Assembly (NCBI RefSeq): GCF_024508315.1
Contig: NZ_CP101987.1
Location: 1,984,001 to 2,048,000, forward strand
DNA: 64,000 bases
Source of the DNA: Cellulomonas xiejunii
GTDB taxonomy: Bacteria > Actinomycetota > Actinomycetes > Actinomycetales > Cellulomonadaceae
Direction of reading: 5' to 3'
Below are positions 1 through 64,000 of the stretch, one piece after another. Both the position numbers and the translations under genes were made by a program. Positions within the stretch are counted from its first letter, which is position 1. Each line of letters begins with the position of its first letter. Under the pieces are notes generated by a model. It had not been told where the DNA came from. It worked only from the letters and a program-made list of their open reading frames with translations, and did not search any database.

Positions 1-2
1 CC

Positions 3-407
3 AGGCTGCTGCCCGCGGACCTGCGCGACCAGCTGGACACCACGGCGTCGGTCCACGAGGCCGTGGACCGCGCCCAGGTCGAGAGCGACCTCACGGCGGC
101 CCTGCGGGAGATCCTCGACGACCCCGACGAGGTCGCAGCCCTGGCCGAGGACCCGCTGGGCGGTCGGCTGCTCGAGGATCTCGCAGCCGCGTGGTACCGG
201 GTCCAGCTCGCGCGACGCTTTCACAACGAGGCGGTCGCACAGACCCAGCGGGTGCGCCGCGGCGTCGTGGTGCGGCTCCTGCGCCTCGCCGGCCACGCGC
301 CGGAACCGCGCACGCTCGAGCTCGACGACGCCTGGCCGCACGGGCTCCCGCGCCCGGGTGAGGGCTCCCGCCAGGCGCGGCCCGGCACGCACGGCGTCGA
401 GGCCTGA
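3..407 (+). CDS. C-terminal part of an uncharacterised actinobacterial protein (LemA-like), 5' truncated
   Basis: The reading frame is open from the first bases of the window and ends at TGA 405-407, so only the last 134 residues or so are visible. The visible part is helical and charged. It contains ARRFHNEAV near the middle of the second half, which resembles the conserved ARxxYNxxV segment of LemA-type proteins, followed by a basic stretch ([14 protein letters not shown]) and an Arg/Gly-rich tail. An internal GTG at 63 could be read as a start, but the upstream frame is open and the segment before it is similar in character, so truncation by the window edge is more likely. Function is unknown; the LemA comparison is weak. 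Confidence 0.55.
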
Positions 408-426
408 CGTCTCGGCACGCACGGCG
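383..426. repeat. 14-base direct repeat at the end of the first gene
   Basis: CGGCACGCACGGCG occurs at 383-396 and again at 413-426, straddling the stop codon of the first gene. It may be a small slippage duplication; no function is evident. Confidence 0.4.
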
Positions 427-471
427 CGTCCGCGTGACGGGCACCCCCTCCGCGTCCGTACGGCGACGACC

Positions 472-477
472 TAGGAT
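472..477 (+). promoter_or_regulatory. -10 element TAGGAT upstream of pdxS
   Basis: TAGGAT fits the actinobacterial TANNNT -10 pattern. It lies about 100 bases before the pdxS GTG, so the transcript should carry a leader of roughly 95-100 nt. No convincing -35 hexamer is visible. Confidence 0.45.
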
Positions 478-580
478 GAGCGCGTCCCGACCACGGCGGC
501 CGGCGCCGTCGGTCCCGCCCTGCAGCGCACGACCCTGCAGGCGCCGCGCGTCCCGAAACCACGGATCGAAGAGGTCTGAC

Positions 581-1492
581 GTGACCGAGAACCCCCAGCC
601 CGGCGCTGCCGGCGAGGTCGGAACCGCGCGGGTCAAGCGCGGCATGGCCGAGATGCTCAAGGGCGGCGTCATCATGGACGTCGTCACCCCCGAGCAGGCC
701 AAGATCGCCGAGGACGCCGGCGCGGTCGCCGTCATGGCGCTCGAGCGGGTGCCCGCCGACATCCGCGCCCAGGGCGGCGTCGCACGCATGAGCGACCCCG
801 ACCTGATCGACGGGATCATCTCGACGGTGTCCATCCCCGTGATGGCCAAGGCCCGCATCGGTCACTTCGTCGAGGCGCAGGTGCTGCAGTCCCTCGGTGT
901 CGACTACGTCGACGAGTCCGAGGTGCTCACGCCCGCCGACTTCGCGCACCACATCGACAAGTGGGCGTTCACCGTGCCGTTCGTCTGCGGTGCGACCAAC
1001 CTGGGCGAGGCGCTGCGCCGCATCACCGAGGGCGCGGCGATGATCCGCTCGAAGGGTGAGGCCGGCACCGGCGACGTCTCGAACGCGACGACGCACATGC
1101 GCACGCTGCGCGACGAGATCCGCCGCCTGACGTCGCTGCCCGAGGACGAGCTGTACCTGGCCGCCAAGGAGCTGCAGGCGCCGTACGAGCTGGTCAAGGA
1201 GGTCGCGACGGCCGGGAAGCTGCCCGTCGTGCTGTTCACCGCCGGCGGCATCGCGACCCCCGCGGACGCGGCGATGATGATGCAGCTGGGTGCCGAGGGC
1301 GTGTTCGTCGGCTCCGGCATCTTCAAGTCGGGCAACCCCGCGGAGCGCGCGGCCGCCATCGTCAAGGCCACGACGTTCTACGACGACCCGGACGTGATCG
1401 CCAAGGTCTCGCGGGGCCTGGGCGAGGCCATGGTCGGCATCAACGTCGACGACGTGCCCGTCCCGCACCGCCTCGCCGAGCGGGGCTGGTGA
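581..1492 (+). CDS. pdxS: Pyridoxal 5'-phosphate synthase lyase subunit PdxS
   Basis: PdxS makes PLP from ribose 5-phosphate, glyceraldehyde 3-phosphate and ammonia; the ammonia comes from PdxT. The 303-residue product has the family's usual length. After a short variable N-terminus it carries [14 protein letters not shown], with the catalytic-site Asp in MDV, the lysine of VMAKARIGH near residue 90 that forms the Schiff base, and the second lysine in [12 protein letters not shown]-type phosphate loops appear as [13 protein letters not shown] and [11 protein letters not shown]. The GTG start at 581 is chosen because GAAGAGG (568-574) sits six bases upstream and the protein then begins at the usual point. 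The stop overlaps the following Nudix gene by four bases (GTGA), suggesting translational coupling. Confidence 0.97.
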
Positions 1493-2103
1493 CGACGCCC
1501 GACCCGCAGCCGGACCCGCAGGGCACCGGGGCCGCCCCCGTCGAGCGCGCAGGCGCCGACGGTGGCGGCCCCGCTCTGGTCCTGGGGCCGCAGTGGCAGC
1601 CCGGACCCGACGGCGTGCTGACCCGTGACGCGGCACGCGTGATCCTGCTGGACGAGGACGACCGGGTGCTCCTCGTCCGCGGCCACGACGTGGACGCCCC
1701 GGACCGCTCGTGGTGGTTCACCGTCGGCGGGGGCATCGACGCCGGGGAGGACGCGCGGTCCGCCGCCGTGCGCGAGGTCCGCGAGGAGACTGGCATCGTG
1801 CTCGACCCGGGCGAGCTGGTCGGGCCTGTCTACACGCGCTCCGCGCTGTTCGACTTCGCGGCCCGCACGTGCCGCCAGCACGAGGACCTGTTCCTGGCCC
1901 GGGTGCGCAGCACCGACCTCGCGCTGACACGCGACGGCTGGACCGACGTGGAACGCGACGTGATCGACGAGCTGCGGTGGTGGGACCTCGACGAGCTGGC
2001 CCGCGTCGAGATCGAGGTCTTCCCCGCCGGCCTGGCAGACCTGGTCCGGGACGTCCTGGTGTGGGACGGCGCGCCGCGGCACCTCGGCCTCATGCGCGAG
2101 TGA
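1489..2103 (+). CDS. Nudix hydrolase
   Basis: This 204-residue Nudix hydrolase would cleave nucleoside-diphosphate-linked compounds; the substrate cannot be read from sequence. A perfect Nudix box (GX5EX7REUXEEXGU) runs from GGIDAGE to REVREETGI near residues 82-104, giving the metal-binding glutamates. A Pro/Gly-rich N-terminus of about 35 residues precedes the fold, and the WFTVGGG strand before the box is typical. The GTG start overlaps the pdxS stop, so the gene is probably co-translated with pdxS and lies between the two PLP synthase genes. Link to PLP metabolism is only suggested by position; a general housecleaning role is equally possible. Confidence 0.9.
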
Positions 2104-2156
2104 GACGTCCCGACCGGTCACACCGGGAGCGTCACGGCCTGACGGCCGTCGCCGCC

Positions 2157-2162
2157 TAGGAT
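2157..2162 (+). promoter_or_regulatory. -10 element TAGGAT placing the pdxT start at or next to its GTG
   Basis: TAGGAT ends eight bases before the GTG at 2171. With normal -10 to start-site spacing the mRNA would begin at the start codon, so pdxT can be transcribed as a leaderless message independently of pdxS. Confidence 0.5.
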
Positions 2163-2170
2163 CGGCGACC

Positions 2171-2782
2171 GTGAGTCCCACCATCGGTGTCCTGGCACTG
2201 CAGGGCGACGTGCGTGAGCACGTCGCCGTCCTGACCTCGCTCGGAGTCGACGCGGTGGGCGTGCGCCGCCCGGCCGAGCTCGACGCCGTCGACGCGCTCG
2301 TGATCCCCGGCGGGGAGTCGACGACCATCGACAAGCTGCTGCGTGCGTTCGAGCTCGACGAGCCGGTGCGCGAGCGGCTGCGAGCAGGCATGCCGGCCTA
2401 CGGCTCGTGCGCGGGGATGATCCTCCTGGCCGACCGGGTCATCGGCGGGATCGATGGTCAGCGCACGCTCGGTGGCGTCGACATCACGGTGCGTCGCAAC
2501 GCCTTCGGTCGTCAGGTCGACTCGTTCGAGACCGACCTGGTCGTCGACGGCATCGAGGACAGCGCCCAGGTCCCCGTCCACGCGGTCTTCATCCGGGCCC
2601 CCTGGGTGGAGGAGGTCGGACCCGCGGCCACCGTGGTGGGCCGCGTCGCGGACGGCCCCGCCGCCGGTAGGATCGTCGCGGTACGCCAGGGCCCGGCGCT
2701 CGTGACCTCGTTCCATCCCGAGGTGACCGGGGACCCGCGGGTGCACCGACTGTTCGTGCAGATCGTCCGCGACAGCCTCTGA
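2171..2782 (+). CDS. pdxT: Pyridoxal 5'-phosphate synthase glutaminase subunit PdxT
   Basis: PdxT hydrolyses glutamine and channels ammonia to PdxS. The 203-residue class I glutaminase starts with the usual [14 protein letters not shown], has the GGESTT motif near residues 45-50, the nucleophile cysteine in [11 protein letters not shown] near residue 80, and the His/Glu pair in SFHPEVTGD near the C-terminus. Length and motifs fit an active enzyme. No ribosome binding site is visible before the GTG; the start rests on the conserved N-terminus and on the -10 element immediately upstream. It is separated from pdxS by the Nudix gene, unlike the common pdxS-pdxT adjacency. Confidence 0.97.
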
Positions 2783-2869
2783 CGTCGCGGCGACCCCCGA
2801 CCCGTCCGCAACGGCGGTGCCGAGGGGAGCGACGCGGGCGGACCAGCGGAGACGAAGGGGTAACGAGTC

Positions 2870-3625
2870 ATGTCGGGTCACTCCAAGTGGGCCACCACCA
2901 AGCACAAGAAGGCCGTCATCGACGCGAAGCGCGGCAAGCTCTTCGCCAAGCTCGTGAAGAACGTGGAGGTGGCCGCCCGCACGGGCGGCGGTGACCCCGC
3001 GGGCAACCCGACGCTCTTCGACGCCATCCAGAAGGCCAAGAAGTCGTCCGTCCCCAACGACAACATCGACCGGGCCGTCAAGCGAGGCTCGGGCCAGGAG
3101 GCCGGCGGCGCCGACTACCAGTCGATCACGTACGAGGGCTACGGCCCGGGCGGGGTCGCCGTGCTGGTCGAGTGCCTGACCGACAACCGCAACCGGGCTG
3201 CGTCCGACGTGCGCGTCGCATTCACCCGCAACGGCGGCCAGATGGCGGACCCGGGGTCCGTCGCGTACATCTTCAGTCGCCGCGGTGTCGTCATGGTGCC
3301 CAAGGAGGGCACCGACGAGGAGGCCGTCATGGAGGCGGTGCTCGACGCGGGCGGCGAGGAGGTCAACGACCTCGGTGAGTCGTTCGAGGTCATCAGCGCC
3401 GCCACGGACCTGGTCCCGGTGCGTTCGGCGCTGCAGGCCGCCGGCATCGACTACGACTCGGCCGACGTCGTGTGGTGGCCCTCGACGCAGGTCGAGGTCG
3501 ACGCGGACGGCGCGCGCAAGGTGCTGCGGCTCATCGACGCGCTCGAGGACTCCGACGACGTGCAGAACGTCTTCGCGAACTTCGACGCGTCCGACGAGGT
3601 CATGGCCGAGCTCGACGCCGAGTGA
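2870..3625 (+). CDS. YebC/PmpR family protein (DUF28)
   Basis: The 251-residue protein begins [15 protein letters not shown], the diagnostic N-terminus of the YebC family, and keeps [17 protein letters not shown] and the acidic [16 protein letters not shown] segment. Family members act as transcription regulators or, as shown more recently for some YebC proteins, help ribosomes through proline-rich stretches. Which applies here cannot be told from sequence. The ATG has a purine-rich site (GACGAAGGGG) about six bases upstream. It sits directly upstream of ruvC as in most actinobacteria, but a strong hairpin separates the two genes. Confidence 0.96.
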
Positions 3626-3654
3626 CGCACGGCACGCGTCCGCGCGTGCCGACA

Positions 3655-3680
3655 GGCCCCGCCACCGGTGTGGCGGGGCC
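3655..3680 (+). terminator. Perfect 11-bp hairpin between yebC and ruvC
   Basis: GGCCCCGCCAC (3655-3665) pairs perfectly with GTGGCGGGGCC (3670-3680) around a CGGT loop. There is no T-run, which is normal for high-GC actinobacteria. It probably ends or thins yebC transcripts. Confidence 0.75.
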
Positions 3681-3713
3681 CGTCGTGTGCCGGGCTGCTG
3701 CGACGATGACCCG

Positions 3714-4280
3714 GTGCGCGTGCTCGGAGTGGACCCCGGCCTGACCCGTTGCGGCCTGGGCGTCGTCGACTCCCTGCCGGGGCGGCGCGCGCGCCTGGTC
3801 CACGTGTCGGTCGCCCGCTCGGACCCGGCGCTCGACGTCGACCAGCGCCTGCTGCTCATCGAGCGTGCGCTCGAGGAGTGCCTCGAGGAGCACGCGCCCG
3901 ACACCGTCGCGGTGGAGCGGGTCTTCGCCCAGCACAACGTCAGCACCGTGATGGGCACGGCCCAGGTCGCGGGCCTCGCCATGGTCGCCGCCGCGCGGCG
4001 GCGCATCCCGGTCGCGCTGCACACCCCGAGCGAGGTCAAGGCGGCGGTCACCGGGTCGGGCCGCGCCGACAAGGCGCAGGTCCAGACCATGGTCGCGCGG
4101 CTGCTCGGCCTGTCCGAGGTGCCGCGGCCCGCGGACGCGGCGGACGCCCTCGCCCTGGCGATCTGCCACCTGTGGCGACCTGCGGGGGCGCTCGGCGCGC
4201 CCCAGCGCGAGCCCGGGGGACTGACGACCGCGCAGCGGCAGTGGGCGGCGGCGGAGCAGGCGGCCCGGCGACGCGCATGA
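3714..4280 (+). CDS. ruvC: Holliday junction endodeoxyribonuclease RuvC
   Basis: RuvC resolves Holliday junctions as a dimer working with RuvAB. The 188-residue product begins [18 protein letters not shown], giving the first catalytic Asp in GVDPG. The second acidic residue is in VAVERVF (near residue 68), and the last catalytic pair is in [13 protein letters not shown] near the C-terminus. GTG 3714 is chosen because it gives the standard N-terminus; a GTG at 3720 is an alternative two codons in. The C-terminal 35 residues are a variable tail. ruvC, ruvA and ruvB follow in the conserved order. Confidence 0.95.
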
Positions 4281-4290
4281 CGCGTGTCGT

Positions 4291-4306
4291 TCGTACACCT
4301 GTTCGC
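4291..4306. promoter_or_regulatory. Possible LexA (SOS) box before ruvA
   Basis: TCGTAC-ACCT-GTTCGC matches 10 of 12 defined positions of the actinobacterial SOS box TCGAAC-N4-GTTCGA. It lies in the 70-base gap between ruvC and ruvA, 45 bases before the ruvA start. DNA-damage control of ruvAB would be sensible, but two mismatches leave it a candidate only. Confidence 0.4.
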
Positions 4307-4350
4307 CTGGTGTGGCACAGTGTGGCCGTCGTCGACGGGAGGAGTGCGCG

Positions 4351-4962
4351 GTGATCGCGTCGGTACACGGCACGGTGCTGGCGGTGCGGCTGGACGCCGC
4401 CGTCGTGGAGGTCGGGGGTGTGGGCCTGCTCGTCCAGGCGACGCCGGCCACGCTCGCGGGGCTGCGCGTCGGGCAGCCGGGCCGGTTGTTCACGTCGCTC
4501 GTCGTGCGGGAGGACGCGCTGACGCTCTTCGGTTTCGCCGACGACGACGAGCGCGACGTGTTCGAGACCGTGCAGACCGTCTCCGGCGTCGGCCCGCGGC
4601 TCGCCCTGGCCATGCTGGCCGTGCACACGCCCGACGGGCTGCGTCGGGCCGTCGCCCAGGAGGACCTTGCGGCACTGATGCGGGTGCCAGGCATCGGGCG
4701 CAAGGGCGCGCAGCGCATCGTGCTCGAGCTGGGGGAGCGGCTCGGTGCGCCGGCGCCGACGGCAGGCGCTGCTGCCGCGTCGTCGTCGGCGGACCACCGC
4801 GAGCAGGTCGTCGAGGCGCTCGTGGGACTCGGCTGGCCACTGCGCGCAGCGCAGGACGCGGTCGGCTCGGTGCTCGACGGCTCGCCGGCGCCCGTTGGTG
4901 CCGACGAGGTCCCGGGGGTCCTGCGCGCGGCGCTGCGGTCGTTGGGCAGCGCACGTGCGTGA
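4351..4962 (+). CDS. ruvA: Holliday junction branch migration protein RuvA
   Basis: RuvA binds Holliday junctions and loads the RuvB motor. The 203-residue product has the N-terminal OB fold (IASVHGTV to [15 protein letters not shown]), tandem helix-hairpin-helix motifs ([13 protein letters not shown] and [16 protein letters not shown]), an Ala/Ser linker around residue 140 and the C-terminal RuvB-interacting domain ([18 protein letters not shown]). GTG 4351 is preferred over upstream in-frame codons because GGGAGGAG lies seven bases before it and the protein then starts at the family N-terminus. It ends overlapping the proposed ruvB start. Confidence 0.96.
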
Positions 4963-6037
4963 CGCGGGGTCGCCGCGCATCGAGGTGGGCGTCAGCGACG
5001 ACGAGGGCGAGCCGTACGGCGCCGAGTCGCTGGTGCGTCCTGCCGCGGACGAGCCGGAGCGCGCCGCGGAGGCAGCGCTGCGCCCCCGGCGGCTGGAGGA
5101 GTTCGTCGGGCAGCGCGTCGTGCGCGACCAGCTCTCGCTGGTCCTGCAGGCGGCGATGGGACGCGGGCGCGCGCCGGACCACGTGCTGCTGTCGGGTCCG
5201 CCAGGGCTGGGCAAGACGACGCTCGCGATGATCATCGCGGCCGAGCTCGGTGCGTCGCTGCGGGTCACGAGCGGCCCGGCCATCCAGCACGCGGGCGACC
5301 TCGCCGCGGTGCTGTCCTCGCTGGAGGAGGGCGAGGTGCTCTTCATCGACGAGATCCACCGCCTCGCCCGCCCGGCCGAGGAGCTGCTGTACGTCGCGAT
5401 GGAGGACTTCCGGGTCGACGTCATCGTCGGCAAGGGTGCGGGCGCGAGTGCGATCCCGTTGTCGCTGCCGCCGTTCACGGTGGTCGGTGCGACGACCCGG
5501 GCGGGGCTGCTGCCCGCGCCGCTGCGCGACCGCTTCGGCTTCACCGGCCACCTCGACTTCTACGCCGATGACGAGCTCGAGCGGGTCCTGGTCCGGTCCG
5601 CCGGGCTCCTCGGTGTGCCCCTGGACGCGACGGCCGCAGCCGAGATCGCGTCGCGCTCGCGCGGCACGCCCCGCATCGCGAACCGCCTGCTGCGCCGTGT
5701 CCGCGACTGGGCGCAGGTCCGGGGCGACGGCATGCTCTCGCTCGCCGCCGCGCGGTCGGCCCTCGAGGTGTACGAGGTCGACGAGCGGGGTCTGGATCGG
5801 CTCGACCGGTCGGTCCTCGACGCGCTGTGCCGCCGCTTCGGCGGCGGTCCCGTCGGTCTGACGACGCTGGCGGTCGCCGTGGGGGAGGAGCCCGAGACCG
5901 TGGAGACGGTCGCCGAGCCGTTCCTGGTGCGCGAGGGCCTCATCGGGCGTACCTCGCGCGGGCGGGTCGCGCTGCCGCCCGCGTGGGAGCACCTCGGCCT
6001 GCCGGTGCCGACGCCGTCCGACACGCTGTTCGGCTGA
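4955..6037 (+). CDS. ruvB: Holliday junction branch migration DNA helicase RuvB
   Basis: RuvB is the AAA+ ATPase that drives branch migration. The product has Walker A ([10 protein letters not shown]), Walker B ([10 protein letters not shown]), sensor 1 (VGATTRAG), the arginine-finger region (LRDRFGF) and the C-terminal winged helix ([20 protein letters not shown]). Starting at GTG 4955 gives 360 residues and overlaps the ruvA stop by eight bases; GTG 4985 would give 350 residues, nearer the usual length, and cannot be excluded because neither has a clear ribosome binding site. Coupled translation with ruvA is likely either way. Confidence 0.96.
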
Positions 6038-6122
6038 CCGACGGGGCGTCGACCCCGAGCGGCTGCGGGCTTGCGGGAACCCTCGGGGGCGGACACGCGT
6101 TGGAGGGGCGGGCCGCGGCGCC

Positions 6123-6128
6123 TAGACT
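6123..6128 (+). promoter_or_regulatory. -10 element TAGACT upstream of yajC
   Basis: TAGACT matches TANNNT and lies 40 bases before the yajC ATG, giving a short leader that includes the GGAG ribosome binding site. Confidence 0.45.
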
Positions 6129-6168
6129 GCGGCCGACGTCCGACTCGATTACGGAGCACCACGACCCC

Positions 6169-6564
6169 ATGCCTGACATCTCGTTCCTCATCATCATGCT
6201 GCTCGCCTTCGGGGCGCTGTGGTTCATGTCGAGCCGCTCCCGCAAGCAGCAGCGCGAGGCCGCGGACTTCCGCAACAACCTCGCGGTCGGCGACGAGGTG
6301 ATGACGGGCTCCGGCCTCTTCGGCACCGTGACCGCCATCGACGGTGACGTGGTGACGCTCGAGTCGACGCCCGGCAGCTCGACCCGGTGGCTGCGCGCGG
6401 CGATCGCCCGCAGGTCCGACCCGGTCGTCGTCGACGACACCGCGGACGACGCGCCGGCCGTGGTCGAGGACGTGCCCGTGGTGGACGTGCCCGACGACCT
6501 GTCCTCCCTGCCGCCGGAGCCGCCGGCGCCCGGAGACGAGGGCCGCGACCGCGACAGCAAGTGA
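6169..6564 (+). CDS. yajC: Preprotein translocase accessory subunit YajC
   Basis: YajC is a small membrane protein associated with SecDF. The 131-residue protein has one N-terminal membrane segment (ISFLIIMLLAFGALWFM, residues 4-20), the basic RSRKQQREAADFRNNL stretch and the YajC core VGDEVMTGSGLFGTVTAI. A long acidic, Pro-rich tail follows from about residue 85, a common actinobacterial extension. ATG 6169 is preceded by GGAG. It heads a yajC-secD-secF block, though two hairpins lie before secD. Confidence 0.93.
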   Translation: MPDISFLIIMLLAFGALWFMSSRSRKQQREAADFRNNLAVGDEVMTGSGLFGTVTAIDGDVVTLESTPGSSTRWLRAAIARRSDPVVVDDTADDAPAVVEDVPVVDVPDDLSSLPPEPPAPGDEGRDRDSK

Positions 6565-6570
6565 CTCCCT

Positions 6571-6625
6571 GGCCCGGGCGATGACGCCCGGGCCCCGACC
6601 CCACCGGCCGTCCCCGCGGCCGGTG
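6571..6625 (+). terminator. Two consecutive hairpins between yajC and secD
   Basis: GGCCCGGGCG/CGCCCGGGCC (6571-6594, loop ATGA) is a perfect 10-bp stem, followed by CACCGGCCG/CGGCCGGTG (6602-6625, 9 bp). They fill most of the 83-base gap. They could act as a partial terminator or as an mRNA processing or stability element that lowers or separates secDF expression from yajC. Confidence 0.5.
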
Positions 6626-6647
6626 CGCGCACGAGAGAAGAACTCCG

Positions 6648-8435
6648 TTGGCTCCTCCTCCCCGCCGCCGTGAACGGCCGGTCCGCACGCTCGTCACCCT
6701 CGCGGTGCTGATCGTCGCGCTGTTCGCGTCGATCTTCGCCGGTACCCGATGGGGTGACGCGTCCCTCACGCCGAACCTCGCGCTCGACCTCGAGGGCGGG
6801 ACGCAGATCATCCTCCAGCCGGTGCCCGAGGCGAAGGGTGACGTCACTGCCGAGACGATCAACCAGGCGATCGCGGTCATCCGGCAGCGTGTCGACGCCT
6901 CCGGTGTCGCCGAGGCCGAGATCACGAGCCAGGGTGGCGACAAGATCGTCGTCGGTCTGCCGGGGCGGCCCAGCGAGGAGACGCTCGACCTGGTCCGCAC
7001 CTCGGCCCAGATGGAGTTCCGCCCCGTCCTGGTGATGGGCGCCGCGGCACCGACCGCGGACCCGACCGCGGACCCGGCCACGGACGACGCGGCCCCGTCG
7101 GACCAGCCCACCAAGGCAGCACCGGACAGCCCCAGCGACGTGGCCTACTACGTGACGCCGGCCGTGCAGAAGGAGTTCGAGGCGCTGGACTGCACGCTGC
7201 CGGAGAACCGGACGGGCGGCGTGCCGGGCGACCCGGAGAAGGCCGTCGTCGCGTGCGACGTCGAAGGCACGGCGAAGTTCATCCTCGGCCCTGTCGAGAT
7301 CCCCGGCGCCGACATCAAGAGCGCCACCTCCGGCACGGGCGCCACGTCCACCGGCGCGTCGACCGGTCAGTGGGTCGTCAACCTCGAGTTCACCGGTGCC
7401 GGCACGCCGAAGTTCACGGAGGTCACCACCCGCCTGGCCGGCCAGGGCACTGCGCCGCTGAACCAGTTCGCGGTCGTCCTCGACGCGCTCGTGATCTCGG
7501 CGCCGTCGGTCAACGAGGTCATCCCCAACGGTCAGGCGCAGATCTCCGGCTCGTTCACACGGGAGACGGCGGCGACGCTCGCGAACCAGCTGAACTTCGG
7601 CTCGCTCCCGATCAGCTTCGAGGAGCAGAGCGTCCAGCAGATCTCGGCGACGCTCGGGTCGGAGCAGCTCCAGAAGGGCCTGCTGGCCGGTGTGTTCGGC
7701 CTGCTGCTCGTCGTCGTGTACTCGCTCTTCCAGTACCGCACGCTCGGGCTGGTCACGGTCGCCTCGCTGCTCGTCGCGGCCGTCATCACGTACGGCGTCA
7801 TCGCCCTGCTGTCCTGGGTGCAGGGCTACCGCCTGTCGCTGCCGGGTGTCGCGGGCATCATCGTCGCGATCGGCATCACCGCGGACTCGTTCATCGTGTA
7901 CTTCGAACGGATCCGCGACGAGCTGCGCGACGGCCGCTCCCTGGGTGCGGCCATCGAGAAGGGCTGGGAGCGTGCGCGCCGCACGATCCTGGCGTCCGAC
8001 GCGGTCAACTTCACCGCCGCGATCGTGCTCTACCTGCTGGCCGTCGGCGGCGTGCGCGGCTTCGCGTTCACGCTCGGCCTGACGACCATCGTGGACCTCG
8101 TCGTGGTCTTCATGTTCACGCACCCGCTCATGGTGCTGCTCGGTCGGACGCGCTTCTTCGCCGACGGGCACCCGGCCTCGGGTCTCGACCCGCGTCGGCT
8201 GGGCGTCGACGTGGCGCGCTACGCCGGACGCGGCCGGGTGAAGCAGGGCGTCGAGCAGCGCACGGGCTCCGCGTCCGCGCGCGAGCCGGTCGCGGTCGGT
8301 GCACCCGGCCTGACCATCGCCGAGCGGCGCGCCGCCGCACGTGCGGCCGGGACGGCCTCCGCGCCACCGCAGGACCCACCCACGACCACTGACGACGAGC
8401 CCACCACCGGCCGTCCCGAGGGGAGCGACCGCTGA
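6648..8435 (+). CDS. secD: Protein translocase subunit SecD
   Basis: SecD works with SecF to use the proton gradient to help release exported proteins. The 595-residue protein has an N-terminal membrane helix (residues 12-30), the DLEGGTQIIL motif that begins the periplasmic P1 domain, an acidic/Thr-rich insertion near residues 125-165, and five more membrane helices from about residue 345 including GIIVAIGITADSFIVYFERIRDE. A 90-residue cytoplasmic tail follows. The start is an unusual TTG at 6648, supported by GAGAGAAG seven bases upstream and by the MAPPPRRR-type N-terminus seen in relatives. The stop overlaps secF by one base. Confidence 0.95.
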   Translation: MAPPPRRRERPVRTLVTLAVLIVALFASIFAGTRWGDASLTPNLALDLEGGTQIILQPVPEAKGDVTAETINQAIAVIRQRVDASGVAEAEITSQGGDKIVVGLPGRPSEETLDLVRTSAQMEFRPVLVMGAAAPTADPTADPATDDAAPSDQPTKAAPDSPSDVAYYVTPAVQKEFEALDCTLPENRTGGVPGDPEKAVVACDVEGTAKFILGPVEIPGADIKSATSGTGATSTGASTGQWVVNLEFTGAGTPKFTEVTTRLAGQGTAPLNQFAVVLDALVISAPSVNEVIPNGQAQISGSFTRETAATLANQLNFGSLPISFEEQSVQQISATLGSEQLQKGLLAGVFGLLLVVVYSLFQYRTLGLVTVASLLVAAVITYGVIALLSWVQGYRLSLPGVAGIIVAIGITADSFIVYFERIRDELRDGRSLGAAIEKGWERARRTILASDAVNFTAAIVLYLLAVGGVRGFAFTLGLTTIVDLVVVFMFTHPLMVLLGRTRFFADGHPASGLDPRRLGVDVARYAGRGRVKQGVEQRTGSASAREPVAVGAPGLTIAERRAAARAAGTASAPPQDPPTTTDDEPTTGRPEGSDR

Positions 8436-9520
8436 TGGCCACGGGATTCGCCCAGTGGGGCAACGACCTCTACACGGGTCGCCGCTCGTACGACATCGTC
8501 GGGCGCCGACGCACCTGGTACCTGATCTCGGCGGTGCTCGTCGCGATCTCGGGCATCCTGCTGATCGTGCCCGGGCTGAACCCCGGGATCGAGTTCCGTG
8601 GAGGCTCCGAGTTCGTCGTGTCGGGGATCGACACGACCGACCAGCAGCTCGCGACCGACACGGTGCTGGCGGTCGCACCCGAAGAGGTGCCGCGCGTCAC
8701 GACGGTCGGCGGCTCGTCCCTGCGCATCCAGACCGCGGAGCTCACGAGCGACGAGGTCACGGAGGTCACGAACGGCCTCATCGCGGCCTTCGACGTCGAC
8801 GGGGACCAGGTCACCAGCACGTTCATCGGCCCCACCTGGGGCCAGGACGTCTCCGAGAAGGCGGTCACGGGGCTCGTCGTCTTCCTGCTGTTCGTGTCGG
8901 TCGTCATGACCGTGTACTTCCGCAACTGGCGGATGGCCGCGGCCGCGATGCTCGCGCTGTTCCACGACCTGATCCTCACCGTCGGGGTGTACGCCGCGAT
9001 CGGGTGGGAGGTCACCCCGGCAACCGTGATCGGCTTCCTCACGATCCTCGGGTACTCGATCTACGACACCGTCGTCGTCTTCGACAAGGTGCGCGAGAAC
9101 ACCGCTGACGTGCTGGACCAGACGCGGTTCACGTACGCCGAGCGGGCGAACCTCGCGGTCAACCAGACGCTCGTCCGCTCGATCAACACGTCCGTGGTGG
9201 CGCTGCTGCCCGTCGCGTCGATCCTCATCGTCGGCGCGTTCATCCTGGGCGCGGGCACCCTGCGCGACATCGCCCTGGCGTTGTTCGTCGGCATGTTCGT
9301 CGGGACGTTCTCGTCGGTGTTCCTCGCGACGCCGTTGGAGGTGACGCTCCGGGAGCGCGAGCCGCGCATCCGCGAGCACACGGCGAAGGTGCTGGCGGCA
9401 CGCGCGGGCGTGACCGGCGCGGACGGCGAGACGGTCGCCGTGGCGCCGCGGGCTGCGGCCGCGCTTCGGCCCGGGAGCCACCTGGGCACCGCGGCCCAGC
9501 CGAAGCGCAAGGGTCGATGA
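8435..9520 (+). CDS. secF: Protein translocase subunit SecF
   Basis: Partner of SecD. The 361-residue protein has an N-terminal membrane helix (about residues 28-48), the PGIEFRGGSEF motif starting the external domain, and five C-terminal membrane helices containing LTVGVYAAIGWEVTPATVIGFL and YSIYDTVVVFDKVREN, the conserved SecF segment. ATG 8435 overlaps the secD stop (TGATG). The last 45 residues form an Ala/Arg-rich cytoplasmic tail. It is probably expressed with secD and apt. Confidence 0.96.
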   Translation: MATGFAQWGNDLYTGRRSYDIVGRRRTWYLISAVLVAISGILLIVPGLNPGIEFRGGSEFVVSGIDTTDQQLATDTVLAVAPEEVPRVTTVGGSSLRIQTAELTSDEVTEVTNGLIAAFDVDGDQVTSTFIGPTWGQDVSEKAVTGLVVFLLFVSVVMTVYFRNWRMAAAAMLALFHDLILTVGVYAAIGWEVTPATVIGFLTILGYSIYDTVVVFDKVRENTADVLDQTRFTYAERANLAVNQTLVRSINTSVVALLPVASILIVGAFILGAGTLRDIALALFVGMFVGTFSSVFLATPLEVTLREREPRIREHTAKVLAARAGVTGADGETVAVAPRAAAALRPGSHLGTAAQPKRKGR

Positions 9521-10095
9521 GCGGGCGCACGGACGGGCCGGGCGCGCAGCCCGGCCCGTCGGGCGGCCCGGACGCGCTGGCACGCCTCGTCGACGGCCTG
9601 ATGCGGACGGTCCCCGACTTCCCCGGGCCCGGCGTGCAGTTCCGGGACATCACGCCGCTGCTCGCGGACGCTGACGCGTTCGCTCAGGTGGTGGCGGCAC
9701 TCGCTGACCACGTCTACGGCCCGGTCGACCTGGTCGCCGGCATGGAGGCACGGGGCTTCCTGCTCGCGGCGCCCGTCGCGGTCGCGCTCGGCGCGGGCGT
9801 CGTGCCCGTCCGCAAGGCCGGGAAGCTGCCCGGCCCGGTCGCGTCCCGGTCCTACGCGCTGGAGTACGGCTCGGCGGCCGTCGAGGTGCAGCCGTTCACC
9901 GTCGCCGACGGCGCGCGCGTCCTGGTGATCGACGACGTGCTCGCGACCGGTGGGACCGCTGCGGCCACGGTGGAGCTGCTCGAGAGCTGCGGGGCGACGG
10001 TCGTCGGGCTCAGCTTCCTCGTCGAGCTCCAGGGCCTCGGTGGTCGCGCGCTGCTGCCGGGACGGGACGTCGACGCACTCCTGACACTGCCCTGA
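9517..10095 (+). CDS. apt: Adenine phosphoribosyltransferase
   Basis: Apt salvages adenine to AMP using PRPP. The 192-residue protein has an N-terminal Gly/Pro-rich extension of about 20 residues, then TVPDFPGPGVQFRDITPLL, the adenine-binding region, MEARGFLLAAPVA, and the PRPP loop VLVIDDVLATGGTAAA near residues 138-153. ATG 9517 overlaps the secF stop (ATGA). The secDF-apt-relA order is conserved in actinobacteria and links purine salvage to the following (p)ppGpp gene only by position. Confidence 0.95.
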   Translation: MSGRTDGPGAQPGPSGGPDALARLVDGLMRTVPDFPGPGVQFRDITPLLADADAFAQVVAALADHVYGPVDLVAGMEARGFLLAAPVAVALGAGVVPVRKAGKLPGPVASRSYALEYGSAAVEVQPFTVADGARVLVIDDVLATGGTAAATVELLESCGATVVGLSFLVELQGLGGRALLPGRDVDALLTLP

Positions 10096-10156
10096 CGCCG
10101 GACCGTCCGCGGGTCGGGAGAGGCGTTCCGATGGCAGTCCGGACGGGCCGCGGTCG

Positions 10157-10162
10157 TAGACT
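10157..10162 (+). promoter_or_regulatory. -10 element TAGACT upstream of relA, between two GTCCGGAC palindromes
   Basis: TAGACT lies about 30 bases before the relA start. It is bracketed by identical 8-base palindromes GTCCGGAC at 10137-10144 and 10164-10171. The promoter call follows the TANNNT pattern; the palindromes may be operators or chance in GC-rich DNA. Confidence 0.4.
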
Positions 10163-10186
10163 CGTCCGGACGACGGGAGGGGGTGC

Positions 10187-12583
10187 GTGGTGATGGCGGA
10201 CAAGCTCGGAGCAGGGACGGACGCGGTGACGTCACCCGTGCCCGTCGTGCCCGCGCCCGCAGAAGCGCAGACCGCGGGCACGGGCGCCAACGGATCGCAC
10301 GAGAGCGAGACGTCGCCGGGGTCGACCAGCCGTGTGCGCGCGCGGCTCGCGCGGCTCTCGGGCCGGTCCGTGCCGGCGTACCCGGCGCTCGAGCCGGTGC
10401 TGCAGGCGGTGCGCACCAACCACCCCAAGGCCGACCTGTCGGTGATCGAGCAGGCCTACGTCGTCGCGGAGCACGCCCACCGCGGTCAGCTGCGCAAGAG
10501 CGGCGACCCGTACATCACCCACCCGGTCGCCGTCGCGACCATCCTCGCCGAGCTCGGCATGACGCCGTCGACGATCGTCGCGGCGCTGCTGCACGACACG
10601 GTCGAGGACACCGAGTACTCCCTCGAGCAGCTGCGCAGCGACTTCGGGCCCGAGGTCGCGATGCTCGTCGACGGTGTCACGAAGCTCGACAAGGTCGCCT
10701 ACGGCGACGCGGCCCAGTCCGAGACCGTCCGCAAGATGGTCGTCGCGATGTCCCGCGACATCCGGGTCCTCGTCATCAAGCTGGCCGACCGACTGCACAA
10801 CGCCCGCACGTGGAAGTTCGTCTCGGCCGCCTCTGCCGAGAAGAAGGCACGCGAGACGCTCGAGATCTACGCACCGCTGGCGCACCGGCTCGGCATGAAC
10901 ACCATCAAGTGGGAGCTCGAGGACCTGTCGTTCGCGACGCTCTACCCCAAGGTCTACGACGAGATCGTCCACCTCGTCGCCGAGCGCGCGCCGGCGCGGG
11001 AGGAGTACCTCGCCACGGTGCGTGACCAGGTCGGCGCGGACCTGCGGACCGCCAAGATCAAGGCGACCGTCACCGGCCGCCCCAAGCACTACTACTCGAT
11101 CTACCAGAAGATGATCGTGCGCGGCCGTGACTTCACGGACATCTACGACCTCGTGGGCGTGCGCGTCCTGGTCGACACGGTCCGCGACTGCTACGCGGCC
11201 CTCGGTGCGCTGCACGCGCGATGGAACCCGGTCCCCGGCCGGTTCAAGGACTACATCGCGATGCCCAAGTTCAACCTCTACCAGTCGCTGCACACGACGG
11301 TGATCGGTCCGGGGGGCAAGCCCGTCGAGATCCAGATCCGCACGCACGACATGCACCGGCGCGCGGAGTACGGCGTCGCGGCGCACTGGAAGTACAAGGA
11401 GACCACCAAGAGCAACGGGCCGCAGGACGCCGCGGGCAACGACATGACGTGGCTGCGACAGCTCGTCGACTGGCAGCGGGAGACCGCTGACCCTGCGGAG
11501 TTCCTCGACCTGCTGCGCGACGAGATCGCGGGCGCCGAGGTCTACGTCTTCACCCCCAAGGGCGACGTGCAGGCGCTCCCGGCCGGCTCCACGCCCGTGG
11601 ACTTCGCGTACGCGGTGCACACCGAGGTCGGGCACCGCACGATGGGCGCGCGCGTCAACGGGCGGCTCGTGCCGCTGGACTCGACGCTCGAGAACGGCGA
11701 CGTCGTCGAGGTCTTCACGTCCAAGTCCGAGACGGCCGGGCCCAGCCGTGACTGGCTGGCGTTCGTCAAGAGCCCTCGCGCGCGCAACAAGATCCGTCAG
11801 TGGTTCACCAAGGAGCGGCGCGAGGAGGCGATCGAGCACGGCAAGGACGCCATCGCCAAGGCGATGCGCAAGCAGAACCTGCCGATCCAGCGTCTGATGT
11901 CGCACGAGGCCCTCGTCGCCCTCGCGAACGAGATGCGCTTCGCGGACGTGTCCGCCCTGTACGCGGCGGTCGGTGAGGGGCAGGCGTCGGCCGCGTCGGT
12001 CGTGCAGCGCCTCGTGCACTCGCTCGGGGGCGAGCCGGCCCAGGAGGAGGACCTCGCCGAGGCCGCACGCCCGGGAGCCACGGGGCGCCGCGTGCGGTCG
12101 GGCGACCCGGGTGTCGTCGTCAAGGGCGTCGAGGACGTGTGGGTCAAGCTGGCGAAGTGCTGCACACCCGTGCCGGGCGACGACATCATCGGGTTCGTCA
12201 CGCGCGGCGCGGGCGTCTCGGTGCACCGCACCGACTGTCTGAACGTGGACGCGCTGCGGCGTCAGCCCGAGCGGATCGTCGACGTGGAGTGGACGCACAC
12301 CAGCTCGCAGCTCTTCCTGGTGCAGATCCAGGTGGAGGCGCTCGACCGCAGTCGCCTGCTCTCGGACGTGACGCGAGTCCTGTCCGACCACCACGTCAAC
12401 ATCCTGTCGGCGTCGGTGTCGACGTCGCGGGACCGGGTCGCCCTGTCCCGCTTCGTGTTCGAGATGGCCGAGCCCTCGCACCTCACGTCGGTGCTCAGCG
12501 CGGTCCGCAAGGTCGAGGGCGTGTTCGACGTCTACCGCGTCACCGGGTCGCGGGGAGCCGAGGAACCCGCGATCCGCGCCTGA
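10187..12583 (+). CDS. relA: Bifunctional (p)ppGpp synthetase/hydrolase RelA/SpoT
   Basis: This enzyme makes and degrades the stringent-response alarmone (p)ppGpp. The 798-residue protein has the hydrolase HD domain ([14 protein letters not shown] then LLHDTVEDT near residues 120-150), the synthetase domain ([13 protein letters not shown] to [18 protein letters not shown], about residues 298-370), a TGS domain ([14 protein letters not shown], from about residue 450), a Cys-containing region ([10 protein letters not shown]) and a C-terminal ACT domain (near residues 705-775). Both HD and synthetase motifs look intact. GTG 10187, GTG 10190 and ATG 10193 are all possible; GGGAGGGGG at 10175-10183 fits the latter two better. 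The first 55 residues are variable. Confidence 0.96.
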
Positions 12584-12632
12584 CCGGGCTCGACCCTCCC
12601 GCGCGCCCTCCGCCTCTGGCGCGCCAGGACGT

Positions 12633-13220
12633 TCACACCAGGCGCAGCGTCACGCGCGCCGCCCGCAGACCACGGCCCGGGGCGTGCGCCTCGATGCGAC
12701 GCCGCGCGTCGTCGGGGTCCAGGCCCTGCGTGACCAGGGCGCGCAGCACCGGCACCGCCGTGTGCGGGTGCACCCACCGGGCGACGTCCACCGCGGTACG
12801 CGTCAGGGTGGTGACGAGCACGCCACCCACGGTCAACAGGTCCTCGTCGACGAGGTCCGCCTCGGCGGACACGCGGTGCGGGTGCGGCCGGGGCCGGCGC
12901 GCACCGGAGCGGACGAGCACCGTGACCCGGTCCGGTGGCGTACCGCCCGCGTGGACCCACGCCGCGGAGAGGCGCCCGACGACGCCGCGCCGGGGCACGA
13001 GGGGAGCGAAGGCGCTCGCACGCAGCGCCCGGTCCTCGGGTGTGCCGGTGACGCGCGCCGTGTCCCGCCACAGGTGCACGAGGGCGCCGTCGAGGTGCAG
13101 GCCCGTCCAAGCCCAGGGCGGGACGTCGTCGCGCCGCACGACGTCCGGCCCCGGTGCGGCGACGCGCGGACGCAGCCGGTGCAGGGGTGCCGGCGTCGTC
13201 GTGGTGTCGCAGAGCGTCAT
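12633..13220 (-). CDS. Uncharacterised protein resembling AbiEi-antitoxin/DUF559-associated actinobacterial proteins
   Basis: A 195-residue, Arg/Val-rich protein. The segment RASAFAPLVPRRGVVGRLSAAWVHAGG followed by VTVLVRSGARRP and VLVTTLTRTAVDVARWVHP resembles the middle part of proteins annotated in actinobacteria as AbiEi-family antitoxin-like, in which a winged-helix region and a beta-rich region are followed by an optional nuclease. Here the nuclease part is absent and the N-terminal HTH is not obvious. Convergent with relA and separated from the next minus-strand gene by about 70 bases. No partner toxin is nearby, so a toxin-antitoxin role should not be assumed. Confidence 0.6.
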   Translation of the reverse strand: MTLCDTTTTPAPLHRLRPRVAAPGPDVVRRDDVPPWAWTGLHLDGALVHLWRDTARVTGTPEDRALRASAFAPLVPRRGVVGRLSAAWVHAGGTPPDRVTVLVRSGARRPRPHPHRVSAEADLVDEDLLTVGGVLVTTLTRTAVDVARWVHPHTAVPVLRALVTQGLDPDDARRRIEAHAPGRGLRAARVTLRLV

Positions 13221-13293
13221 GGACGCCAGGATGCCCGCCCGCGTCCCCCTGCGGGGAGCGGACGGGCATCCTGTGGACGGACGGGCGCCCAGG

Positions 13294-15165
13294 TCAGCCG
13301 CGGGCGTCCTGCGCGGCGCGCTGCACCTGCTCGAGCCAGGCGCGACGTGCGTCGAGCGCGGCCTGCGCCTCCTTCACCCGGCGCTGGTCCCCGGCGGCCT
13401 GCGCGGCCTCGAGGTCGGCCTCGAGACCGGCGATCGCCTGCTCGAGCTGGGCCGCCGCTCCCTCGGCGCGCGCACGCGTCTCGGGGTTGCTGCGACGCCA
13501 CTGCGCCGAGTCGGCGTCGCGCACCGCGCTCTCGACGGCGCGCATCCGGCCCTCGACACGCTGCACGTCGGCGCGCGGCACCTTGCCCGCGGCGTCCCAG
13601 CGGTCCTGCAGGGAACGCAGCGCGGCCTTCGCGGCGCCGAGATCCCGCACGGGCAGCAGGGCCTCCGCCTCGACGAGCAGCGCCTCCTTGACCTGGAGGT
13701 TCGCGCGGAACTCCTCGTCGATGGCCTGGTTGGCAGCGTCACGCGCCGCGAAGAACGCGTCCTGCGCCGCCCGGAACCGGGCCCACAGGGCGTCGTCGAC
13801 CTGGCGGCTCGCCCGTCCGGCGGCCTTCCAGCGCGTCATGAGGTCACGGAAGGCCGCGGACGTGGCACCCCAGTCGGTGCTCGTCGCGAGCCGCTCCGCG
13901 TCGGCCACGAGCTGCTCCTTGACGGCCTTCGCTTCGGAGTTGCGCGACTCGAGCTCGGCGAAGAAGTGCCGACGCTCGCGGTCGAACGTGGTCCGTGCGT
14001 GGCTGAACCGCTTCCAGAGGGACTCCTCGGTGGGGCGGTCGATGCGCGGTCCGGACCGCTGGGCGTCCTTCCACTGGTCCAGCAGCGTGCGCAGCTGCTC
14101 GCCGGCCGGACGCCACTGGATGCGGGACGGGTCGGTCGCGGCGATCTTCTCGGCCTGCTCGACGATCTGCGTCCGTGCGGCGACCGCGGCCTCGCGAGCG
14201 GCGGCGCGCTCGGCGTCCGCCTGCGCGCGACGCTCGGCGGCACGGGCTCGCAGGCCCTCCAGCCGCGCACGCAGCGCATCGAGGTCACCCACGGCGGCCG
14301 GTTCGGCGAGCTCCTCCGTGAGCCGTGCGAGCGTCTGGTCGATCTCCTTGACGGACAGGTCCGTGGCGGACAGCCGAGCGTCGAACAGCGCGACCTTCGC
14401 CTGCAGGTCCAGGAACCGCCGGACGTACAGCGCGAGCGCCTCCGGGGCACTCGCGCCGGGGAACTGCCCGACGACGCGCTCGCCCGCGGCCTCGACGACG
14501 TGCACGGTGCCGTCCTCGTCGACACGCCCGAAGGTCGCGGCGTGCGCCGCCGCGGCCTCCTCGTCGGGGGTCGGGACCGGCACGACCGGGCCGGACGGGG
14601 ACGCGGCCACCGCGGACGGGCGCGGCAGGGGACGGGGGACCGGTCGCATCGCCGCCGGCGACGGGCGCGGAGCGGGTGCGGGCGCCGGTGCGTCGGCGTC
14701 CGGTGCGGGGCTGGGCGCCTCGTCACCCGACGGCGCCTCGTCACCCGACGGCGCCACGTCACCCGACGGTGCCTCGGTGCTCTCGGTCGCGGGTGCCTCG
14801 GGCGCGTCCGAGGCCGGGGCCTGCGGTGCGTCGTCGGTAGCGTCCGGCGCCGCGTCCTGCGGTGCGTCGGTCCCGGTGATGTCGGAGGTCGTCTCGCTGA
14901 CCTCCGGTGCCGCGTCCTGAGCCGCAGCGGCATCCGTGCCTGCGTCGTCGACCGGCGGTGTCCCTGCCTCTGCGGGGACCTCCGTGGTCGAGGCGTCCGG
15001 CTCGTGCGCGGTGTCCTGCGGCGCCGGTGCGACGTCGGCGACGTCGGCCGCCGCCTCGGGTGCGGGCGCGTCGGTGACGCCGGCGGACGTGTCCGCCGGG
15101 TCGCCCGCGAGGGGGGGAGCCTGCTCGGCGTCGTCCGTGGACGACGTCGTCGGGTGCTCGGTCAC
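13294..15165 (-). CDS. DUF349 domain-containing protein with long acidic N-terminal region
   Basis: A 623-residue protein. Residues 1 to about 190 are low-complexity and rich in Ala, Asp, Glu, Pro and Thr, including a short tandem repeat. From about residue 195 a globular segment (FGRVDEDGTVHV) leads into a helical region with repeated DUF349 units, recognisable by W(K/R)xAxR and F(R/S)xARxxFxxxR patterns such as LMTRWKAAGRASRQVDDALWARF. The last 100 residues are predicted coiled coil. Function is unknown. Its GTG start overlaps the stop of the upstream peptidyl-prolyl isomerase gene (GTGA), so the two are likely co-translated. Confidence 0.85.
   Translation of the reverse strand: MTEHPTTSSTDDAEQAPPLAGDPADTSAGVTDAPAPEAAADVADVAPAPQDTAHEPDASTTEVPAEAGTPPVDDAGTDAAAAQDAAPEVSETTSDITGTDAPQDAAPDATDDAPQAPASDAPEAPATESTEAPSGDVAPSGDEAPSGDEAPSPAPDADAPAPAPAPRPSPAAMRPVPRPLPRPSAVAASPSGPVVPVPTPDEEAAAAHAATFGRVDEDGTVHVVEAAGERVVGQFPGASAPEALALYVRRFLDLQAKVALFDARLSATDLSVKEIDQTLARLTEELAEPAAVGDLDALRARLEGLRARAAERRAQADAERAAAREAAVAARTQIVEQAEKIAATDPSRIQWRPAGEQLRTLLDQWKDAQRSGPRIDRPTEESLWKRFSHARTTFDRERRHFFAELESRNSEAKAVKEQLVADAERLATSTDWGATSAAFRDLMTRWKAAGRASRQVDDALWARFRAAQDAFFAARDAANQAIDEEFRANLQVKEALLVEAEALLPVRDLGAAKAALRSLQDRWDAAGKVPRADVQRVEGRMRAVESAVRDADSAQWRRSNPETRARAEGAAAQLEQAIAGLEADLEAAQAAGDQRRVKEAQAALDARRAWLEQVQRAAQDARG
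14715..14768 (-). repeat. Three tandem 18-base units inside the DUF349 gene
   Basis: Three head-to-tail copies of an 18-base unit (14715-14732, 14733-14750, 14751-14768; the last differs at one base) encode APSGDE/VAPSGD-type repeats in the acidic N-terminal region. Being a multiple of three, copy number can change without a frameshift. Confidence 0.75.
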
Positions 15166-15944
15166 TGGATCTCCACTCCCTCGATGGTGACGTCGGTGAC
15201 CGGACGTTCGCTGCCGTCCTGGGTCCCCGCGTCAGCGATGGCCTTCACGACGTCCAGACCGGACGTGATGTGGCCGAACACGGTGTAGCCGCCCGCCGCG
15301 TCTGACGGGATCTGCGAGTCCTCGTAGACGAGGAAGAACTGGGAGCCCATCGACTCGGCGTCGCCGCCGATCCGGGCCATGGCGATCGTGCCGGCCGGGT
15401 ACACGTCGTCGGCCGGCGCGTTCTCGACCGGCCCCCACGAGTATCCCGGGCCGCCGGTGCCGGTGGCGGTGGGGTCACCGCACTGCAGGACGTAGATGCC
15501 CTGGGGCACGAGCCGGTGGCAGATCGTGTCGTCGAAGTACCCCTCGGCCGCGAGCGTCACGAAGTTCGCGACGGCCTGCGGCGCGGCCTGACCGTCGAGC
15601 TCGATGCCCACGTCACCCGCGGACGTCGTGATGGTCCCGGTCCACGTCCGGTCCTCGGCCAGGGTCGCGTCCGGCACGACGCCGCCGTTGCCGGTGCGCG
15701 GGGGGTACGTGGCCGGCGCAGCCGGGGCGGTGGCGTCGCCGTCGGTCGGTGCGGCCGTCTGCTGGTCCGCGTCGCGGGAGAGGTTCACGACGGCGACCGC
15801 GCCCAGTCCCAGCGCGAGTACCGCGACGACGCCGCCGGCGACCACGCGCGTGCGCCGCTGCCGGGCGCGCTGCGCCTGGAGCTGACGTTCGTGCAGCTTC
15901 TCGTACCGACGGCGCTCGTACTCGCGCTCGCGCTTCGAAGACAC
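15162..15944 (-). CDS. Membrane-anchored cyclophilin-type peptidyl-prolyl cis-trans isomerase
   Basis: The 260-residue protein would catalyse proline isomerisation of exported proteins on the outer face of the membrane. It has a highly charged cytoplasmic N-terminus (SSKREREYERRRYEKL), one membrane helix (VVAGGVVAVLALGLGAVAVV, about residues 34-53), a Thr/Ala/Pro linker and a cyclophilin domain from about residue 90 (VANFVTLAAEGYFDDTICHRL, GSQFFLVYED, GYTVFGHI). GTG 15944 is chosen because GAGGAGAG precedes it and the charged N-terminus is typical of actinobacterial relatives. It is the first gene of a two-gene unit with the DUF349 gene. Confidence 0.92.
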   Translation of the reverse strand: MSSKREREYERRRYEKLHERQLQAQRARQRRTRVVAGGVVAVLALGLGAVAVVNLSRDADQQTAAPTDGDATAPAAPATYPPRTGNGGVVPDATLAEDRTWTGTITTSAGDVGIELDGQAAPQAVANFVTLAAEGYFDDTICHRLVPQGIYVLQCGDPTATGTGGPGYSWGPVENAPADDVYPAGTIAMARIGGDAESMGSQFFLVYEDSQIPSDAAGGYTVFGHITSGLDVVKAIADAGTQDGSERPVTDVTIEGVEIQ

Positions 15945-16044
15945 CGCTCTCCTCGTCTCGTCGTGCCCGCGCGTACGGCTCCGTCGTTCCGGAGCACCGC
16001 CGCCGTCAGGCCTGCGACCGGCGGACACGTGCCGGACCCCGGAC

Positions 16045-16050
16045 AGTCTA
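16045..16050 (-). promoter_or_regulatory. -10 element TAGACT for the isomerase/DUF349 unit
   Basis: Read on the minus strand, TAGACT lies about 100 bases upstream of the isomerase start, giving a leader of roughly 90 nt. It shares the 208-base divergent region with the promoter of the plus-strand hydrolase gene. Confidence 0.4.
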
Positions 16051-16139
16051 GGCAAGGCGAGGGCCTCGTCGCGCACGTACGGCACGGGCGCGCGCGGCGT
16101 GGCGCCGCCGTGACCTCGGCTCCGGTGCGTCCGCTCGTC

Positions 16140-16145
16140 TAGCGT
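16140..16145 (+). promoter_or_regulatory. -10 element TAGCGT, leaderless start for the metallo-hydrolase gene
   Basis: TAGCGT ends seven bases before ATG 16153, so transcription would begin at the start codon. No ribosome binding site is present. Confidence 0.45.
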
Positions 16146-16152
16146 GCGGTGC

Positions 16153-16875
16153 ATGGAGCTCCTCACGGTCGTCGCGCCCGTCTTCGCCACCCGGTGCTCG
16201 GTGCTCGTCGCGCAGGACGGCGCGTGCGTCGTGGTGGACCCCGGCGCAGGGGCAGGGGCGCAGGTCCGGGCACTCGTCGAGGCCCGGCGGCTGACACCGC
16301 GTGCGGTGCTCGTCACGCACGGGCACGCCGACCACACGTGGGACGCGCCCGCCCTGTCGAGGGAGCTGGACGTGCCGGTGCTGCTGCACGCGGGTGACGC
16401 CTACCGGCTGGACGACCCGTTCGGGACGCTCGGCGTCCTCGACCCGCGGCACGACCCCTCCGGTCCGCTCGCACAGGCGCTGCGTGCCGCGGGGGTCGAC
16501 GTCGCGTCGTGGCGCGCCCCGGAGCGCGTCGAGCCGTTCGGCGCTGCCGCGGCGGGGCGCACACCCGACGTCGAGCTCGACCTCGGTGGGGTCCGGGTCC
16601 TCGCGCGGCACGCGCCCGGGCACACGGAGGGCTCCACGATGTACCTGTTCGACGGGGGCGAAGCCGACCCGGTCGTGCTGTCCGGCGACGTCCTGTTCGC
16701 CGGCGGGATCGGGCGGACCGACCTGCCGGGCGGGGACCCGGCGGCGATGGCGACGACCCTGCGGGAGGTCGTCGCGACCCTGCCGCCGGCGTCGCGTGTG
16801 CTGCCCGGGCACGGCCCGGCGACGGACGTCGCCACCGAGCTGGCGACCAACCCGTACCTGCCCCGCGCGCGCTGA
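16153..16875 (+). CDS. Metallo-beta-lactamase-fold hydrolase (glyoxalase II-like)
   Basis: A 240-residue MBL-fold hydrolase. It shows the metal-binding THGHADHTWD motif near residue 56, a second metal-ligand His in ARHAPGHTEGS, the bridging Asp in VLSGDVLFAGGIGRTD, and the final His in VLPGHGPAT. The arrangement is that of hydroxyacylglutathione-hydrolase-like enzymes acting on thioesters; actinobacteria generally lack glutathione, so the substrate may be another thiol adduct. ATG 16153 is preferred over GTG 16144 because of the promoter spacing. The same gene precedes hisS in many actinobacteria. Confidence 0.9.
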   Translation: MELLTVVAPVFATRCSVLVAQDGACVVVDPGAGAGAQVRALVEARRLTPRAVLVTHGHADHTWDAPALSRELDVPVLLHAGDAYRLDDPFGTLGVLDPRHDPSGPLAQALRAAGVDVASWRAPERVEPFGAAAAGRTPDVELDLGGVRVLARHAPGHTEGSTMYLFDGGEADPVVLSGDVLFAGGIGRTDLPGGDPAAMATTLREVVATLPPASRVLPGHGPATDVATELATNPYLPRAR

Positions 16876-16956
16876 GCGCCGGCCGGCGCCTCGCGCCTCG
16901 CGCCTCGGCGTGCGAGGCGTGCGTGACGTGGGCGCCGGTCTGGGATCATCGACACC

Positions 16957-18336
16957 ATGGCGCGTCCCACACCCCTGTCCGGATTCCCCGAGTGGCTGCC
17001 TGCCGGGCGCATCGTCGAGCAGCACGTGCTCGACGTGCTGCGTCGTACCTTCGAGCTCCACGGCTTCGCTGGCATCGAGACGCGTGCCGTCGAGCCGCTC
17101 GACCAGCTCCTGCGCAAGGGCGAGACCTCGAAGGAGGTCTACGTGCTGCGGCGCCTGCAGGAGGACCCGCAGGCGGGTGACGCGGACCGCGCAGGTCAGC
17201 TCGGTCTGCACTTCGACCTGACGGTGCCCTTCGCGCGGTACGTGCTGGAGAACGCGGGGCACCTCGCCTTCCCGTTCCGGCGCTACCAGATCCAGAAGGT
17301 CTGGCGCGGCGAGCGGCCGCAGGACGGCCGGTTCCGCGAGTTCGTCCAGGCCGACATCGACGTCGTCGGCGCCGGTGCGCTGCCGTACCACTACGAGGTC
17401 GAGCTGCCGCTGGTCATGGCCGACGCCCTGGGCGCGCTGCGGGACCTCGGCGTCCCGCCCGTGCGGATCCTGGTGAACAACCGCAAGGTCGCCGAGGGCT
17501 TCTACCGCGGCCTCGGCCTCGACGACGTCGAGGCCGTGCTGCGCGGCATCGACAAGCTCGACAAGATCGGCCCGGACGGCGTCGCGGAGCTGCTGGTCGG
17601 CGACGCCGGCGCTACGCCGGAGCAGGCCGCCGCGTGCCTGGAGCTCGCGGCCGTGCGGGGCGAGGACGCCTCCGTCGTCGACCGTGTCCGCGCGCTCGCC
17701 GAGCGTCACGGCGCGTCCACCGAGCTGCTCGAGGAGGGCCTCGGCGAGCTAGGTGCGCTCGTGAGCGCCGCAGCGGAGCGGGCGCCGGGCGTCCTGGTGG
17801 CGGACCTGAAGATCGCCCGCGGGCTCGACTACTACACCGGCTCGGTCTACGAGACCGTGCTCGTCGGCCACGAGGACCTCGGGTCCATCTGCTCGGGCGG
17901 GCGGTACGACACCCTCGCGTCCGACGGCAGCCAGACCTACCCGGGTGTGGGCCTGTCGATCGGGGTGTCCCGGCTGGTCTCGCGCCTGCTGTCGGCGGGT
18001 CTCGTGCGCGCGACGCGCTCGGTGCCCACGGCGGTGCTGGTCGCGGTCACCTCGGAGGAGCGTCGCACGGCGTCGGACGCCGTCGCCGCGGCGCTGCGGG
18101 CGCGCGGCATCCCCACCGAGGTCGCGCCGAGCGCCGCGAAGTTCGGCAAGCAGATCAAGCACGCCGACCGCCGGGGGATCCCGTTCGTGTGGTTCGTCGG
18201 CGACACGGACGACGACGGCGCACCCGCGCAGGACGAGGTCAAGGACATCCGGTCGGGCGAGCAGACGCCGGTCGACGCGTCGACGTGGACGCCGCCCGCC
18301 GAGGACCTGCTGCCGCGCGTCGTCGCCGCCGGCTGA
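16957..18336 (+). CDS. hisS: Histidyl-tRNA synthetase
   Basis: HisS charges tRNA-His. The 459-residue class II synthetase has motif 1 around FELHGFAGIETRAVEPLDQL, motif 2 (FRRYQIQKVWRGERPQDGRFREF), the histidine-specific ARGLDYYTG and the motif 3 region (GVGLSIGVSRL), followed by an anticodon-binding domain (VAVTSEERRTASDAVAAAL). A loop near residues 60-75 (DPQAGDADRAG) is typical of the actinobacterial form. The ATG follows a TGGGAT-like element by ten bases, with no clear ribosome binding site. Confidence 0.96.
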   Translation: MARPTPLSGFPEWLPAGRIVEQHVLDVLRRTFELHGFAGIETRAVEPLDQLLRKGETSKEVYVLRRLQEDPQAGDADRAGQLGLHFDLTVPFARYVLENAGHLAFPFRRYQIQKVWRGERPQDGRFREFVQADIDVVGAGALPYHYEVELPLVMADALGALRDLGVPPVRILVNNRKVAEGFYRGLGLDDVEAVLRGIDKLDKIGPDGVAELLVGDAGATPEQAAACLELAAVRGEDASVVDRVRALAERHGASTELLEEGLGELGALVSAAAERAPGVLVADLKIARGLDYYTGSVYETVLVGHEDLGSICSGGRYDTLASDGSQTYPGVGLSIGVSRLVSRLLSAGLVRATRSVPTAVLVAVTSEERRTASDAVAAALRARGIPTEVAPSAAKFGKQIKHADRRGIPFVWFVGDTDDDGAPAQDEVKDIRSGEQTPVDASTWTPPAEDLLPRVVAAG

Positions 18337-18394
18337 CGCACGCGGTGCCCCGAGGGGCCGGCCCGGTCGTGGTGCGGCCGTGCCGGCCCACGCC

Positions 18395-18400
18395 TAGCGT
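18395..18400 (+). promoter_or_regulatory. -10 element TAGCGT, leaderless start for the gene at 18407
   Basis: TAGCGT ends six bases before GTG 18407. The same arrangement recurs before several other genes in the window. Confidence 0.45.
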
Positions 18401-18406
18401 GGCGGA

Positions 18407-19045
18407 GTGCCCACCGTCGCGTCCGACGTCGCCCCGGCGCCCGTCGTCCTCGACGGGCACATCGCGGGCGCCGGCTCGGCGCACGGCACGCGGCTCGTGG
18501 TCGGGCGGTGGCGACGCTCACCGCTCGGCGGGTTCGCCGACGTCATGGTCGAGCAGCCCGACGGCACGCGGGTGCTGCTGGCGCCACGCAGCGACGTGGC
18601 GGACCTCGTCACGCGGCTGTACACCTTCGACGCCGTCCACGTGGTGCCCGTGCGCGTCGTCGCCGACGCGAGCTCGCGCACGTGGACGGTGGTCGCCGGG
18701 CCCCTGCGCGCACGCCTGACCATCGGGGCGCGCACACCGGTCGGGGCACTGCTCCGGCTCGTCCCTCCGGTCGTCGTACGCGCCCGCGCGACCGCCGGCG
18801 TCGTCGACGCGCTCGCGGGTGCGCTCGTCCCGGGTGTGCGCACGCGCGGCCGGGGCCGCGACGGTTCGTCGCAGGTGTACGCCGCGCGCGACCAGCACGC
18901 GCTCGTGGCGCTCGACGCGCACTGGGGTGAGCGCTCCCTCGGCGACCTGGCGCGCGTCGACCCGCCCGTGCGCTTCGGCTTCTCGTCGGTGCCCGCGGCC
19001 CCCGCCGTCACGGCGGTCCGGGTCACGGTCGTCGCGCCACCTTGA
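18407..19045 (+). CDS. Conserved hypothetical protein
   Basis: I do not recognise a characterised family. The 212-residue protein is soluble-looking, rich in Val, Arg and Ala, with no signal peptide or membrane segment. It begins with a beta-rich region (VVVGRWRRSPLGGFADVMVEQPDG), has a GDLARVDPPVRFGFSSVP motif near the C-terminus and no obvious catalytic cluster. The GTG start is supported by the -10 element just upstream. The gene ends eight bases before a perfect SOS box that belongs to the next gene. Its place next to the radical SAM gene may be meaningful but gives no function. Confidence 0.75.
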   Translation: MPTVASDVAPAPVVLDGHIAGAGSAHGTRLVVGRWRRSPLGGFADVMVEQPDGTRVLLAPRSDVADLVTRLYTFDAVHVVPVRVVADASSRTWTVVAGPLRARLTIGARTPVGALLRLVPPVVVRARATAGVVDALAGALVPGVRTRGRGRDGSSQVYAARDQHALVALDAHWGERSLGDLARVDPPVRFGFSSVPAAPAVTAVRVTVVAPP

Positions 19046-19052
19046 CCCCGGC

Positions 19053-19068
19053 TCGAACACGTGTTCGA
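19053..19068 (+). promoter_or_regulatory. Perfect LexA-binding SOS box
   Basis: TCGAACACGTGTTCGA is a 16-base perfect palindrome that exactly matches the actinobacterial SOS consensus TCGAAC-N4-GTTCGA. It ends eight bases before the GTG of the radical SAM gene, where LexA would block transcription initiation. Damage-inducible expression of the radical SAM protein is the direct prediction. Confidence 0.85.
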
Positions 19069-19076
19069 ATCGCTGG

Positions 19077-21167
19077 GTGCGGTGGGACGGGCAGAAGGTC
19101 GACGCGGGGGAGGGCGACGCCCTGCCCGGCCTCGACCTGCGCACCCTGCCCGGGCTGGTCCGCAGCGTCCGCACGCCCGACTTCGCCGGCGTCACGTTCC
19201 ACGAGGTGCTCTCGCGCACCGCGCTCAACCGCGTCCCCGACGCCTCGGCCGTCCCGTTCCGGTGGACCGTCAACCCCATGCGCGGCTGCCTCCATGCGTG
19301 CACCTACTGCCTCGACCCGAGCACGTCGATCCTCATGGCGGACGGGCGTCAGCGGGCGCTCGCCGACCTCCGTGTCGGTGACCAGATCGTCGGGACGCGT
19401 CTCGTCGGTCGCTATCGCCGGTACGTGGCCACCGAGGTCCTCGGCCGCATCGAGTCGGTCAAGCCGGCCTATCGCGTCCGCCTGGCGGACGGGACCGAGA
19501 TCATCGCCAGCGGTGAGCACCGCTTCCTCACCGAGCGTGGCTGGAAGCATGTCACCGGGCCCCTTCACGGCGCCCTGCAGCGGCCCTACCTGACGGGGAA
19601 CAACTCCCTCGTGGGCTTCGGCCGCGGCATCGTCGACGGCGCGTGGGACCAGTGGGAGTCGCATGACGACTACCGCCGCGGGTACCTCGCGGGCATGATC
19701 CGGGGCGACGGGATGATGCTGCGGCGGACGTACCGCCGAAGATCCGGCGCGGCGAACAACGTCACGATGTTCCGGCTGGCGCTTGCCGACGTCGAGGCCC
19801 TCGACCGCACTCGCCACTACCTGGAGCACTTCGGCGTGGCGACTCACCGACGTCCATTCGTCGCGGCGACGCCCACGCGACGTGCCCTCGATGCGATCTT
19901 CACGTCACGCGCCGCCGACTTCGAGCGCATCGTCGAGCTCATGGCGGTGCCGGACGACCCGGCCTCCGCGTGGCACGCGGGTTTCCTCTCCGGTGCGTTC
20001 GACGCGGAAGGGAGCTGCTCAGGCGGCATCGTGCGCATCAGCAACAAGGACGAGGTGTACCTGGCTGCTGTCGAGGCAGCGTTCGCCTCGCTCGGTCTCG
20101 AGACGGTGCGGGAGGGGCCCAACGCGATCGGTGTCCAGACGGTCCGGCTCCGGGGCGGTCGCCCCGCGGTCGGCCGGTTCTTCGCCGCGGTGCAACCGGC
20201 CATCACACGCAAGCTGCAGATCGTCGGGCGGGCCGTCAAGAGCACCGCAGACCTCCGCGTCGTCGAGATCGAACCCTTGGGCGCACCGGTGCCGCTGCTC
20301 GATATCACCACAGGTACGGGGGACTTCGTGGCCAACGGTGTCATCGCGCACAACTGCTTCGCCCGCGGCACGCACCGCTACCTCGACCTGGACGCGGGCA
20401 AGGACTTCGACACGCAGATCGTGGTGAAGACCAACGTCGCCGAGGTGCTGCGCGCCGAGGTGGCCCGCCGGTCGTGGGCGCGCGAGCACGTGGCGCTCGG
20501 CACCAACACCGACCCGTACCAGCGCCCGGAGGGGCGCTACACGCTGATGCCCGGGATCATCGAGGCGCTCGCGGGCTCGGGGACGCCCCTGTCGGTGCTC
20601 ACCAAGGGCACCCTGCTGCGACGGGACCTGCCGCTGCTGGCCGCGGCGTCGCACGACGTGCCCGTGTCGCTCGCGGTGTCGATCGCCGTGCTGGACGAGG
20701 AGCTCCAGCAGCAGCTCGAGCCCGGCACGCCGACCGCCCGGGCGCGGCTGTCGTTGGTGCGGGCGATCCGGGACGCAGGCCTGCCCGTGCAGGTCCTGGT
20801 CGCGCCCGTCCTGCCGTGGCTCACCGACTCGACCGACCACCTGGACCGGCTGCTCGGTGCCGTCGCGGACGCGGGCGCCCAGCGCGCCACCGTCATGGCG
20901 CTCCACCTGCGACCCGGCGCGCGCGAGTGGTTCCTCGCGTGGCTGACGCGGGAGCGTCCGGAGCTCGTGGCGGGGTACGGCCGGGTGTTCCGGGGCGGGT
21001 CGTACGTGCACGGCGAGTACCGCGCATGGCTCGACGCGCGCGTCCGGCCGCTGCTCGCGAAGCACGGCCTCGACCGGCCGCAGCCGGACGCGGAGGGAGT
21101 GCGCTGGGCCCGCCGGGACGGCGACGCCCACCCGGCAGCGGCGCAGCTCCAGCCCGCGCTCTTCTGA
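19077..21167 (+). CDS. Intein-containing Rv2578c-type radical SAM protein
   Basis: The precursor is 696 residues; removing the 349-residue intein leaves a 347-residue radical SAM protein of the SplB-like/Rv2578c type. GTG 19077 is chosen because it gives VRWDGQKVDA, the family N-terminus, right after the SOS box. The extein carries FAGVTFHEVLSRTALNRVP, then the cluster motif C-x3-C-x2-C (GCLHACTYC-FARGTH), interrupted by the intein just before the third cysteine. Downstream are LGTNTDPYQRPEG and VAPVLPWLTDS, typical of this group. The Mycobacterium homologue is, as I recall, in the LexA regulon. The substrate is unknown; a DNA-lesion role is inferred from the SOS box and SplB resemblance only. 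Confidence 0.92.
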   Translation: MRWDGQKVDAGEGDALPGLDLRTLPGLVRSVRTPDFAGVTFHEVLSRTALNRVPDASAVPFRWTVNPMRGCLHACTYCLDPSTSILMADGRQRALADLRVGDQIVGTRLVGRYRRYVATEVLGRIESVKPAYRVRLADGTEIIASGEHRFLTERGWKHVTGPLHGALQRPYLTGNNSLVGFGRGIVDGAWDQWESHDDYRRGYLAGMIRGDGMMLRRTYRRRSGAANNVTMFRLALADVEALDRTRHYLEHFGVATHRRPFVAATPTRRALDAIFTSRAADFERIVELMAVPDDPASAWHAGFLSGAFDAEGSCSGGIVRISNKDEVYLAAVEAAFASLGLETVREGPNAIGVQTVRLRGGRPAVGRFFAAVQPAITRKLQIVGRAVKSTADLRVVEIEPLGAPVPLLDITTGTGDFVANGVIAHNCFARGTHRYLDLDAGKDFDTQIVVKTNVAEVLRAEVARRSWAREHVALGTNTDPYQRPEGRYTLMPGIIEALAGSGTPLSVLTKGTLLRRDLPLLAAASHDVPVSLAVSIAVLDEELQQQLEPGTPTARARLSLVRAIRDAGLPVQVLVAPVLPWLTDSTDHLDRLLGAVADAGAQRATVMALHLRPGAREWFLAWLTRERPELVAGYGRVFRGGSYVHGEYRAWLDARVRPLLAKHGLDRPQPDAEGVRWARRDGDAHPAAAQLQPALF
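19308..20354 (+). mobile_element. Intein with LAGLIDADG homing endonuclease, inserted at the Fe-S cluster motif
   Basis: The intein is 349 codons, from Cys (19308-19310) to Asn (20352-20354). Splicing block A begins CLDPSTSILMADG, block B is IIASGEHRFLTERGW with Ser in place of the more usual Thr, and the C-terminal blocks read LLDITTGTGDFVANG...AHN followed by Cys +1. Two dodecapeptides, YLAGMIRGDG (residues about 125-134) and FLSGAFDAEG (about 225-234), keep their acidic residues, so the homing endonuclease may be active. Cys +1 is the third cluster-binding cysteine of the host protein, so no cluster can form until splicing. Codon and base use (for example GATATC, CTATCG) look less GC-biased than the flanks. 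Confidence 0.93.
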
Positions 21168-21235
21168 CCGTCGTCGCGCGGTGGGGGCAGCGTCCGCGTC
21201 GCCGATCCCGCGTGGGCCGGCCCCGCGGGCGCACC

Positions 21236-21241
21236 TATGAT
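21236..21241 (+). promoter_or_regulatory. -10 element TATGAT upstream of aspS
   Basis: TATGAT is a close match to the consensus -10 and lies 47 bases before the aspS GTG, giving a leader of about 40 nt that contains GAAGGA. Confidence 0.5.
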
Positions 21242-21288
21242 CGTCATGCGCCCGCCCGGGCGCTGACCCCCGACCTGAAGGACCTTCC

Positions 21289-23070
21289 GTGCTGCGCACC
21301 CACACCGCCGGCTCGTTGCGTGCCGAGGACATCGGCACCACCGTCACCCTCACGGGCTGGGTGGACCGGCGCCGCGATCACGGCGGCGTCGCGTTCGTCG
21401 ACCTGCGGGACGCCTCGGGCATCGCCCAGGTCGTCATCCGCGACGAGTCCGTCGCGCACGGCCTGCGCGCCGAGTACGTCCTGCAGGTGACCGGTGAGGT
21501 CGGTCGGCGCCCCGCGGGCAACGAGAACCCGAACCTCGCGACGGGTGAGGTCGAGGTCGTCGCGCACGAGGTGGTCGTGCTCAACGAGTCCGCACCGCTG
21601 CCCTTCCAGGTCTCGGCGTCCGTCGACGAGCCCGTGGGCGAGGAGGCGCGGCTGCGCTACCGGTACCTCGACCTGCGCCGTCCGGCGCCGGCGCACGCGA
21701 TGCGGCTGCGCGCGCAGGTCAACCGCGCCGCGCGGACGGTGCTCGACGAGCGCGGCTTCGTCGAGGTCGAGACCCCCACCCTGACGCGGTCCACGCCCGA
21801 GGGGGCGCGCGACTTCGTCGTCCCGGCCCGGCTGGCACCCGGCAGCTGGTACGCGCTGCCGCAGTCCCCGCAGCTGTTCAAGCAGCTGCTCATGGTCGGC
21901 GGGCTCGAGAAGTACTACCAGATCGCCCGCTGCTACCGCGACGAGGACTTCCGCGCGGACCGGCAGCCGGAGTTCACGCAGCTCGACGTCGAGGCGAGCT
22001 TCGTCGACCAGGACGACGTCATCGAGCTGGCCGAGGCCGTCCTGACGTCCCTGTGGGAGCTCATCGGGTACACGATCCCGACGCCGATCCCGCGCATGAC
22101 GTACGCCGACGCCATGCGCCGGTACGGCACCGACAAGCCGGACCTGCGGTTCGGGCTCGAGCTGACCGACCTCACGGAGTACTTCGCCGCGACGCCGTTC
22201 CGGGTGTTCCAGGCGCCGTACGTCGGGGCCGTCGTGCAGCCCGGTGGTGCGAGCACGCCGCGCCGCGGCTTCGACGCGTGGCAGGAGTGGGCGAAGCAGC
22301 GCGGTGCCAAGGGCCTCGCGTACGTCACCGTCGGCGAGGACGGCGAGCTCGGGGGACCGGTCGCCAAGAACATCACGGACGAGGAGCGGGCCGGGCTCGC
22401 CGCGGCCGTCGGCGCGCAGCCCGGGGACGCCGTGTTCTTCGCCGCCGGCAAGATCACCGAGGCGCGCGCCCTGCTCGGTGCCGCACGCCTGGAGATCGGC
22501 CGCCGCGGTGGGCTGATCGACGAGGACGCGTGGTCGTTCGTCTGGGTCGTCGACGCGCCGCTGTTCAAGCCGACCGGCGAGGACGACGACGTCGCGGTCG
22601 GCGGCGGCGCCTGGACCGCTGTGCACCACGCCTTCACGTCGCCGACACCGGAGTGGATCGATCGCTTCGAGGAGGCGCCCGGGGAGGCGCTGGCGTACGC
22701 CTACGACATCGTCTGCAACGGCAACGAGATCGGTGGCGGGTCGATCCGTATCCACCGCCGCGACGTCCAGCAGCGGGTGTTCGAGGTCATGGGGATCGGG
22801 CCGCAGGAGGCGCAGGAGAAGTTCGGCTTCCTCCTGGACGCGTTCGCGTTCGGTGCGCCGCCGCACGGCGGGATCGCGTTCGGCTGGGACCGGATCGTCA
22901 CGCTCCTGACACGCTCGGACTCGATCCGCGAGGTCATCGCGTTCCCGAAGTCCGGCGGGGGGTACGACCCGCTCACCGGTGCGCCGGCCCCGATCTCGCC
23001 CGAGCAGCGCCGCGACACGGGCGTCGACGTCAAGCCCAAGCCGGCGCCGAGCGCCGCCGTCCAGGACTGA
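21289..23070 (+). CDS. aspS: Aspartyl-tRNA synthetase
   Basis: AspS charges tRNA-Asp (possibly also tRNA-Asn if the organism uses the amidotransferase route). The 593-residue protein has the N-terminal OB anticodon domain ([23 protein letters not shown]), class II motif 1 ([22 protein letters not shown]), motif 2 ([18 protein letters not shown]), the bacterial GAD insertion (about residues 310-425) and motif 3 ([13 protein letters not shown]). The GTG start follows GAAGGA by seven bases. The last 20 residues are a short Pro/Ala tail. Confidence 0.97.
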
Positions 23071-23084
23071 CGGGCGGGCCTCGG

Positions 23085-23852
23085 GTGGCCGCACGACTCC
23101 TCGAGCGCCTCCCGCCCGTGCTGCGGGAGCGGCGTGACGTCCTCGACGGGCGGGAACGCTGGGCCGCCGCGTCCGTCGTCGCGCAGGACGACGCGGCGGT
23201 CGTGCTCGTCGTCGACTCGCCCGACGGCGACATCCTGTGGGCGCTCGGGGACGTCGAGCAGCTCGGGCGGCTCGTACCCGACGCGCTCGTCGGGCACGGG
23301 GGCGGGCTGCGGTGGGCCACGGTGCCGCGGGCTGTCGAGGTGCCCGCCGAGGCGCTGGCCGCGGCCGGCATCCGCCGGCAGACCACCTGGGACCGCTTCA
23401 CGACGGACGCGCTGCCGCCGCCGCAGCCGGGGGAGGACGCCGTGGTCGCGCTCGACCCCGTGCGTGACGCCGCCGCGATCAACGCCTGCCTCGACGTCGG
23501 TCACCCCACGACGCGCGACCGACCCGGCGCCCCGGACGACGCGGGGTGGTGGGGCGTCCACGGCGAGGGCGGCGACCTCCTCGGCGTGCTGGGCGTCACC
23601 ACCCGCCCGAGCGGGGCGACGCCGTCGATGCACCTGCACGGTCTCGGCGTCGTGCCCGCCGCGCGGGGGCGGGGTCTGGGTGCCGCGATCACCGCGACGG
23701 CCGCACGGCGCGCCCTGCACGCCGGCGCGCCGTGGGTCTCGCTGGGCATGTACGCGGACAACGTCCACGCGCGCCGGGTCTACGACGCCCTGGGATTCCG
23801 GGTGGACGTCGAGAACGCGGGCTACGGGCCACCGGGCGTCACCCACCCGTGA
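23085..23852 (+). CDS. GNAT family N-acetyltransferase
   Basis: A 255-residue two-part protein. The N-terminal half is a degenerate GNAT-like region (VVLVVDSPDGDILWALGDVEQLGRLVP); the C-terminal half is a complete acetyltransferase domain with the acetyl-CoA loop VPAARGRGLGAAITATAARRAL near residues 188-208 and the following NVHARRVYDALGFRV. Substrate unknown. GTG 23085 is the first suitable start after the aspS stop, 14 bases away, so it is probably co-transcribed with aspS; no clear ribosome binding site was seen and the start is uncertain by a few codons. Confidence 0.85.
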   Translation: MAARLLERLPPVLRERRDVLDGRERWAAASVVAQDDAAVVLVVDSPDGDILWALGDVEQLGRLVPDALVGHGGGLRWATVPRAVEVPAEALAAAGIRRQTTWDRFTTDALPPPQPGEDAVVALDPVRDAAAINACLDVGHPTTRDRPGAPDDAGWWGVHGEGGDLLGVLGVTTRPSGATPSMHLHGLGVVPAARGRGLGAAITATAARRALHAGAPWVSLGMYADNVHARRVYDALGFRVDVENAGYGPPGVTHP

Positions 23853-23860
23853 GCCCCGGG

Positions 23861-23883
23861 CCGGCGGGCGGCCCTCCCGCCGG
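23861..23883 (+). terminator. Hairpin downstream of the GNAT gene
   Basis: CCGGCGGG (23861-23868) pairs with CCCGCCGG (23876-23883) around a seven-base loop. It lies nine bases after the stop codon and probably terminates the aspS-GNAT transcript. Confidence 0.55.
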
Positions 23884-23932
23884 TCCCACCCGCCGGGCTG
23901 TCTCTCGCCGGGCGGTCCTCGCTCACCTTGGC

Positions 23933-23938
23933 TAGCGT
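23933..23938 (+). promoter_or_regulatory. -10 element TAGCGT upstream of the SDR gene
   Basis: TAGCGT lies 29 bases before ATG 23968. The leader contains a full ribosome binding site, CAGGAGG at 23954-23960. Confidence 0.45.
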
Positions 23939-23967
23939 CGGCCTGCCGGAGCTCAGGAGGGCGGACG

Positions 23968-24747
23968 ATGACGCTGCAGGACAAGGTCGCGCTGGTCACG
24001 GGTGCGGGATCGGGCATCGGGCGGGCCACCGCGGTGCGCCTCGCGCAGGACGGTGCGACGGTCGTCGCGCTGGGGCACAGCCAGGGCAGCGCCGACGACG
24101 TCGCCGAGGAGATCCGCAGCGGCGGTGGCACCGTGCTCGCGGTGGCCGCGGACGTCGGTGACGCCGCCGCCGTGCGCGACGTCTACGCGCGGGTCGAGCG
24201 CGACCTGGGACGCCTGGACGTGGTCGTCGCGAACGCGGGCGTCAACGGCGTGTGGGCGCCGCTCGACCAGCTCGAGCCGGAGGAGTGGCAGTCCACCCTC
24301 ACCACCAACCTCACGGGCACGTTCCTCACCGTGCGCTACGCCGTGCCGCTGCTCGTGCGGCAGGGGGGAGCGGTCGTGGTCGTCTCGTCGATGAACGGGA
24401 CCCGGACCTTCACCACCGCAGGCGCGTCGGCGTACTCGACGAGCAAGGCGGGTCAGGTCGCGTTCGCGCGCATGGCGGCGGTCGAGCTCGGGCCGCGCGG
24501 GGTGCGGGTCAACACCGTGTGCCCCGGTGCCATCGAGACGAACATCCTGGACAGCACCGAGCAGCGCGACACCGAGGGCGTCGGTGTGCCGGCCGAGTAC
24601 CCGCAGGGGCAGATCCCGCTCACGGGTGAGAGGTCCGGCGCGTCGCGTCAGGTCGCGGACGTCATCGCGTTCCTCGTGTCGGACGCCGCGAGCCACGTCA
24701 CCGGCACCGAGGTGTTCGTCGACGGGGGGCAGTCGCTCGTCGCCTGA
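23968..24747 (+). CDS. Short-chain dehydrogenase/reductase
   Basis: A 259-residue classical SDR oxidoreductase. It has the cofactor motif VTGAGSGIGRAT (residues 10-21), the NAG motif in VVANAGVNG, the catalytic Ser in VVVSSMNGTR and the YxxxK pair in SAYSTSKAGQ, plus RVNTVCPGAIETN and the C-terminal VTGTEVFVDGGQS. No acidic residue clearly follows the Gly-rich loop, so NADP is possible. Substrate unknown. CAGGAGG seven bases upstream of ATG 23968 fixes the start. It stands alone, convergent with the following minus-strand gene. Confidence 0.93.
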   Translation: MTLQDKVALVTGAGSGIGRATAVRLAQDGATVVALGHSQGSADDVAEEIRSGGGTVLAVAADVGDAAAVRDVYARVERDLGRLDVVVANAGVNGVWAPLDQLEPEEWQSTLTTNLTGTFLTVRYAVPLLVRQGGAVVVVSSMNGTRTFTTAGASAYSTSKAGQVAFARMAAVELGPRGVRVNTVCPGAIETNILDSTEQRDTEGVGVPAEYPQGQIPLTGERSGASRQVADVIAFLVSDAASHVTGTEVFVDGGQSLVA

Positions 24748-24760
24748 CGGCGACCGTCAG
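24739..24760. terminator. Overlapping hairpins between convergent genes
   Basis: GTCGCC-TGAC-GGCGAC (24739-24754) and CTGACG-GCGAC-CGTCAG (24744-24760) overlap and can form alternative short stems. They cover both convergent stop codons and may act as a weak bidirectional terminator. Confidence 0.4.
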
Positions 24761-25179
24761 CGGGTGGCCGTGCCACGGTGGCGCAGGAGCGCGTCGCCGG
24801 CGGTCACGACGACGACCCCGGCGGCGTAGGCCAGGAGGTCCGTCGCGACGAACGTCGAGCCCAGGACGTACGCGGCCGGCGGCCACGCCGCCACGACGGC
24901 CACCGGGACCGGCGTGAGCTGGGCGAGCTCCACGGCGACGCACACGCCGAGGGCCGTCGCCGCGGCAGGTCCCGTCCGCACCGTCGGGACCACGAGCAGC
25001 ACCAGCAGCTGCACGAGCGCCGCGTACAGGGCACCCCCGGCGAGGTCCGCGAGCAGGTCGTCGCCCCGGGACACGGTGAGCCCCAGGAGGACCACCACGA
25101 CGGCTGCGACGGCGAGCGGAGCCCGACGGCGCGCGGCGCGGGGGGCGCGCGGCGGCGCGGTCGGCAGCGGCGTGGTCAC
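24757..25179 (-). CDS. DUF2809 family membrane protein
   Basis: A 140-residue membrane protein with four hydrophobic segments and a short Pro/Arg-rich N-terminus. SRGDDLLADLAGGALYAALVQ and ALGVCVAVELAQL match the conserved DUF2809 features (an Asp/Gly-rich loop before LY and the VELxQL segment). Function unknown. GTG 25179 is chosen because the sequence upstream in frame has no similarity to the family. It follows the MMPL gene on the same strand by about 20 bases and may share its transcript. Confidence 0.8.
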   Translation of the reverse strand: MTTPLPTAPPRAPRAARRRAPLAVAAVVVVLLGLTVSRGDDLLADLAGGALYAALVQLLVLLVVPTVRTGPAAATALGVCVAVELAQLTPVPVAVVAAWPPAAYVLGSTFVATDLLAYAAGVVVVTAGDALLRHRGTATR

Positions 25180-25199
25180 GTGCGGACGGTACCCGCGGC

Positions 25200-27431
25200 T
25201 CAGTGGATGATCGCGAACCGCTGGTAGAGGCGGCGCAGCGGCCGGGGCGCCCACCAGTTCGCACGGTCCAGGATCGTCATGGTCGCCGGCACGAGGAGCA
25301 GGCGCACGACCGTCGCGTCGATGAGCACCGCGAACGCCAGGGCGAACCCGACCTGCTTGATGACGACCAGGTCACCGGCGACGAAGCCGGAGAACACGAC
25401 GATGATGATCGCCGCCGCCGACGTGATGATGCGCCCCGAACGCTGGAGCCCGAGCCGGACCGCCTCGTCCGTCGGCAGGCCCTCGTCGTGCAGCTCCTTG
25501 ACCCGCGAGAGCAGGAACACCTCGTAGTCCATCGCCAACCCGAACGCGAACGCGATGACCAGCGCGAGCACGTACGTCTCGATCCCGCCGGTCGACGTGA
25601 ACCCGAGCAGGCCCTCCAGATGGCCGTCCTGGAAGGCCCACACCAGCACCCCCAGGGACGCGACGATCGACAGCGCGTTCGTGAGCAGCGCCTTGATCGG
25701 GATCACGACCGAACCCGTCATGAGGAACAGCAGAACGAGCGTGGCGACCCCCACGATGCCGAGCGCGAGCGGCGCGCGCGCCACCAGCGCGTCGGTGAAG
25801 TCGATCTGCGACGCGGCCTGACCCACGACCCACCGGTCGAACGGCGCGTCGACGGCCCGGACCTCCCGCACGACGTCCGCGGCCACCGCACCGCCCGGGT
25901 CGTCCGTGGCAGCCCGGACGCCGATGACGACGTACGAGCCCAGCGGAGCCGGTGGGTCGACGGACGCGACGTCGGGAAGCTCGGCCACCTCCTGCGCCCA
26001 CGCGGTGGCCTCCGCGAGCGACGCCTCCGCGACGACCGTGACGGCCGGTGACGCCGCCGCGGGGTAGTTCTCCTCCAGGTCCGACACGTACTCGCGCTGC
26101 GTCGAGGCCGTCGGGAGCAGCTCGAGCCCGCTGATCCGCAGCTCCATGCCCAGGGCGGGCGCCGCCAGCACCCCCAGCAGGGCGACCGACCCGAGCATCA
26201 CCCACCAGGGGTGGCGCTGCACGCGCCCGGCGAGCGAGGAGAACGCGCCCTCGTCGTGACGCACGTCCGACGCGCGTCGCAGACCGGGGACGCGCGCCAG
26301 CAGCCCGGGCTTCGTGAGCCGGCGGCCCGTCATCGTCAGCAGCGCGGGGACCAGCGTCACGGCCGTCGCGACCGCGATGAGCACCACGGCCACGCCGCCC
26401 GCCCCGACGGCCCGCAGGATGTCCGGACGGAACACCAGCAGGCCCGCGATGGACACCGCGACCGTCACGGCGGAGAACACCACGGTGCGGCCCGCGGTCG
26501 CCATCGTCCGCTCGACCGCGGCCAGCACCGCACCGTCACCGCGCCGCCGGCGGCTGCCCGCGCCGTCGTCGGTGCCGACCGACCGGTGCAGCTCCTCCCG
26601 GAAGCGCGAGACGATCAGCAGGCCGTAGTCGATGGACAGCCCGAGCCCGAGCACCGTCACGACGTTCACGACGGACGCGTCGACGTCCATGACGTACGTG
26701 AGCCCCAGCAGCGCACCCAGACCGCCCGCGATCGACGCGAGTGCGCCGGCCATCGGCATCGCCGCGGCGAGAAACCCGCCGAAGACGACCACCATGATGA
26801 GCAGCGCGATCGGCAGCGCGACGACCTCACCCGTGCGCAGGTCCTCCTCGGCCTGCTCCGTGATCTCGTCGACGATCAGGTGCTCGGCACCGACGACCCC
26901 CTCGACGTCGGGCGCCACCGTGCGCAGGTCGTCGGGCACGTCGCGCAGCCGCTGCTCGACGGCGTCGAGCGCCGCGGCCTGCGCGTCGGAGGAGAGGTCG
27001 GGCTCCAGCTCCACGACCACGAGGAACCCCTGGCCGTCACGGGCGAGCAACGGGGCCGCCGCCGGGTTCTCGACACCGCCGGGCAGCACGAGGGGGTCGA
27101 TGACCGACACGACCCCGTCGACGCCCGCGAGGTCCGCGCGCACGGGCTCGAGCGCGGGCCCCAGCTCCGGGTCGGCCGGGTCGAGGCCCGACAGGACGAG
27201 GTTCACGCTCGGGCCGGTCGTCCGCTCGTCGGCGAGGATCTGCTGCCCGCGGGTCGACTCGGCGCCCGGCACCCCCGGCGCACCGGTCGCGACGCGGTCG
27301 AACAGGTTCTCACCGTGCAGGCCCTGCACGGCCAGGGCGTAGCCCAGAGCCGTGAGCACCAGCCAGACGACGACCGTCAGACGCGGGTGGTGGGCGACGG
27401 AGCGACCCAGGCGTGCGAACACGCTGGCCAT
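25200..27431 (-). CDS. MMPL family RND transporter
   Basis: A 743-residue proton-driven membrane transporter of the MMPL type, which exports lipids or drugs. It has an N-terminal helix (HPRLTVVVWLVLTALGYAL), a first external domain (residues 40-185), five or six helices containing GLGLSIDYGLLIVSRFREEL, a second external domain after about residue 425, and a second helix bundle with GLAMDYEVFLLSRVKELHDEG. The two Asp-Tyr pairs (IDYG, MDYE) are those used for proton relay in MmpL proteins. It begins at ATG 27431 and is divergent from rarA. The cargo is not deducible; no lipid biosynthesis genes are adjacent. Confidence 0.93.
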   Translation of the reverse strand: MASVFARLGRSVAHHPRLTVVVWLVLTALGYALAVQGLHGENLFDRVATGAPGVPGAESTRGQQILADERTTGPSVNLVLSGLDPADPELGPALEPVRADLAGVDGVVSVIDPLVLPGGVENPAAAPLLARDGQGFLVVVELEPDLSSDAQAAALDAVEQRLRDVPDDLRTVAPDVEGVVGAEHLIVDEITEQAEEDLRTGEVVALPIALLIMVVVFGGFLAAAMPMAGALASIAGGLGALLGLTYVMDVDASVVNVVTVLGLGLSIDYGLLIVSRFREELHRSVGTDDGAGSRRRRGDGAVLAAVERTMATAGRTVVFSAVTVAVSIAGLLVFRPDILRAVGAGGVAVVLIAVATAVTLVPALLTMTGRRLTKPGLLARVPGLRRASDVRHDEGAFSSLAGRVQRHPWWVMLGSVALLGVLAAPALGMELRISGLELLPTASTQREYVSDLEENYPAAASPAVTVVAEASLAEATAWAQEVAELPDVASVDPPAPLGSYVVIGVRAATDDPGGAVAADVVREVRAVDAPFDRWVVGQAASQIDFTDALVARAPLALGIVGVATLVLLFLMTGSVVIPIKALLTNALSIVASLGVLVWAFQDGHLEGLLGFTSTGGIETYVLALVIAFAFGLAMDYEVFLLSRVKELHDEGLPTDEAVRLGLQRSGRIITSAAAIIIVVFSGFVAGDLVVIKQVGFALAFAVLIDATVVRLLLVPATMTILDRANWWAPRPLRRLYQRFAIIH

Positions 27432-27526
27432 GCTCGCAGGTCGTCGGGGCCCGGCGCATGTCACGGGAACGGTTCGCGCTGTCGCGCGGCGCCGTGACCA
27501 CGCGACGGGCACCCCACGGCGGTGCG

Positions 27527-27532
27527 TAGGCT
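27527..27532 (+). promoter_or_regulatory. -10 element TAGGCT, leaderless start for rarA
   Basis: TAGGCT ends seven bases before ATG 27540, indicating a leaderless transcript and supporting ATG 27540 over the in-frame GTG at 27522, which would lie upstream of the -10. Confidence 0.5.
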
Positions 27533-27539
27533 CGCAGGC

Positions 27540-28997
27540 ATGGACCTGTTCGACGCGGTCTCCTCGACCGCGCAGGGGCTGCCCGCACCCGCGGCCGGCG
27601 CCCCCCTCGCCGTGCGCATGCGGCCCCGCACCCTCGCCGAGGTGGCCGGGCAGGGGCACCTGCTCGTCCCCGGGTCCCCCCTGCGCAGGCTCGTCGAGCC
27701 GGCCGAGGAGAGTGCCCGTCGTGCCGTGCCGTCGTCGGTCGTCCTGTGGGGTCCGCCGGGCACGGGCAAGACCACGCTCGCCTACCTCGTGGCCAGCACG
27801 TCCGGACGCCGGTTCGTCGAGCTGTCCGCCGTCACCGCGGGCGTCAAGGACGTCCGCGCCGTCGTCGACGACGCACGACGACGTCTCGCCGCCGACGGCT
27901 CCGAGACCGTGCTGTTCATCGACGAGGTGCACCGCTTCACCAAGGCGCAGCAGGACGCCCTGCTGCCGAGCGTCGAGAACCGCTGGGTCACGCTCGTGGC
28001 CGCGACCACCGAGAACCCCTCCTTCTCGGTCAACTCGCCGCTGCTGTCCCGCTCGCTGCTGCTTACCCTGCAGCCGCTGACCACCGACGACGTGCGTGTG
28101 CTGGTCGAACGCGCGGTCCGGGACGAGCGGGGCCTGGCCGGCTCCGTCACGCTCGACGACGACGCCATGGACCACCTGCTGCGGCTCGCCGGCGGGGACG
28201 CGCGCAAGGCGCTGACGATCCTCGAGGCCGCCGCGGGCGCGGGCCTGTCCGACCGCGGCCCCGTCCACGACGCCACGACCCCGGTCACCGTCGACCTGGC
28301 CACGGTGGAGCGCGCGATCGACGTGGCCGCGGTCCGCTACGACCGGGACGGCGACCAGCACTACGACGTCATCAGCGCCTTCATCAAGTCCATGCGCGGC
28401 TCCGACGTCGACGCCTCCCTGCACTACCTCGCGCGCATGGTCGCGGCGGGGGAGGACCCCCGCTTCATCGCCCGCCGCGTGGTCATCGCCGCGGCCGAGG
28501 AGGTCGGCATGGCCGACCCGAGCGCGCTGCAGACCGCCGTCGCCGCAGCCCAGGCCGTCGCGCTCATCGGGATGCCCGAGGCGCGGATCATCCTCGCCGA
28601 GGCCGTCGTGCACGTGGCCACGGCCCCCAAGTCCAACGCGGCCTACGTCGGGATCGACCGCGCGCTCGCGGACGTGCGCGCCGGGCGCATCGGCACGGTG
28701 CCGCCCCACCTGCGGGACGCGCACTACGGGGGTGCGCAGGGTCTGGGCCACGGCAAGGGCTACCGCTACGCGCACGACGCGCCGCACGCGGTCGCGACCC
28801 AGCAGTACCTCCCCGACGACCTGGCCGGCACCCGCTACTACGAGCCGTCGGACCGGGGCTTCGAGCGCTCGGTGGGGGAGCGGCTGACGCGGATCCGGTC
28901 GATCCTCGACCCGTCGCAGGGGCCCACCGTCGGTGAGGGGCCCGGACGGTCGCCCGTGCCGGGCCCGGATGACGTCGGCGGCTCGGTCGTCGGGTAG
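27540..28997 (+). CDS. rarA: Replication-associated recombination protein A (RarA/MgsA), AAA+ ATPase
   Basis: RarA acts at stalled replication forks. The 485-residue protein begins [12 protein letters not shown], has the conserved [16 protein letters not shown], Walker A ([11 protein letters not shown] near residue 72), Walker B ([10 protein letters not shown]), sensor 1 ([20 protein letters not shown]) and the C-terminal tetramerisation domain ([43 protein letters not shown]). The C-terminus is extended by about 25 Pro/Gly-rich residues. The stop codon TAG is part of the proposed rpsD -10 element. Confidence 0.96.
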
Positions 28998-29000
28998 TAT
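28995..29000 (+). promoter_or_regulatory. -10 element TAGTAT for rpsD, overlapping the rarA stop
   Basis: TAGTAT begins with the rarA stop codon. It would give rpsD a leader of about 180 nt (29007-29188), which contains repeated GTCCGGA blocks (29129-29136 and 29140-29146). Long leaders before rpsD in other bacteria carry S4 autoregulatory structures; I could not identify one with confidence here. Confidence 0.45.
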
Positions 29001-29188
29001 CGACCGGTCGTCCGCCGCGTGCGGACGGCAGTATCCAGCACCTGGGGTCCTAGCCCGCGGCACCGGCCGTCTCACGACGACCGGGAGCCCGCACCGTGGT
29101 CGGCCCCACGCCCGCCGGAAACCGTTCCGTCCGGACCTCGTCCGGAGCGCGGGTGTGCTCGTCCATCAACACGACAGGAAGTACCACT

Positions 29189-29815
29189 GTGAGCAGCGTG
29201 ACCCGTTCGCGTCGCCAGGTCCGCCTGAGCCGCGCGCTCGGCCTGGCCCTGACGCCCAAGGCCGTCAAGCACTTCGAGAAGCGCCCCTACCCCCCGGGTG
29301 AGCACGGCCGCGCCCGTCGCCGCACCGAGTCGGACTACGCGGTGCGTCTGCGCGAGAAGCAGCGTCTGCGCGCCCAGTACGCGCTGCGCGAGAAGCAGCT
29401 CGCCAAGGCGTACGAGAACGCACGCAAGGCCCCGGGCCTGACCGGTGAGGCCCTCGTCGAGGACCTCGAGACGCGTCTGGACGCGCTCGTCCTGCGCGCC
29501 GGGTTCGCCCGCACGATCCTGCAGGCGCGCCAGACGGTCACGCACCGTCACGTGCTCGTCGACGGCAAGATCGTCGACCGTCCGTCCTTCCGCGTGAAGG
29601 AGGGCCAGACGCTGCAGATCAAGCCGAAGTCGCAGGCCACCGTGCCGTTCCAGGTCGCCGCCGCCGGCGCCCACCGCGACGTCCTGCCGGCCGTGCCGGG
29701 CTACCTCGAGGTCCAGCTCGAGAAGCTCAGCGCCACGCTGGTGCGTCGTCCCAAGCGCGCCGAGGTCCCCGTGACGTGCGAGGTCCAGCTGGTCGTCGAG
29801 TACTACGCCCGCTGA
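29189..29815 (+). CDS. rpsD: 30S ribosomal protein S4
   Basis: S4 nucleates assembly of the 16S 5' domain. The 208-residue protein matches the usual length and contains the S4 RNA-binding domain ([35 protein letters not shown], about residues 90-125). It lacks the N-terminal four-Cys zinc site and instead starts [22 protein letters not shown], the Cys-free form found in many actinobacteria. GTG 29189 follows CAGGAAG by seven bases. The gene is monocistronic between its promoter and a strong terminator. Confidence 0.97.
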
Positions 29816-29826
29816 ACCACGCCTCA

Positions 29827-29865
29827 CGAACGCCCCGCCGCGCACACCTGCCGGCGGGGCGTTCG
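29827..29865 (+). terminator. Strong hairpin after rpsD
   Basis: CGAACGCCCCGCCG (29827-29840) pairs perfectly with CGGCGGGGCGTTCG (29852-29865), a 14-bp stem with an 11-base loop, starting 12 bases after the rpsD stop. Confidence 0.8.
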
Positions 29866-29913
29866 CGCGTCCGGCGCGCACGACACGCGCCTCGGCGCGC
29901 ACCGGCACCCCGG

Positions 29914-29919
29914 TAGGGT
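29914..29919 (+). promoter_or_regulatory. -10 element TAGGGT upstream of the DUF948 gene
   Basis: TAGGGT lies 48 bases before ATG 29968 and follows the rpsD terminator, so it probably starts the transcript covering the DUF948 pair and perhaps alaS. Confidence 0.4.
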
Positions 29920-29967
29920 GACGACGTCCGATCACGGACGTACACGCATGTGGAGGAGAGGTCGGGC

Positions 29968-30336
29968 ATGGTGTCGATCGGTGACGTCGCGGGACTCATC
30001 GCCGCAATCGCTTTCGTCGGCCTCGTCGGCTTCCTCGGGTTCGTGTCCCTGAAGGTCGCCGCCGTGCTCGACGAGACGCGCAGCTCCGTCAAGGAGCTGA
30101 CCGACCACACGCTCCCGATGCTCGACGAGGCGGCCAAGGTCGTCGCGTCGTCCGCGTCCCAGATGGACAAGGTCGACACCGTCACGACGGCCGCAGCCCA
30201 GGTCGGCGAGAACGTCTCGGCGCTGTCGTCCCTCGTGACGGCCACCGTCGGGGCGCCGCTCCTGAAGGTCGCGGCGTTCTCCTACGGCGTGCGGCGCGCC
30301 CTCGCGGGCCTGCGCACGGGCGGGGCGCGTCGATGA
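29968..30336 (+). CDS. DUF948 domain-containing membrane protein
   Basis: A 122-residue protein with one N-terminal membrane helix (VAGLIAAIAFVGLVGFLGFV, about residues 6-25) and a helical, coiled-coil-like body (LDETRSSVKELTDHTLPMLDEA), as in the DUF948 family of general-stress-like proteins. The precise role is unknown. ATG 29968 is favoured over GTG 29950 because GGAGGAGAGG lies between them at proper spacing. The stop overlaps the next start (ATGA). The DUF948 - small protein - alaS order is conserved in actinobacteria. Confidence 0.88.
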   Translation: MVSIGDVAGLIAAIAFVGLVGFLGFVSLKVAAVLDETRSSVKELTDHTLPMLDEAAKVVASSASQMDKVDTVTTAAAQVGENVSALSSLVTATVGAPLLKVAAFSYGVRRALAGLRTGGARR

Positions 30337-30716
30337 GGCGGCTGTTCTGGGTCGGTGTCGGCGTCGCGGTCACGGTCGTCGTCGTGCGCCAGGGGCGTCG
30401 CCTCGTCGAGCAGTACGCGCCGGCCGGGACGGGCGACGCGGTCGACGGCGCGGTCCGGATCGGCCGCGCGCTGCGGGCCGCGCGCGACGACTTCCGCACC
30501 GGTGTCGCCGAGCGGGAGGCCGAGCTGCTCGACGCCCTCGTCGGTGACGTCGACCTCGACACGCTGCGGGCGAACGCGCCGCGGCACCGCGCCGAGCTCC
30601 GCGAGACCTTCGGTCGACCCGCCCGCGACGACCTCGCGCGGGACCTGTCCGCCCGGGGCTGGGCGGGCGAGCCCGTCACCGACCCCGACGACGACGCGCA
30701 GGCCCCGTTCTTCTGA
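30333..30716 (+). CDS. Small membrane-anchored hypothetical protein upstream of alaS
   Basis: A 127-residue protein with an N-terminal membrane segment (LFWVGVGVAVTVVVV, residues 4-18) and a charged helical body ending in an acidic tail (DPDDDAQAPFF). It is translationally coupled to the DUF948 gene by ATGA. No known domain was recognised; relatives sit at the same place before alaS in many actinobacteria. The pair may form a membrane complex, but that is only inferred from coupling and similar topology. Confidence 0.75.
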   Translation: MRRLFWVGVGVAVTVVVVRQGRRLVEQYAPAGTGDAVDGAVRIGRALRAARDDFRTGVAEREAELLDALVGDVDLDTLRANAPRHRAELRETFGRPARDDLARDLSARGWAGEPVTDPDDDAQAPFF

Positions 30717-30789
30717 GCGGTCCGCCGTTCCACCCCGGGCTCGCAGGCCCGGACCCACCCGATTCTTCCGCCCCTGCGTGGCGGACCGC
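30717..30789 (+). promoter_or_regulatory. Structured leader upstream of alaS
   Basis: GCGGTCCGCC (30717-30726) pairs perfectly with GGCGGACCGC (30780-30789); inside lies CCGGGC-TCGCAG-GCCCGG (30735-30752). The outer stem starts right after the preceding stop codon and ends 16 bases before the alaS ATG. It could be a terminator-like or regulatory RNA structure. It does not show recognisable T-box landmarks. Confidence 0.45.
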
Positions 30790-30805
30790 ACACCACGAGG
30801 ACGAC

Positions 30806-33499
30806 ATGCGCACCGCCGAGATCCGCCAGCGCTGGCTCGACTACTTCGCGAGCAAGGACCACGCCATCGTGCCGTCCGTGCCGCTCATCTCCCCGGACCC
30901 GTCGATCCTGTTCACGATCGCCGGCATGGTCCCGTTCATCCCGTACATCCTCGGCACGCAGGACGCCCCGTGGCCGCGCGTCGCCAACGCGCAGAAGTGC
31001 ATCCGCACCAACGACATCGAGAACGTCGGGCGCACCACGCGGCACGGCACGTTCTTCCAGATGCTCGGGAACTTCTCGTTCGGGGACTACTTCAAGCAGG
31101 GTGCGATCGAGCTCGCGTGGGGCTTCCTCACCGGGTCCCAGGCCGACGGCGGGCTCGGGCTCGACGGTGACCGGTTCTGGGTGACGATCTGGGACGAGGA
31201 CACCGAGGCGGCCGACGCGCTCGTGCGTGTCGGGGTCAACCCGCGGCAGATCGTGCGCCTGCCGCGCGAGGAGAACTTCTGGGACACCGGCCAGCCCGGA
31301 CCCGCGGGCCCGTGCGCCGAGTGGCACTACGACCGCGGCCCCGAGTTCGGCCCCGACGCCGTGGGCGGCACGGTCGACCCCGGTGGCGACCGGTACCTCG
31401 AGATCTGGAACCTGGTCTTCGACCAGTTCGTGCGCGGCGAGGGCCGCGGCAAGGACTACCCGCTGCTGGGCGAGCTCGAGCGCAAGGCGATCGACACCGG
31501 GGCGGGCCTCGAGCGCATCGCGTACCTGCTCCAGGGCAAGAACAACCTGTACGAGACGGACGAGGTCTTCCCCGTCATCGAGCGTGCGGCCGAGATGGCG
31601 GGCCGCCGCTACGGCGCCGACGACGAGGACGACGTTCGGCTGCGGGTCGTCGGCGACCACGTCCGGTCCGCGCTCATGCTCATCAGTGACGGCGTCACAC
31701 CCTCCAACGAGGGGCGTGGCTACGTGCTGCGGCGACTCGTGCGCCGCGCGGTGCGCTCGATGCGGCTGCTCGGCGTGGAGGAGGCGGCGCTGCCCCAGCT
31801 GCTCCCGATCAGCCGCGACCTCATGAGCGCGTCCTACCCGGAGGTCGCGCGGGACTTCGACCGCATCGCGCAGGTCGCGTACGGCGAGGAGGAGACGTTC
31901 CTGCGGACCCTGACCGCCGGGACGACGATCTTCGAGGGTGCGGTCAGCAAGGCGAAGGCGGTTGCGGAGGGCGGCGGCGCGGCGCTGACCGGCGAGCAGG
32001 CGTTCGCCCTGCACGACACGTACGGCTTCCCGATCGACCTCACCCTCGAGATGGCGGCCGAGCACGGCGTCAGCGTCGACGAGCAGGCGTTCCGCACGCT
32101 CATGCAGGCGCAGCGGGACCGCGCGCGCGCCGACGCGCTGGCGAAGAAGACGGGCCACGCCGACACGAGCGCCTACCAGCAGCTCCAGCAGTCGCTCGCG
32201 GGCGAGCACGGCTCCGGCGTCACGTTCGTCGGCTACACCGACACGACCGCCACCGCCAAGGTCGTGGGCCTGCTGGTCGACGGCGTGCCCGCGCCTGCGG
32301 CAACCGCACCCGCCCACGTGCAGGTGGTGCTCGACGTGACGCCGTTCTACGCGGAGGCCGGCGGTCAGCTCGCCGACACGGGCACGATCAGTCTCGAGAA
32401 CGGCGGCATCGTCGAGGTCGACGACGTCCAGGCACCGGTCAAGGGGCTGTCCGTGCACCACGGCCGGCTGGTCGACGGCACGATCACGCTGGGCGACGCG
32501 GGCACGGCGACGATCGACACGGCGCGTCGGCGCGCGATCGCGCGCGCCCACACCGCGACGCACATGGTCCACAAGGCCCTGCGCGAGGAGCTCGGGGACA
32601 ACGCGACGCAGGCCGGGTCGGAGAACGCGCCCAGCAGGCTGCGGTTCGACTTCCGCTCGGGTGCCTCCGTCCCGGCGTCGTCGCTGTCGCAGATCGAGGG
32701 GCGCGTCAACGAGCGGCTGCAGGACGACCTCGAGGTCACCGACCGGACCATGGCGATCGACGAGGCGCGGGCACTGGGTGCGATGGCGCTCTTCGGCGAG
32801 AAGTACGGCAACCAGGTGCGCGTCGTGTCCATCGGCGGTGACTGGTCGCGCGAGCTGTGCGCCGGTACGCACGTGCGCCGGTCCGGCGAGCTCGGCCTGG
32901 TCACGCTGCTCGGCGAGTCGTCCATCGGGTCGGGGGTGCGCCGCGTCGACGCGCTCGTCGGCGACTCGGCGTACGGCTACCAGGCCAAGGAGCGTGCGCT
33001 CGTGAGCCAGCTCACCGGCCTGCTCGGCGCGCGTCCCGACGAGCTCGGTGAGCGGGTGTCGTCGCTGCTGACCCGGGTGCGCGAGTCCGAGAAGGAGCTC
33101 GCGGCGCTGCGGCAGGCGCAGGTGCTGGCGGCTGCCGGCTCCCTCGCGGCGGGTGCGCAGCAGGTCGGCGTGGCCCGCGTCGTCGCGCACGACGCCGGTG
33201 AGGTGTCCGCACCGGACGACCTGCGCACGCTCGCGCTCGACGTGCGCGGTCGGCTGGGGGAGTCCTCGCCGGTCGTCGTCGCGGTCGGCGGTGTCGCCAA
33301 GGGGCGTCCGGTCGTCGTCGTGGCGACCAACGCCGCGGCGCGCGAGGCCGGTCACCGGGCGGGTGCGCTCGTCCGGGCGGCGTCGGGCGTCCTCGGCGGT
33401 GGCGGCGGCGGCAAGGACGACGTCGCGCAGGGTGGCGGTACCGACGCGACCCGGCTGCCCGACGCCCTGGCCGGTGTCGTCGCGGCGGTCCGGGGCTGA
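30806..33499 (+). CDS. alaS: Alanyl-tRNA synthetase
   Basis: AlaS charges tRNA-Ala. The 897-residue protein starts MRTAEIRQRWLDYFASKDH, has class II catalytic motifs (IRTNDIENVGRTTRHGTFFQMLGNFSFGDYF split over residues 70-100, GAGLERIAYLLQG), the tRNA-recognition domain, the editing domain with AHTATHMVHKAL (zinc-binding HxxxH near residue 585) and CAGTHVRRSGELG, and a C-terminal C-Ala domain ending in a Gly-rich GGGGGGKDDVAQGGG motif. Length and motifs are normal. The start ATG follows GAGGACGAC. Confidence 0.97.
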   Translation: MRTAEIRQRWLDYFASKDHAIVPSVPLISPDPSILFTIAGMVPFIPYILGTQDAPWPRVANAQKCIRTNDIENVGRTTRHGTFFQMLGNFSFGDYFKQGAIELAWGFLTGSQADGGLGLDGDRFWVTIWDEDTEAADALVRVGVNPRQIVRLPREENFWDTGQPGPAGPCAEWHYDRGPEFGPDAVGGTVDPGGDRYLEIWNLVFDQFVRGEGRGKDYPLLGELERKAIDTGAGLERIAYLLQGKNNLYETDEVFPVIERAAEMAGRRYGADDEDDVRLRVVGDHVRSALMLISDGVTPSNEGRGYVLRRLVRRAVRSMRLLGVEEAALPQLLPISRDLMSASYPEVARDFDRIAQVAYGEEETFLRTLTAGTTIFEGAVSKAKAVAEGGGAALTGEQAFALHDTYGFPIDLTLEMAAEHGVSVDEQAFRTLMQAQRDRARADALAKKTGHADTSAYQQLQQSLAGEHGSGVTFVGYTDTTATAKVVGLLVDGVPAPAATAPAHVQVVLDVTPFYAEAGGQLADTGTISLENGGIVEVDDVQAPVKGLSVHHGRLVDGTITLGDAGTATIDTARRRAIARAHTATHMVHKALREELGDNATQAGSENAPSRLRFDFRSGASVPASSLSQIEGRVNERLQDDLEVTDRTMAIDEARALGAMALFGEKYGNQVRVVSIGGDWSRELCAGTHVRRSGELGLVTLLGESSIGSGVRRVDALVGDSAYGYQAKERALVSQLTGLLGARPDELGERVSSLLTRVRESEKELAALRQAQVLAAAGSLAAGAQQVGVARVVAHDAGEVSAPDDLRTLALDVRGRLGESSPVVVAVGGVAKGRPVVVVATNAAAREAGHRAGALVRAASGVLGGGGGGKDDVAQGGGTDATRLPDALAGVVAAVRG

Positions 33500-33503
33500 C
33501 GCC

Positions 33504-34073
33504 GTGGCGCCCCGCGACACGCCCGACGTGGACGTGGTGACGCGTGGCGCCCGCCTCGCGGTCGACGTCGGCACCGTGCGTGTCGGCGTCGCGGCGAGCG
33601 ACCCCGACGGGATGCTCGCCACGCCCGTCGCCACGCTGGCGCGCGCGGCGGGCAAGCCGTCGTCGACGGCCACCGACGTGGCACGGATCGCGGACGAGGC
33701 GCGGGAGCGACGTGCACAAGTCGTGTATGTCGGGCTGCCGCGTCACCTCTCCGGGGCCGAGGGGTCGTCGGCCGGGGTCGCGCGCGCGTACGCTGTCGCA
33801 CTGGCGCACGCGGTCGGGCCTCTCCAGGTCCGGCTCGTGGATGAGCGGATGAGCACGGTGACCGCGCATCACGCGCTTCAGGCGGCCGGCCGATCCGGGC
33901 GCCGCCACCGGCAGGTCGTCGACCAGGCGGCCGCGGTGGTGATCCTGCAGCACGCGCTGGACGTGGAGAGGTCCACGGGACGTCGTCCCGGGGAACGGGT
34001 CGAGGTGGACCCTGACCGCTCCGCACCGGCGCGCGGGGGCGTTGCGGGTGACGGCACGACGACTGTGGAGTGA
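33504..34073 (+). CDS. ruvX: Holliday junction resolvase-like protein RuvX/YqgF
   Basis: RuvX (YqgF) is an RNase H-fold nuclease implicated in pre-16S rRNA 5' processing. The 189-residue protein has RLAVDVGTVRVGVAASDPDG with the first catalytic Asp near residue 21, VVYVGLPRHLSG, and the second acidic site in VRLVDERMSTVTA; the last Asp is in VVDQAAAVVILQHAL. The C-terminal 35 residues are variable. GTG 33504 begins four bases after the alaS stop, implying co-transcription in the conserved alaS-ruvX-mltG-aroE order. Confidence 0.94.
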   Translation: MAPRDTPDVDVVTRGARLAVDVGTVRVGVAASDPDGMLATPVATLARAAGKPSSTATDVARIADEARERRAQVVYVGLPRHLSGAEGSSAGVARAYAVALAHAVGPLQVRLVDERMSTVTAHHALQAAGRSGRRHRQVVDQAAAVVILQHALDVERSTGRRPGERVEVDPDRSAPARGGVAGDGTTTVE

Positions 34074-34080
34074 CGCGCAG

Positions 34081-35292
34081 GTGAGCAACCAGACGGAGTG
34101 GTGGGCCCCGGTGAAGTCGGACGAGAGCGTGACCGAGCTGTTCGGCGGTGACCGTGTCGCGGCTGCACCGGGTGAGCCGGAGCCGCGTCGCCGGTCCCGC
34201 GCGTCCGGGCGCAAGCGCGAGGAGCGGATGCGCAAGCAGCGCCGCCGCCGGTCCGTCTCCGTGCTGATCGTGGCTCTGGTGCTCGTGGCCGGAGCGGTCT
34301 ACGTGGTGTTCTCCCTGATGGGCAAGTCGCTCTTCGGCGGATCGGGCGACGCGGCGCAGGTGACGGACTACCCCGGGTCGGGGCGGCCGGGTGCCCCGAC
34401 GATCGTCATCGAGGCCGGCGACTCGGGGGCCGCGATCGCGACGACCCTGCACGACGCCGGCATCGTCGCGTCCGAGGAGGCCTTCCGCACGGCGTTCAAT
34501 GCGAACCCCGACGCCGCGTCCATCCAGCCCGGCACGTACCAGCTCATGCTGGAGATGAAGGCCGAGAAGGCGGTCCAGGCACTGCTCGACCCCAAGAGCA
34601 AGGTGTCGATGAAGGTCACGATCCCCGAGGGGCTGACCGCCGAGGACATCTTCACGCGCATCAGCAAGGTCGCGCTCATCAGCATCGAAGACGTCCGCGC
34701 GGCCGCGGCCGATCCCGCCGCCATCGGTCTGCCGGCCGAGGCGGGAGGCAACGTCGAGGGCTGGCTGTTCCCCTCCACCTACCAGATCGAGCCTGGCATG
34801 CAGGCGCCGGCGATCCTGGCGCAGATGGTCGCCAAGACCGTCCAGGTTCTCAACTCGAAGGGCGTGCCGCAGGACCAGTGGCAGGACGTGCTGAAGAAGG
34901 CGTCGCTGATCGAGAAGGAGGCCAAGCTCCACACGGACCGGCCCATCATGGCCCGCGCCATCCAGAACCGGCTGGACCGCGGCATGACGCTCGACGTCGA
35001 CGCCGCCGTCGCCTACGGCCTGGGGATCTCCGGGACGGCTCTGACGCGCGAGAACACGCAGGACCCGAGCAACCCGTACAACACGTACAAGCACCTGGGT
35101 CTGCCGCCGACGCCCATCGCGTCGCCCGGAGAGATCTCCATCGACGCCGCGCTCAACCCCGCCGAGGGCAAGTGGGTGTTCTGGGTCGCGATCGACCTCG
35201 AGACCGGTGAGACCCGCTTCGCCGAGACGCACGACGAGCACCAGGAGAACGTCGCGCTGCTGCGGCAGTGGCAGAAGGAGAACGGGGGGTGA
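34081..35292 (+). CDS. mltG: Endolytic transglycosylase MltG (YceG-like)
   Basis: MltG cuts nascent peptidoglycan strands at the membrane. The 403-residue protein has a charged cytoplasmic N-terminus of about 55 residues, one membrane helix (SVSVLIVALVLVAGAVYVVF), a LysM-like/YceG subdomain and the catalytic domain with ASLIEKEAK (the conserved catalytic Glu in EKEA), LDVDAAVAYGLG and NPYNTYKHLGLPPTPIASPG. GTG 34081, seven bases after the ruvX stop, is the only start giving a sensible N-terminus. Its stop overlaps aroE. Confidence 0.94.
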   Translation: MSNQTEWWAPVKSDESVTELFGGDRVAAAPGEPEPRRRSRASGRKREERMRKQRRRRSVSVLIVALVLVAGAVYVVFSLMGKSLFGGSGDAAQVTDYPGSGRPGAPTIVIEAGDSGAAIATTLHDAGIVASEEAFRTAFNANPDAASIQPGTYQLMLEMKAEKAVQALLDPKSKVSMKVTIPEGLTAEDIFTRISKVALISIEDVRAAAADPAAIGLPAEAGGNVEGWLFPSTYQIEPGMQAPAILAQMVAKTVQVLNSKGVPQDQWQDVLKKASLIEKEAKLHTDRPIMARAIQNRLDRGMTLDVDAAVAYGLGISGTALTRENTQDPSNPYNTYKHLGLPPTPIASPGEISIDAALNPAEGKWVFWVAIDLETGETRFAETHDEHQENVALLRQWQKENGG

Positions 35293-36155
35293 CGGCAGCG
35301 CACCGCCGCGCGGCGGTGCTCGGCCACCCGATCGCGCACTCGCTGTCACCCGTGCTGCACCGGGCGGCGTACGCCGCGCTGGGGCTGGACACGTGGCGGT
35401 ACGGCGCCGTCGACGTCACGGAGGAGCAGTTGCCGACGTTCCTCGCGGGTCTCGACGCGTCCTGGGCGGGACTGAGTCTGACCATGCCGCTCAAGCAGAC
35501 GGTCGTGCCGCTCCTGGACCACGTCGAGCCCCTCGCGCAGGTGGTCGGTGCCGTCAACACCGTCCTCGTGCACGGCTCGGGTCCGGGGCGCATGCTCACG
35601 GGTGCCAACACCGACGTGTACGGCCTGGTCGCCGCGATCGGTGAGGCTGGGGTCAGCGGAGGTGTGCGCTCCGCCGGCGTCGTCGGGGCGGGCGCGACCG
35701 CGGCGTCGACCCTCGCCGCGCTCGCGCAGCTGGGATGTACGTCCCCCCGGGTGTACGTGCGGTCCCAGGCGCGGGCCGGGGGCCTGTTGCGCGCTGCGCA
35801 CCGCATGGGCGTCGAACCGCGCCTGTGCCGGCTCGACGACGCGGCGGGTGAGATCGGACGGCTCGACGTGGTCGTCAGCACCCTGCCGGCGCACGCCGCG
35901 GACCCGTTGGCCGCCGCCGTGGTCGCCGACGCCGTGGTCGCCGACATCACAGGCGTGCTCCTCGACGTGTGCTACGACCCGCGACCCACGGCGCTGGCTG
36001 CCGCGTGGGCCACCCGCGGTGGGCGCGTGGTGGGCGGCGAGCGGATGCTCCTGCACCAGGCGGCCGAGCAGGTGCGGCTCATGACCGGTGCTCCGGCACC
36101 CCTCGCGGCGATGGCCGCGGCCCTGGACGACGCGCTCGCGCCCGCCGTGTCCTGA
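35289..36155 (+). CDS. aroE: Shikimate dehydrogenase
   Basis: AroE reduces 3-dehydroshikimate to shikimate with NADPH. The 288-residue protein begins with AAVLGHPIAHSLSPVLHRAAY, holding the Ser-x-Ser-like substrate site, then SLTMPLKQTVVPLLD with the catalytic Lys, VGAVNTVL, GANTDVYG with the catalytic Asp, and a divergent dinucleotide loop VGAGATAASTLAAL. The GTG at 35289 overlaps the mltG stop (GTGA). In this genome the next shikimate genes (aroC, aroK, aroB) lie 13 kb away, beyond the pilus cluster. Confidence 0.95.
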   Translation: MTAAHRRAAVLGHPIAHSLSPVLHRAAYAALGLDTWRYGAVDVTEEQLPTFLAGLDASWAGLSLTMPLKQTVVPLLDHVEPLAQVVGAVNTVLVHGSGPGRMLTGANTDVYGLVAAIGEAGVSGGVRSAGVVGAGATAASTLAALAQLGCTSPRVYVRSQARAGGLLRAAHRMGVEPRLCRLDDAAGEIGRLDVVVSTLPAHAADPLAAAVVADAVVADITGVLLDVCYDPRPTALAAAWATRGGRVVGGERMLLHQAAEQVRLMTGAPAPLAAMAAALDDALAPAVS

Positions 36156-36189
36156 CCTGCACACCGCGGACCTTCGTCCGTGCCGGACG

Positions 36190-36216
36190 CTTCAGGCGGC
36201 CTGCCACGGTGCCGAT
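36190..36216 (+). promoter_or_regulatory. Sigma-28-like promoter before pilB (CTTCAG-N15-GCCGAT)
   Basis: CTTCAG (36190-36195), 15 bases, GCCGAT (36211-36216). The -10 half matches FliA/WhiG-type GCCGAT exactly; the -35 half is the most degenerate of the four such sites in the cluster. Transcription would start about 40 bases before the pilB GTG. Confidence 0.5.
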
Positions 36217-36262
36217 GTCTCCCGAGGTGCCGCTGTCGGCGCCACGGACACAGGAGGCGTGT

Positions 36263-37936
36263 GTGAAGCAGCTCGGTGAGGTTCTGCTCGACGAAGGTCT
36301 CGTCACGGAGGCGCAGCTCCTGGCCGCGCTCGACGAGCAGCACTCCCTGGGGACGTCCCTGGGGCGCACGCTCGTCGAGCTGGGGATCCTCACCGAGGCG
36401 CAGCTCGTGCGGGCGCTGGCCGCGCAGGTCGGCATGGAGTTCGTCGACCTCGACGAGTACCCGGTCGACCGCACGGCGGTGGCGGCGGTCCCCGGTGCCC
36501 TGTGCCGGCGGCACTCGGTGCTCCCGGTCGGCGTGCGCAACGGCGCGCTGGTCCTGGCGACGGCGGACCCGGGCAACGTCGTCGCGGTCGACGACGTGCG
36601 CACCATGTCGGGCATGACGGTGGTCGCGGTCGTCGCGACCCACGACAACGTGCTGCGCGCGATCGACCGGTACTGCCGCGCCGACGGTGAGATGGAGGAC
36701 CTCACCAACGCGTTCGAGGAGTCGCACCAGCCCGAGGAGGACCTGTCGACGCGCATGGGGGACGTCCTCGACGACGAGGCCCCCATCGTCCGGTTCGTGA
36801 ACCTCCTGGTGACGCAGGCGATCACCGACCGCGCCTCCGACATCCACATCGAGCCCAGCGAGCACGACCTGCGCGTGCGCTACCGCATCGACGGCGTGCT
36901 CCACGAGACGCAGCGGGCACCCAAGAACATCACCGGCGGCGTGATCAGCCGCGTGAAGATCATGAGCGACATCGACATCGCCGAGAAGCGCAAGCCGCAG
37001 GACGGCCGCATGTCGGTCGTGCACAACGGCCGCAAGATCGACCTGCGCGTGGCGACGCTGCCCACGGTGTGGGGCGAGAAGATCGTCATGCGCATCCTCG
37101 ACAACTCCACCGCGAGCCTCGACCTGCGGGACCTGTCGTTCCTCGAGCACAACTACGCCACGTACAAGGAGTCGTACTCCAAGCCGTACGGCATGATCCT
37201 CGTCACCGGGCCCACGGGCTCGGGCAAGTCGACGACGCTGTATGCGACGCTCAACGCGGTCTCCAAGCCGGAGATCAACGTCATCACCGTCGAGGACCCG
37301 GTCGAGTACCGGCTCGGGGGCATCAACCAGGTCCAGGTGAACCCCAAGGCTGGCCTGACCTTCGCGGCGGCGCTCCGCTCGATCCTGCGGTCCGACCCCG
37401 ACGTCGTGCTCCTCGGTGAGATCCGCGACCACGAGACGGCGCAGATCGCGATCGAGGCCGCCCTCACCGGTCACCTGGTGCTCTCGACGCTGCACACGAA
37501 CGACGCGCCCTCGGCGGTCACGCGTCTGACGGAGATGGGCATCGAGCCGTTCCTCGTGGGGTCGGCGCTCGACTGCGTCGTCGCGCAGCGGCTCGCGCGG
37601 CGGCTCTGCCCGAAGTGCAAGGAGGCCTACCGTCCGACGCCTACGGAGCTCACGGCGGCGCGGTTCCCCTGGGTCGAGGGGGAGGACCTGCCGGAGTTCT
37701 TCCGGCCGGCCGGTTGCGCCGCCTGCTCGCGCACGGGCTACAAGGGGCGGCTCGCGCTGCACGAGGTGATGCGCGTCACCGAGGACATCGAGCGCCACGC
37801 GGTCGCGCACTCGTCGTCCGCGGACATCGCAGCCACGGCGGTCAAGCAGGGCATGATCACGCTCCGCGACGACGGGTGGCAGAAGGTCGCGTCGGGACTG
37901 ACGTCGATCGAGGAGATCCTCCGCGTCGTCGCGTGA
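36263..37936 (+). CDS. pilB: Type IV pilus assembly ATPase PilB (GspE family)
   Basis: PilB powers pilus extension. The 557-residue protein has an N-terminal MshEN domain (about residues 1-140) with two repeats of the LGxxLxxxGxxTEAQLxxALxxQ type, a middle N2 domain (ASDIHIEPSEHDLRVRYRIDG), Walker A (VTGPTGSGKSTTLYA near residue 318), Asp box (VEDPVEYRLGG), Walker B (DPDVVLLGEIRDHETA), His box (LVLSTLHTNDAPSA) and a zinc-binding four-Cys site (LCPKCKEAY, CAACSRTGYKGR). GTG 36263 follows AGGAGG by five bases. MshEN domains can bind c-di-GMP, but here the first Arg of each repeat is replaced (Gln, Ser). Confidence 0.96.
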   Translation: MKQLGEVLLDEGLVTEAQLLAALDEQHSLGTSLGRTLVELGILTEAQLVRALAAQVGMEFVDLDEYPVDRTAVAAVPGALCRRHSVLPVGVRNGALVLATADPGNVVAVDDVRTMSGMTVVAVVATHDNVLRAIDRYCRADGEMEDLTNAFEESHQPEEDLSTRMGDVLDDEAPIVRFVNLLVTQAITDRASDIHIEPSEHDLRVRYRIDGVLHETQRAPKNITGGVISRVKIMSDIDIAEKRKPQDGRMSVVHNGRKIDLRVATLPTVWGEKIVMRILDNSTASLDLRDLSFLEHNYATYKESYSKPYGMILVTGPTGSGKSTTLYATLNAVSKPEINVITVEDPVEYRLGGINQVQVNPKAGLTFAAALRSILRSDPDVVLLGEIRDHETAQIAIEAALTGHLVLSTLHTNDAPSAVTRLTEMGIEPFLVGSALDCVVAQRLARRLCPKCKEAYRPTPTELTAARFPWVEGEDLPEFFRPAGCAACSRTGYKGRLALHEVMRVTEDIERHAVAHSSSADIAATAVKQGMITLRDDGWQKVASGLTSIEEILRVVA

Positions 37937-37953
37937 GTCGTTGCGCGTCGCCG

Positions 37954-37980
37954 CTCAAGTCGCGCGGTACCCGGTCCGAT
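37954..37980 (+). promoter_or_regulatory. Sigma-28-like promoter before pilT (CTCAAG-N15-TCCGAT)
   Basis: CTCAAG (37954-37959), 15 bases, TCCGAT (37975-37980), in the 127-base gap between pilB and pilT. A start about seven bases later would give a leader of about 75 nt. Confidence 0.6.
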
Positions 37981-38063
37981 GAGACAAGGGCACCCTCGGG
38001 TGCACTGGAGCGCGGCCGTCCCGACGACACCGCGGCGCAGGACAGACGCATGTGGAGGACGAC

Positions 38064-39686
38064 GTGACCGACGCCTACCAGGGCCACCCGAGCGGAGCGT
38101 CGCGCCCGCTGCCGCCGTACCGGCCCGCCGGACCGCAGGCCGGCCCGGGTGGCACACCCATGTTCACGCCCGTGCCCTCCCAGAGCGCCGCGGTGTCGCA
38201 GCACCAGGCACCCGCAGCGGGCACGGGCGCACCCGCGGCGCCGGCCTACCCCTCGGCCGCCGGGACCCCGGCGTACCCGTCGGCCGGGGCGACGCAGGCG
38301 TACCCGTCGGCTGCGGGCGCGCCCGCAGCCCAGACCTACGCGCCTGCGTCGGGCGGCCCCGTCGCGGCTGCCTACACGCCGCAGACGCACGGGGGGCCTG
38401 CGGGTCAGCAGTCGTACACGCCGGCGCCCCTGCCGACCGGTGCCGTCCCGCCGCCGGCTCACGTGCCCGCACCGCAGTCGCCGCAGGTGCCACCTGCCCG
38501 GCCGCCGGCCGACGGTGCGCCGCGCCGGGCGATGGGCCAGGCGGAGCAGGCCGGTGACCTGCCCATCGACGACGTGCTGCGCGAGATGGTCCGGCTCGGG
38601 GCGTCCGACGTGCACTTCACCACCGGATCGCCGCCGATGGTCCGGATCTCGGGGTCGCTGCAGCCGCTGGACCAGTTCGGCCCCGTCATGCCGGACGGCC
38701 TGCGCCGCTCGATCTACTCGATCCTCGCCCAGAAGCAGCGGGAGAGGTACGAGGAGGAGCTCGAGCTCGACCTGTCGTACGCCGTGCGCGGGCTCGCGCG
38801 GTTCCGCGTCAACGTCTACCAGCAGCGCGAGTCCATCGGCGCGGCGTTCCGTGTGATCCCGTACGAGATCAAGCCGCTGGAGGAACTCGGCGTGCCGCCG
38901 GTCGTCGGGACGTTCGCGGGCCTGCCCCGCGGGCTCGTGCTGGTCACCGGGCCGACCGGGTCGGGCAAGTCGACGACGCTGGCCTCGATCATCGACCTGG
39001 CCAACCGCACGCGCCAGGACCACATCATGACGGTCGAGGACCCCATCGAGTTCCTCCACCGGCACAAGAAGTCGCTCGTCAACCAGCGTGAGGTCGGTGC
39101 GGACACGCACTCGTTCGCCAACGCCCTCAAGCACGTGCTGCGCCAGGACCCCGACATCATCCTCGTGGGGGAGATGCGCGACCTGGAGACGATCAGCGTC
39201 GCGCTCACCGCGGCAGAGACCGGGCACCTGGTGTTCGCGACCCTGCACACGCAGGACGCCGCCCAGACCATCGACCGCGTCATCGACGTGTTCCCGTCGC
39301 ACCAGCAGGCGCAGGTCCGCACGCAGCTCGCCGGCGCGATCCAGGCCGTGGTTTGCCAGACCCTGTGCAAGCGCACCGACCAGCCGGGCCGTGCCGTCGC
39401 GACGGAGGTCATGATCGCGACGCCCGCCATCCGCAACCTCATCCGCGAGGGCAAGACGCACCAGATCTACTCCTCGATGCAGGCGGGGGCGAAGCAGGGC
39501 ATGCACACGCTCGACCAGCACCTCGCGGAGCTGGTGAAGTCCGGCAAGATCACCTACGAGGTGGGGCTCGAGAAGTGCCACCACGTCGAGGACTTCAACC
39601 GGCTCACGGGCCGGTTCTCCGGACAGTCCCAGGCGCAGGCCGGCGTGTCGAACGCGACCGGCGGCCTCGGCGGGCAGGCCTTCTGA
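38064..39686 (+). CDS. pilT: Type IV pilus retraction ATPase PilT with long N-terminal extension
   Basis: PilT depolymerises pili. The 540-residue protein is about 190 residues longer than ordinary PilT because of a low-complexity N-terminal region rich in Pro, Ala, Gln, Tyr and Thr with repeats of the AYPSA type (about residues 55-120). The ATPase follows from residue 165: LREMVRLGASDVHFTTGSPP, Walker A (VTGPTGSGKSTTLAS), VEDPIEFLH, Walker B (DPDIILVGEMRDLETI), His box (LVFATLHTQDAAQT) and the PilT-specific AIRNLIREGKTHQIYS. GTG 38064 is preferred over GTG 38052 because GGAGG (38054-38058) lies six bases before it. It is coupled to pilC by TGATG. Confidence 0.95.
   Translation: MTDAYQGHPSGASRPLPPYRPAGPQAGPGGTPMFTPVPSQSAAVSQHQAPAAGTGAPAAPAYPSAAGTPAYPSAGATQAYPSAAGAPAAQTYAPASGGPVAAAYTPQTHGGPAGQQSYTPAPLPTGAVPPPAHVPAPQSPQVPPARPPADGAPRRAMGQAEQAGDLPIDDVLREMVRLGASDVHFTTGSPPMVRISGSLQPLDQFGPVMPDGLRRSIYSILAQKQRERYEEELELDLSYAVRGLARFRVNVYQQRESIGAAFRVIPYEIKPLEELGVPPVVGTFAGLPRGLVLVTGPTGSGKSTTLASIIDLANRTRQDHIMTVEDPIEFLHRHKKSLVNQREVGADTHSFANALKHVLRQDPDIILVGEMRDLETISVALTAAETGHLVFATLHTQDAAQTIDRVIDVFPSHQQAQVRTQLAGAIQAVVCQTLCKRTDQPGRAVATEVMIATPAIRNLIREGKTHQIYSSMQAGAKQGMHTLDQHLAELVKSGKITYEVGLEKCHHVEDFNRLTGRFSGQSQAQAGVSNATGGLGGQAF
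38246..38330 (+). repeat. Imperfect repeats encoding AYPSA motifs in pilT
   Basis: Three imperfect copies of a unit coding for (P/Q)AYPSA followed by a short Gly/Ala spacer are visible. They lie in the disordered N-terminal extension of PilT. Confidence 0.6.
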
Positions 39687-40918
39687 TGGCGACCGCGACG
39701 AAGACCTTCGAGTACGCGGTCCGGGACCGGGCCGGCAAGATCGTCAAGGGCCGCGTCGAGGCCCCGAACCAGGCCGCGGTGGCCAACCGGCTGCGCGAGA
39801 TGGGCCTCGCAGCGGTCTCGATCTCCGAGGTCAGCACCGCCGGCCTGCAGTCCGAGATCAACATCCCCGGCTTCGGCGGCAACAAGATCAAGCTCAAGGA
39901 CCTGTCGATCATGGCGCGCCAGCTGGCGACGATGATCGACTCGGGTCTGTCGCTCCTGCGCGCGCTGACGATCCTCGCGGAGCAGACCGAGTCCAAGCCG
40001 CTGGCGAAGATCCTCGGGCAGGTGCGCTCCGACGTCGAGGTGGGGACCGCCTTCTCGGTGGCGCTCGGGAAGCACGAGGACGTGTTCCCGCCGTTGATGA
40101 TCAACATGGTCAAGGCGGGTGAGGTCGGCGGGTTCCTCGACGAGGCGCTCATCTCGGTCGCCAACAACTTCGAGGCCGAGGTCAAGCTCCGCGGCAAGAT
40201 CAAGTCCGCCATGACCTACCCGGTCGTGGTGTTCGTCGTGGCAATCCTCGCGATGATCGGCATGCTGCTGTTCATCGTCCCGATCTTCGCGGAGATGTTC
40301 GCGACCCTCGGTGGCGAGCTGCCATTCCTCACGCGGGTCCTCGTGGTGCTCTCGAACATCATGAAGTGGACCATCGTGCCGACCGCCATCGGGCTCGTGG
40401 CGTTCAGCGTCTGGTGGCGCAAGCACAAGAACGACCCGCCGATCCGGGAACGGCTCGACCCGCTCATGCTCCGGGTGCCGGTGTTCGGCCCGCTCGCACG
40501 CAAGATCGCGATCTCGCGCTTCACGCGGAACTTCAGCACGATGATCCACGCGGGCGTCCCGCTCCTCCAGGCCCTGGACATCGTCGGCGCGACCAGCGGC
40601 AACATCGTGATCGAGCGCGCGGCACGCGCCGTGCAGGACTCGGTGCGCAGGGGCGAGTCGCTCTCGGGACCGCTGTCCCAGCACCCCGTGTTCCCGCCGA
40701 TGGTCGTGCAGATGATGGCCGTCGGCGAGGACACCGGGGCCCTGGACACGATGCTCGCGAAGGTCGCCGACTTCTACGACCAGGAGGTCGAGGCGACGAC
40801 GGAGCAGCTCACGAGCCTCATCGAGCCGCTCATGATCGTCGGCATCGGCGGGATCATCGGCTTCATCGTCATCGGTCTGTACATGCCGATCTTCCAGATC
40901 TTCAACGTCATCCAGTAG
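39686..40918 (+). CDS. pilC: Type IV pilus inner-membrane platform protein PilC (GspF family)
   Basis: PilC is the membrane platform that couples the ATPases to pilin addition. The 410-residue protein has two homologous GspF domains: residues about 75-200 (LSIMARQLATMIDSGLSLLRAL, KAGEVGGFLDEAL) and about 275-400 (RFTRNFSTMIHAGVPLLQAL, VGEDTGALDTMLAKVADFYDQEVE), with membrane helices at about 180-205, 225-245 and 380-402. The ATG overlaps the pilT stop. The N-terminal 65 residues form the cytoplasmic VRDRAGKIVKGRVEAPNQAAVANRL segment common in GspF proteins. Confidence 0.96.
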   Translation: MATATKTFEYAVRDRAGKIVKGRVEAPNQAAVANRLREMGLAAVSISEVSTAGLQSEINIPGFGGNKIKLKDLSIMARQLATMIDSGLSLLRALTILAEQTESKPLAKILGQVRSDVEVGTAFSVALGKHEDVFPPLMINMVKAGEVGGFLDEALISVANNFEAEVKLRGKIKSAMTYPVVVFVVAILAMIGMLLFIVPIFAEMFATLGGELPFLTRVLVVLSNIMKWTIVPTAIGLVAFSVWWRKHKNDPPIRERLDPLMLRVPVFGPLARKIAISRFTRNFSTMIHAGVPLLQALDIVGATSGNIVIERAARAVQDSVRRGESLSGPLSQHPVFPPMVVQMMAVGEDTGALDTMLAKVADFYDQEVEATTEQLTSLIEPLMIVGIGGIIGFIVIGLYMPIFQIFNVIQ

Positions 40919-40943
40919 GCGCGGGCCGAACGGGTGATCATGC

Positions 40944-40958
40944 GCACCGATTCGGTGC
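40944..40958 (+). terminator. Short hairpin just upstream of the pilin promoter
   Basis: GCACCG-ATT-CGGTGC (40944-40958) lies between the pilC stop and the CTCAAG box of the pilin promoter. It could be a weak terminator for pilC or an operator; too short to decide. Confidence 0.3.
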
Positions 40959-40963
40959 GGTCG

Positions 40964-40990
40964 CTCAAGGCGGCGGCAGTCACTGTCGAT
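40964..40990 (+). promoter_or_regulatory. Sigma-28-like promoter before the major pilin (CTCAAG-N15-GTCGAT)
   Basis: CTCAAG (40964-40969), 15 bases, GTCGAT (40985-40990). The predicted leader of about 70 nt contains an 8-bp hairpin (41011-41030, one G-U pair, loop TGAT) that could stabilise the mRNA, then a pyrimidine-rich unpaired stretch and CAGGAGG. Confidence 0.6.
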
Positions 40991-41065
40991 GAACCGGATG
41001 TACGACCCGAACCGGCCCTGATGGGCTGGTCTTCCTTTCCGATATCGCACACACAGGAGGCCGGC

Positions 41066-41530
41066 GTGATCGCTCGGATCCGCAAGTCCATCGACGAGAA
41101 GGACCGGGGTTTCACCCTGATCGAGCTCCTCGTCGTCATGATCATCATCGGGATCCTCGCGGCCATCGCGATCCCCGTGTTCCTCAACCAGCGCAAGAAG
41201 GCGAACGACACGGCTGCCGTGTCCGACGTGTCGACGCTGGGCAAGGAGATCGCGACGTTCTACGTCGACGCGACCGCGCCGCTCGCGACGACCGGCACGG
41301 CCACGGCCGGCGTGTTCCTCGGCGGCGGGCGCTACGCGATCCAGGGCAACGACGCCGGCAAGGCGAGCAACGGCGTGACGGCGGCGACCTACTCGCACAC
41401 CGGCACCGACGTGGTCCAGGCGTCCACCAGCTGGTGCGTCGAGGTCGTGTACTCGGGTGGTTCGCAGGGCGCGACCTCCGAGGTCTCGTACAGCGCGCAG
41501 GACGGCCTGGACAAGACCGGCGGTTGCTGA
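41066..41530 (+). CDS. pilA: Major type IV pilin (PilA-like)
   Basis: A 154-residue prepilin. After a 14-residue leader it has the type III signal DRG/FTLIELLVVMIIIGILAAIAIP, with Gly at -1, Phe at +1 and Glu at +5, the features needed for PilD cleavage, N-methylation and assembly. The mature protein has about 140 residues with a C-terminal Cys pair (STSWCVEV and TGGC at the very end) that could form the pilin disulfide loop. GTG 41066 follows CAGGAGG by five bases. Its own promoter and a following 17-bp hairpin indicate the highest expression in the cluster, consistent with the major subunit. Confidence 0.93.
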   Translation: MIARIRKSIDEKDRGFTLIELLVVMIIIGILAAIAIPVFLNQRKKANDTAAVSDVSTLGKEIATFYVDATAPLATTGTATAGVFLGGGRYAIQGNDAGKASNGVTAATYSHTGTDVVQASTSWCVEVVYSGGSQGATSEVSYSAQDGLDKTGGC

Positions 41531-41546
41531 CCTTCGAGTGAGTGTC

Positions 41547-41584
41547 GTGTGGTGGTGGCGGGCCTCGGCCCGCCACCACCACAC
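41547..41584 (+). terminator. Perfect 17-bp hairpin between major and minor pilin genes
   Basis: GTGTGGTGGTGGCGGGC (41547-41563) pairs base for base with 41568-41584 around a CTCG loop, 17 bases after the pilA stop and 28 before the next start. It is the longest perfect hairpin I noticed in the window. It should terminate or stabilise pilA mRNA and let only a fraction of transcripts continue into the minor pilins. Confidence 0.8.
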
Positions 41585-41611
41585 GAGTACGTCCATCAGA
41601 GGAGACCGAGG

Positions 41612-43384
41612 GTGAACAGACTGCGACCGCGGGACCGCGTCGGGCGCGACGACGGGTTCACGCTGATCGAGCTGGTCGTCGCCATGATGATCATCACGAT
41701 GGTCCTGGTCTCGCTCATGATGGTGCAGGTCTCGGCCCTGGTGACGACGGCACAGACGCGGCAGCGCTCGCTCGGCACGGCCGTGGCCAACCAGGTCATG
41801 GAAGAGCTGCGTGCACTGCCGCACCTCGTGCTCAGCAGAGGTCTGCACACGTCCTTCCAGTCCGCGGGCCCGGACGCCAACGTCTCGGCCGGACGGCTCC
41901 GACCCCCCTCGAGCCCGGCGATCAACGAGGCCCTCGTGCTGACGTCGTCGCAGGTGACGGACGCACCCCCGCTGTCAGGTCCCGGTGGCTCGAACGTCAC
42001 CCGGCAGACCGACCCGTCCATCCCGGGTGTCGAGTTCGTCTCACGCGCGTACGTGTCGGACAACCCGGCGACGGCCGACGGGGTCCTGACCCTCACGGTC
42101 GTCACCTCCTGGACGGCCAACCGCACCGGGACGCCGCGCAGCGTGCTGCTCCGCTCGGAGGCGTACGCCCCGCAGGGCGGGTGCGGAGACAACGCGAACA
42201 TGCCCTTCCTCGGCGCCTGCCAGGCGCTCTTCTCCGCGAGCGGTGGCTCCGTGGGGCCGGTCACGTCGCTGACGCCGGCCGCCTTCGACCCCGTCGGGGG
42301 AGGCGTCGCACCGGGCGAGCTGCTGCCGGGTGCCGTGCACTCGTCCGGCACCGTGACGGCCGCGGGCACCGGTGTGGGCGTCACGTCCCAGCAGACGACG
42401 TCGACCGAGTCCAGCGTCGCGATGCCCACCTCGAGCTTCGCACCACCGGACGCGGCCGTGCCGCAGGTGACGAGCGGTGGGGCGAAGCTGCACAACGGCG
42501 CCTCCGACGACGTCGGCGCCTCGGGTGCGGCCCCCTCCAACCCGCCGGCACAGTCGGCGGTCGGGACCGCCTCCCCGATCACGATCAGCGGCGGCGGCGT
42601 GACGCTCCGGCTGACCGCCGGCTCGGGTGTGAGTGGTGCCGCCAGGAGCTCGATGGTGGCGTCGTGCGCCTCCGGCATCCCGGCCGGTCAGGGCTGCAGC
42701 GGTGCCACCGTGACCGGCGGCACCGCGACTTCCGCCGGCATGGAGGTCGCCGGGCAGGCGTTCACCCTGGCCGACGTCGGCGCGGGGGCGTCCTCGTCGT
42801 TCGGTGCCCGGCTGACGACCGCGGCGGGCGCGACCGGGATCGGGTGCACCGTCCTCGACGGCGCGGGCTGCGTGGCGGCCGGCAGCTCCCGGAGCATCCC
42901 CACGGCGGTCTTCGGTGCCGCCCCGTGGGCGGGTGGTGCGGCGCCCACGGGGCTGGTGCGCCTGACGTCCGCCTACACGGACAGCGTGCTCGTCCAGCGC
43001 GGCAAGCTCCAGCCCGTCACCACCGCCACACGGGCGCGCAGCGCCGTGCTCGCGTACTGGAACGGCACCGGGTACTCGAGCGTGAACGTCAACGCGACGA
43101 CCTCGGCCACCTACGTGGGGGGGACGACCACCTGGACGGGTGGCGGGTGGACGGTCACCGCGACCCCCACCGTGACGATCACCCCGGCGATGTCCATGAC
43201 CGACAACCTCGACCCGGTCGCGTGCACGGGCGAGGGCTGCTCGATCTCGGCGGACGCCGGTTCGGTCAACGTCGCGGTGCGGTGGACGGCGACCGACGGG
43301 GCGGCGCAGGTCGCCTTCGTCGCGACGACCAGTCTCGGGACCTCCCAGGCCGACGCGGCGTACCGGGCGGCCCCCGATGCGTGA
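41612..43384 (+). CDS. Large minor pilin-like protein (PilV-type N-terminus)
   Basis: A 590-residue protein with a prepilin signal (RDDG/FTLIELVVAMMIITMVL, Glu at +5) after a basic leader of about 18 residues, then an ectodomain of about 550 residues rich in Ser, Thr, Gly, Ala and Val, predicted to be beta-rich. Cys pairs such as GGCGDNANMPFLGACQ and IGCTVLDGAGC suggest disulfide loops. It is several times larger than ordinary PilV/PilE-type minor pilins, so it may be a tip adhesin. GTG 41612 has AGAGGAG upstream. It overlaps the next gene by eight bases, fitting a co-translated minor-pilin operon. Confidence 0.85.
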   Translation: MNRLRPRDRVGRDDGFTLIELVVAMMIITMVLVSLMMVQVSALVTTAQTRQRSLGTAVANQVMEELRALPHLVLSRGLHTSFQSAGPDANVSAGRLRPPSSPAINEALVLTSSQVTDAPPLSGPGGSNVTRQTDPSIPGVEFVSRAYVSDNPATADGVLTLTVVTSWTANRTGTPRSVLLRSEAYAPQGGCGDNANMPFLGACQALFSASGGSVGPVTSLTPAAFDPVGGGVAPGELLPGAVHSSGTVTAAGTGVGVTSQQTTSTESSVAMPTSSFAPPDAAVPQVTSGGAKLHNGASDDVGASGAAPSNPPAQSAVGTASPITISGGGVTLRLTAGSGVSGAARSSMVASCASGIPAGQGCSGATVTGGTATSAGMEVAGQAFTLADVGAGASSSFGARLTTAAGATGIGCTVLDGAGCVAAGSSRSIPTAVFGAAPWAGGAAPTGLVRLTSAYTDSVLVQRGKLQPVTTATRARSAVLAYWNGTGYSSVNVNATTSATYVGGTTTWTGGGWTVTATPTVTITPAMSMTDNLDPVACTGEGCSISADAGSVNVAVRWTATDGAAQVAFVATTSLGTSQADAAYRAAPDA

Positions 43385-44072
43385 GGCACGGGCCGCGTGG
43401 CGGCGGGTGATGCGCCCGGGGGAGTCGGAGCGAGGGCTGACGCTGGTCGAGCTGATGGTGTCGATGATGATCTTCGCCGGGCTGCTGGGGATCGTGTTCT
43501 CCGTCCTCGTGACTGTCAGCCAGCAGACCAAGGACAACCTCGCGCGCACCCGGTCGGCCGACCAGGCGCGGATCGGCCTCATGCAGATCGACCGGCAGGT
43601 GCGTTCCGGCAACGTCATCTCCGACCCGGCGGGGGAGTCGCTCGCGTCGGCCGGCGTGCCGGCGAACTACTCGCTGCGGGTCTACACCCAGACGGACGGC
43701 AGCTACCAGTGCGTGCAGTGGCGCGTGCGGTACCCCGCGGGCACCGACCGCGGGCTGCTGGAGTTCCGCTCGTGGCGCCCGTCGTGGCAGGTCACCGGTG
43801 GCGTCGAGGCGTGGCGCGTGGTCGCGCGCGACGTCGTCCGTCCCACCGGCACGTTCGACCCCGACGACAACACGACGTGGCCGCCCTTCTTCGTCGAGGC
43901 ACGGGCCGGCAGCGCCGGCTCCGAAGCCCAGACCATCCGCGTGACCTTGCGGCTCAAGGACGCGAACCAGAGCGCGAGGTCCGCGCCGACGACCGTGACG
44001 TCCGTGCTCACCGGTCGCAACACCGTCTTCGGCTACCCGGCCGACAGCTGTGGCACGGTCCCCGCGCCGTGA
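43377..44072 (+). CDS. Minor pilin-like protein (PilW-type)
   Basis: A 231-residue prepilin with the signal SERG/LTLVELMVSMMIFAGLLGIV (Gly -1, Leu +1, Glu +5) after an 18-residue leader. The segment SQQTKDNLARTRSADQARIGLMQIDRQVRSGN is the PilW-like helix that follows the membrane part. The C-terminal domain has Trp-rich strands (FRSWRPSWQV) and a final Cys near the end. It probably primes or caps the pilus with the other two minor pilin-like products. Confidence 0.86.
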   Translation: MREARAAWRRVMRPGESERGLTLVELMVSMMIFAGLLGIVFSVLVTVSQQTKDNLARTRSADQARIGLMQIDRQVRSGNVISDPAGESLASAGVPANYSLRVYTQTDGSYQCVQWRVRYPAGTDRGLLEFRSWRPSWQVTGGVEAWRVVARDVVRPTGTFDPDDNTTWPPFFVEARAGSAGSEAQTIRVTLRLKDANQSARSAPTTVTSVLTGRNTVFGYPADSCGTVPAP

Positions 44073-44092
44073 TCGCACCCCGAGGAGAACCC

Positions 44093-45688
44093 ATGTCCCG
44101 TGCCATCGCACGTCGTCTCGCGCACAGCGGCCGCGACCGCGGCAGTGCGCTCGTCTCCGCCGTCGCGATCGCCCTCATCGGGCTCGCGCTGGCCTCGGTC
44201 GTGGTCGCGTCCAGCATCCAGGGCGCGCGGGACTCGGGGGAGGACCGGGCGCGCACCGCCGAGATGCACACGGCCGAGGGCGTCGTCGACGCCGTCTTCG
44301 CCGAGCTCGAGGTGGGCACGCCCTGCCAGTGGCCGGCCACGGGGAGCCACGCAGGCGGTACCTCACCCGGTGGCACGCAGGCGACCGCGACGATCGCGTA
44401 CTACGACGAGCACGACGCCCTGCTGCCGTGCGCGGCGGGCGTCGTCACCGGCACGCCGGCGTCGGCGGTCGTGACCGGCGTCGCCACGGGGGCCGGGACC
44501 GACGTCAAGCGCGCCGTCCAGACGAAGGTGAACCTGACGCCGCTGACGATCGACGGGCGGGGCGCGGCGATCTTCGCGGCATCGTCGATCCTGTCGACCA
44601 ACGGCTTCACGCTCGACACGGCGCTGCCCGACACCGCGGTCGACGTGTGGGTGGACTCCGGCGACGTCAACTGCAACTCGAACGTCAAGATCGACGGCAA
44701 CCTCATCGTCGTCGAGGGCACGACCGAGATCTCGAACAACTGCCACATCACGCAGGACCTGTGGTCGAAGAAGAAGCTGACGGTCCACGAGCAACAGGGT
44801 GCGGGCCTGCGCACGGTCGGCCAGGACACCTACGTGGCGGCCGACGCCACGCTCGCCGGCGGGTCGAAGTACGGCCGGGACGTCATCATCGCGGGCGCGA
44901 TGACCACGTGGGGGACCGGCCCGCAGGTGGCCGGCACCACCCGCACGGGCGTCGGCGCCGGCGCACTCCCGCAGTACGTGAAGGTGGGGCTGCCGGAGGT
45001 CAACTACATCCCGTCCGACTGGGTGGGTTTCGACAACGCCGGCAACCGCGCGCAGGCCTACAAGGACTGGGTCACGTCGAACGCCGTCGCCAACGGGGCG
45101 CCGACCTGGTCGGAGATGTACATGCCCGCGGGCAACAAGTGCACGGTGGCCGGGGCGGACTACAGCCTCAAGGGGCCGCTGGTCGGACCCACGGTGGCCA
45201 CGGTGTTCGACACCCGGTTCTGCCCGACGACCACGTTCCAGGGCGGCCTCAACATCAAGCTGCGCGCCGACATGGTGATCTTCGCGAACAACTTCTACGC
45301 GACCGGGAACTTCACGATCACGTCGGCGGACGGCGACCCGCACCAGGTGTGGATCATCGTCCCGGACCCGGACGTGACGCCGAACGGTGTCGCCGAGTGC
45401 AACAAGACCGTGGGGCCGAACAGGTCCGGCGACATCAAGTTCGACTCGGGAACGAACATCACCGCGCCCATCACGTTCTTCGGCTACACGCCGTGCACGA
45501 TCGACACCAACAACACGATGTCGCTCTACGGGCAGCTGTACGGCAAGGACGTCAAGCTGCGGAACGCCCTCAAGGTGCGCTACGTGCCCATCGGCATCCC
45601 CGGGGTGGACCTCGCGAGCACCAGTCCCGTGTCATCCTCTGGGGTGCGGGTCGACGTCGTCTACAAGCGGGAGGTCAAGGCACCGTGA
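44093..45688 (+). CDS. PilX-like minor pilin with large beta-helix-like ectodomain
   Basis: A 531-residue protein. The N-terminus (RDRGSALVSAVAIALIGLAL) is a pilin-like membrane helix after RG, but lacks the Glu at +5, as in PilX/GspK-type subunits that sit at the pilus tip. The body contains regularly spaced short strands (VKIDGNLIVVEGTTEISNN, then further KLTV, DTYVAADATLAGGS, RDVIIAGAMTTWG) reminiscent of bactofilin-type or other parallel beta-helices, plus Cys residues that could pair (NCNSN, NNCH, KCTVAG, RFCPTT). ATG 44093 follows CGAGGAG. The stop overlaps the pilD GTG. A tip adhesin role is inferred, not shown. Confidence 0.8.
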   Translation: MSRAIARRLAHSGRDRGSALVSAVAIALIGLALASVVVASSIQGARDSGEDRARTAEMHTAEGVVDAVFAELEVGTPCQWPATGSHAGGTSPGGTQATATIAYYDEHDALLPCAAGVVTGTPASAVVTGVATGAGTDVKRAVQTKVNLTPLTIDGRGAAIFAASSILSTNGFTLDTALPDTAVDVWVDSGDVNCNSNVKIDGNLIVVEGTTEISNNCHITQDLWSKKKLTVHEQQGAGLRTVGQDTYVAADATLAGGSKYGRDVIIAGAMTTWGTGPQVAGTTRTGVGAGALPQYVKVGLPEVNYIPSDWVGFDNAGNRAQAYKDWVTSNAVANGAPTWSEMYMPAGNKCTVAGADYSLKGPLVGPTVATVFDTRFCPTTTFQGGLNIKLRADMVIFANNFYATGNFTITSADGDPHQVWIIVPDPDVTPNGVAECNKTVGPNRSGDIKFDSGTNITAPITFFGYTPCTIDTNNTMSLYGQLYGKDVKLRNALKVRYVPIGIPGVDLASTSPVSSSGVRVDVVYKREVKAP

Positions 45689-46479
45689 CGGGGATGCTGG
45701 TCGCGGTCTGCGCGCTTCTGGGACTCGCGATCGGCTCGTTCCTCAACGTCGTGGTGTGGCGCGTGCCGCGCGGGGAGTCGGTGGTCCGGCCCCCCAGCGC
45801 GTGCCCTGCGTGCGGTCATGAGATCCGGCCGCGCGACAACGTCCCGGTCGTCTCGTGGCTGCTCCTGCGGGGGCGCTGCCGGGACTGCGGCGCACCGATC
45901 TCGCGGCGCTACCCGCTGGTCGAGCTCACCACCGCCGTGCTGTTCGGCCTGGTGGCGGCGCTGGTCGGACTGTCGTGGCTGCTCCCCGTGGCGCTGTACC
46001 TCACCGCCGTGGCGGTGGCGCTCGCGCTCATCGACGTGGACGTGCACCGCCTGCCGGACGCGATCGTGCTGCCCTCGTACCCGGTCGTCGCCGCGCTCCT
46101 CGCACTGGCCAGCCTCGACCCGGGCGGCACCGCGGACTGGCCCCCCCTGCTGCGCGCCCTGCTCGGTGGGCTGGCGATGGGCGCCGCCTACCTGGCGCTG
46201 GTCCTCGCGAACCCGGCGGGCATGGGCCTCGGCGACGTCAAGCTCGCCGGCGTCCTGGGCATGTTCCTCGGGTGGTTCGGCTGGGGGACCTGGGCGGTCG
46301 GGCTGTTCCTGCCCTTCCTGCTCGGCGGCGTCCTCGGGCTCGCGCTGATCGCCCTCGGGCGGGCCGGACGCAAGTCGGCGATCCCGTTCGGTCCCTGGAT
46401 GCTCCTCGGTGCGGCGGTCGCGCCCGTCGTGGCCCCGCCGCTGCTCGACTGGTACCTCGGGGTCACGGTCGGCGCCTGA
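45685..46479 (+). CDS. pilD: Prepilin peptidase/N-methyltransferase PilD
   Basis: PilD cleaves prepilin leaders and methylates the new N-terminus. The 264-residue protein has an N-terminal membrane helix ending GLAIGSFLNVVVWRVPRGES, a four-Cys zinc loop (CPACGHEI and CRDCGAPI) and six further helices. Both catalytic aspartates are present, in LALIDVDVHRLPD and GMGLGDVKLAG. GTG 45685 overlaps the stop of the preceding minor pilin gene (GTGA). It is the only prepilin peptidase gene in the window and suits the three FTLIE/LTLVE-type substrates just upstream. Confidence 0.95.
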   Translation: MTGMLVAVCALLGLAIGSFLNVVVWRVPRGESVVRPPSACPACGHEIRPRDNVPVVSWLLLRGRCRDCGAPISRRYPLVELTTAVLFGLVAALVGLSWLLPVALYLTAVAVALALIDVDVHRLPDAIVLPSYPVVAALLALASLDPGGTADWPPLLRALLGGLAMGAAYLALVLANPAGMGLGDVKLAGVLGMFLGWFGWGTWAVGLFLPFLLGGVLGLALIALGRAGRKSAIPFGPWMLLGAAVAPVVAPPLLDWYLGVTVGA

Positions 46480-46503
46480 TCTGCGCAGAACGGTCCGCTG
46501 TCG

Positions 46504-46530
46504 CTCAAGTCGGGTGCCGGGTGCACCGAT
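46504..46530 (+). promoter_or_regulatory. Sigma-28-like promoter before pilM (CTCAAG-N15-ACCGAT)
   Basis: CTCAAG (46504-46509), 15 bases, ACCGAT (46525-46530), in the 88-base gap between pilD and pilM. A start about seven bases later gives a leader of about 30 nt containing GAAAGGG. Confidence 0.6.
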
Positions 46531-46567
46531 ACGACACGTGAACCTCAGCGTCAGAAAGGGACACCCT

Positions 46568-47629
46568 GTGGCAAGCACCCGCGTCATCGGGCTCGACATC
46601 GGCTCCACGGCTGTGCGAGCAGTCGAGCTCGAGTTCGCCAAGGGCGATCGTGCCCGGTCCAATCCGACCGTCGTGCGCGTCGGCGAGCAGCCGCTGCCGC
46701 AAGGTGCGGTCCGCGACGGCGAGGTGGTCCAGCCCGAGACGGTGTCCGAGTCGCTGCGCACCCTGTGGGGACGCGCGCGCTTCGAGAGCAAGGACGTGGT
46801 GCTGGGCGTCGGCAACCAGCGCGTGCTCGTGCGTGAGCTCGACCTGCCGTGGCTGCCGACTGCGCAGCTGAAGTCCTCGCTCTCCTTCCAGGTCAACGAC
46901 CTGCTGCCGATGTCGGCCGACGAGGCGCTGCTGGACTACTACCCCACGGGGGAGACGCAGGGCGACCAGGGCCGCATGGTGCAGGGCATGCTGGTCGCGG
47001 CTCAGCGTGACACGGTCACCGCCAACGTCCTCGCCGCCGAGGGTGCGGGTCTGCGGCCGGTCATGGTCGACCTCAACGCGTTCGCGCTGCTCCGGGCGAT
47101 CTGCCGGGGTGACTACGCACGAGCAGTCGTCGCCTACGTGGACCAGGGAGCGACCGTGACGACGGTCGTCATCGCGGTCCGCGGCGTGCCGCGCCTCGTG
47201 CGGTCGCTGCCGACCGGCGGAGCGACGGTGACCGGTGCGGTCGCCAGCGCGCTCGGTGTGTCGTTCCCGGAGGCCGAGCAGATCAAGCGGAACCTGGGCG
47301 TCGGCCTCAGCGCGGGGGGCGACGCCGCGCCGGCGGTCGAAGCCATCAGCACCGTGGTTCGGGGCCAGGTCGAGTCGATCCGCAACACGTTCGTCTACTA
47401 CGCAGGACTCAACCCCGGTCAGGGCATCGAGGTCGTCGTCCTCACCGGCGGCGGCGCGCAGCTGCCCGGCTTCGGCCAGTACCTGTCCTCCGCCTCCAGG
47501 CTGCCCACCACGCTGGGAGACCCGCTCGCGGGCCTGCGCCCGGCCAAGACCGCTCAGCTCGACGCCCTGCGGGGGCACGAGAGCTCGTTCGCCCTCCCTG
47601 TGGGCCTCGCGTACGGAGTCGCCGCATGA
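46568..47629 (+). CDS. pilM: Type IV pilus assembly protein PilM (actin-like)
   Basis: PilM is a cytoplasmic actin-like ATPase-fold protein that binds the N-terminus of PilN. The 353-residue protein has the phosphate-1 motif VIGLDIGSTAVRAVEL, the PilM-specific LDLPWLPTAQLKSSLSFQVNDLLP, phosphate-2-like VVAYVDQGATVTTVVI and the adenosine motif VVLTGGGAQLPGFGQYL. GTG 46568 follows GAAAGGG by seven bases. Its stop overlaps pilN (ATGA), forming a tight pilM-pilN-pilO unit. Confidence 0.94.
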   Translation: MASTRVIGLDIGSTAVRAVELEFAKGDRARSNPTVVRVGEQPLPQGAVRDGEVVQPETVSESLRTLWGRARFESKDVVLGVGNQRVLVRELDLPWLPTAQLKSSLSFQVNDLLPMSADEALLDYYPTGETQGDQGRMVQGMLVAAQRDTVTANVLAAEGAGLRPVMVDLNAFALLRAICRGDYARAVVAYVDQGATVTTVVIAVRGVPRLVRSLPTGGATVTGAVASALGVSFPEAEQIKRNLGVGLSAGGDAAPAVEAISTVVRGQVESIRNTFVYYAGLNPGQGIEVVVLTGGGAQLPGFGQYLSSASRLPTTLGDPLAGLRPAKTAQLDALRGHESSFALPVGLAYGVAA

Positions 47630-48339
47630 GCACGATCCTGGAAGCCGCCCGCGCGCGCAAGGAGGGCACCGCGACGTTCGCCCCGCCGCGCCCGCAGGTC
47701 AACCTGCTGCCGCCCGAGGTCACCGCGGCCCGGGGCCTGCACCGGCTCAAGCGGTGGCTGCTGCTGAGCATCGCCATCGCGCTCCTCGTCCTGGCCCTCA
47801 TGTACGTGGTCGCCGTCCTGCGGGGCGCGCAGGCGCGTGCCGAGCTCGTGGTCGCGGAGCAGGAGACCCAGCGACTGCTGGCCGAGCAGGCCAAGTACGC
47901 CGAGGTGCCGATCGTCCTCAACAGCATCGGCCAGACGAGCCGTGCCCGTGAGCTCGGGATGTCGACGGAGATCCGCTGGCGCACGTACTACGACGCGATC
48001 GCCGCGGTGCTCCCCGAGGGGGTGAGCATCGACTCCCTGTCCTTCACGGGTGAGAGCCCGCTCGCAGCGGGTCCCGCAGCCGGGAGCCCTCTCGAGGGGC
48101 CGTCGGTCGGCCAGATCCAGTTCACGGGCCGCACGGTGACCGTCCCGGACTCCGCTGCGTGGGTCGACGCGCTGTCCTCCGTCCCGGGCTTCTCCGACCC
48201 GTGGGTGTCGGCTTTGACGCTCACCGCGGATGATGCGGGCACCCCCTACTTCACGGTGTCGGCCACCATCCGCGTGACGTCCGACGCCTATACGAACCGG
48301 TTCGCGCCCGTCGCGCCCGGTGCAGCCGAGGAGGGCTGA
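47626..48339 (+). CDS. pilN: Type IV pilus assembly protein PilN
   Basis: PilN links cytoplasmic PilM to membrane PilO. The 237-residue protein has the PilM-binding motif PQVNLLPPEV near residues 23-32, one membrane helix (LLLSIAIALLVLALMYVVAVL), a coiled coil (AELVVAEQETQRLLAEQAKYAEV) and a C-terminal ferredoxin-like domain. All match the family in order and spacing. The ATG overlaps the pilM stop. No PilP or PilQ homologue follows, as expected for a bacterium without an outer membrane. Confidence 0.92.
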   Translation: MSTILEAARARKEGTATFAPPRPQVNLLPPEVTAARGLHRLKRWLLLSIAIALLVLALMYVVAVLRGAQARAELVVAEQETQRLLAEQAKYAEVPIVLNSIGQTSRARELGMSTEIRWRTYYDAIAAVLPEGVSIDSLSFTGESPLAAGPAAGSPLEGPSVGQIQFTGRTVTVPDSAAWVDALSSVPGFSDPWVSALTLTADDAGTPYFTVSATIRVTSDAYTNRFAPVAPGAAEEG

Positions 48340-48340
48340 C

Positions 48341-49150
48341 GTGGGCAACATGAAGCGCAGCACCTGGATCGGAGGAACCGTCTTCCTCGTCCTTCTGCTC
48401 GGGGCCGCCGCCTGGTTCCTCGCCATCTCTCCCGCGTTCGTGGCGGCCGCCGAGGTGCGTGAGGAGACGGTGCAGACGGAGGAGCGCAACGAGATCCTCC
48501 ACCTCCAGGTCGCGACCCTCGCGGCCGACTTCGCGAAGCTCGACCAGCACAAGGCCGAGCTCGCGAGCATGCGCGTGCAGGTCCCGACCTCCGCAGAGCT
48601 TGCCGACATGCTGAGGCAGGTCGACCAGGTGGCAACGACGCACGGGGTGACGGTCACGTCGCTCTCCCCGGGCGTCCCGGTGACGGTGGTCCCCCCGGCC
48701 TCGGCTGCGGCACCGCCGCCTCCGGCCGACGAGACCGAGGGCTCGACCGACGAGGAGGCCGAGCAGAGCGCCGACGCGGACGAGACGGCACCCGCCCCCG
48801 AGGCCGTGGCGCCCGTCGCGGTGGCGGTCCCCGCCGGGATGGTGGCGATCCCGCTGTCGATCACCGTCCTGGGCACGTACGACGCGACGATCGCCTTCGT
48901 CGACGACCTGCAGAACGCCCTTCCGCGGCTGGTGCTCGTGACCGACTTCACCGGCACCGCACAGAAGGAGGCGACCGAGTCGGCCGGCAAGCCCGCGACC
49001 GCGCCGGGTGACCAGGAGCTGGTCGTCTCGGCTTTCACGTACGTCCTGCCGGACCCGTGGGCCGCAGCGCCCGACGCGGAGCCGGCGCCGGCCGCGCTCC
49101 CCGCGACCGTGCCGGGCAAGAACCCCCTGGTCCCCGTCCTGGGGCAATGA
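48341..49150 (+). CDS. pilO: Type IV pilus assembly protein PilO
   Basis: PilO dimerises with PilN on the outer face of the membrane. The 269-residue protein has a membrane helix at residues 10-30 (GGTVFLVLLLGAAAWFLAI), a coiled coil (EERNEILHLQVATLAADFAKLDQHKAEL), the PilO segment LADMLRQVDQVATTHGVTV, an acidic/Ala-Pro insertion of about 50 residues and a C-terminal domain. GTG 48341 is supported by GAGGAGGGC; ATG 48350 is a possible alternative. It is the last gene of the pilus cluster and is followed by a terminator. Confidence 0.88.
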   Translation: MGNMKRSTWIGGTVFLVLLLGAAAWFLAISPAFVAAAEVREETVQTEERNEILHLQVATLAADFAKLDQHKAELASMRVQVPTSAELADMLRQVDQVATTHGVTVTSLSPGVPVTVVPPASAAAPPPPADETEGSTDEEAEQSADADETAPAPEAVAPVAVAVPAGMVAIPLSITVLGTYDATIAFVDDLQNALPRLVLVTDFTGTAQKEATESAGKPATAPGDQELVVSAFTYVLPDPWAAAPDAEPAPAALPATVPGKNPLVPVLGQ

Positions 49151-49211
49151 CCTCAAGGGCGGTCCGCCGACGGGCGGTTCGCCCGCTGGGGGAGCGGCAG
49201 CTCGATCGGGT

Positions 49212-49243
49212 GCGTGCGGTGCGGCTTCGGCCGCACCGCACGC
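49212..49243 (+). terminator. Perfect 14-bp hairpin ending the pilus cluster
   Basis: GCGTGCGGTGCGGC (49212-49225) pairs with GCCGCACCGCACGC (49230-49243) around a TTCG tetraloop, 61 bases after pilO. The remaining bases up to aroC (49244-49423) show no gene; AAGGAT at 49411-49416, seven bases before the aroC ATG, may be a degenerate -10 for leaderless aroC. Confidence 0.8.
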
Positions 49244-49423
49244 TCGTCGTGGTCGGGTGCCACAGGCCGCGTCCCGGTGCCGTCGCCGTGCTCGGCGGGC
49301 CGAGCCCTGGCGCGCGACGCGTGCCGCTGCTCCGACATCGGCAGCGGGCCGCCCTGCCTCGACGACGTCCGACGTGTGGCACGGCGCGCACGGCTCGTCG
49401 CGCCACGTGAAAGGATCGCGCCC

Positions 49424-50614
49424 ATGCTCCGTTGGTTGACGTCCGGTGAGTCGCACGGTCCTGCGCTCGTCGGCATCCTCGACGGTCTGCCCGCCGGTGT
49501 GCAGGTGCAGACCTCCGACGTCCAGGCCGCGCTCGCGCGGCGTCGTCTCGGGTACGGGCGTGGCGCCCGCATGAAGTTCGAGCAGGACGCGGTGCGTCTG
49601 CTCGCGGGTGTGCGCCACGGTCTGACGCAGGGCGGCCCGATCGCGATCGAGGTGGGCAACACCGAGTGGCCCAAGTGGGCCGAGGTGATGGCCGCCGACC
49701 CCGTCGAGGACCCCGCGGTGCTGTCGCGGGCGCGCAACGCCCCGCTGACGCGGCCCCGCCCGGGCCACGCCGACCTGATCGGCATGCGCAAGTACGGCTT
49801 CGACGACGCGCGCCCCGTCCTCGAGCGCGCGTCCGCACGCGAGACCGCCACGCGCGTCGCGCTCGGTACCGTCGCGGCGGCCTTCCTCGAGCAGGTCGCG
49901 GGCGTGCGGTTGGTGTCCCACGTCGTCGCCATCGGACCGGTCGCGGTGCCGGACGACGCGCCCGCGCCGACGCCCGACGACGTCGCGGCCCTCGACGCCG
50001 ACCCGGTGCGGTGCTTCGACCCCGCGACGAGCGCGGCGATGGTCGCCGAGATCGACCAGTGCCACAAGGACGGCGACACGCTCGGCGGCGTCGTCGAGGT
50101 GCTGGTGCACGGGCTGCCGTCGGGCATCGGCACCTACGTGCAGGCCGACGGACGCCTCGACGCGCGCCTCGCGGCGGCGCTCATGGGCATCCAGGCCATC
50201 AAGGGCGTCGAGGTCGGTGACGGGTTCCGGACCGCGGCACGTCGCGGGTCGCAGGCGCACGACGAGATCGAGCGCGACGCGTCCGGGCGCATCGTGCGGC
50301 GCACCAACCGCGCCGGTGGCATCGAGGGCGGCATGTCGAACGGCGAGGTCGTGCGCGTGCGCGCCGCGATGAAGCCGATCTCGACGGTTCCTCGCGCGCT
50401 GGCCACCGTCGACACCGCCACGGGGGAGCCGGTCACGGCCCACCACCAGCGGTCGGACGTGTGCGCGGTGCCGCCGGCGGCCGTCGTCGCCGAGGCGATG
50501 GTCGCGCTCGTCGTCGCCCAGACGCTGCTGGAGAAGACCGGCGGGGACAGCGTGGCCGAGGTCCGGCGCAACCTCGAGGCGTACCTGACGGCGGTCCCCG
50601 AGCTGCTCGCCTGA
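49424..50614 (+). CDS. aroC: Chorismate synthase
   Basis: AroC converts EPSP to chorismate using reduced FMN. The 396-residue protein starts [21 protein letters not shown], with the conserved GESHG histidine, and shows [59 protein letters not shown] and [20 protein letters not shown]. Length and motifs are normal. No ribosome binding site precedes the ATG. It opens the aroC-aroK-aroB group, separated from aroE by the pilus cluster. Confidence 0.97.
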
Positions 50615-50678
50615 CGCGGTTCGTCCGGCGCCGGCCGACCGGCCCGTGGACCGCGCGGGGCTGGGCGCAGGGCGGGAC

Positions 50679-50684
50679 TAGGCT
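50679..50684 (+). promoter_or_regulatory. -10 element TAGGCT, leaderless start for aroK
   Basis: TAGGCT ends six bases before GTG 50691, so aroK-aroB can be transcribed separately from aroC as a leaderless message. Confidence 0.5.
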
Positions 50685-50690
50685 GCCGCC

Positions 50691-51254
50691 GTGCCCCGTC
50701 CCACCCCTGCCTCCGGACCCCGCGTCGTGCTGATCGGCCCGCCCGGCGCGGGCAAGTCCACCGTCGCCGCCGCGCTCGCCCAGCGCTGGCAGCTCGAGCC
50801 GCGCGACACCGACACCGACGTGGAGACGACCGCGGGCAAGTCCGTCGCCGACGTCTTCGTCGAGGACGGCGAGCCGCACTTCCGTGAGCTCGAGCGCGCC
50901 GCCGTCGCGACCGCGCTGGACGAGCACGACGGTGTGCTGGCGCTCGGCGGCGGCGCCGTGCTGGACCCGCGCACGCGCGACCTGCTGCAGGCCTACCGCC
51001 AGGGCGGTGGTGTGGTGGTGTTCCTCGACGTGAGCCTCGCGCACGCCGCCCCGCGCGTCGGGCTCAACCAGTCGCGCCCCCTGCTGGTCGGCAGCCCGCG
51101 CGCGCAGTGGCAGGCGCTCATGGACGTGCGGCGTCCGGTCTACGAGGAGGTCGCGACGGTGCACGTGTCGACGGACGGGCTGCGCCCGGTGGAGGTCGCC
51201 GAGGTCATCGAGTCGAGGCTGCGCGACCAGCGCGTCTCGGAGGCCGGCGCATGA
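50691..51254 (+). CDS. aroK: Shikimate kinase
   Basis: AroK phosphorylates shikimate with ATP. The 187-residue protein has Walker A (LIGPPGAGKSTVAAAL, residues 14-29), the shikimate-binding Asp in RDTDTDVE, the GEPHFRELERAAV motif with its binding Arg, LALGGGAVLD and the lid NQSRPLL. All active-site features are present. The GTG start is supported by the -10 element just upstream. The stop overlaps aroB (ATGA). Confidence 0.95.
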   Translation: MPRPTPASGPRVVLIGPPGAGKSTVAAALAQRWQLEPRDTDTDVETTAGKSVADVFVEDGEPHFRELERAAVATALDEHDGVLALGGGAVLDPRTRDLLQAYRQGGGVVVFLDVSLAHAAPRVGLNQSRPLLVGSPRAQWQALMDVRRPVYEEVATVHVSTDGLRPVEVAEVIESRLRDQRVSEAGA

Positions 51255-52372
51255 GCCCCGAGGCCGTCGTCACGGTCGCGGGGGACCAGCCGTACGACGT
51301 GGTCATCGGTCGGCACCTGCTCGGCCACCTGCCCGCGGTGCTCGGCGACACGGTGCGTCGCGTGCTCGTCGTCCACCCGGCGGCGCTCGCGACGTCGGCC
51401 GAGACCGTCCGCGAGGACCTCGTCGCCCACGGCTACGACGTGTACCTCGCGCAGGTCCCGGACGCCGAGGAGCAGAAGACCGCCCAGGTCGCGGCCTTCT
51501 GCTGGGGCGTGCTCGGTCAGGCGGACTTCACGCGGTCCGACGCCGTCGTCGGGCTCGGCGGGGGAGCGACGACCGACCTCGCCGGGTTCGTCGCGGCGAC
51601 GTGGCTGCGCGGCGTGCGCGTCGTGCAGGTCCCCACCACCGTCCTCGGCATGGTCGACGCCGCGGTCGGCGGCAAGACCGGCATCAACACGGCCGAGGGC
51701 AAGAACCTCGTCGGCGCGTTCCACCCGCCGGCCGGGGTGCTGTGCGACCTCGCCTCCGTGGAGTCCATGGCGCCCTTCGACTTCGTCGCCGGGCTCGCGG
51801 AGATCGTCAAGTGCGGGTTCATCGACGACCCGCGGATCCTCGAGCTCGTCGAGGAGAACACCGCCCTGCTGCAGGACCCGGTGGCGGCCGCGTCCTCACC
51901 CGTGCTCGCCGAGCTCGTCGAGCGGGCCGTGCGGACCAAGGCCCGCGTCGTCGGTGAGGACCTGCGCGAGGCAGGGCTGCGCGAGATCCTCAACTACGGG
52001 CACACGTTCGCGCACGCCGTCGAGCAGGTCGAGCGCTACCGGTGGCGCCACGGCGCGGCCGTCTCCGTCGGCATGGTCTACGTCGCCGAGCTGGCGCGGC
52101 TCGCCGGGCGGCTCGACGACGACGTCGTCGAGCGCCACCGCAGCGTCCTGACGTCTCTCGGGTTGCCGACGACGTACCGCGGCGACCGGTGGGAGCAGCT
52201 CCTGACGGCCATGCGCCGCGACAAGAAGACCCGGGGCGACCTGCTGCGCTTCGTCGTCCTCGACGGCCTCGCGCGCCCGTCGCGCCTCGAGGGTCCGGAC
52301 CCCACGCTCCTCGCTGCGGCGTACGCCGAGATCTCGACCACCCCGGAACCCGCCACCGGCATCCTCCTCTGA
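51251..52372 (+). CDS. aroB: 3-Dehydroquinate synthase
   Basis: AroB makes 3-dehydroquinate from DAHP, the second step of the shikimate pathway, using NAD and a divalent metal. The 373-residue protein has the NAD-binding GLGGGATTDLAGFVAATWLRG split near residues 98-118, PTTVLGMVDAAVGGKTGIN, the metal-binding Glu in GLAEIVKCGFI and the His pairs in NYGHTFAHAVE. ATG 51251 overlaps the aroK stop. The C-terminus is slightly extended. Confidence 0.96.
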   Translation: MSPEAVVTVAGDQPYDVVIGRHLLGHLPAVLGDTVRRVLVVHPAALATSAETVREDLVAHGYDVYLAQVPDAEEQKTAQVAAFCWGVLGQADFTRSDAVVGLGGGATTDLAGFVAATWLRGVRVVQVPTTVLGMVDAAVGGKTGINTAEGKNLVGAFHPPAGVLCDLASVESMAPFDFVAGLAEIVKCGFIDDPRILELVEENTALLQDPVAAASSPVLAELVERAVRTKARVVGEDLREAGLREILNYGHTFAHAVEQVERYRWRHGAAVSVGMVYVAELARLAGRLDDDVVERHRSVLTSLGLPTTYRGDRWEQLLTAMRRDKKTRGDLLRFVVLDGLARPSRLEGPDPTLLAAAYAEISTTPEPATGILL

Positions 52373-52424
52373 CCCACGAGCCATCGGCGGACGTCGTGGC
52401 GGCGCCCGCCGGTTGCACAAGGGC

Positions 52425-52459
52425 CTCACCTTGTAGCCATGCCTACAAGGTGAGAGACT
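52425..52459 (+). promoter_or_regulatory. Palindromic operator spanning the promoter of the SatD-like gene
   Basis: CTCACCTTGTAG (52425-52436) and CTACAAGGTGAG (52443-52454) are perfect 12-base inverted arms with a six-base centre. The left arm contains a -35-like TTGTAG (52431-52436); 17 bases later is GAGACT (52454-52459), a -10 that ends six bases before ATG 52466. A dimeric repressor bound here would cover the whole promoter. Confidence 0.7.
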
Positions 52460-52465
52460 TGTCGC

Positions 52466-53059
52466 ATGTTCGTGCTCACCATCGACCAGCGCGGCAGCCG
52501 CAGCGGTACCGACCGTGTCCCCGAGCTGCTCGCGGCGCTCGCGCGCGTGCCCGTCGTGCGGGGCTTCGAGCGGACGGTCGGCGACGAGGTCCAAGGGGTG
52601 CTCGACGACCCCGACGTCGTCGTCGACACCGCGCTGCGGGTCCTGCGCGACGGTGGCTGGAGCGTCGGGATCGGCGCCGGTGCCGTCGACGAGCCCCTGC
52701 CCGCCTCGCCGCGCGAAGGAGCAGGGCCCGCGTTCGTGCTCGCCCGTGAGGCCGTCGAGGCGGCGAAGAGCCGCCAGCGACCCGTGCCGCTGGCGGTCCG
52801 CGGCGCCGACCCGCAGGCCGCCGCCGACGCCGACGCCGTGCTCGTGCTCATCGGCGCGGTGGCGGCCCGGCGCACGGCGGCCGGGTGGCGCGCCGTGGAC
52901 GCGGCCCGCGAGACGGACGACGCAGGGCAGGGTGTCGTGGCACGCGCCCTCGGCGTGTCGCAGCAGGCCGTGAGCCAGCGCCTGCTGACCGCGCTGTGGG
53001 CCGAGGAGCTCGCCGCGCGCCCCGCTGCGGCGCGCCTGTTGACGCGCGCGGCCGGCTGA
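52466..53059 (+). CDS. SatD-like protein with C-terminal helix-turn-helix
   Basis: A 197-residue protein resembling the SatD family: it opens with a beta strand (MFVLTIDQRGSRSG), and carries RGFERTVGDEVQGVL and GGWSVGIGAG, the GDEfQ and G-I-G features of that family. The C-terminal 55 residues contain a helix-turn-helix-like segment (GVVARALGVSQQAVSQRLLTALW) suited to DNA binding. SatD proteins are of unknown biochemical function and are usually paired with a DUF3307 membrane protein, as here. The palindrome over its promoter suggests autoregulation through its own HTH, which is inference. Confidence 0.75.
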   Translation: MFVLTIDQRGSRSGTDRVPELLAALARVPVVRGFERTVGDEVQGVLDDPDVVVDTALRVLRDGGWSVGIGAGAVDEPLPASPREGAGPAFVLAREAVEAAKSRQRPVPLAVRGADPQAAADADAVLVLIGAVAARRTAAGWRAVDAARETDDAGQGVVARALGVSQQAVSQRLLTALWAEELAARPAAARLLTRAAG

Positions 53060-53075
53060 CGAGAGGGTCGGCGAC

Positions 53076-53504
53076 GTGCATCCCGCCCTCGTCGCCGGCA
53101 TCTGGGTCGGCGCCCTGCTCGTCTCCTCCGCCGGGGGTTGGTTCGTCACCCGGCTCGTCCTGCGCCTGGCGTCGCGCTCCCGCGACGCCGGACGGCGTCG
53201 CGGCGGGCACGGCCCCGTGCTCCTCGAACGTCTGAGCGTGAGCGACGGCCCCGAGGGGGAGGGGGCGCAGATCGTCCTGCGCGGCGGCACCTGGATCGGC
53301 GTCCTCGAGCGCCTCGCGGTGACCGGGAGCCTGCTGGTGGGCGTGCCCGAGGGCGTCGCGGTCGTCGTGGCCGTCAAGGGCCTCGGGCGCTACCCCGAGC
53401 TCCGCGAGAACCCGGGTGCGTCCGAGCGGTTCGTCATCGGGACCCTCGCCTCGCTGCTGTGGTCGGCGGTCGTCGGCCTCGCCGTCGCGCGCCTGCTGCT
53501 CTGA
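53076..53504 (+). CDS. DUF3307-like membrane protein paired with the SatD-like protein
   Basis: A 142-residue protein with an N-terminal membrane helix (LVAGIWVGALLVSSAGGWFV), a central region (RGGTWIGVLERLAVTGSLLVGVPEGVAVVVAVKGLGRYPEL in pieces) with one or two helices, and a C-terminal helix (RFVIGTLASLLWSAVVGLAVA). The KxxxRY...ERFVIGTLxSLL pattern resembles the C-terminus of DUF3307 proteins. GTG 53076 lies 16 bases after the SatD-like gene. A membrane sensor or effector role for the pair is speculative. Confidence 0.65.
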   Translation: MHPALVAGIWVGALLVSSAGGWFVTRLVLRLASRSRDAGRRRGGHGPVLLERLSVSDGPEGEGAQIVLRGGTWIGVLERLAVTGSLLVGVPEGVAVVVAVKGLGRYPELRENPGASERFVIGTLASLLWSAVVGLAVARLLL

Positions 53505-53521
53505 CGGGCGGTCACGGGCGC

Positions 53522-53527
53522 TAGGAT
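53522..53527 (+). promoter_or_regulatory. -10 element TAGGAT and structured leader of efp
   Basis: TAGGAT lies about 184 bases before the efp GTG. The leader holds two hairpins: GGCCGGTCCGT/ACGGTCCGGCC (53542-53575, one mismatch) and GCGGGCAC-CGG-GTGCCCGC (53597-53615, 8 bp). The remainder up to 53710 shows no gene. The structures may control efp expression or mRNA stability. Confidence 0.45.
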
Positions 53528-53710
53528 GGTCGACGGCCTGCGGCCGGTCCGTGCACCTCGTGCGACGGTCCGGCCGGGCACAGCGAGTCGGAAGCGGCGG
53601 GCACCGGGTGCCCGCACGACGGCTCCGTGGCCGGCAGCCGTCCCGTGGGGCGCTGTGCACCGGACGCGCCGCACGGCGCGCACCCACCACCGACCGGGAG
53701 AACGACGCTC

Positions 53711-54274
53711 GTGGCGACCACCAACGACCTGAAGAACGGCATCGTGCTGAAGATCGACGGACAGCTCTGGACCGTCGTGGAGTTCCAGCACGTCAAGCCT
53801 GGCAAGGGCGGGGCGTTCGTCCGCACCAAGCTGAAGAACGTGCTGTCCGGCAAGATCGTCGACCGTACGTTCAACGCGGGCCTGAAGGTCGAGACGGCCA
53901 CCGTCGACAAGCGCGACATGCAGTACCTGTACAAGGACGGCGACGATTTCGTGTTCATGGACACGGACACGTTCGACCAGATCAACGTTCCGGCCGCCAC
54001 CGTCGGCGACGCCGCGAACTTCATGCTGGAGTCGCAGACGGCGCTCGTCGCGACCAACGAGGGCGTGCCGCTGTACGTCGAGCTGCCCCCGTCGGTCGTC
54101 CTCGAGGTCACGTACACCGAGCCGGGCCTGCAGGGTGACCGCTCCTCGGCCGGCACCAAGCCCGCGACGCTGGAGACCGGGTACGAGATCCAGGTCCCGC
54201 TGTTCCTCGAGGCCAACACCAAGGTCAAGGTCGACACCCGCGACGGGTCGTACCTCGGCCGCGTGAACGACTGA
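53711..54274 (+). CDS. efp: Elongation factor P
   Basis: EF-P relieves ribosome stalling at polyproline. The 187-residue protein has the standard length and three beta-barrel domains. Domain I carries the tip loop [14 protein letters not shown] with Lys near residue 32; the loop resembles the actinobacterial type. The C-terminal signature ([21 protein letters not shown] region) is intact. GTG 53711 gives the conserved [13 protein letters not shown]-terminus. Only one base separates its stop from nusB. The window encodes several Pro-rich proteins that could be clients. Confidence 0.97.
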
Positions 54275-54275
54275 C

Positions 54276-54692
54276 GTGGGCGCCCGGACCAAGGCGCGCA
54301 AGCGCGCGCTCGACGTGCTGTTCGAGGCCGAGCAGCGTGGCCTGGACGTCCGCGAGCTCCTCGCGAAGCGTGTCGTGGAGCCGGGTACCGAGGCGTCGCT
54401 GCCCCAGTACGCGGTGGACATCGTCGAGGGCGTCCTCGCGCACTCCGAGCGGATCGACGAGCTCCTCGCGACGCACGCGCACGGCTGGACGGTGGCCCGC
54501 ATGCCCGCGGTCGACCGTGCGCTGCTGCGCCTCGCGACCTGGGAGATCCTCTGGAACGACGAGGTGCCGGACGCCGTCGCCGTCGACGAGGCGGTCTCCC
54601 TCGCGCGTGAGCTGTCGACCGACGACTCGCCCGCGTTCGTCAACGGCCTGCTGGGTCGCCTCGTCGTGCTGAAGCCGACGCTCCTCGCCTGA
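54276..54692 (+). CDS. nusB: Transcription antitermination factor NusB
   Basis: NusB binds boxA RNA with NusE (S10) in rRNA antitermination. The 138-residue all-helical protein begins GARTKARKRALDVLFEAEQRG and keeps WTVARMPAVDRALLRLATWEIL and VAVDEAVSLARELSTDDSPAFVNGLLGRL, the family hallmarks. GTG 54276 lies one base after the efp stop TGA, so the pair is co-transcribed. A strong hairpin follows. Confidence 0.96.
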   Translation: MGARTKARKRALDVLFEAEQRGLDVRELLAKRVVEPGTEASLPQYAVDIVEGVLAHSERIDELLATHAHGWTVARMPAVDRALLRLATWEILWNDEVPDAVAVDEAVSLARELSTDDSPAFVNGLLGRLVVLKPTLLA

Positions 54693-54710
54693 GACGTCGC
54701 ACGACCCGCC

Positions 54711-54750
54711 CACGACGCCCGAGCGCCCTCACAGGTGCTCGGGCGTCGTG
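54711..54750. terminator. Bidirectional hairpin between nusB and the GGDEF-EAL gene
   Basis: CACGACGCCCGAGC (54711-54724) pairs perfectly with GCTCGGGCGTCGTG (54737-54750), a 14-bp stem with a 12-base loop. The stop codon of the minus-strand GGDEF-EAL gene lies in the loop, so the hairpin serves both converging transcripts. Confidence 0.75.
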
Positions 54751-57104
54751 TCGTCGAAGGCCCCCTGCGCCACCAGCTGGGGACGAGCCACGAGGTGCAC
54801 GCGCCGACGCGGCAGCCGGATCTCTGCCCGGGGTGAACCGCCGCCGGCCGTGACCACGCCGCCCGCCACCCGCGGCTGCGGCCGGGCCCCCCGGACGGGC
54901 AGACCGGGCGCGGGCCGTCCCACGAAGTTCCCCTGCGCCTGCTGCACACCGAGCTCGACCAGCGCCTGCAGGTCGCCGGCCGACTCCACGCCCTCGGCGA
55001 CGACGTCGAGACCGTGGTGCTCCGCCAGCGCGACGATCGCGCGCACCGGACCCGCGCCACGGGGCGTGCGGACCTCCCGGACGAACGACCGGTCGATCTT
55101 CAGCACGTCCACGGGCAGCCGTGCCAGCCGCGCGAGCGAGCTGAACCCCGTCCCGAAGTCGTCGAGCGCGATGCGTGCGCCGCGTGCGCGCAGCTCGGAC
55201 AGCACCGGGACGGCCGCGGCCGTGCGCAGCATCGTGCTCTCGGTGATCTCGATGGTCAGGTGCTCCCAGGGTCCGCCCGACCACGCGGCGTCGATGCGCT
55301 CGAGGACGTCGTTCTCGTGGAGCTCACGCGCCGAGAGGTTCACGGCGACCGGCATGTGGTGCCGGTCCAGCGCGCGACGGGCCTGGCGGAGCATCGCCCT
55401 CCCGATCGGCACGATCAGGCCGCTCTGCTCGGCGAGGGTGAGCCAGTGCTCGGGCAGGATCAGGTTGTCGCCCTCACGCCAGCGCGCCAGCGCCTCGAGC
55501 CCGACGACCTCGAGCGTGCTGGTGTCGACGATCGGCTGGTAGTACGCGGTGATGCGGTCCTCCTCGACCGCGCGCTCGAGGGAGGCGCGCAGCCGGCGCG
55601 CGCCCTCGGCGCGCGCCCGCAGTGCGGAGTCGAAGACCCGGTGCCCGGACTTGGTGCGCTTCGCCTCGAGCATCGCCGCGTCCGCGTGTCGCAGCAGCGC
55701 GTCGGGGTCCACGATGTCGCTGGGGTTCCAGGTCGCGACACCGCAGGTCAGCCGAGGGCCGGCCACCGTGCCGACGCGGCTGCCGAACCCGCTGCGGACG
55801 CGGCTCGCGAGGTCGGCCAGCTCGTCGTCGCCGGGCGCGCGGCACACGACGACGGCGAACTCGTCGCCCGCGAGGCGGGCCACGTAGGTGTCGTCGTCGA
55901 CCCAGGTGCGCAGGAAGTCCGCGGTGCGGCGGAGCAGCTCGTCCCCGGCCGCGTGGCCCTCGCGGTCGTTGACGTCCTTGAAGCCGTCGATGTCGCAGTA
56001 GACGACCGACACCCGGGTCCGTTCGACCGCGGCCCGTTCGAGCACCTCGAGGAGGTGCGTGTCGACCGCGCGCCGGTTCGGCAGGCCGGTGAGGGTGTCC
56101 GTCACCGCGGCCCGCGACAGCCGCGTGTTCAGGGTGTAGCGCTCGGCAGCGGTGGAGACCACCAGACCGAGGTCGATGAGGAACGTCCGCTCGTGCGGCA
56201 GGAGCCGGTCCGGGTCGGCGGGGAACAGGTCGGCGACGAAGCGGTCCCGCTGCAGCGGGCGCAACGAGCCCTCGATGCTCGGGTCGCCGAGGACCTCGCG
56301 TGCCGCGTCCCTGGCCTGGACGAGCAGCGCGTCCGCGTCCCGGTGGAACCACGCGCTGTTGGTCACCGCGGAGAGCGCGTCGCGCATGAGCTCGCGGCGC
56401 TGCGCGGTGAGCTGCGCGCGGCGCAGGCGGACGGAGGCGAGCAGCTCGAGCCCGACCGCGAGGGGCAGCGGCCACAGGCTCGCGAGCAGCGCTCCGACGG
56501 GTCGGCCGGTGAGCAGCGTCCCGGCGGTCAGTGCGGCGAGGGACAGGCCTGCTGCCGAGACGAGCAACCAGCCCAGAGGGTTGAGGCGCACGGTGCCGAG
56601 TGCCGCGACGACGTACCCGACGACGATGCCGAGGGCGACGAAGAGCAGGGCGACCGCGACGGGCCGGCCCGTGGGGACGAGATCGGGTGCGTCGAGCGGG
56701 CCGAACGTGAGGAACCACAGGCCGGTGCGCAGCACGAGGACGACGGTCGCGGCCAGCACCCACGGGTGCAGCCGTGGGCCCGCGCCCCCGAGTGCACGGC
56801 TGGCCGGCAGGCAGAGCAGCGCCACGACGCCCACGAGCTGACCGTGCAGGAACGACATGGCCTCGCGCACCTCGCCGCCCGGGGCGACGCCGTGCAGGCC
56901 CGCGACCAGCAGCAGCGCGGCCATCGCGACGGACAGGGCGAGGGACCACGTCGACCCGTCCGAGCGCCGGGCACCGCGCCACCAGACCCACTGGAGCACG
57001 CAGAAGCCACCGACCAGACCGGCAGCGAGGAACTGCAGGACGGTGGTCCACAGGGGGACGTCGCCGAGCATGTCGGGTACATCGGCGCACATCAGGCCCG
57101 ACAT
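54729..57104 (-). CDS. Membrane GGDEF-EAL protein (c-di-GMP turnover)
   Basis: A 791-residue protein likely to make and/or degrade c-di-GMP. The first 235 residues contain six or seven membrane helices, followed by a GAF-like linker, a GGDEF domain (about 340-505) and an EAL domain (about 520-760). The cyclase motif reads AGDEF (RLAGDEFAVVV), a variant often active; no RxxD inhibitory site is seen before it. The EAL domain keeps GLEALARW, EITES, DDFGTGFSSLARL, LKIDRSFV and EGVES, so phosphodiesterase activity is likely. ATG 57104 has GGGAG three bases upstream; ATG 57092 and ATG 57071 are alternatives. A small hairpin (57117-57132) lies just before the start. Confidence 0.9.
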   Translation of the reverse strand: MSGLMCADVPDMLGDVPLWTTVLQFLAAGLVGGFCVLQWVWWRGARRSDGSTWSLALSVAMAALLLVAGLHGVAPGGEVREAMSFLHGQLVGVVALLCLPASRALGGAGPRLHPWVLAATVVLVLRTGLWFLTFGPLDAPDLVPTGRPVAVALLFVALGIVVGYVVAALGTVRLNPLGWLLVSAAGLSLAALTAGTLLTGRPVGALLASLWPLPLAVGLELLASVRLRRAQLTAQRRELMRDALSAVTNSAWFHRDADALLVQARDAAREVLGDPSIEGSLRPLQRDRFVADLFPADPDRLLPHERTFLIDLGLVVSTAAERYTLNTRLSRAAVTDTLTGLPNRRAVDTHLLEVLERAAVERTRVSVVYCDIDGFKDVNDREGHAAGDELLRRTADFLRTWVDDDTYVARLAGDEFAVVVCRAPGDDELADLASRVRSGFGSRVGTVAGPRLTCGVATWNPSDIVDPDALLRHADAAMLEAKRTKSGHRVFDSALRARAEGARRLRASLERAVEEDRITAYYQPIVDTSTLEVVGLEALARWREGDNLILPEHWLTLAEQSGLIVPIGRAMLRQARRALDRHHMPVAVNLSARELHENDVLERIDAAWSGGPWEHLTIEITESTMLRTAAAVPVLSELRARGARIALDDFGTGFSSLARLARLPVDVLKIDRSFVREVRTPRGAGPVRAIVALAEHHGLDVVAEGVESAGDLQALVELGVQQAQGNFVGRPAPGLPVRGARPQPRVAGGVVTAGGGSPRAEIRLPRRRVHLVARPQLVAQGAFDDTTPEHL

Positions 57105-57204
57105 GAACTCCCGAGCGGGTGACGGATCACCCACCCGGACGGACGCGTGCACGAGCGTGCTGCGCGTCACGTCCCGCCCAGCGGGCCCATGGCGCGCGGG
57201 CCGG

Positions 57205-57210
57205 TAGGCT
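57205..57210 (+). promoter_or_regulatory. -10 element TAGGCT of the pyr operon
   Basis: TAGGCT lies 57 bases before the pyrR ATG. The transcript would start near 57217 and include the PyrR-binding-like leader. Confidence 0.5.
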
Positions 57211-57230
57211 GGCGGCCGAGCAACACCCTT

Positions 57231-58921
<1,691 letters not shown>

Positions 58922-58925
<4 letters not shown>

Positions 58926-60262
58926 CGACGTATCTGCTGACCGGGGCGCGCCCGCTGGGCGGTGACCCGACGGACGTGCTCGTGGCGGACGGCGTGGTCG
59001 CCGCGCTGGGCGCGGAGGCGTCGAGGGGGAGCGGCGTGCACGTCGTCGACGCCGACGGCCTGGTGCTGCTGCCCGGGCTCGTCGACCTCCACACGCACCT
59101 GCGGGAGCCGGGCCGCGAGGACGCCGAGACCGTCGAGTCCGGTACCCGGGCCGCCGCGCTCGGCGGGTTCACCGCGGTGCACGCGATGGCGAACACGTCG
59201 CCGGCGCAGGACACCGCCGGGGTCGTCGAGCAGGTGTGGCGCCTCGGGCGCGACGCCGGCTGGTGCGACGTGCACCCCGTCGGCGCCGTGACGGTCGGGC
59301 TCGCGGGGGAGCAGCTCGCGGAGCTGTCCGCGATGGCGCGCTCGGCCGCCGCCGTGCGGATGTTCTCCGACGACGGCAGGTGCGTGCACGACCCGGTCGT
59401 GATGCGCCGCGCGCTCGAGTACGTCAAGGCGTTCGACGGGGTCGTGGCGCAGCACGCGCAGGAGCCGCGCCTCACCGAAGGCGCGCAGATGCACGAGGGC
59501 GTGGTGTCGGCGGAGCTCGGGCTGACGGGCTGGCCTGCCGTGGCCGAGGAGGCGATCGTGGCGCGCGACGTGCTGCTCGCCGAGCACGTCGGCTCGCGGC
59601 TGCACGTCCTGCACCTGTCCACCGCCGGGTCCGTGGAGATCGTGCGGTGGGCGAAGGCCCGGGGCATCGACGTCACCGCCGAGGTGACCCCGCACCACCT
59701 GATGCTGACCGACGACCTCGTGCGCGGCTACGACCCGCGCTTCAAGGTCAACCCTCCGCTGCGCACGGCCGACGACGTCGAGGCGGTGCGCCAGGGCCTG
59801 GCCGACGGCACGATCGACACCGTGGGCACCGACCACGCGCCGCACCCGCGGGAGGACAAGGACTGCGAGTGGGGGGCCGCGGCGTTCGGCATGACGGGGC
59901 TGGAGACCGCGCTGTCGGTCGTGCAGGCCGTCATGGTCGACACGGGCCGTCTGACCTGGTCCGACGTCGCCCGCGTCATGTCGTCCGCGCCGGCGAGGAT
60001 CGGGCGCGTACCCGGTCACGGTCGGCCGATCGCCGTCGGTGAGCCCGCCAACCTCACGCTCGTCGACCCGGCCGCCCGCCGGGTCGTCGTGCCCGAGGAA
60101 CAGGCCACCGCCAGCGTCAACTCACCGTTCGCTGGCCGCGAGCTGCCCGGACGCGTCGTCGCCACGTTCCTGCGGGGCCGCGCGACCGTCCTCGACGGCA
60201 CGCTCGTCGAGGCCGGTGCGTCCGTCGAGCGTGCGTCGGGCCGGCACGGGGCCCACGCCTGA
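58922..60262 (+). CDS. pyrC: Dihydroorotase
   Basis: PyrC cyclises carbamoyl aspartate to dihydroorotate. The 446-residue class I enzyme has the zinc motif [15 protein letters not shown] (near residue 57), [11 protein letters not shown], the catalytic Asp in [14 protein letters not shown] and the C-terminal [14 protein letters not shown]. The residue in the position of the carbamylated lysine was not assigned with certainty. GTG 58922 overlaps the pyrB stop; the stop overlaps the next gene by one base. Confidence 0.95.
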
Positions 60263-60813
60263 TGCCGCTCTCGGTCTCGGTCGCCGTCCTGGTGGCGATC
60301 GCGCTGCTGGGGCTGTGGGCCATGTGGCACGGGTGGCGGGCCCGTGCCCGGCGCACGGCCGTCCTCGTCCCCTCCGTCCCCGACGTGCCCGCCACGCCCC
60401 GCGCCCCGCGCACGGACGACGTCGAAGCCGTGTACGTGTCGTCGACCCGCGCGGGCGACTGGCTCGACCGCGTCGTCGCCCACGACCTGGGGATCCGGAG
60501 CCCGGCGCGCGTGCGCGTCCACGCGGACGGCGTCCACGTCGCCCGCACGGGCGCCCGTGACGTGTGGGTTCCGGCCGGCGCGCTGCGCGCCGTCGGGACG
60601 ACCAGCGGGCAGGCCGGCAAGTTCGTCGGCCGCGACGAGCTCGTCGTGCTCACGTGGGTCCCCGACCCCGGGGCCGGCACCGCCATCGACACCGCGCTGC
60701 AGGTACGCCACGACGACGCACGCGCCGCGCTGCTCGCCGCCGTGCGGGCCCTGCTGGCAGCGCCCACCGACACCGACACGACGCCGCCCGCGGCGCAGGA
60801 GGAGCAGGCATGA
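60262..60813 (+). CDS. Conserved membrane protein of the actinobacterial pyr operon
   Basis: A 183-residue protein with one N-terminal membrane helix ([20 protein letters not shown]) and a cytoplasmic domain of about 120 residues that looks like a small beta-barrel ([28 protein letters not shown]), similar to PH-like domains annotated for the equivalent gene in other actinobacterial pyr operons. It lies between pyrC and carA with overlapping starts and stops on both sides, so it is firmly part of the operon. Function unknown; a role in membrane placement of the pathway enzymes is only a guess. Confidence 0.8.
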
Positions 60814-62026
60814 GCGACGCGATCCTCGTCCTCGAGGACGGCCGCACGTTCACCGGGCGGGCCTACGGGGCCACCGGACGGACCGTCGGCGAGATCGTCT
60901 TCAACACCGGGATGACGGGCTACCAGGAGACCCTGACGGACCCGTCGTACCACCGGCAGATCGTCGTGATGACGGCGCCGCACATCGGCAACACGGGGGT
61001 CAACGACGAGGACCCCGAGTCGACGCGGATCTGGGTGGCGGGGTACGTGGTCCGCGACCCCGCACGACGGTCGTCGAGCTGGCGTGCGCGCCGGTCCCTC
61101 GAGGAGGACCTCGTGTCGCAGGGGGTCGTCGGGATCAGCGATGTCGACACGCGGGCGCTCACCCGGCACCTGCGCGAGCGCGGCGTCATGCGCGCGGGCA
61201 TCTTCTCGGGCGACGCGCTCGTGCGCCCCGAGGGGGAGCGCCGCCCCGTGGACGAGCTCGTCGACGAGGTGCTCGCCGCGCCGCAGATGGCCGGCGCGGA
61301 CCTCGCGGGTGAGGTCAGCGTGGCCGAGGCGTACGTGGTGCCGGCGCTGGGACCGGACGGCGCGCCCCTGGCGGAGCCGCGCGCACGCGTGGCCGCGGTC
61401 GACCTCGGCATCAAGTCGATGACGCCGCAGCGCATGGCGGAGCGCGGCATCGAGGTGCACGTGCTGCCCGCGACGGCGGCCATCGAGGACGTCCTCGCGG
61501 TCGGCCCCGACGGCGTCTTCTTCTCGAACGGCCCCGGCGACCCGTCCGCGGCCCGCCACGAGATCGACGTGCTGCGCGGCGTGCTCGACCGGCGGATCCC
61601 GTTCTTCGGCATCTGCTACGGCAACCAGCTGTTCGGCCGGGCGCTCGGCTTCGGCACGTACAAGCTGCGCTACGGCCACCGCGGGGTGAACCAGCCCGTG
61701 ATCGACCGGACCACCGGGAAGGTGGAGATCACGGCCCACAACCACGGGTTCGCCGTCGACGCGCCGCTCGACGCGGAGACCCCGGCGCCCTTCGACGGCG
61801 GGCGCTACGGACGGGTCCGCGTGTCGCACGTGGACCTCAACGACGACGTGGTCGAGGGCCTCGAGGCGCTCGACCTGCCGGCCTTCTCGGTGCAGTACCA
61901 CCCGGAGGCGGCCGCCGGACCCCACGACGCCGCCTACCTGTTCGACCGGTTCCTCCACCTCATGACCACGCACCGTGACGGCGCCGGCTCGACCCCGGAC
62001 GCCGCGACCACCGGAAAGGGCGCCTG

Positions 62027-62027
<1 letters not shown>
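60810..62027 (+). CDS. carA: Carbamoyl-phosphate synthase small (glutaminase) subunit
   Basis: CarA supplies ammonia from glutamine to CarB. The 405-residue protein has the CarA N-terminal domain ([32 protein letters not shown]) and a class I glutaminase domain with [12 protein letters not shown], the nucleophile Cys in [16 protein letters not shown] and the His/Glu in [13 protein letters not shown]. The ATG 60810 overlaps the preceding stop and follows AGGAGGAG. The stop overlaps carB (TGATG). Confidence 0.96.

Positions 62028-64000
<1,973 letters not shown>

Follow-up and report, generated by a model that had tools for sequence, protein, structure and literature searches.

Conserved putative WhiG-type promoters in the type IV pilus gene cluster of Cellulomonas xiejunii

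The type IV pilus gene cluster of Cellulomonas xiejunii carries four pairs of sequence boxes which very probably are sigma-28-class promoters, read by a WhiG-type RNA polymerase and driving the pilus units as well as other genes in a genome that appears to lack flagellar genes. This reading builds on what was directly observed, namely the boxes and their conservation, the sigma factor gene, a genome lacking flhA, and the joint occurrence of boxes and WhiG-type genes. RNA polymerase containing the single strong FliA-family sigma factor of this organism, which is of the WhiG type and encoded next to rpsB, would read the boxes and switch on pilB, pilT-pilC, the pilin gene with the genes following it, and pilM-pilN-pilO; the same sigma factor would also activate a small number of further genes, among them a pilT copy unlinked to the cluster. 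Binding of WhiG at the boxes, initiation of transcription there, and shared transcripts are predicted from the sequence.

Promoter boxes of the pilus gene cluster and their conservation

In the analysed 64-kb stretch of DNA (the window), the type IV pilus cluster is flanked by aroE-like and aroC-like genes and comprises the following features.

36190..36216, + strand: pilB promoter boxes, CTTCAG-N15-GCCGAT (weak -35, full -10)
36263..37936, + strand: pilB, extension ATPase (TIGR02538, 650.9 bits, below the cut-off of 675.65)
37954..37980, + strand: pilT promoter boxes, CTCAAG-N15-TCCGAT (exact consensus match)
38052..39686, + strand: pilT-family ATPase (TIGR01420, 493.2 bits, over the cut-off, residues 172-511)
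39686..40918, + strand: pilC, platform protein (PF00482), overlapping the end of pilT and lacking promoter boxes
40964..40990, + strand: major pilin promoter boxes, CTCAAG-N15-GTCGAT (exact consensus match)
41066..41530, + strand: major pilin-like protein (PF07963, prepilin N-terminal methylation motif)
41612..43384, + strand: prepilin-like gene (Pfam profiles)
43410..44072, + strand: prepilin-like gene (slightly below the Pfam cut-off)
44093..45688, + strand: 531-aa gene with no family assigned, between prepilin-like and prepilin peptidase genes
45685..46479, + strand: prepilin peptidase gene (Pfam profiles)
46504..46530, + strand: pilM promoter boxes, CTCAAG-N15-ACCGAT (exact consensus match)
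46568..49150, + strand: pilM-pilN-pilO (TIGR01175, 166.1 bits, over the cut-off; PF11104, PF05137, PF04350)

The assignments between 41612 and 46479 derive from the Pfam families PF07963, PF06750 and PF01478. PilB has an N-terminal MshEN domain (PF05157) of the c-di-GMP-binding type, and its c-di-GMP motif scored 59.8 bits with NF053729 (cut-off 38). The PilT-family ATPase is preceded by an N-terminal extension of about 170 residues.

All four box pairs, each with a 15-base spacer, were found at the positions given by an earlier note on this DNA, and our own gene calling confirmed that each lies in the gap preceding a gene (36156-36262 for pilB, 37937-38051 for pilT, 40919-41065 for the pilin gene, and 46480-46567 for pilM), with the boxes ending 37-75 nt upstream of the starts. 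The consensus CTCAAG-N15-NYCGAT is matched exactly ahead of pilT, the pilin gene and pilM; the -35 box of pilB differs from CTCAAG at two positions, so that the four sites are unequal in strength. Three exact matches in the window compare with a mean of 0.02 expected from a first-order Markov model, and none of 300 simulations yielded three or more. When one mismatch was allowed, five matches were found versus 1.0 expected, a number equalled by one of 100 shuffles. On both strands of the whole genome (4.19 Mb, one contig) there were nine exact sites and none of the reversed pattern. The looser pattern CTCA-N17..19-CCGA was too frequent to be of use (465 matches versus 182 for the control).

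Conservation was scored with the forward pattern and spacers of 14-16 bp, at 10-130 nt upstream of gene starts, in up to 36 genomes, all of them Cellulomonas; genomes were dropped for a gene if no match was found, if the match started past residue 12, or if too little upstream DNA was available. Where the gene start could be resolved, boxes were exact in all 25 pilM gaps, the spacer measuring 15 bp in 21, and in all 16 pilT gaps. Upstream of pilA, encoding the major pilin, 14 of 30 gaps had exact boxes and 23 had boxes with at most one mismatch. The corresponding numbers for pilB were 1 and 19 of 36, the -10 box GCCGAT being invariant in all 34 gaps whose best match had a 15-bp spacer. The reversed pattern did not occur at up to one mismatch upstream of any gene tested. 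At the same stringency, the control genes pilC (0/35), pilD (0/22) and the gene at 44093 (0/8) lacked boxes, and the gene at 43410 had them in one of 19 genomes; the count of three in ten for the gene at 41612 speaks against the promoter reading. Mean information per base was 1.2-2.0 bits in the boxes and 0.4-0.7 bits in the spacers, a contrast which is partly built in because the boxes were picked as the best match, a bias addressed by the control genes. Conservation in relatives, set beforehand as a test, thus holds within Cellulomonas, where the boxes are kept while the spacers drift.

In their sequence, spacing and conservation, the boxes conform to the FliA/SigD/WhiG class of promoters, to which they had originally been assigned: a -35 box and a GCCGAT-type -10 box occur at near-fixed spacing before genes, although the -35 box is CTCAAG and not the TAAA described in PMC8325347.

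The sigma factor reading the boxes

A fliA or whiG gene, the search for which the earlier note had recommended, is present in the genome. The sole member of the FliA/WhiG family scoring over the cut-off is located at C1:1601043-1601720 (257.5 bits with TIGR02479, cut-off 189.6) and lies 1 kb upstream of rpsB, the usual location of whiG; its score with the NCBIfam WhiG model was 327.8 bits, below the cut-off of 343. Four more TIGR02479 matches all remained below the cut-off, at no more than 113.6 bits. The region 1.56-1.66 Mb, considered as a flagellar cluster with the FliA-family gene as its marker, was rejected, since it contains housekeeping genes, including rpsB and tsf-like ones.

The pilus genes had initially been thought to belong to the flagellar sigma regulon, implying co-regulation of pili and swimming. 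Such a role of FliA would agree with the promoter specificity that FliA and WhiG have in common, as stated in PMC8325347, and with the boxes borne by fliA itself in flagellated congeners. In C. xiejunii, however, the claim fails: a profile search of the genome gave no match to flhA (PF00771), no second sigma factor of FliA type (the 158-172-bit class) was detected at E 1e-20, and the sigma factor present is of WhiG type, encoded beside rpsB. Scored on flhA as the flagellar gene, the boxes of C. xiejunii do not form part of a flagellar FliA regulon. Matches to flhA were absent from nine of the 36 Cellulomonas genomes, C. xiejunii included; one of the nine, G013, is 89% complete and has FliA, and in G018 and G024 the flhA matches were partial and weak, though over the family cut-off. 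Flagellated congeners have an additional FliA of about 158-172 bits, which in G008 and G025 adjoins flagellin and lies 26-27 kb from flhA. In every one of the nine further congeners that have neither full-length flhA nor FliA (G002, G003, G010, G018, G019, G022, G023, G024 and G033), an exact box lies some 1.7 kb past the start of pilB, in the place of the pilT site. It is hardly credible, then, that a flagellar FliA drives the boxes and that pili and swimming share one sigma factor in C. xiejunii; this explanation is refuted for the organism unless flagellar genes reside on a separate replicon, and the assembly is a single contig and 100% complete. The stretches of the nine congeners also contained a single exact match in antisense orientation (G002), and in G003 and G019 several additional sense matches whose spacer is 14 bp long and which are probably inside genes.

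A version of the co-regulation idea survives for the flagellated relatives, where fliA itself is situated behind boxes. In the stretch upstream of fliA, which was picked after an earlier look at the same genes, CTCAAG-N15-NYCGA was exact in 12 of 20 genomes and had one mismatch in five more, and boxes were also seen in G008 and G025; the reversed control gave no match at up to one mismatch in any of the 20. Requiring the last base of the -10 box (T or A) as well reduced the exact matches to two of 20. In the motility and chemotaxis operons of G008 and G025, a few sites instead carry the form CTCA[GC]G-N14-NCCGAT. Judging from the boxes before fliA, WhiG may be positioned above FliA in a cascade in the flagellated congeners.

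The assignment to WhiG is supported by the distribution of the boxes across genomes. In a set of 49 named genomes that possess the cluster, taken from the best 80 of 284 PilB-alignment matches, exact intergenic boxes were present in 13 of the 16 with a sigma factor of at least 240 bits versus one of the 33 below this threshold, which was set after the scores had been seen; the Fisher value of 2.8e-8 is descriptive only, because the genomes are related. A split at the family cut-off of 189.6 bits was weaker (13/20 versus 1/29) because of Actinoplanes-type and Nocardioides genomes without these exact boxes; none of the four clusters of Actinoplanes and allies had them. The association tracks phylogeny, and Microbacteriaceae account for most of the genomes without boxes. 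The exception with boxes and a sigma score below 240 bits is Cellulomonas rhizosphaerae, which has a piece of whiG (77% identity) at the start of a contig. The high-scoring genomes missing exact boxes are Demequina, with a relaxed -35 box (CTTGAG-N15-GCCGAT), a Nitriliruptoraceae MAG whose one exact site falls beyond the stretch that was counted, and the MAG L282, which has no boxes. No whiG gene was detected in two Cellulomonas drafts, G007 and G013; since rpsB begins 431 bases from a contig end in G007 and was not found in G013, its absence looks like an assembly gap, which is not proven.

Intergenic boxes with up to one mismatch were lacking in the second pilus clusters of G009, G028 and G015 and in the PilB-like locus of G035. 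Likewise, no boxes were found in the 15 kb searched in G056 (94% complete), which has a PilB homologue and only a housekeeping-type TIGR02479 match. More distant homologues of PilB, with 43-47% identity and other neighbourhoods, occur in G042, G048, G052, G057, G039 and G036 and were left out of these counts; three such stretches (L170, L172 and L173) contain an intergenic box with one mismatch, which in L170 and L172 is near the PilB-like gene.

The boxes might also be read by a different alternative sigma factor of C. xiejunii, considering that four sub-cut-off TIGR02479 matches exist and that the FliA/WhiG family alone was profiled. Yet the low scores of these matches, the fact that boxes follow the WhiG-type gene across genomes, and the identity of the -10 box with the WhiG/FliA -10 published in PMC8325347 make this highly improbable.

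Other box-bearing genes and an RsiG-like protein

A genome-wide search, suggested earlier as a way to find flagellar and chemotaxis genes behind such sites, did reveal sites preceding both pilus genes and other genes, in a genome without an flhA match. Three of the nine exact sites in the C. xiejunii genome are those of the pilus cluster. Four further sites precede a lone pilT unlinked to the cluster (TIGR01420, 438.6 bits), a LuxR-type gene, the gene of a 445-aa protein (L020) without Pfam or NCBIfam match, and a TasA/camelysin-like gene which is followed by a gene for a SipW-like signal peptidase. The last two exact sites are unexplained, one being located 67 nt before a Zorya-like operon and the other within a weak ORF (L025).

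Among the matches listed for nine congeners, 37 exact sites lay outside the cluster stretches, two LuxR-like sites (G003, G019) being left out. By the N-terminal sequences encoded downstream, compared by eye, 25 of them could be grouped, namely as lone pilT (7), LuxR-type (7), the 445-aa family (4), TasA-like (3), SsgA-family (2), RsiG-like (1) and pilM (1). The grouped pilM site (G020) is that of the cluster's own pilM, and the second of the SsgA-family genes, found behind boxes in two congeners, was recognized by sequence likeness only. The remaining 12 sites fell into no recurrent group, and several are inside predicted genes.

When three outgroup sites (L218-L220) were added to these 37, and the resulting 40 were combined with the six C. 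xiejunii sites outside the window cluster, 23 of the 46 distinct sites were followed by a frame of at least 100 codons whose ATG or GTG lies exactly 9 nt downstream of the -10 box; the next commonest offset was shared by 7 sites. A start codon at this distance is as expected if transcription began at the initiation codon, which suggests leaderless mRNAs at the non-pilus targets. A few of the 23 (e.g. L208 and L209) fell within called genes. The pilus genes of the window, whose starts are 37-75 nt from the boxes, would be transcribed with leaders.

Conserved pairs of boxes and a LuxR-type gene among their bearers could also point to a transcription factor binding site, for instance that of a LuxR-type member of the regulon, rather than to sigma factor contacts. 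Such a site appears very improbable in view of the directionality of the boxes, with exact antisense matches in none of the 49 clusters and the single one in the G002 stretch, their near-fixed spacing of 14-16 bp, the -10-like GCCGAT, the +9 position of the start codon at 23 of the 46 sites, and the co-occurrence with WhiG.

One box-bearing gene may bear on the control of WhiG itself, as it resembles the gene of RsiG, the anti-sigma factor through which c-di-GMP acts on WhiG. The Pfam family of RsiG, PF22802, gave strong matches (46-70 bits) in nine of 22 genomes of other genera, weak ones (21-28 bits) in Cellulomonas, with two (G025 and G021) reaching the cut-off, and none in C. xiejunii at E 0.001. 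The weakly matching gene of G025 (L186) is directly behind an exact box. Relatives of it are present in 35 of the 36 Cellulomonas genomes, G004 being the one without, and also occur in G043 and G036; the G036 copy, with 49.8 bits to PF22802, forms a bridge to RsiG. Upstream of these 37 RsiG-like genes, CTCAAG-N15-NYCGA was exact in 26 cases and had one mismatch in eight, and the reversed control did not match at up to one mismatch. The C. xiejunii copy (C1:3506948, L248) is preceded by GTCAAG-N15-GCCGAA, with a GTG 8 nt downstream.

The C. xiejunii protein scored 18.2 bits with PF22802 (cut-off 27, E 0.0021), and 19 of 23 aligned members matched the family at E<=1 (best 2.7e-12). Alignment to canonical RsiG by hhalign resulted in 33% probability (E 0.00045, 41 columns), and in a comparison with solved structures the RsiG chains (E 0.17-0.46) ranked behind unrelated helical proteins. 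Inspected by eye, helix 1 of the C. xiejunii protein has kept two of the five residues of the c-di-GMP motif E-x3-S-x2-R-x3-Q-x3-D, namely R and D, and the proteins predicted from the C. xiejunii stretches examined did not contain an RsiG motif. As the homology to RsiG is only moderate, a sigma/anti-sigma loop deaf to c-di-GMP, in which the RsiG-like protein would restrain WhiG, is something we infer. Tentatively, and with considerable doubt, one may picture a rewired WhiG switch: an RsiG relative stripped of most of the c-di-GMP signature and placed under a pilus-type promoter would close a self-limiting loop, control by c-di-GMP would have moved from transcription to the PilB motor with its MshEN-type domain, and WhiG would be a pilus sigma factor that outlived flagella in this genus; in species that swim, FliA would form a branch below it that can be dispensed with.

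Relation to known WhiG systems

WhiG-type control of pili is known in principle from Rubrobacter and Actinoplanes. According to PMC8325347, WhiG-class promoters (TAAA / GCCGATAA) with mapped starts occur in the pilus cluster of Rubrobacter, where RsiG and c-di-GMP control WhiG. Cellulomonas resembles that unicellular actinobacterium, as far as it is described there, in the WhiG-type sigma factor, the GCCGAT -10 box and the promoters before several pilus units. It differs in its -35 box (CTCAAG versus TAAA), in an RsiG relative lacking most of the c-di-GMP signature, in the other targets (lone pilT, LuxR-type and TasA-like genes versus five DGC/PDE promoters), and in the many non-pilus targets which look leaderless.

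As noted in the discussion of PMC8325347, WhiG-like sigma factors transcribe both the pilus and the flagellar genes of Actinoplanes zoospores, and Actinoplanes has no RsiG. On that account, A. missouriensis shares with Cellulomonas the placing of pilus genes under WhiG-like, there flagellar, sigma factors, but its zoospores bear pili and flagella together, whereas C. xiejunii, as scored on flhA, lacks flagellar genes. The WhiG of Streptomyces belongs to an orthologous sigma class, with a sporulation regulon there, going by PMC4255298 and PMC8325347, and predicted pilus targets in Cellulomonas; whiG-like genes have some local synteny in common, according to the review PMC4255298.

The open-access literature yielded no report of the genus Cellulomonas, the CTCAAG -35 box, the regulon, the leaderless targets or the eroded RsiG relative in this context; of these, the regulon and the RsiG relative seem to be new. 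The 2021 study of Rubrobacter is the main earlier work we found on WhiG in non-sporulating actinobacteria. Cellulomonas, some species of which have no flagella and retain the sigma factor, offers a genus-wide, testable case for the role of WhiG in simple, non-sporulating actinobacteria, and its RsiG-like gene may exemplify a second-messenger switch without its messenger.

Genes behind boxes away from the pilus cluster

In C. xiejunii, an exact CTCAAG-N15-NYCGAT box (contig C1, 3752731-3752757; L024:8731-8757) lies 67 nt upstream of a Zorya-like anti-phage operon with matches to ZorA, ZorB, ZorC and ZorD, the first two genes of which resemble the flagellar stator genes MotA/MotB. This box may be a chance occurrence or may reflect genuine control of the operon. 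At another site of the same genome (L023:5481-8964), the box of a TasA-like/SipW-like gene pair has a GGDEF-EAL gene immediately upstream.

A family of proteins of about 310-445 aa recurs downstream of boxes (stretches L020, L185, L195, L197 and L205); its members are alike at their ends, while the middle is variable and proline-rich. The C. xiejunii member (L020) had no match among Pfam or NCBIfam models. In two Cellulomonas genomes (L188, L192), an exact box is located 185-188 nt upstream of a gene of the SsgA family (sporulation/cell division); the L188 gene is assigned by a Pfam match, the L192 gene by sequence likeness.

Flagellated relatives and their boxes

In G036, a flagellated relative from another genus, flhA and an RsiG homologue are encoded at most a few kb apart (L352; G036:C1:417500-420500); the latter is a possible candidate for a c-di-GMP-linked anti-sigma factor of the flagellar FliA. 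In front of several flagellar and chemotaxis operons of two Cellulomonas congeners (flagellar regions of G008 and G025; L161-L168), the -35 reads CTCA[GC]G and the spacer is 14 bases long, whereas the pilus boxes mostly show CTCAAG with a 15-base spacer. Judging from these motifs, the -35 element together with the spacing may discriminate between two sigma-28-class paralogues.
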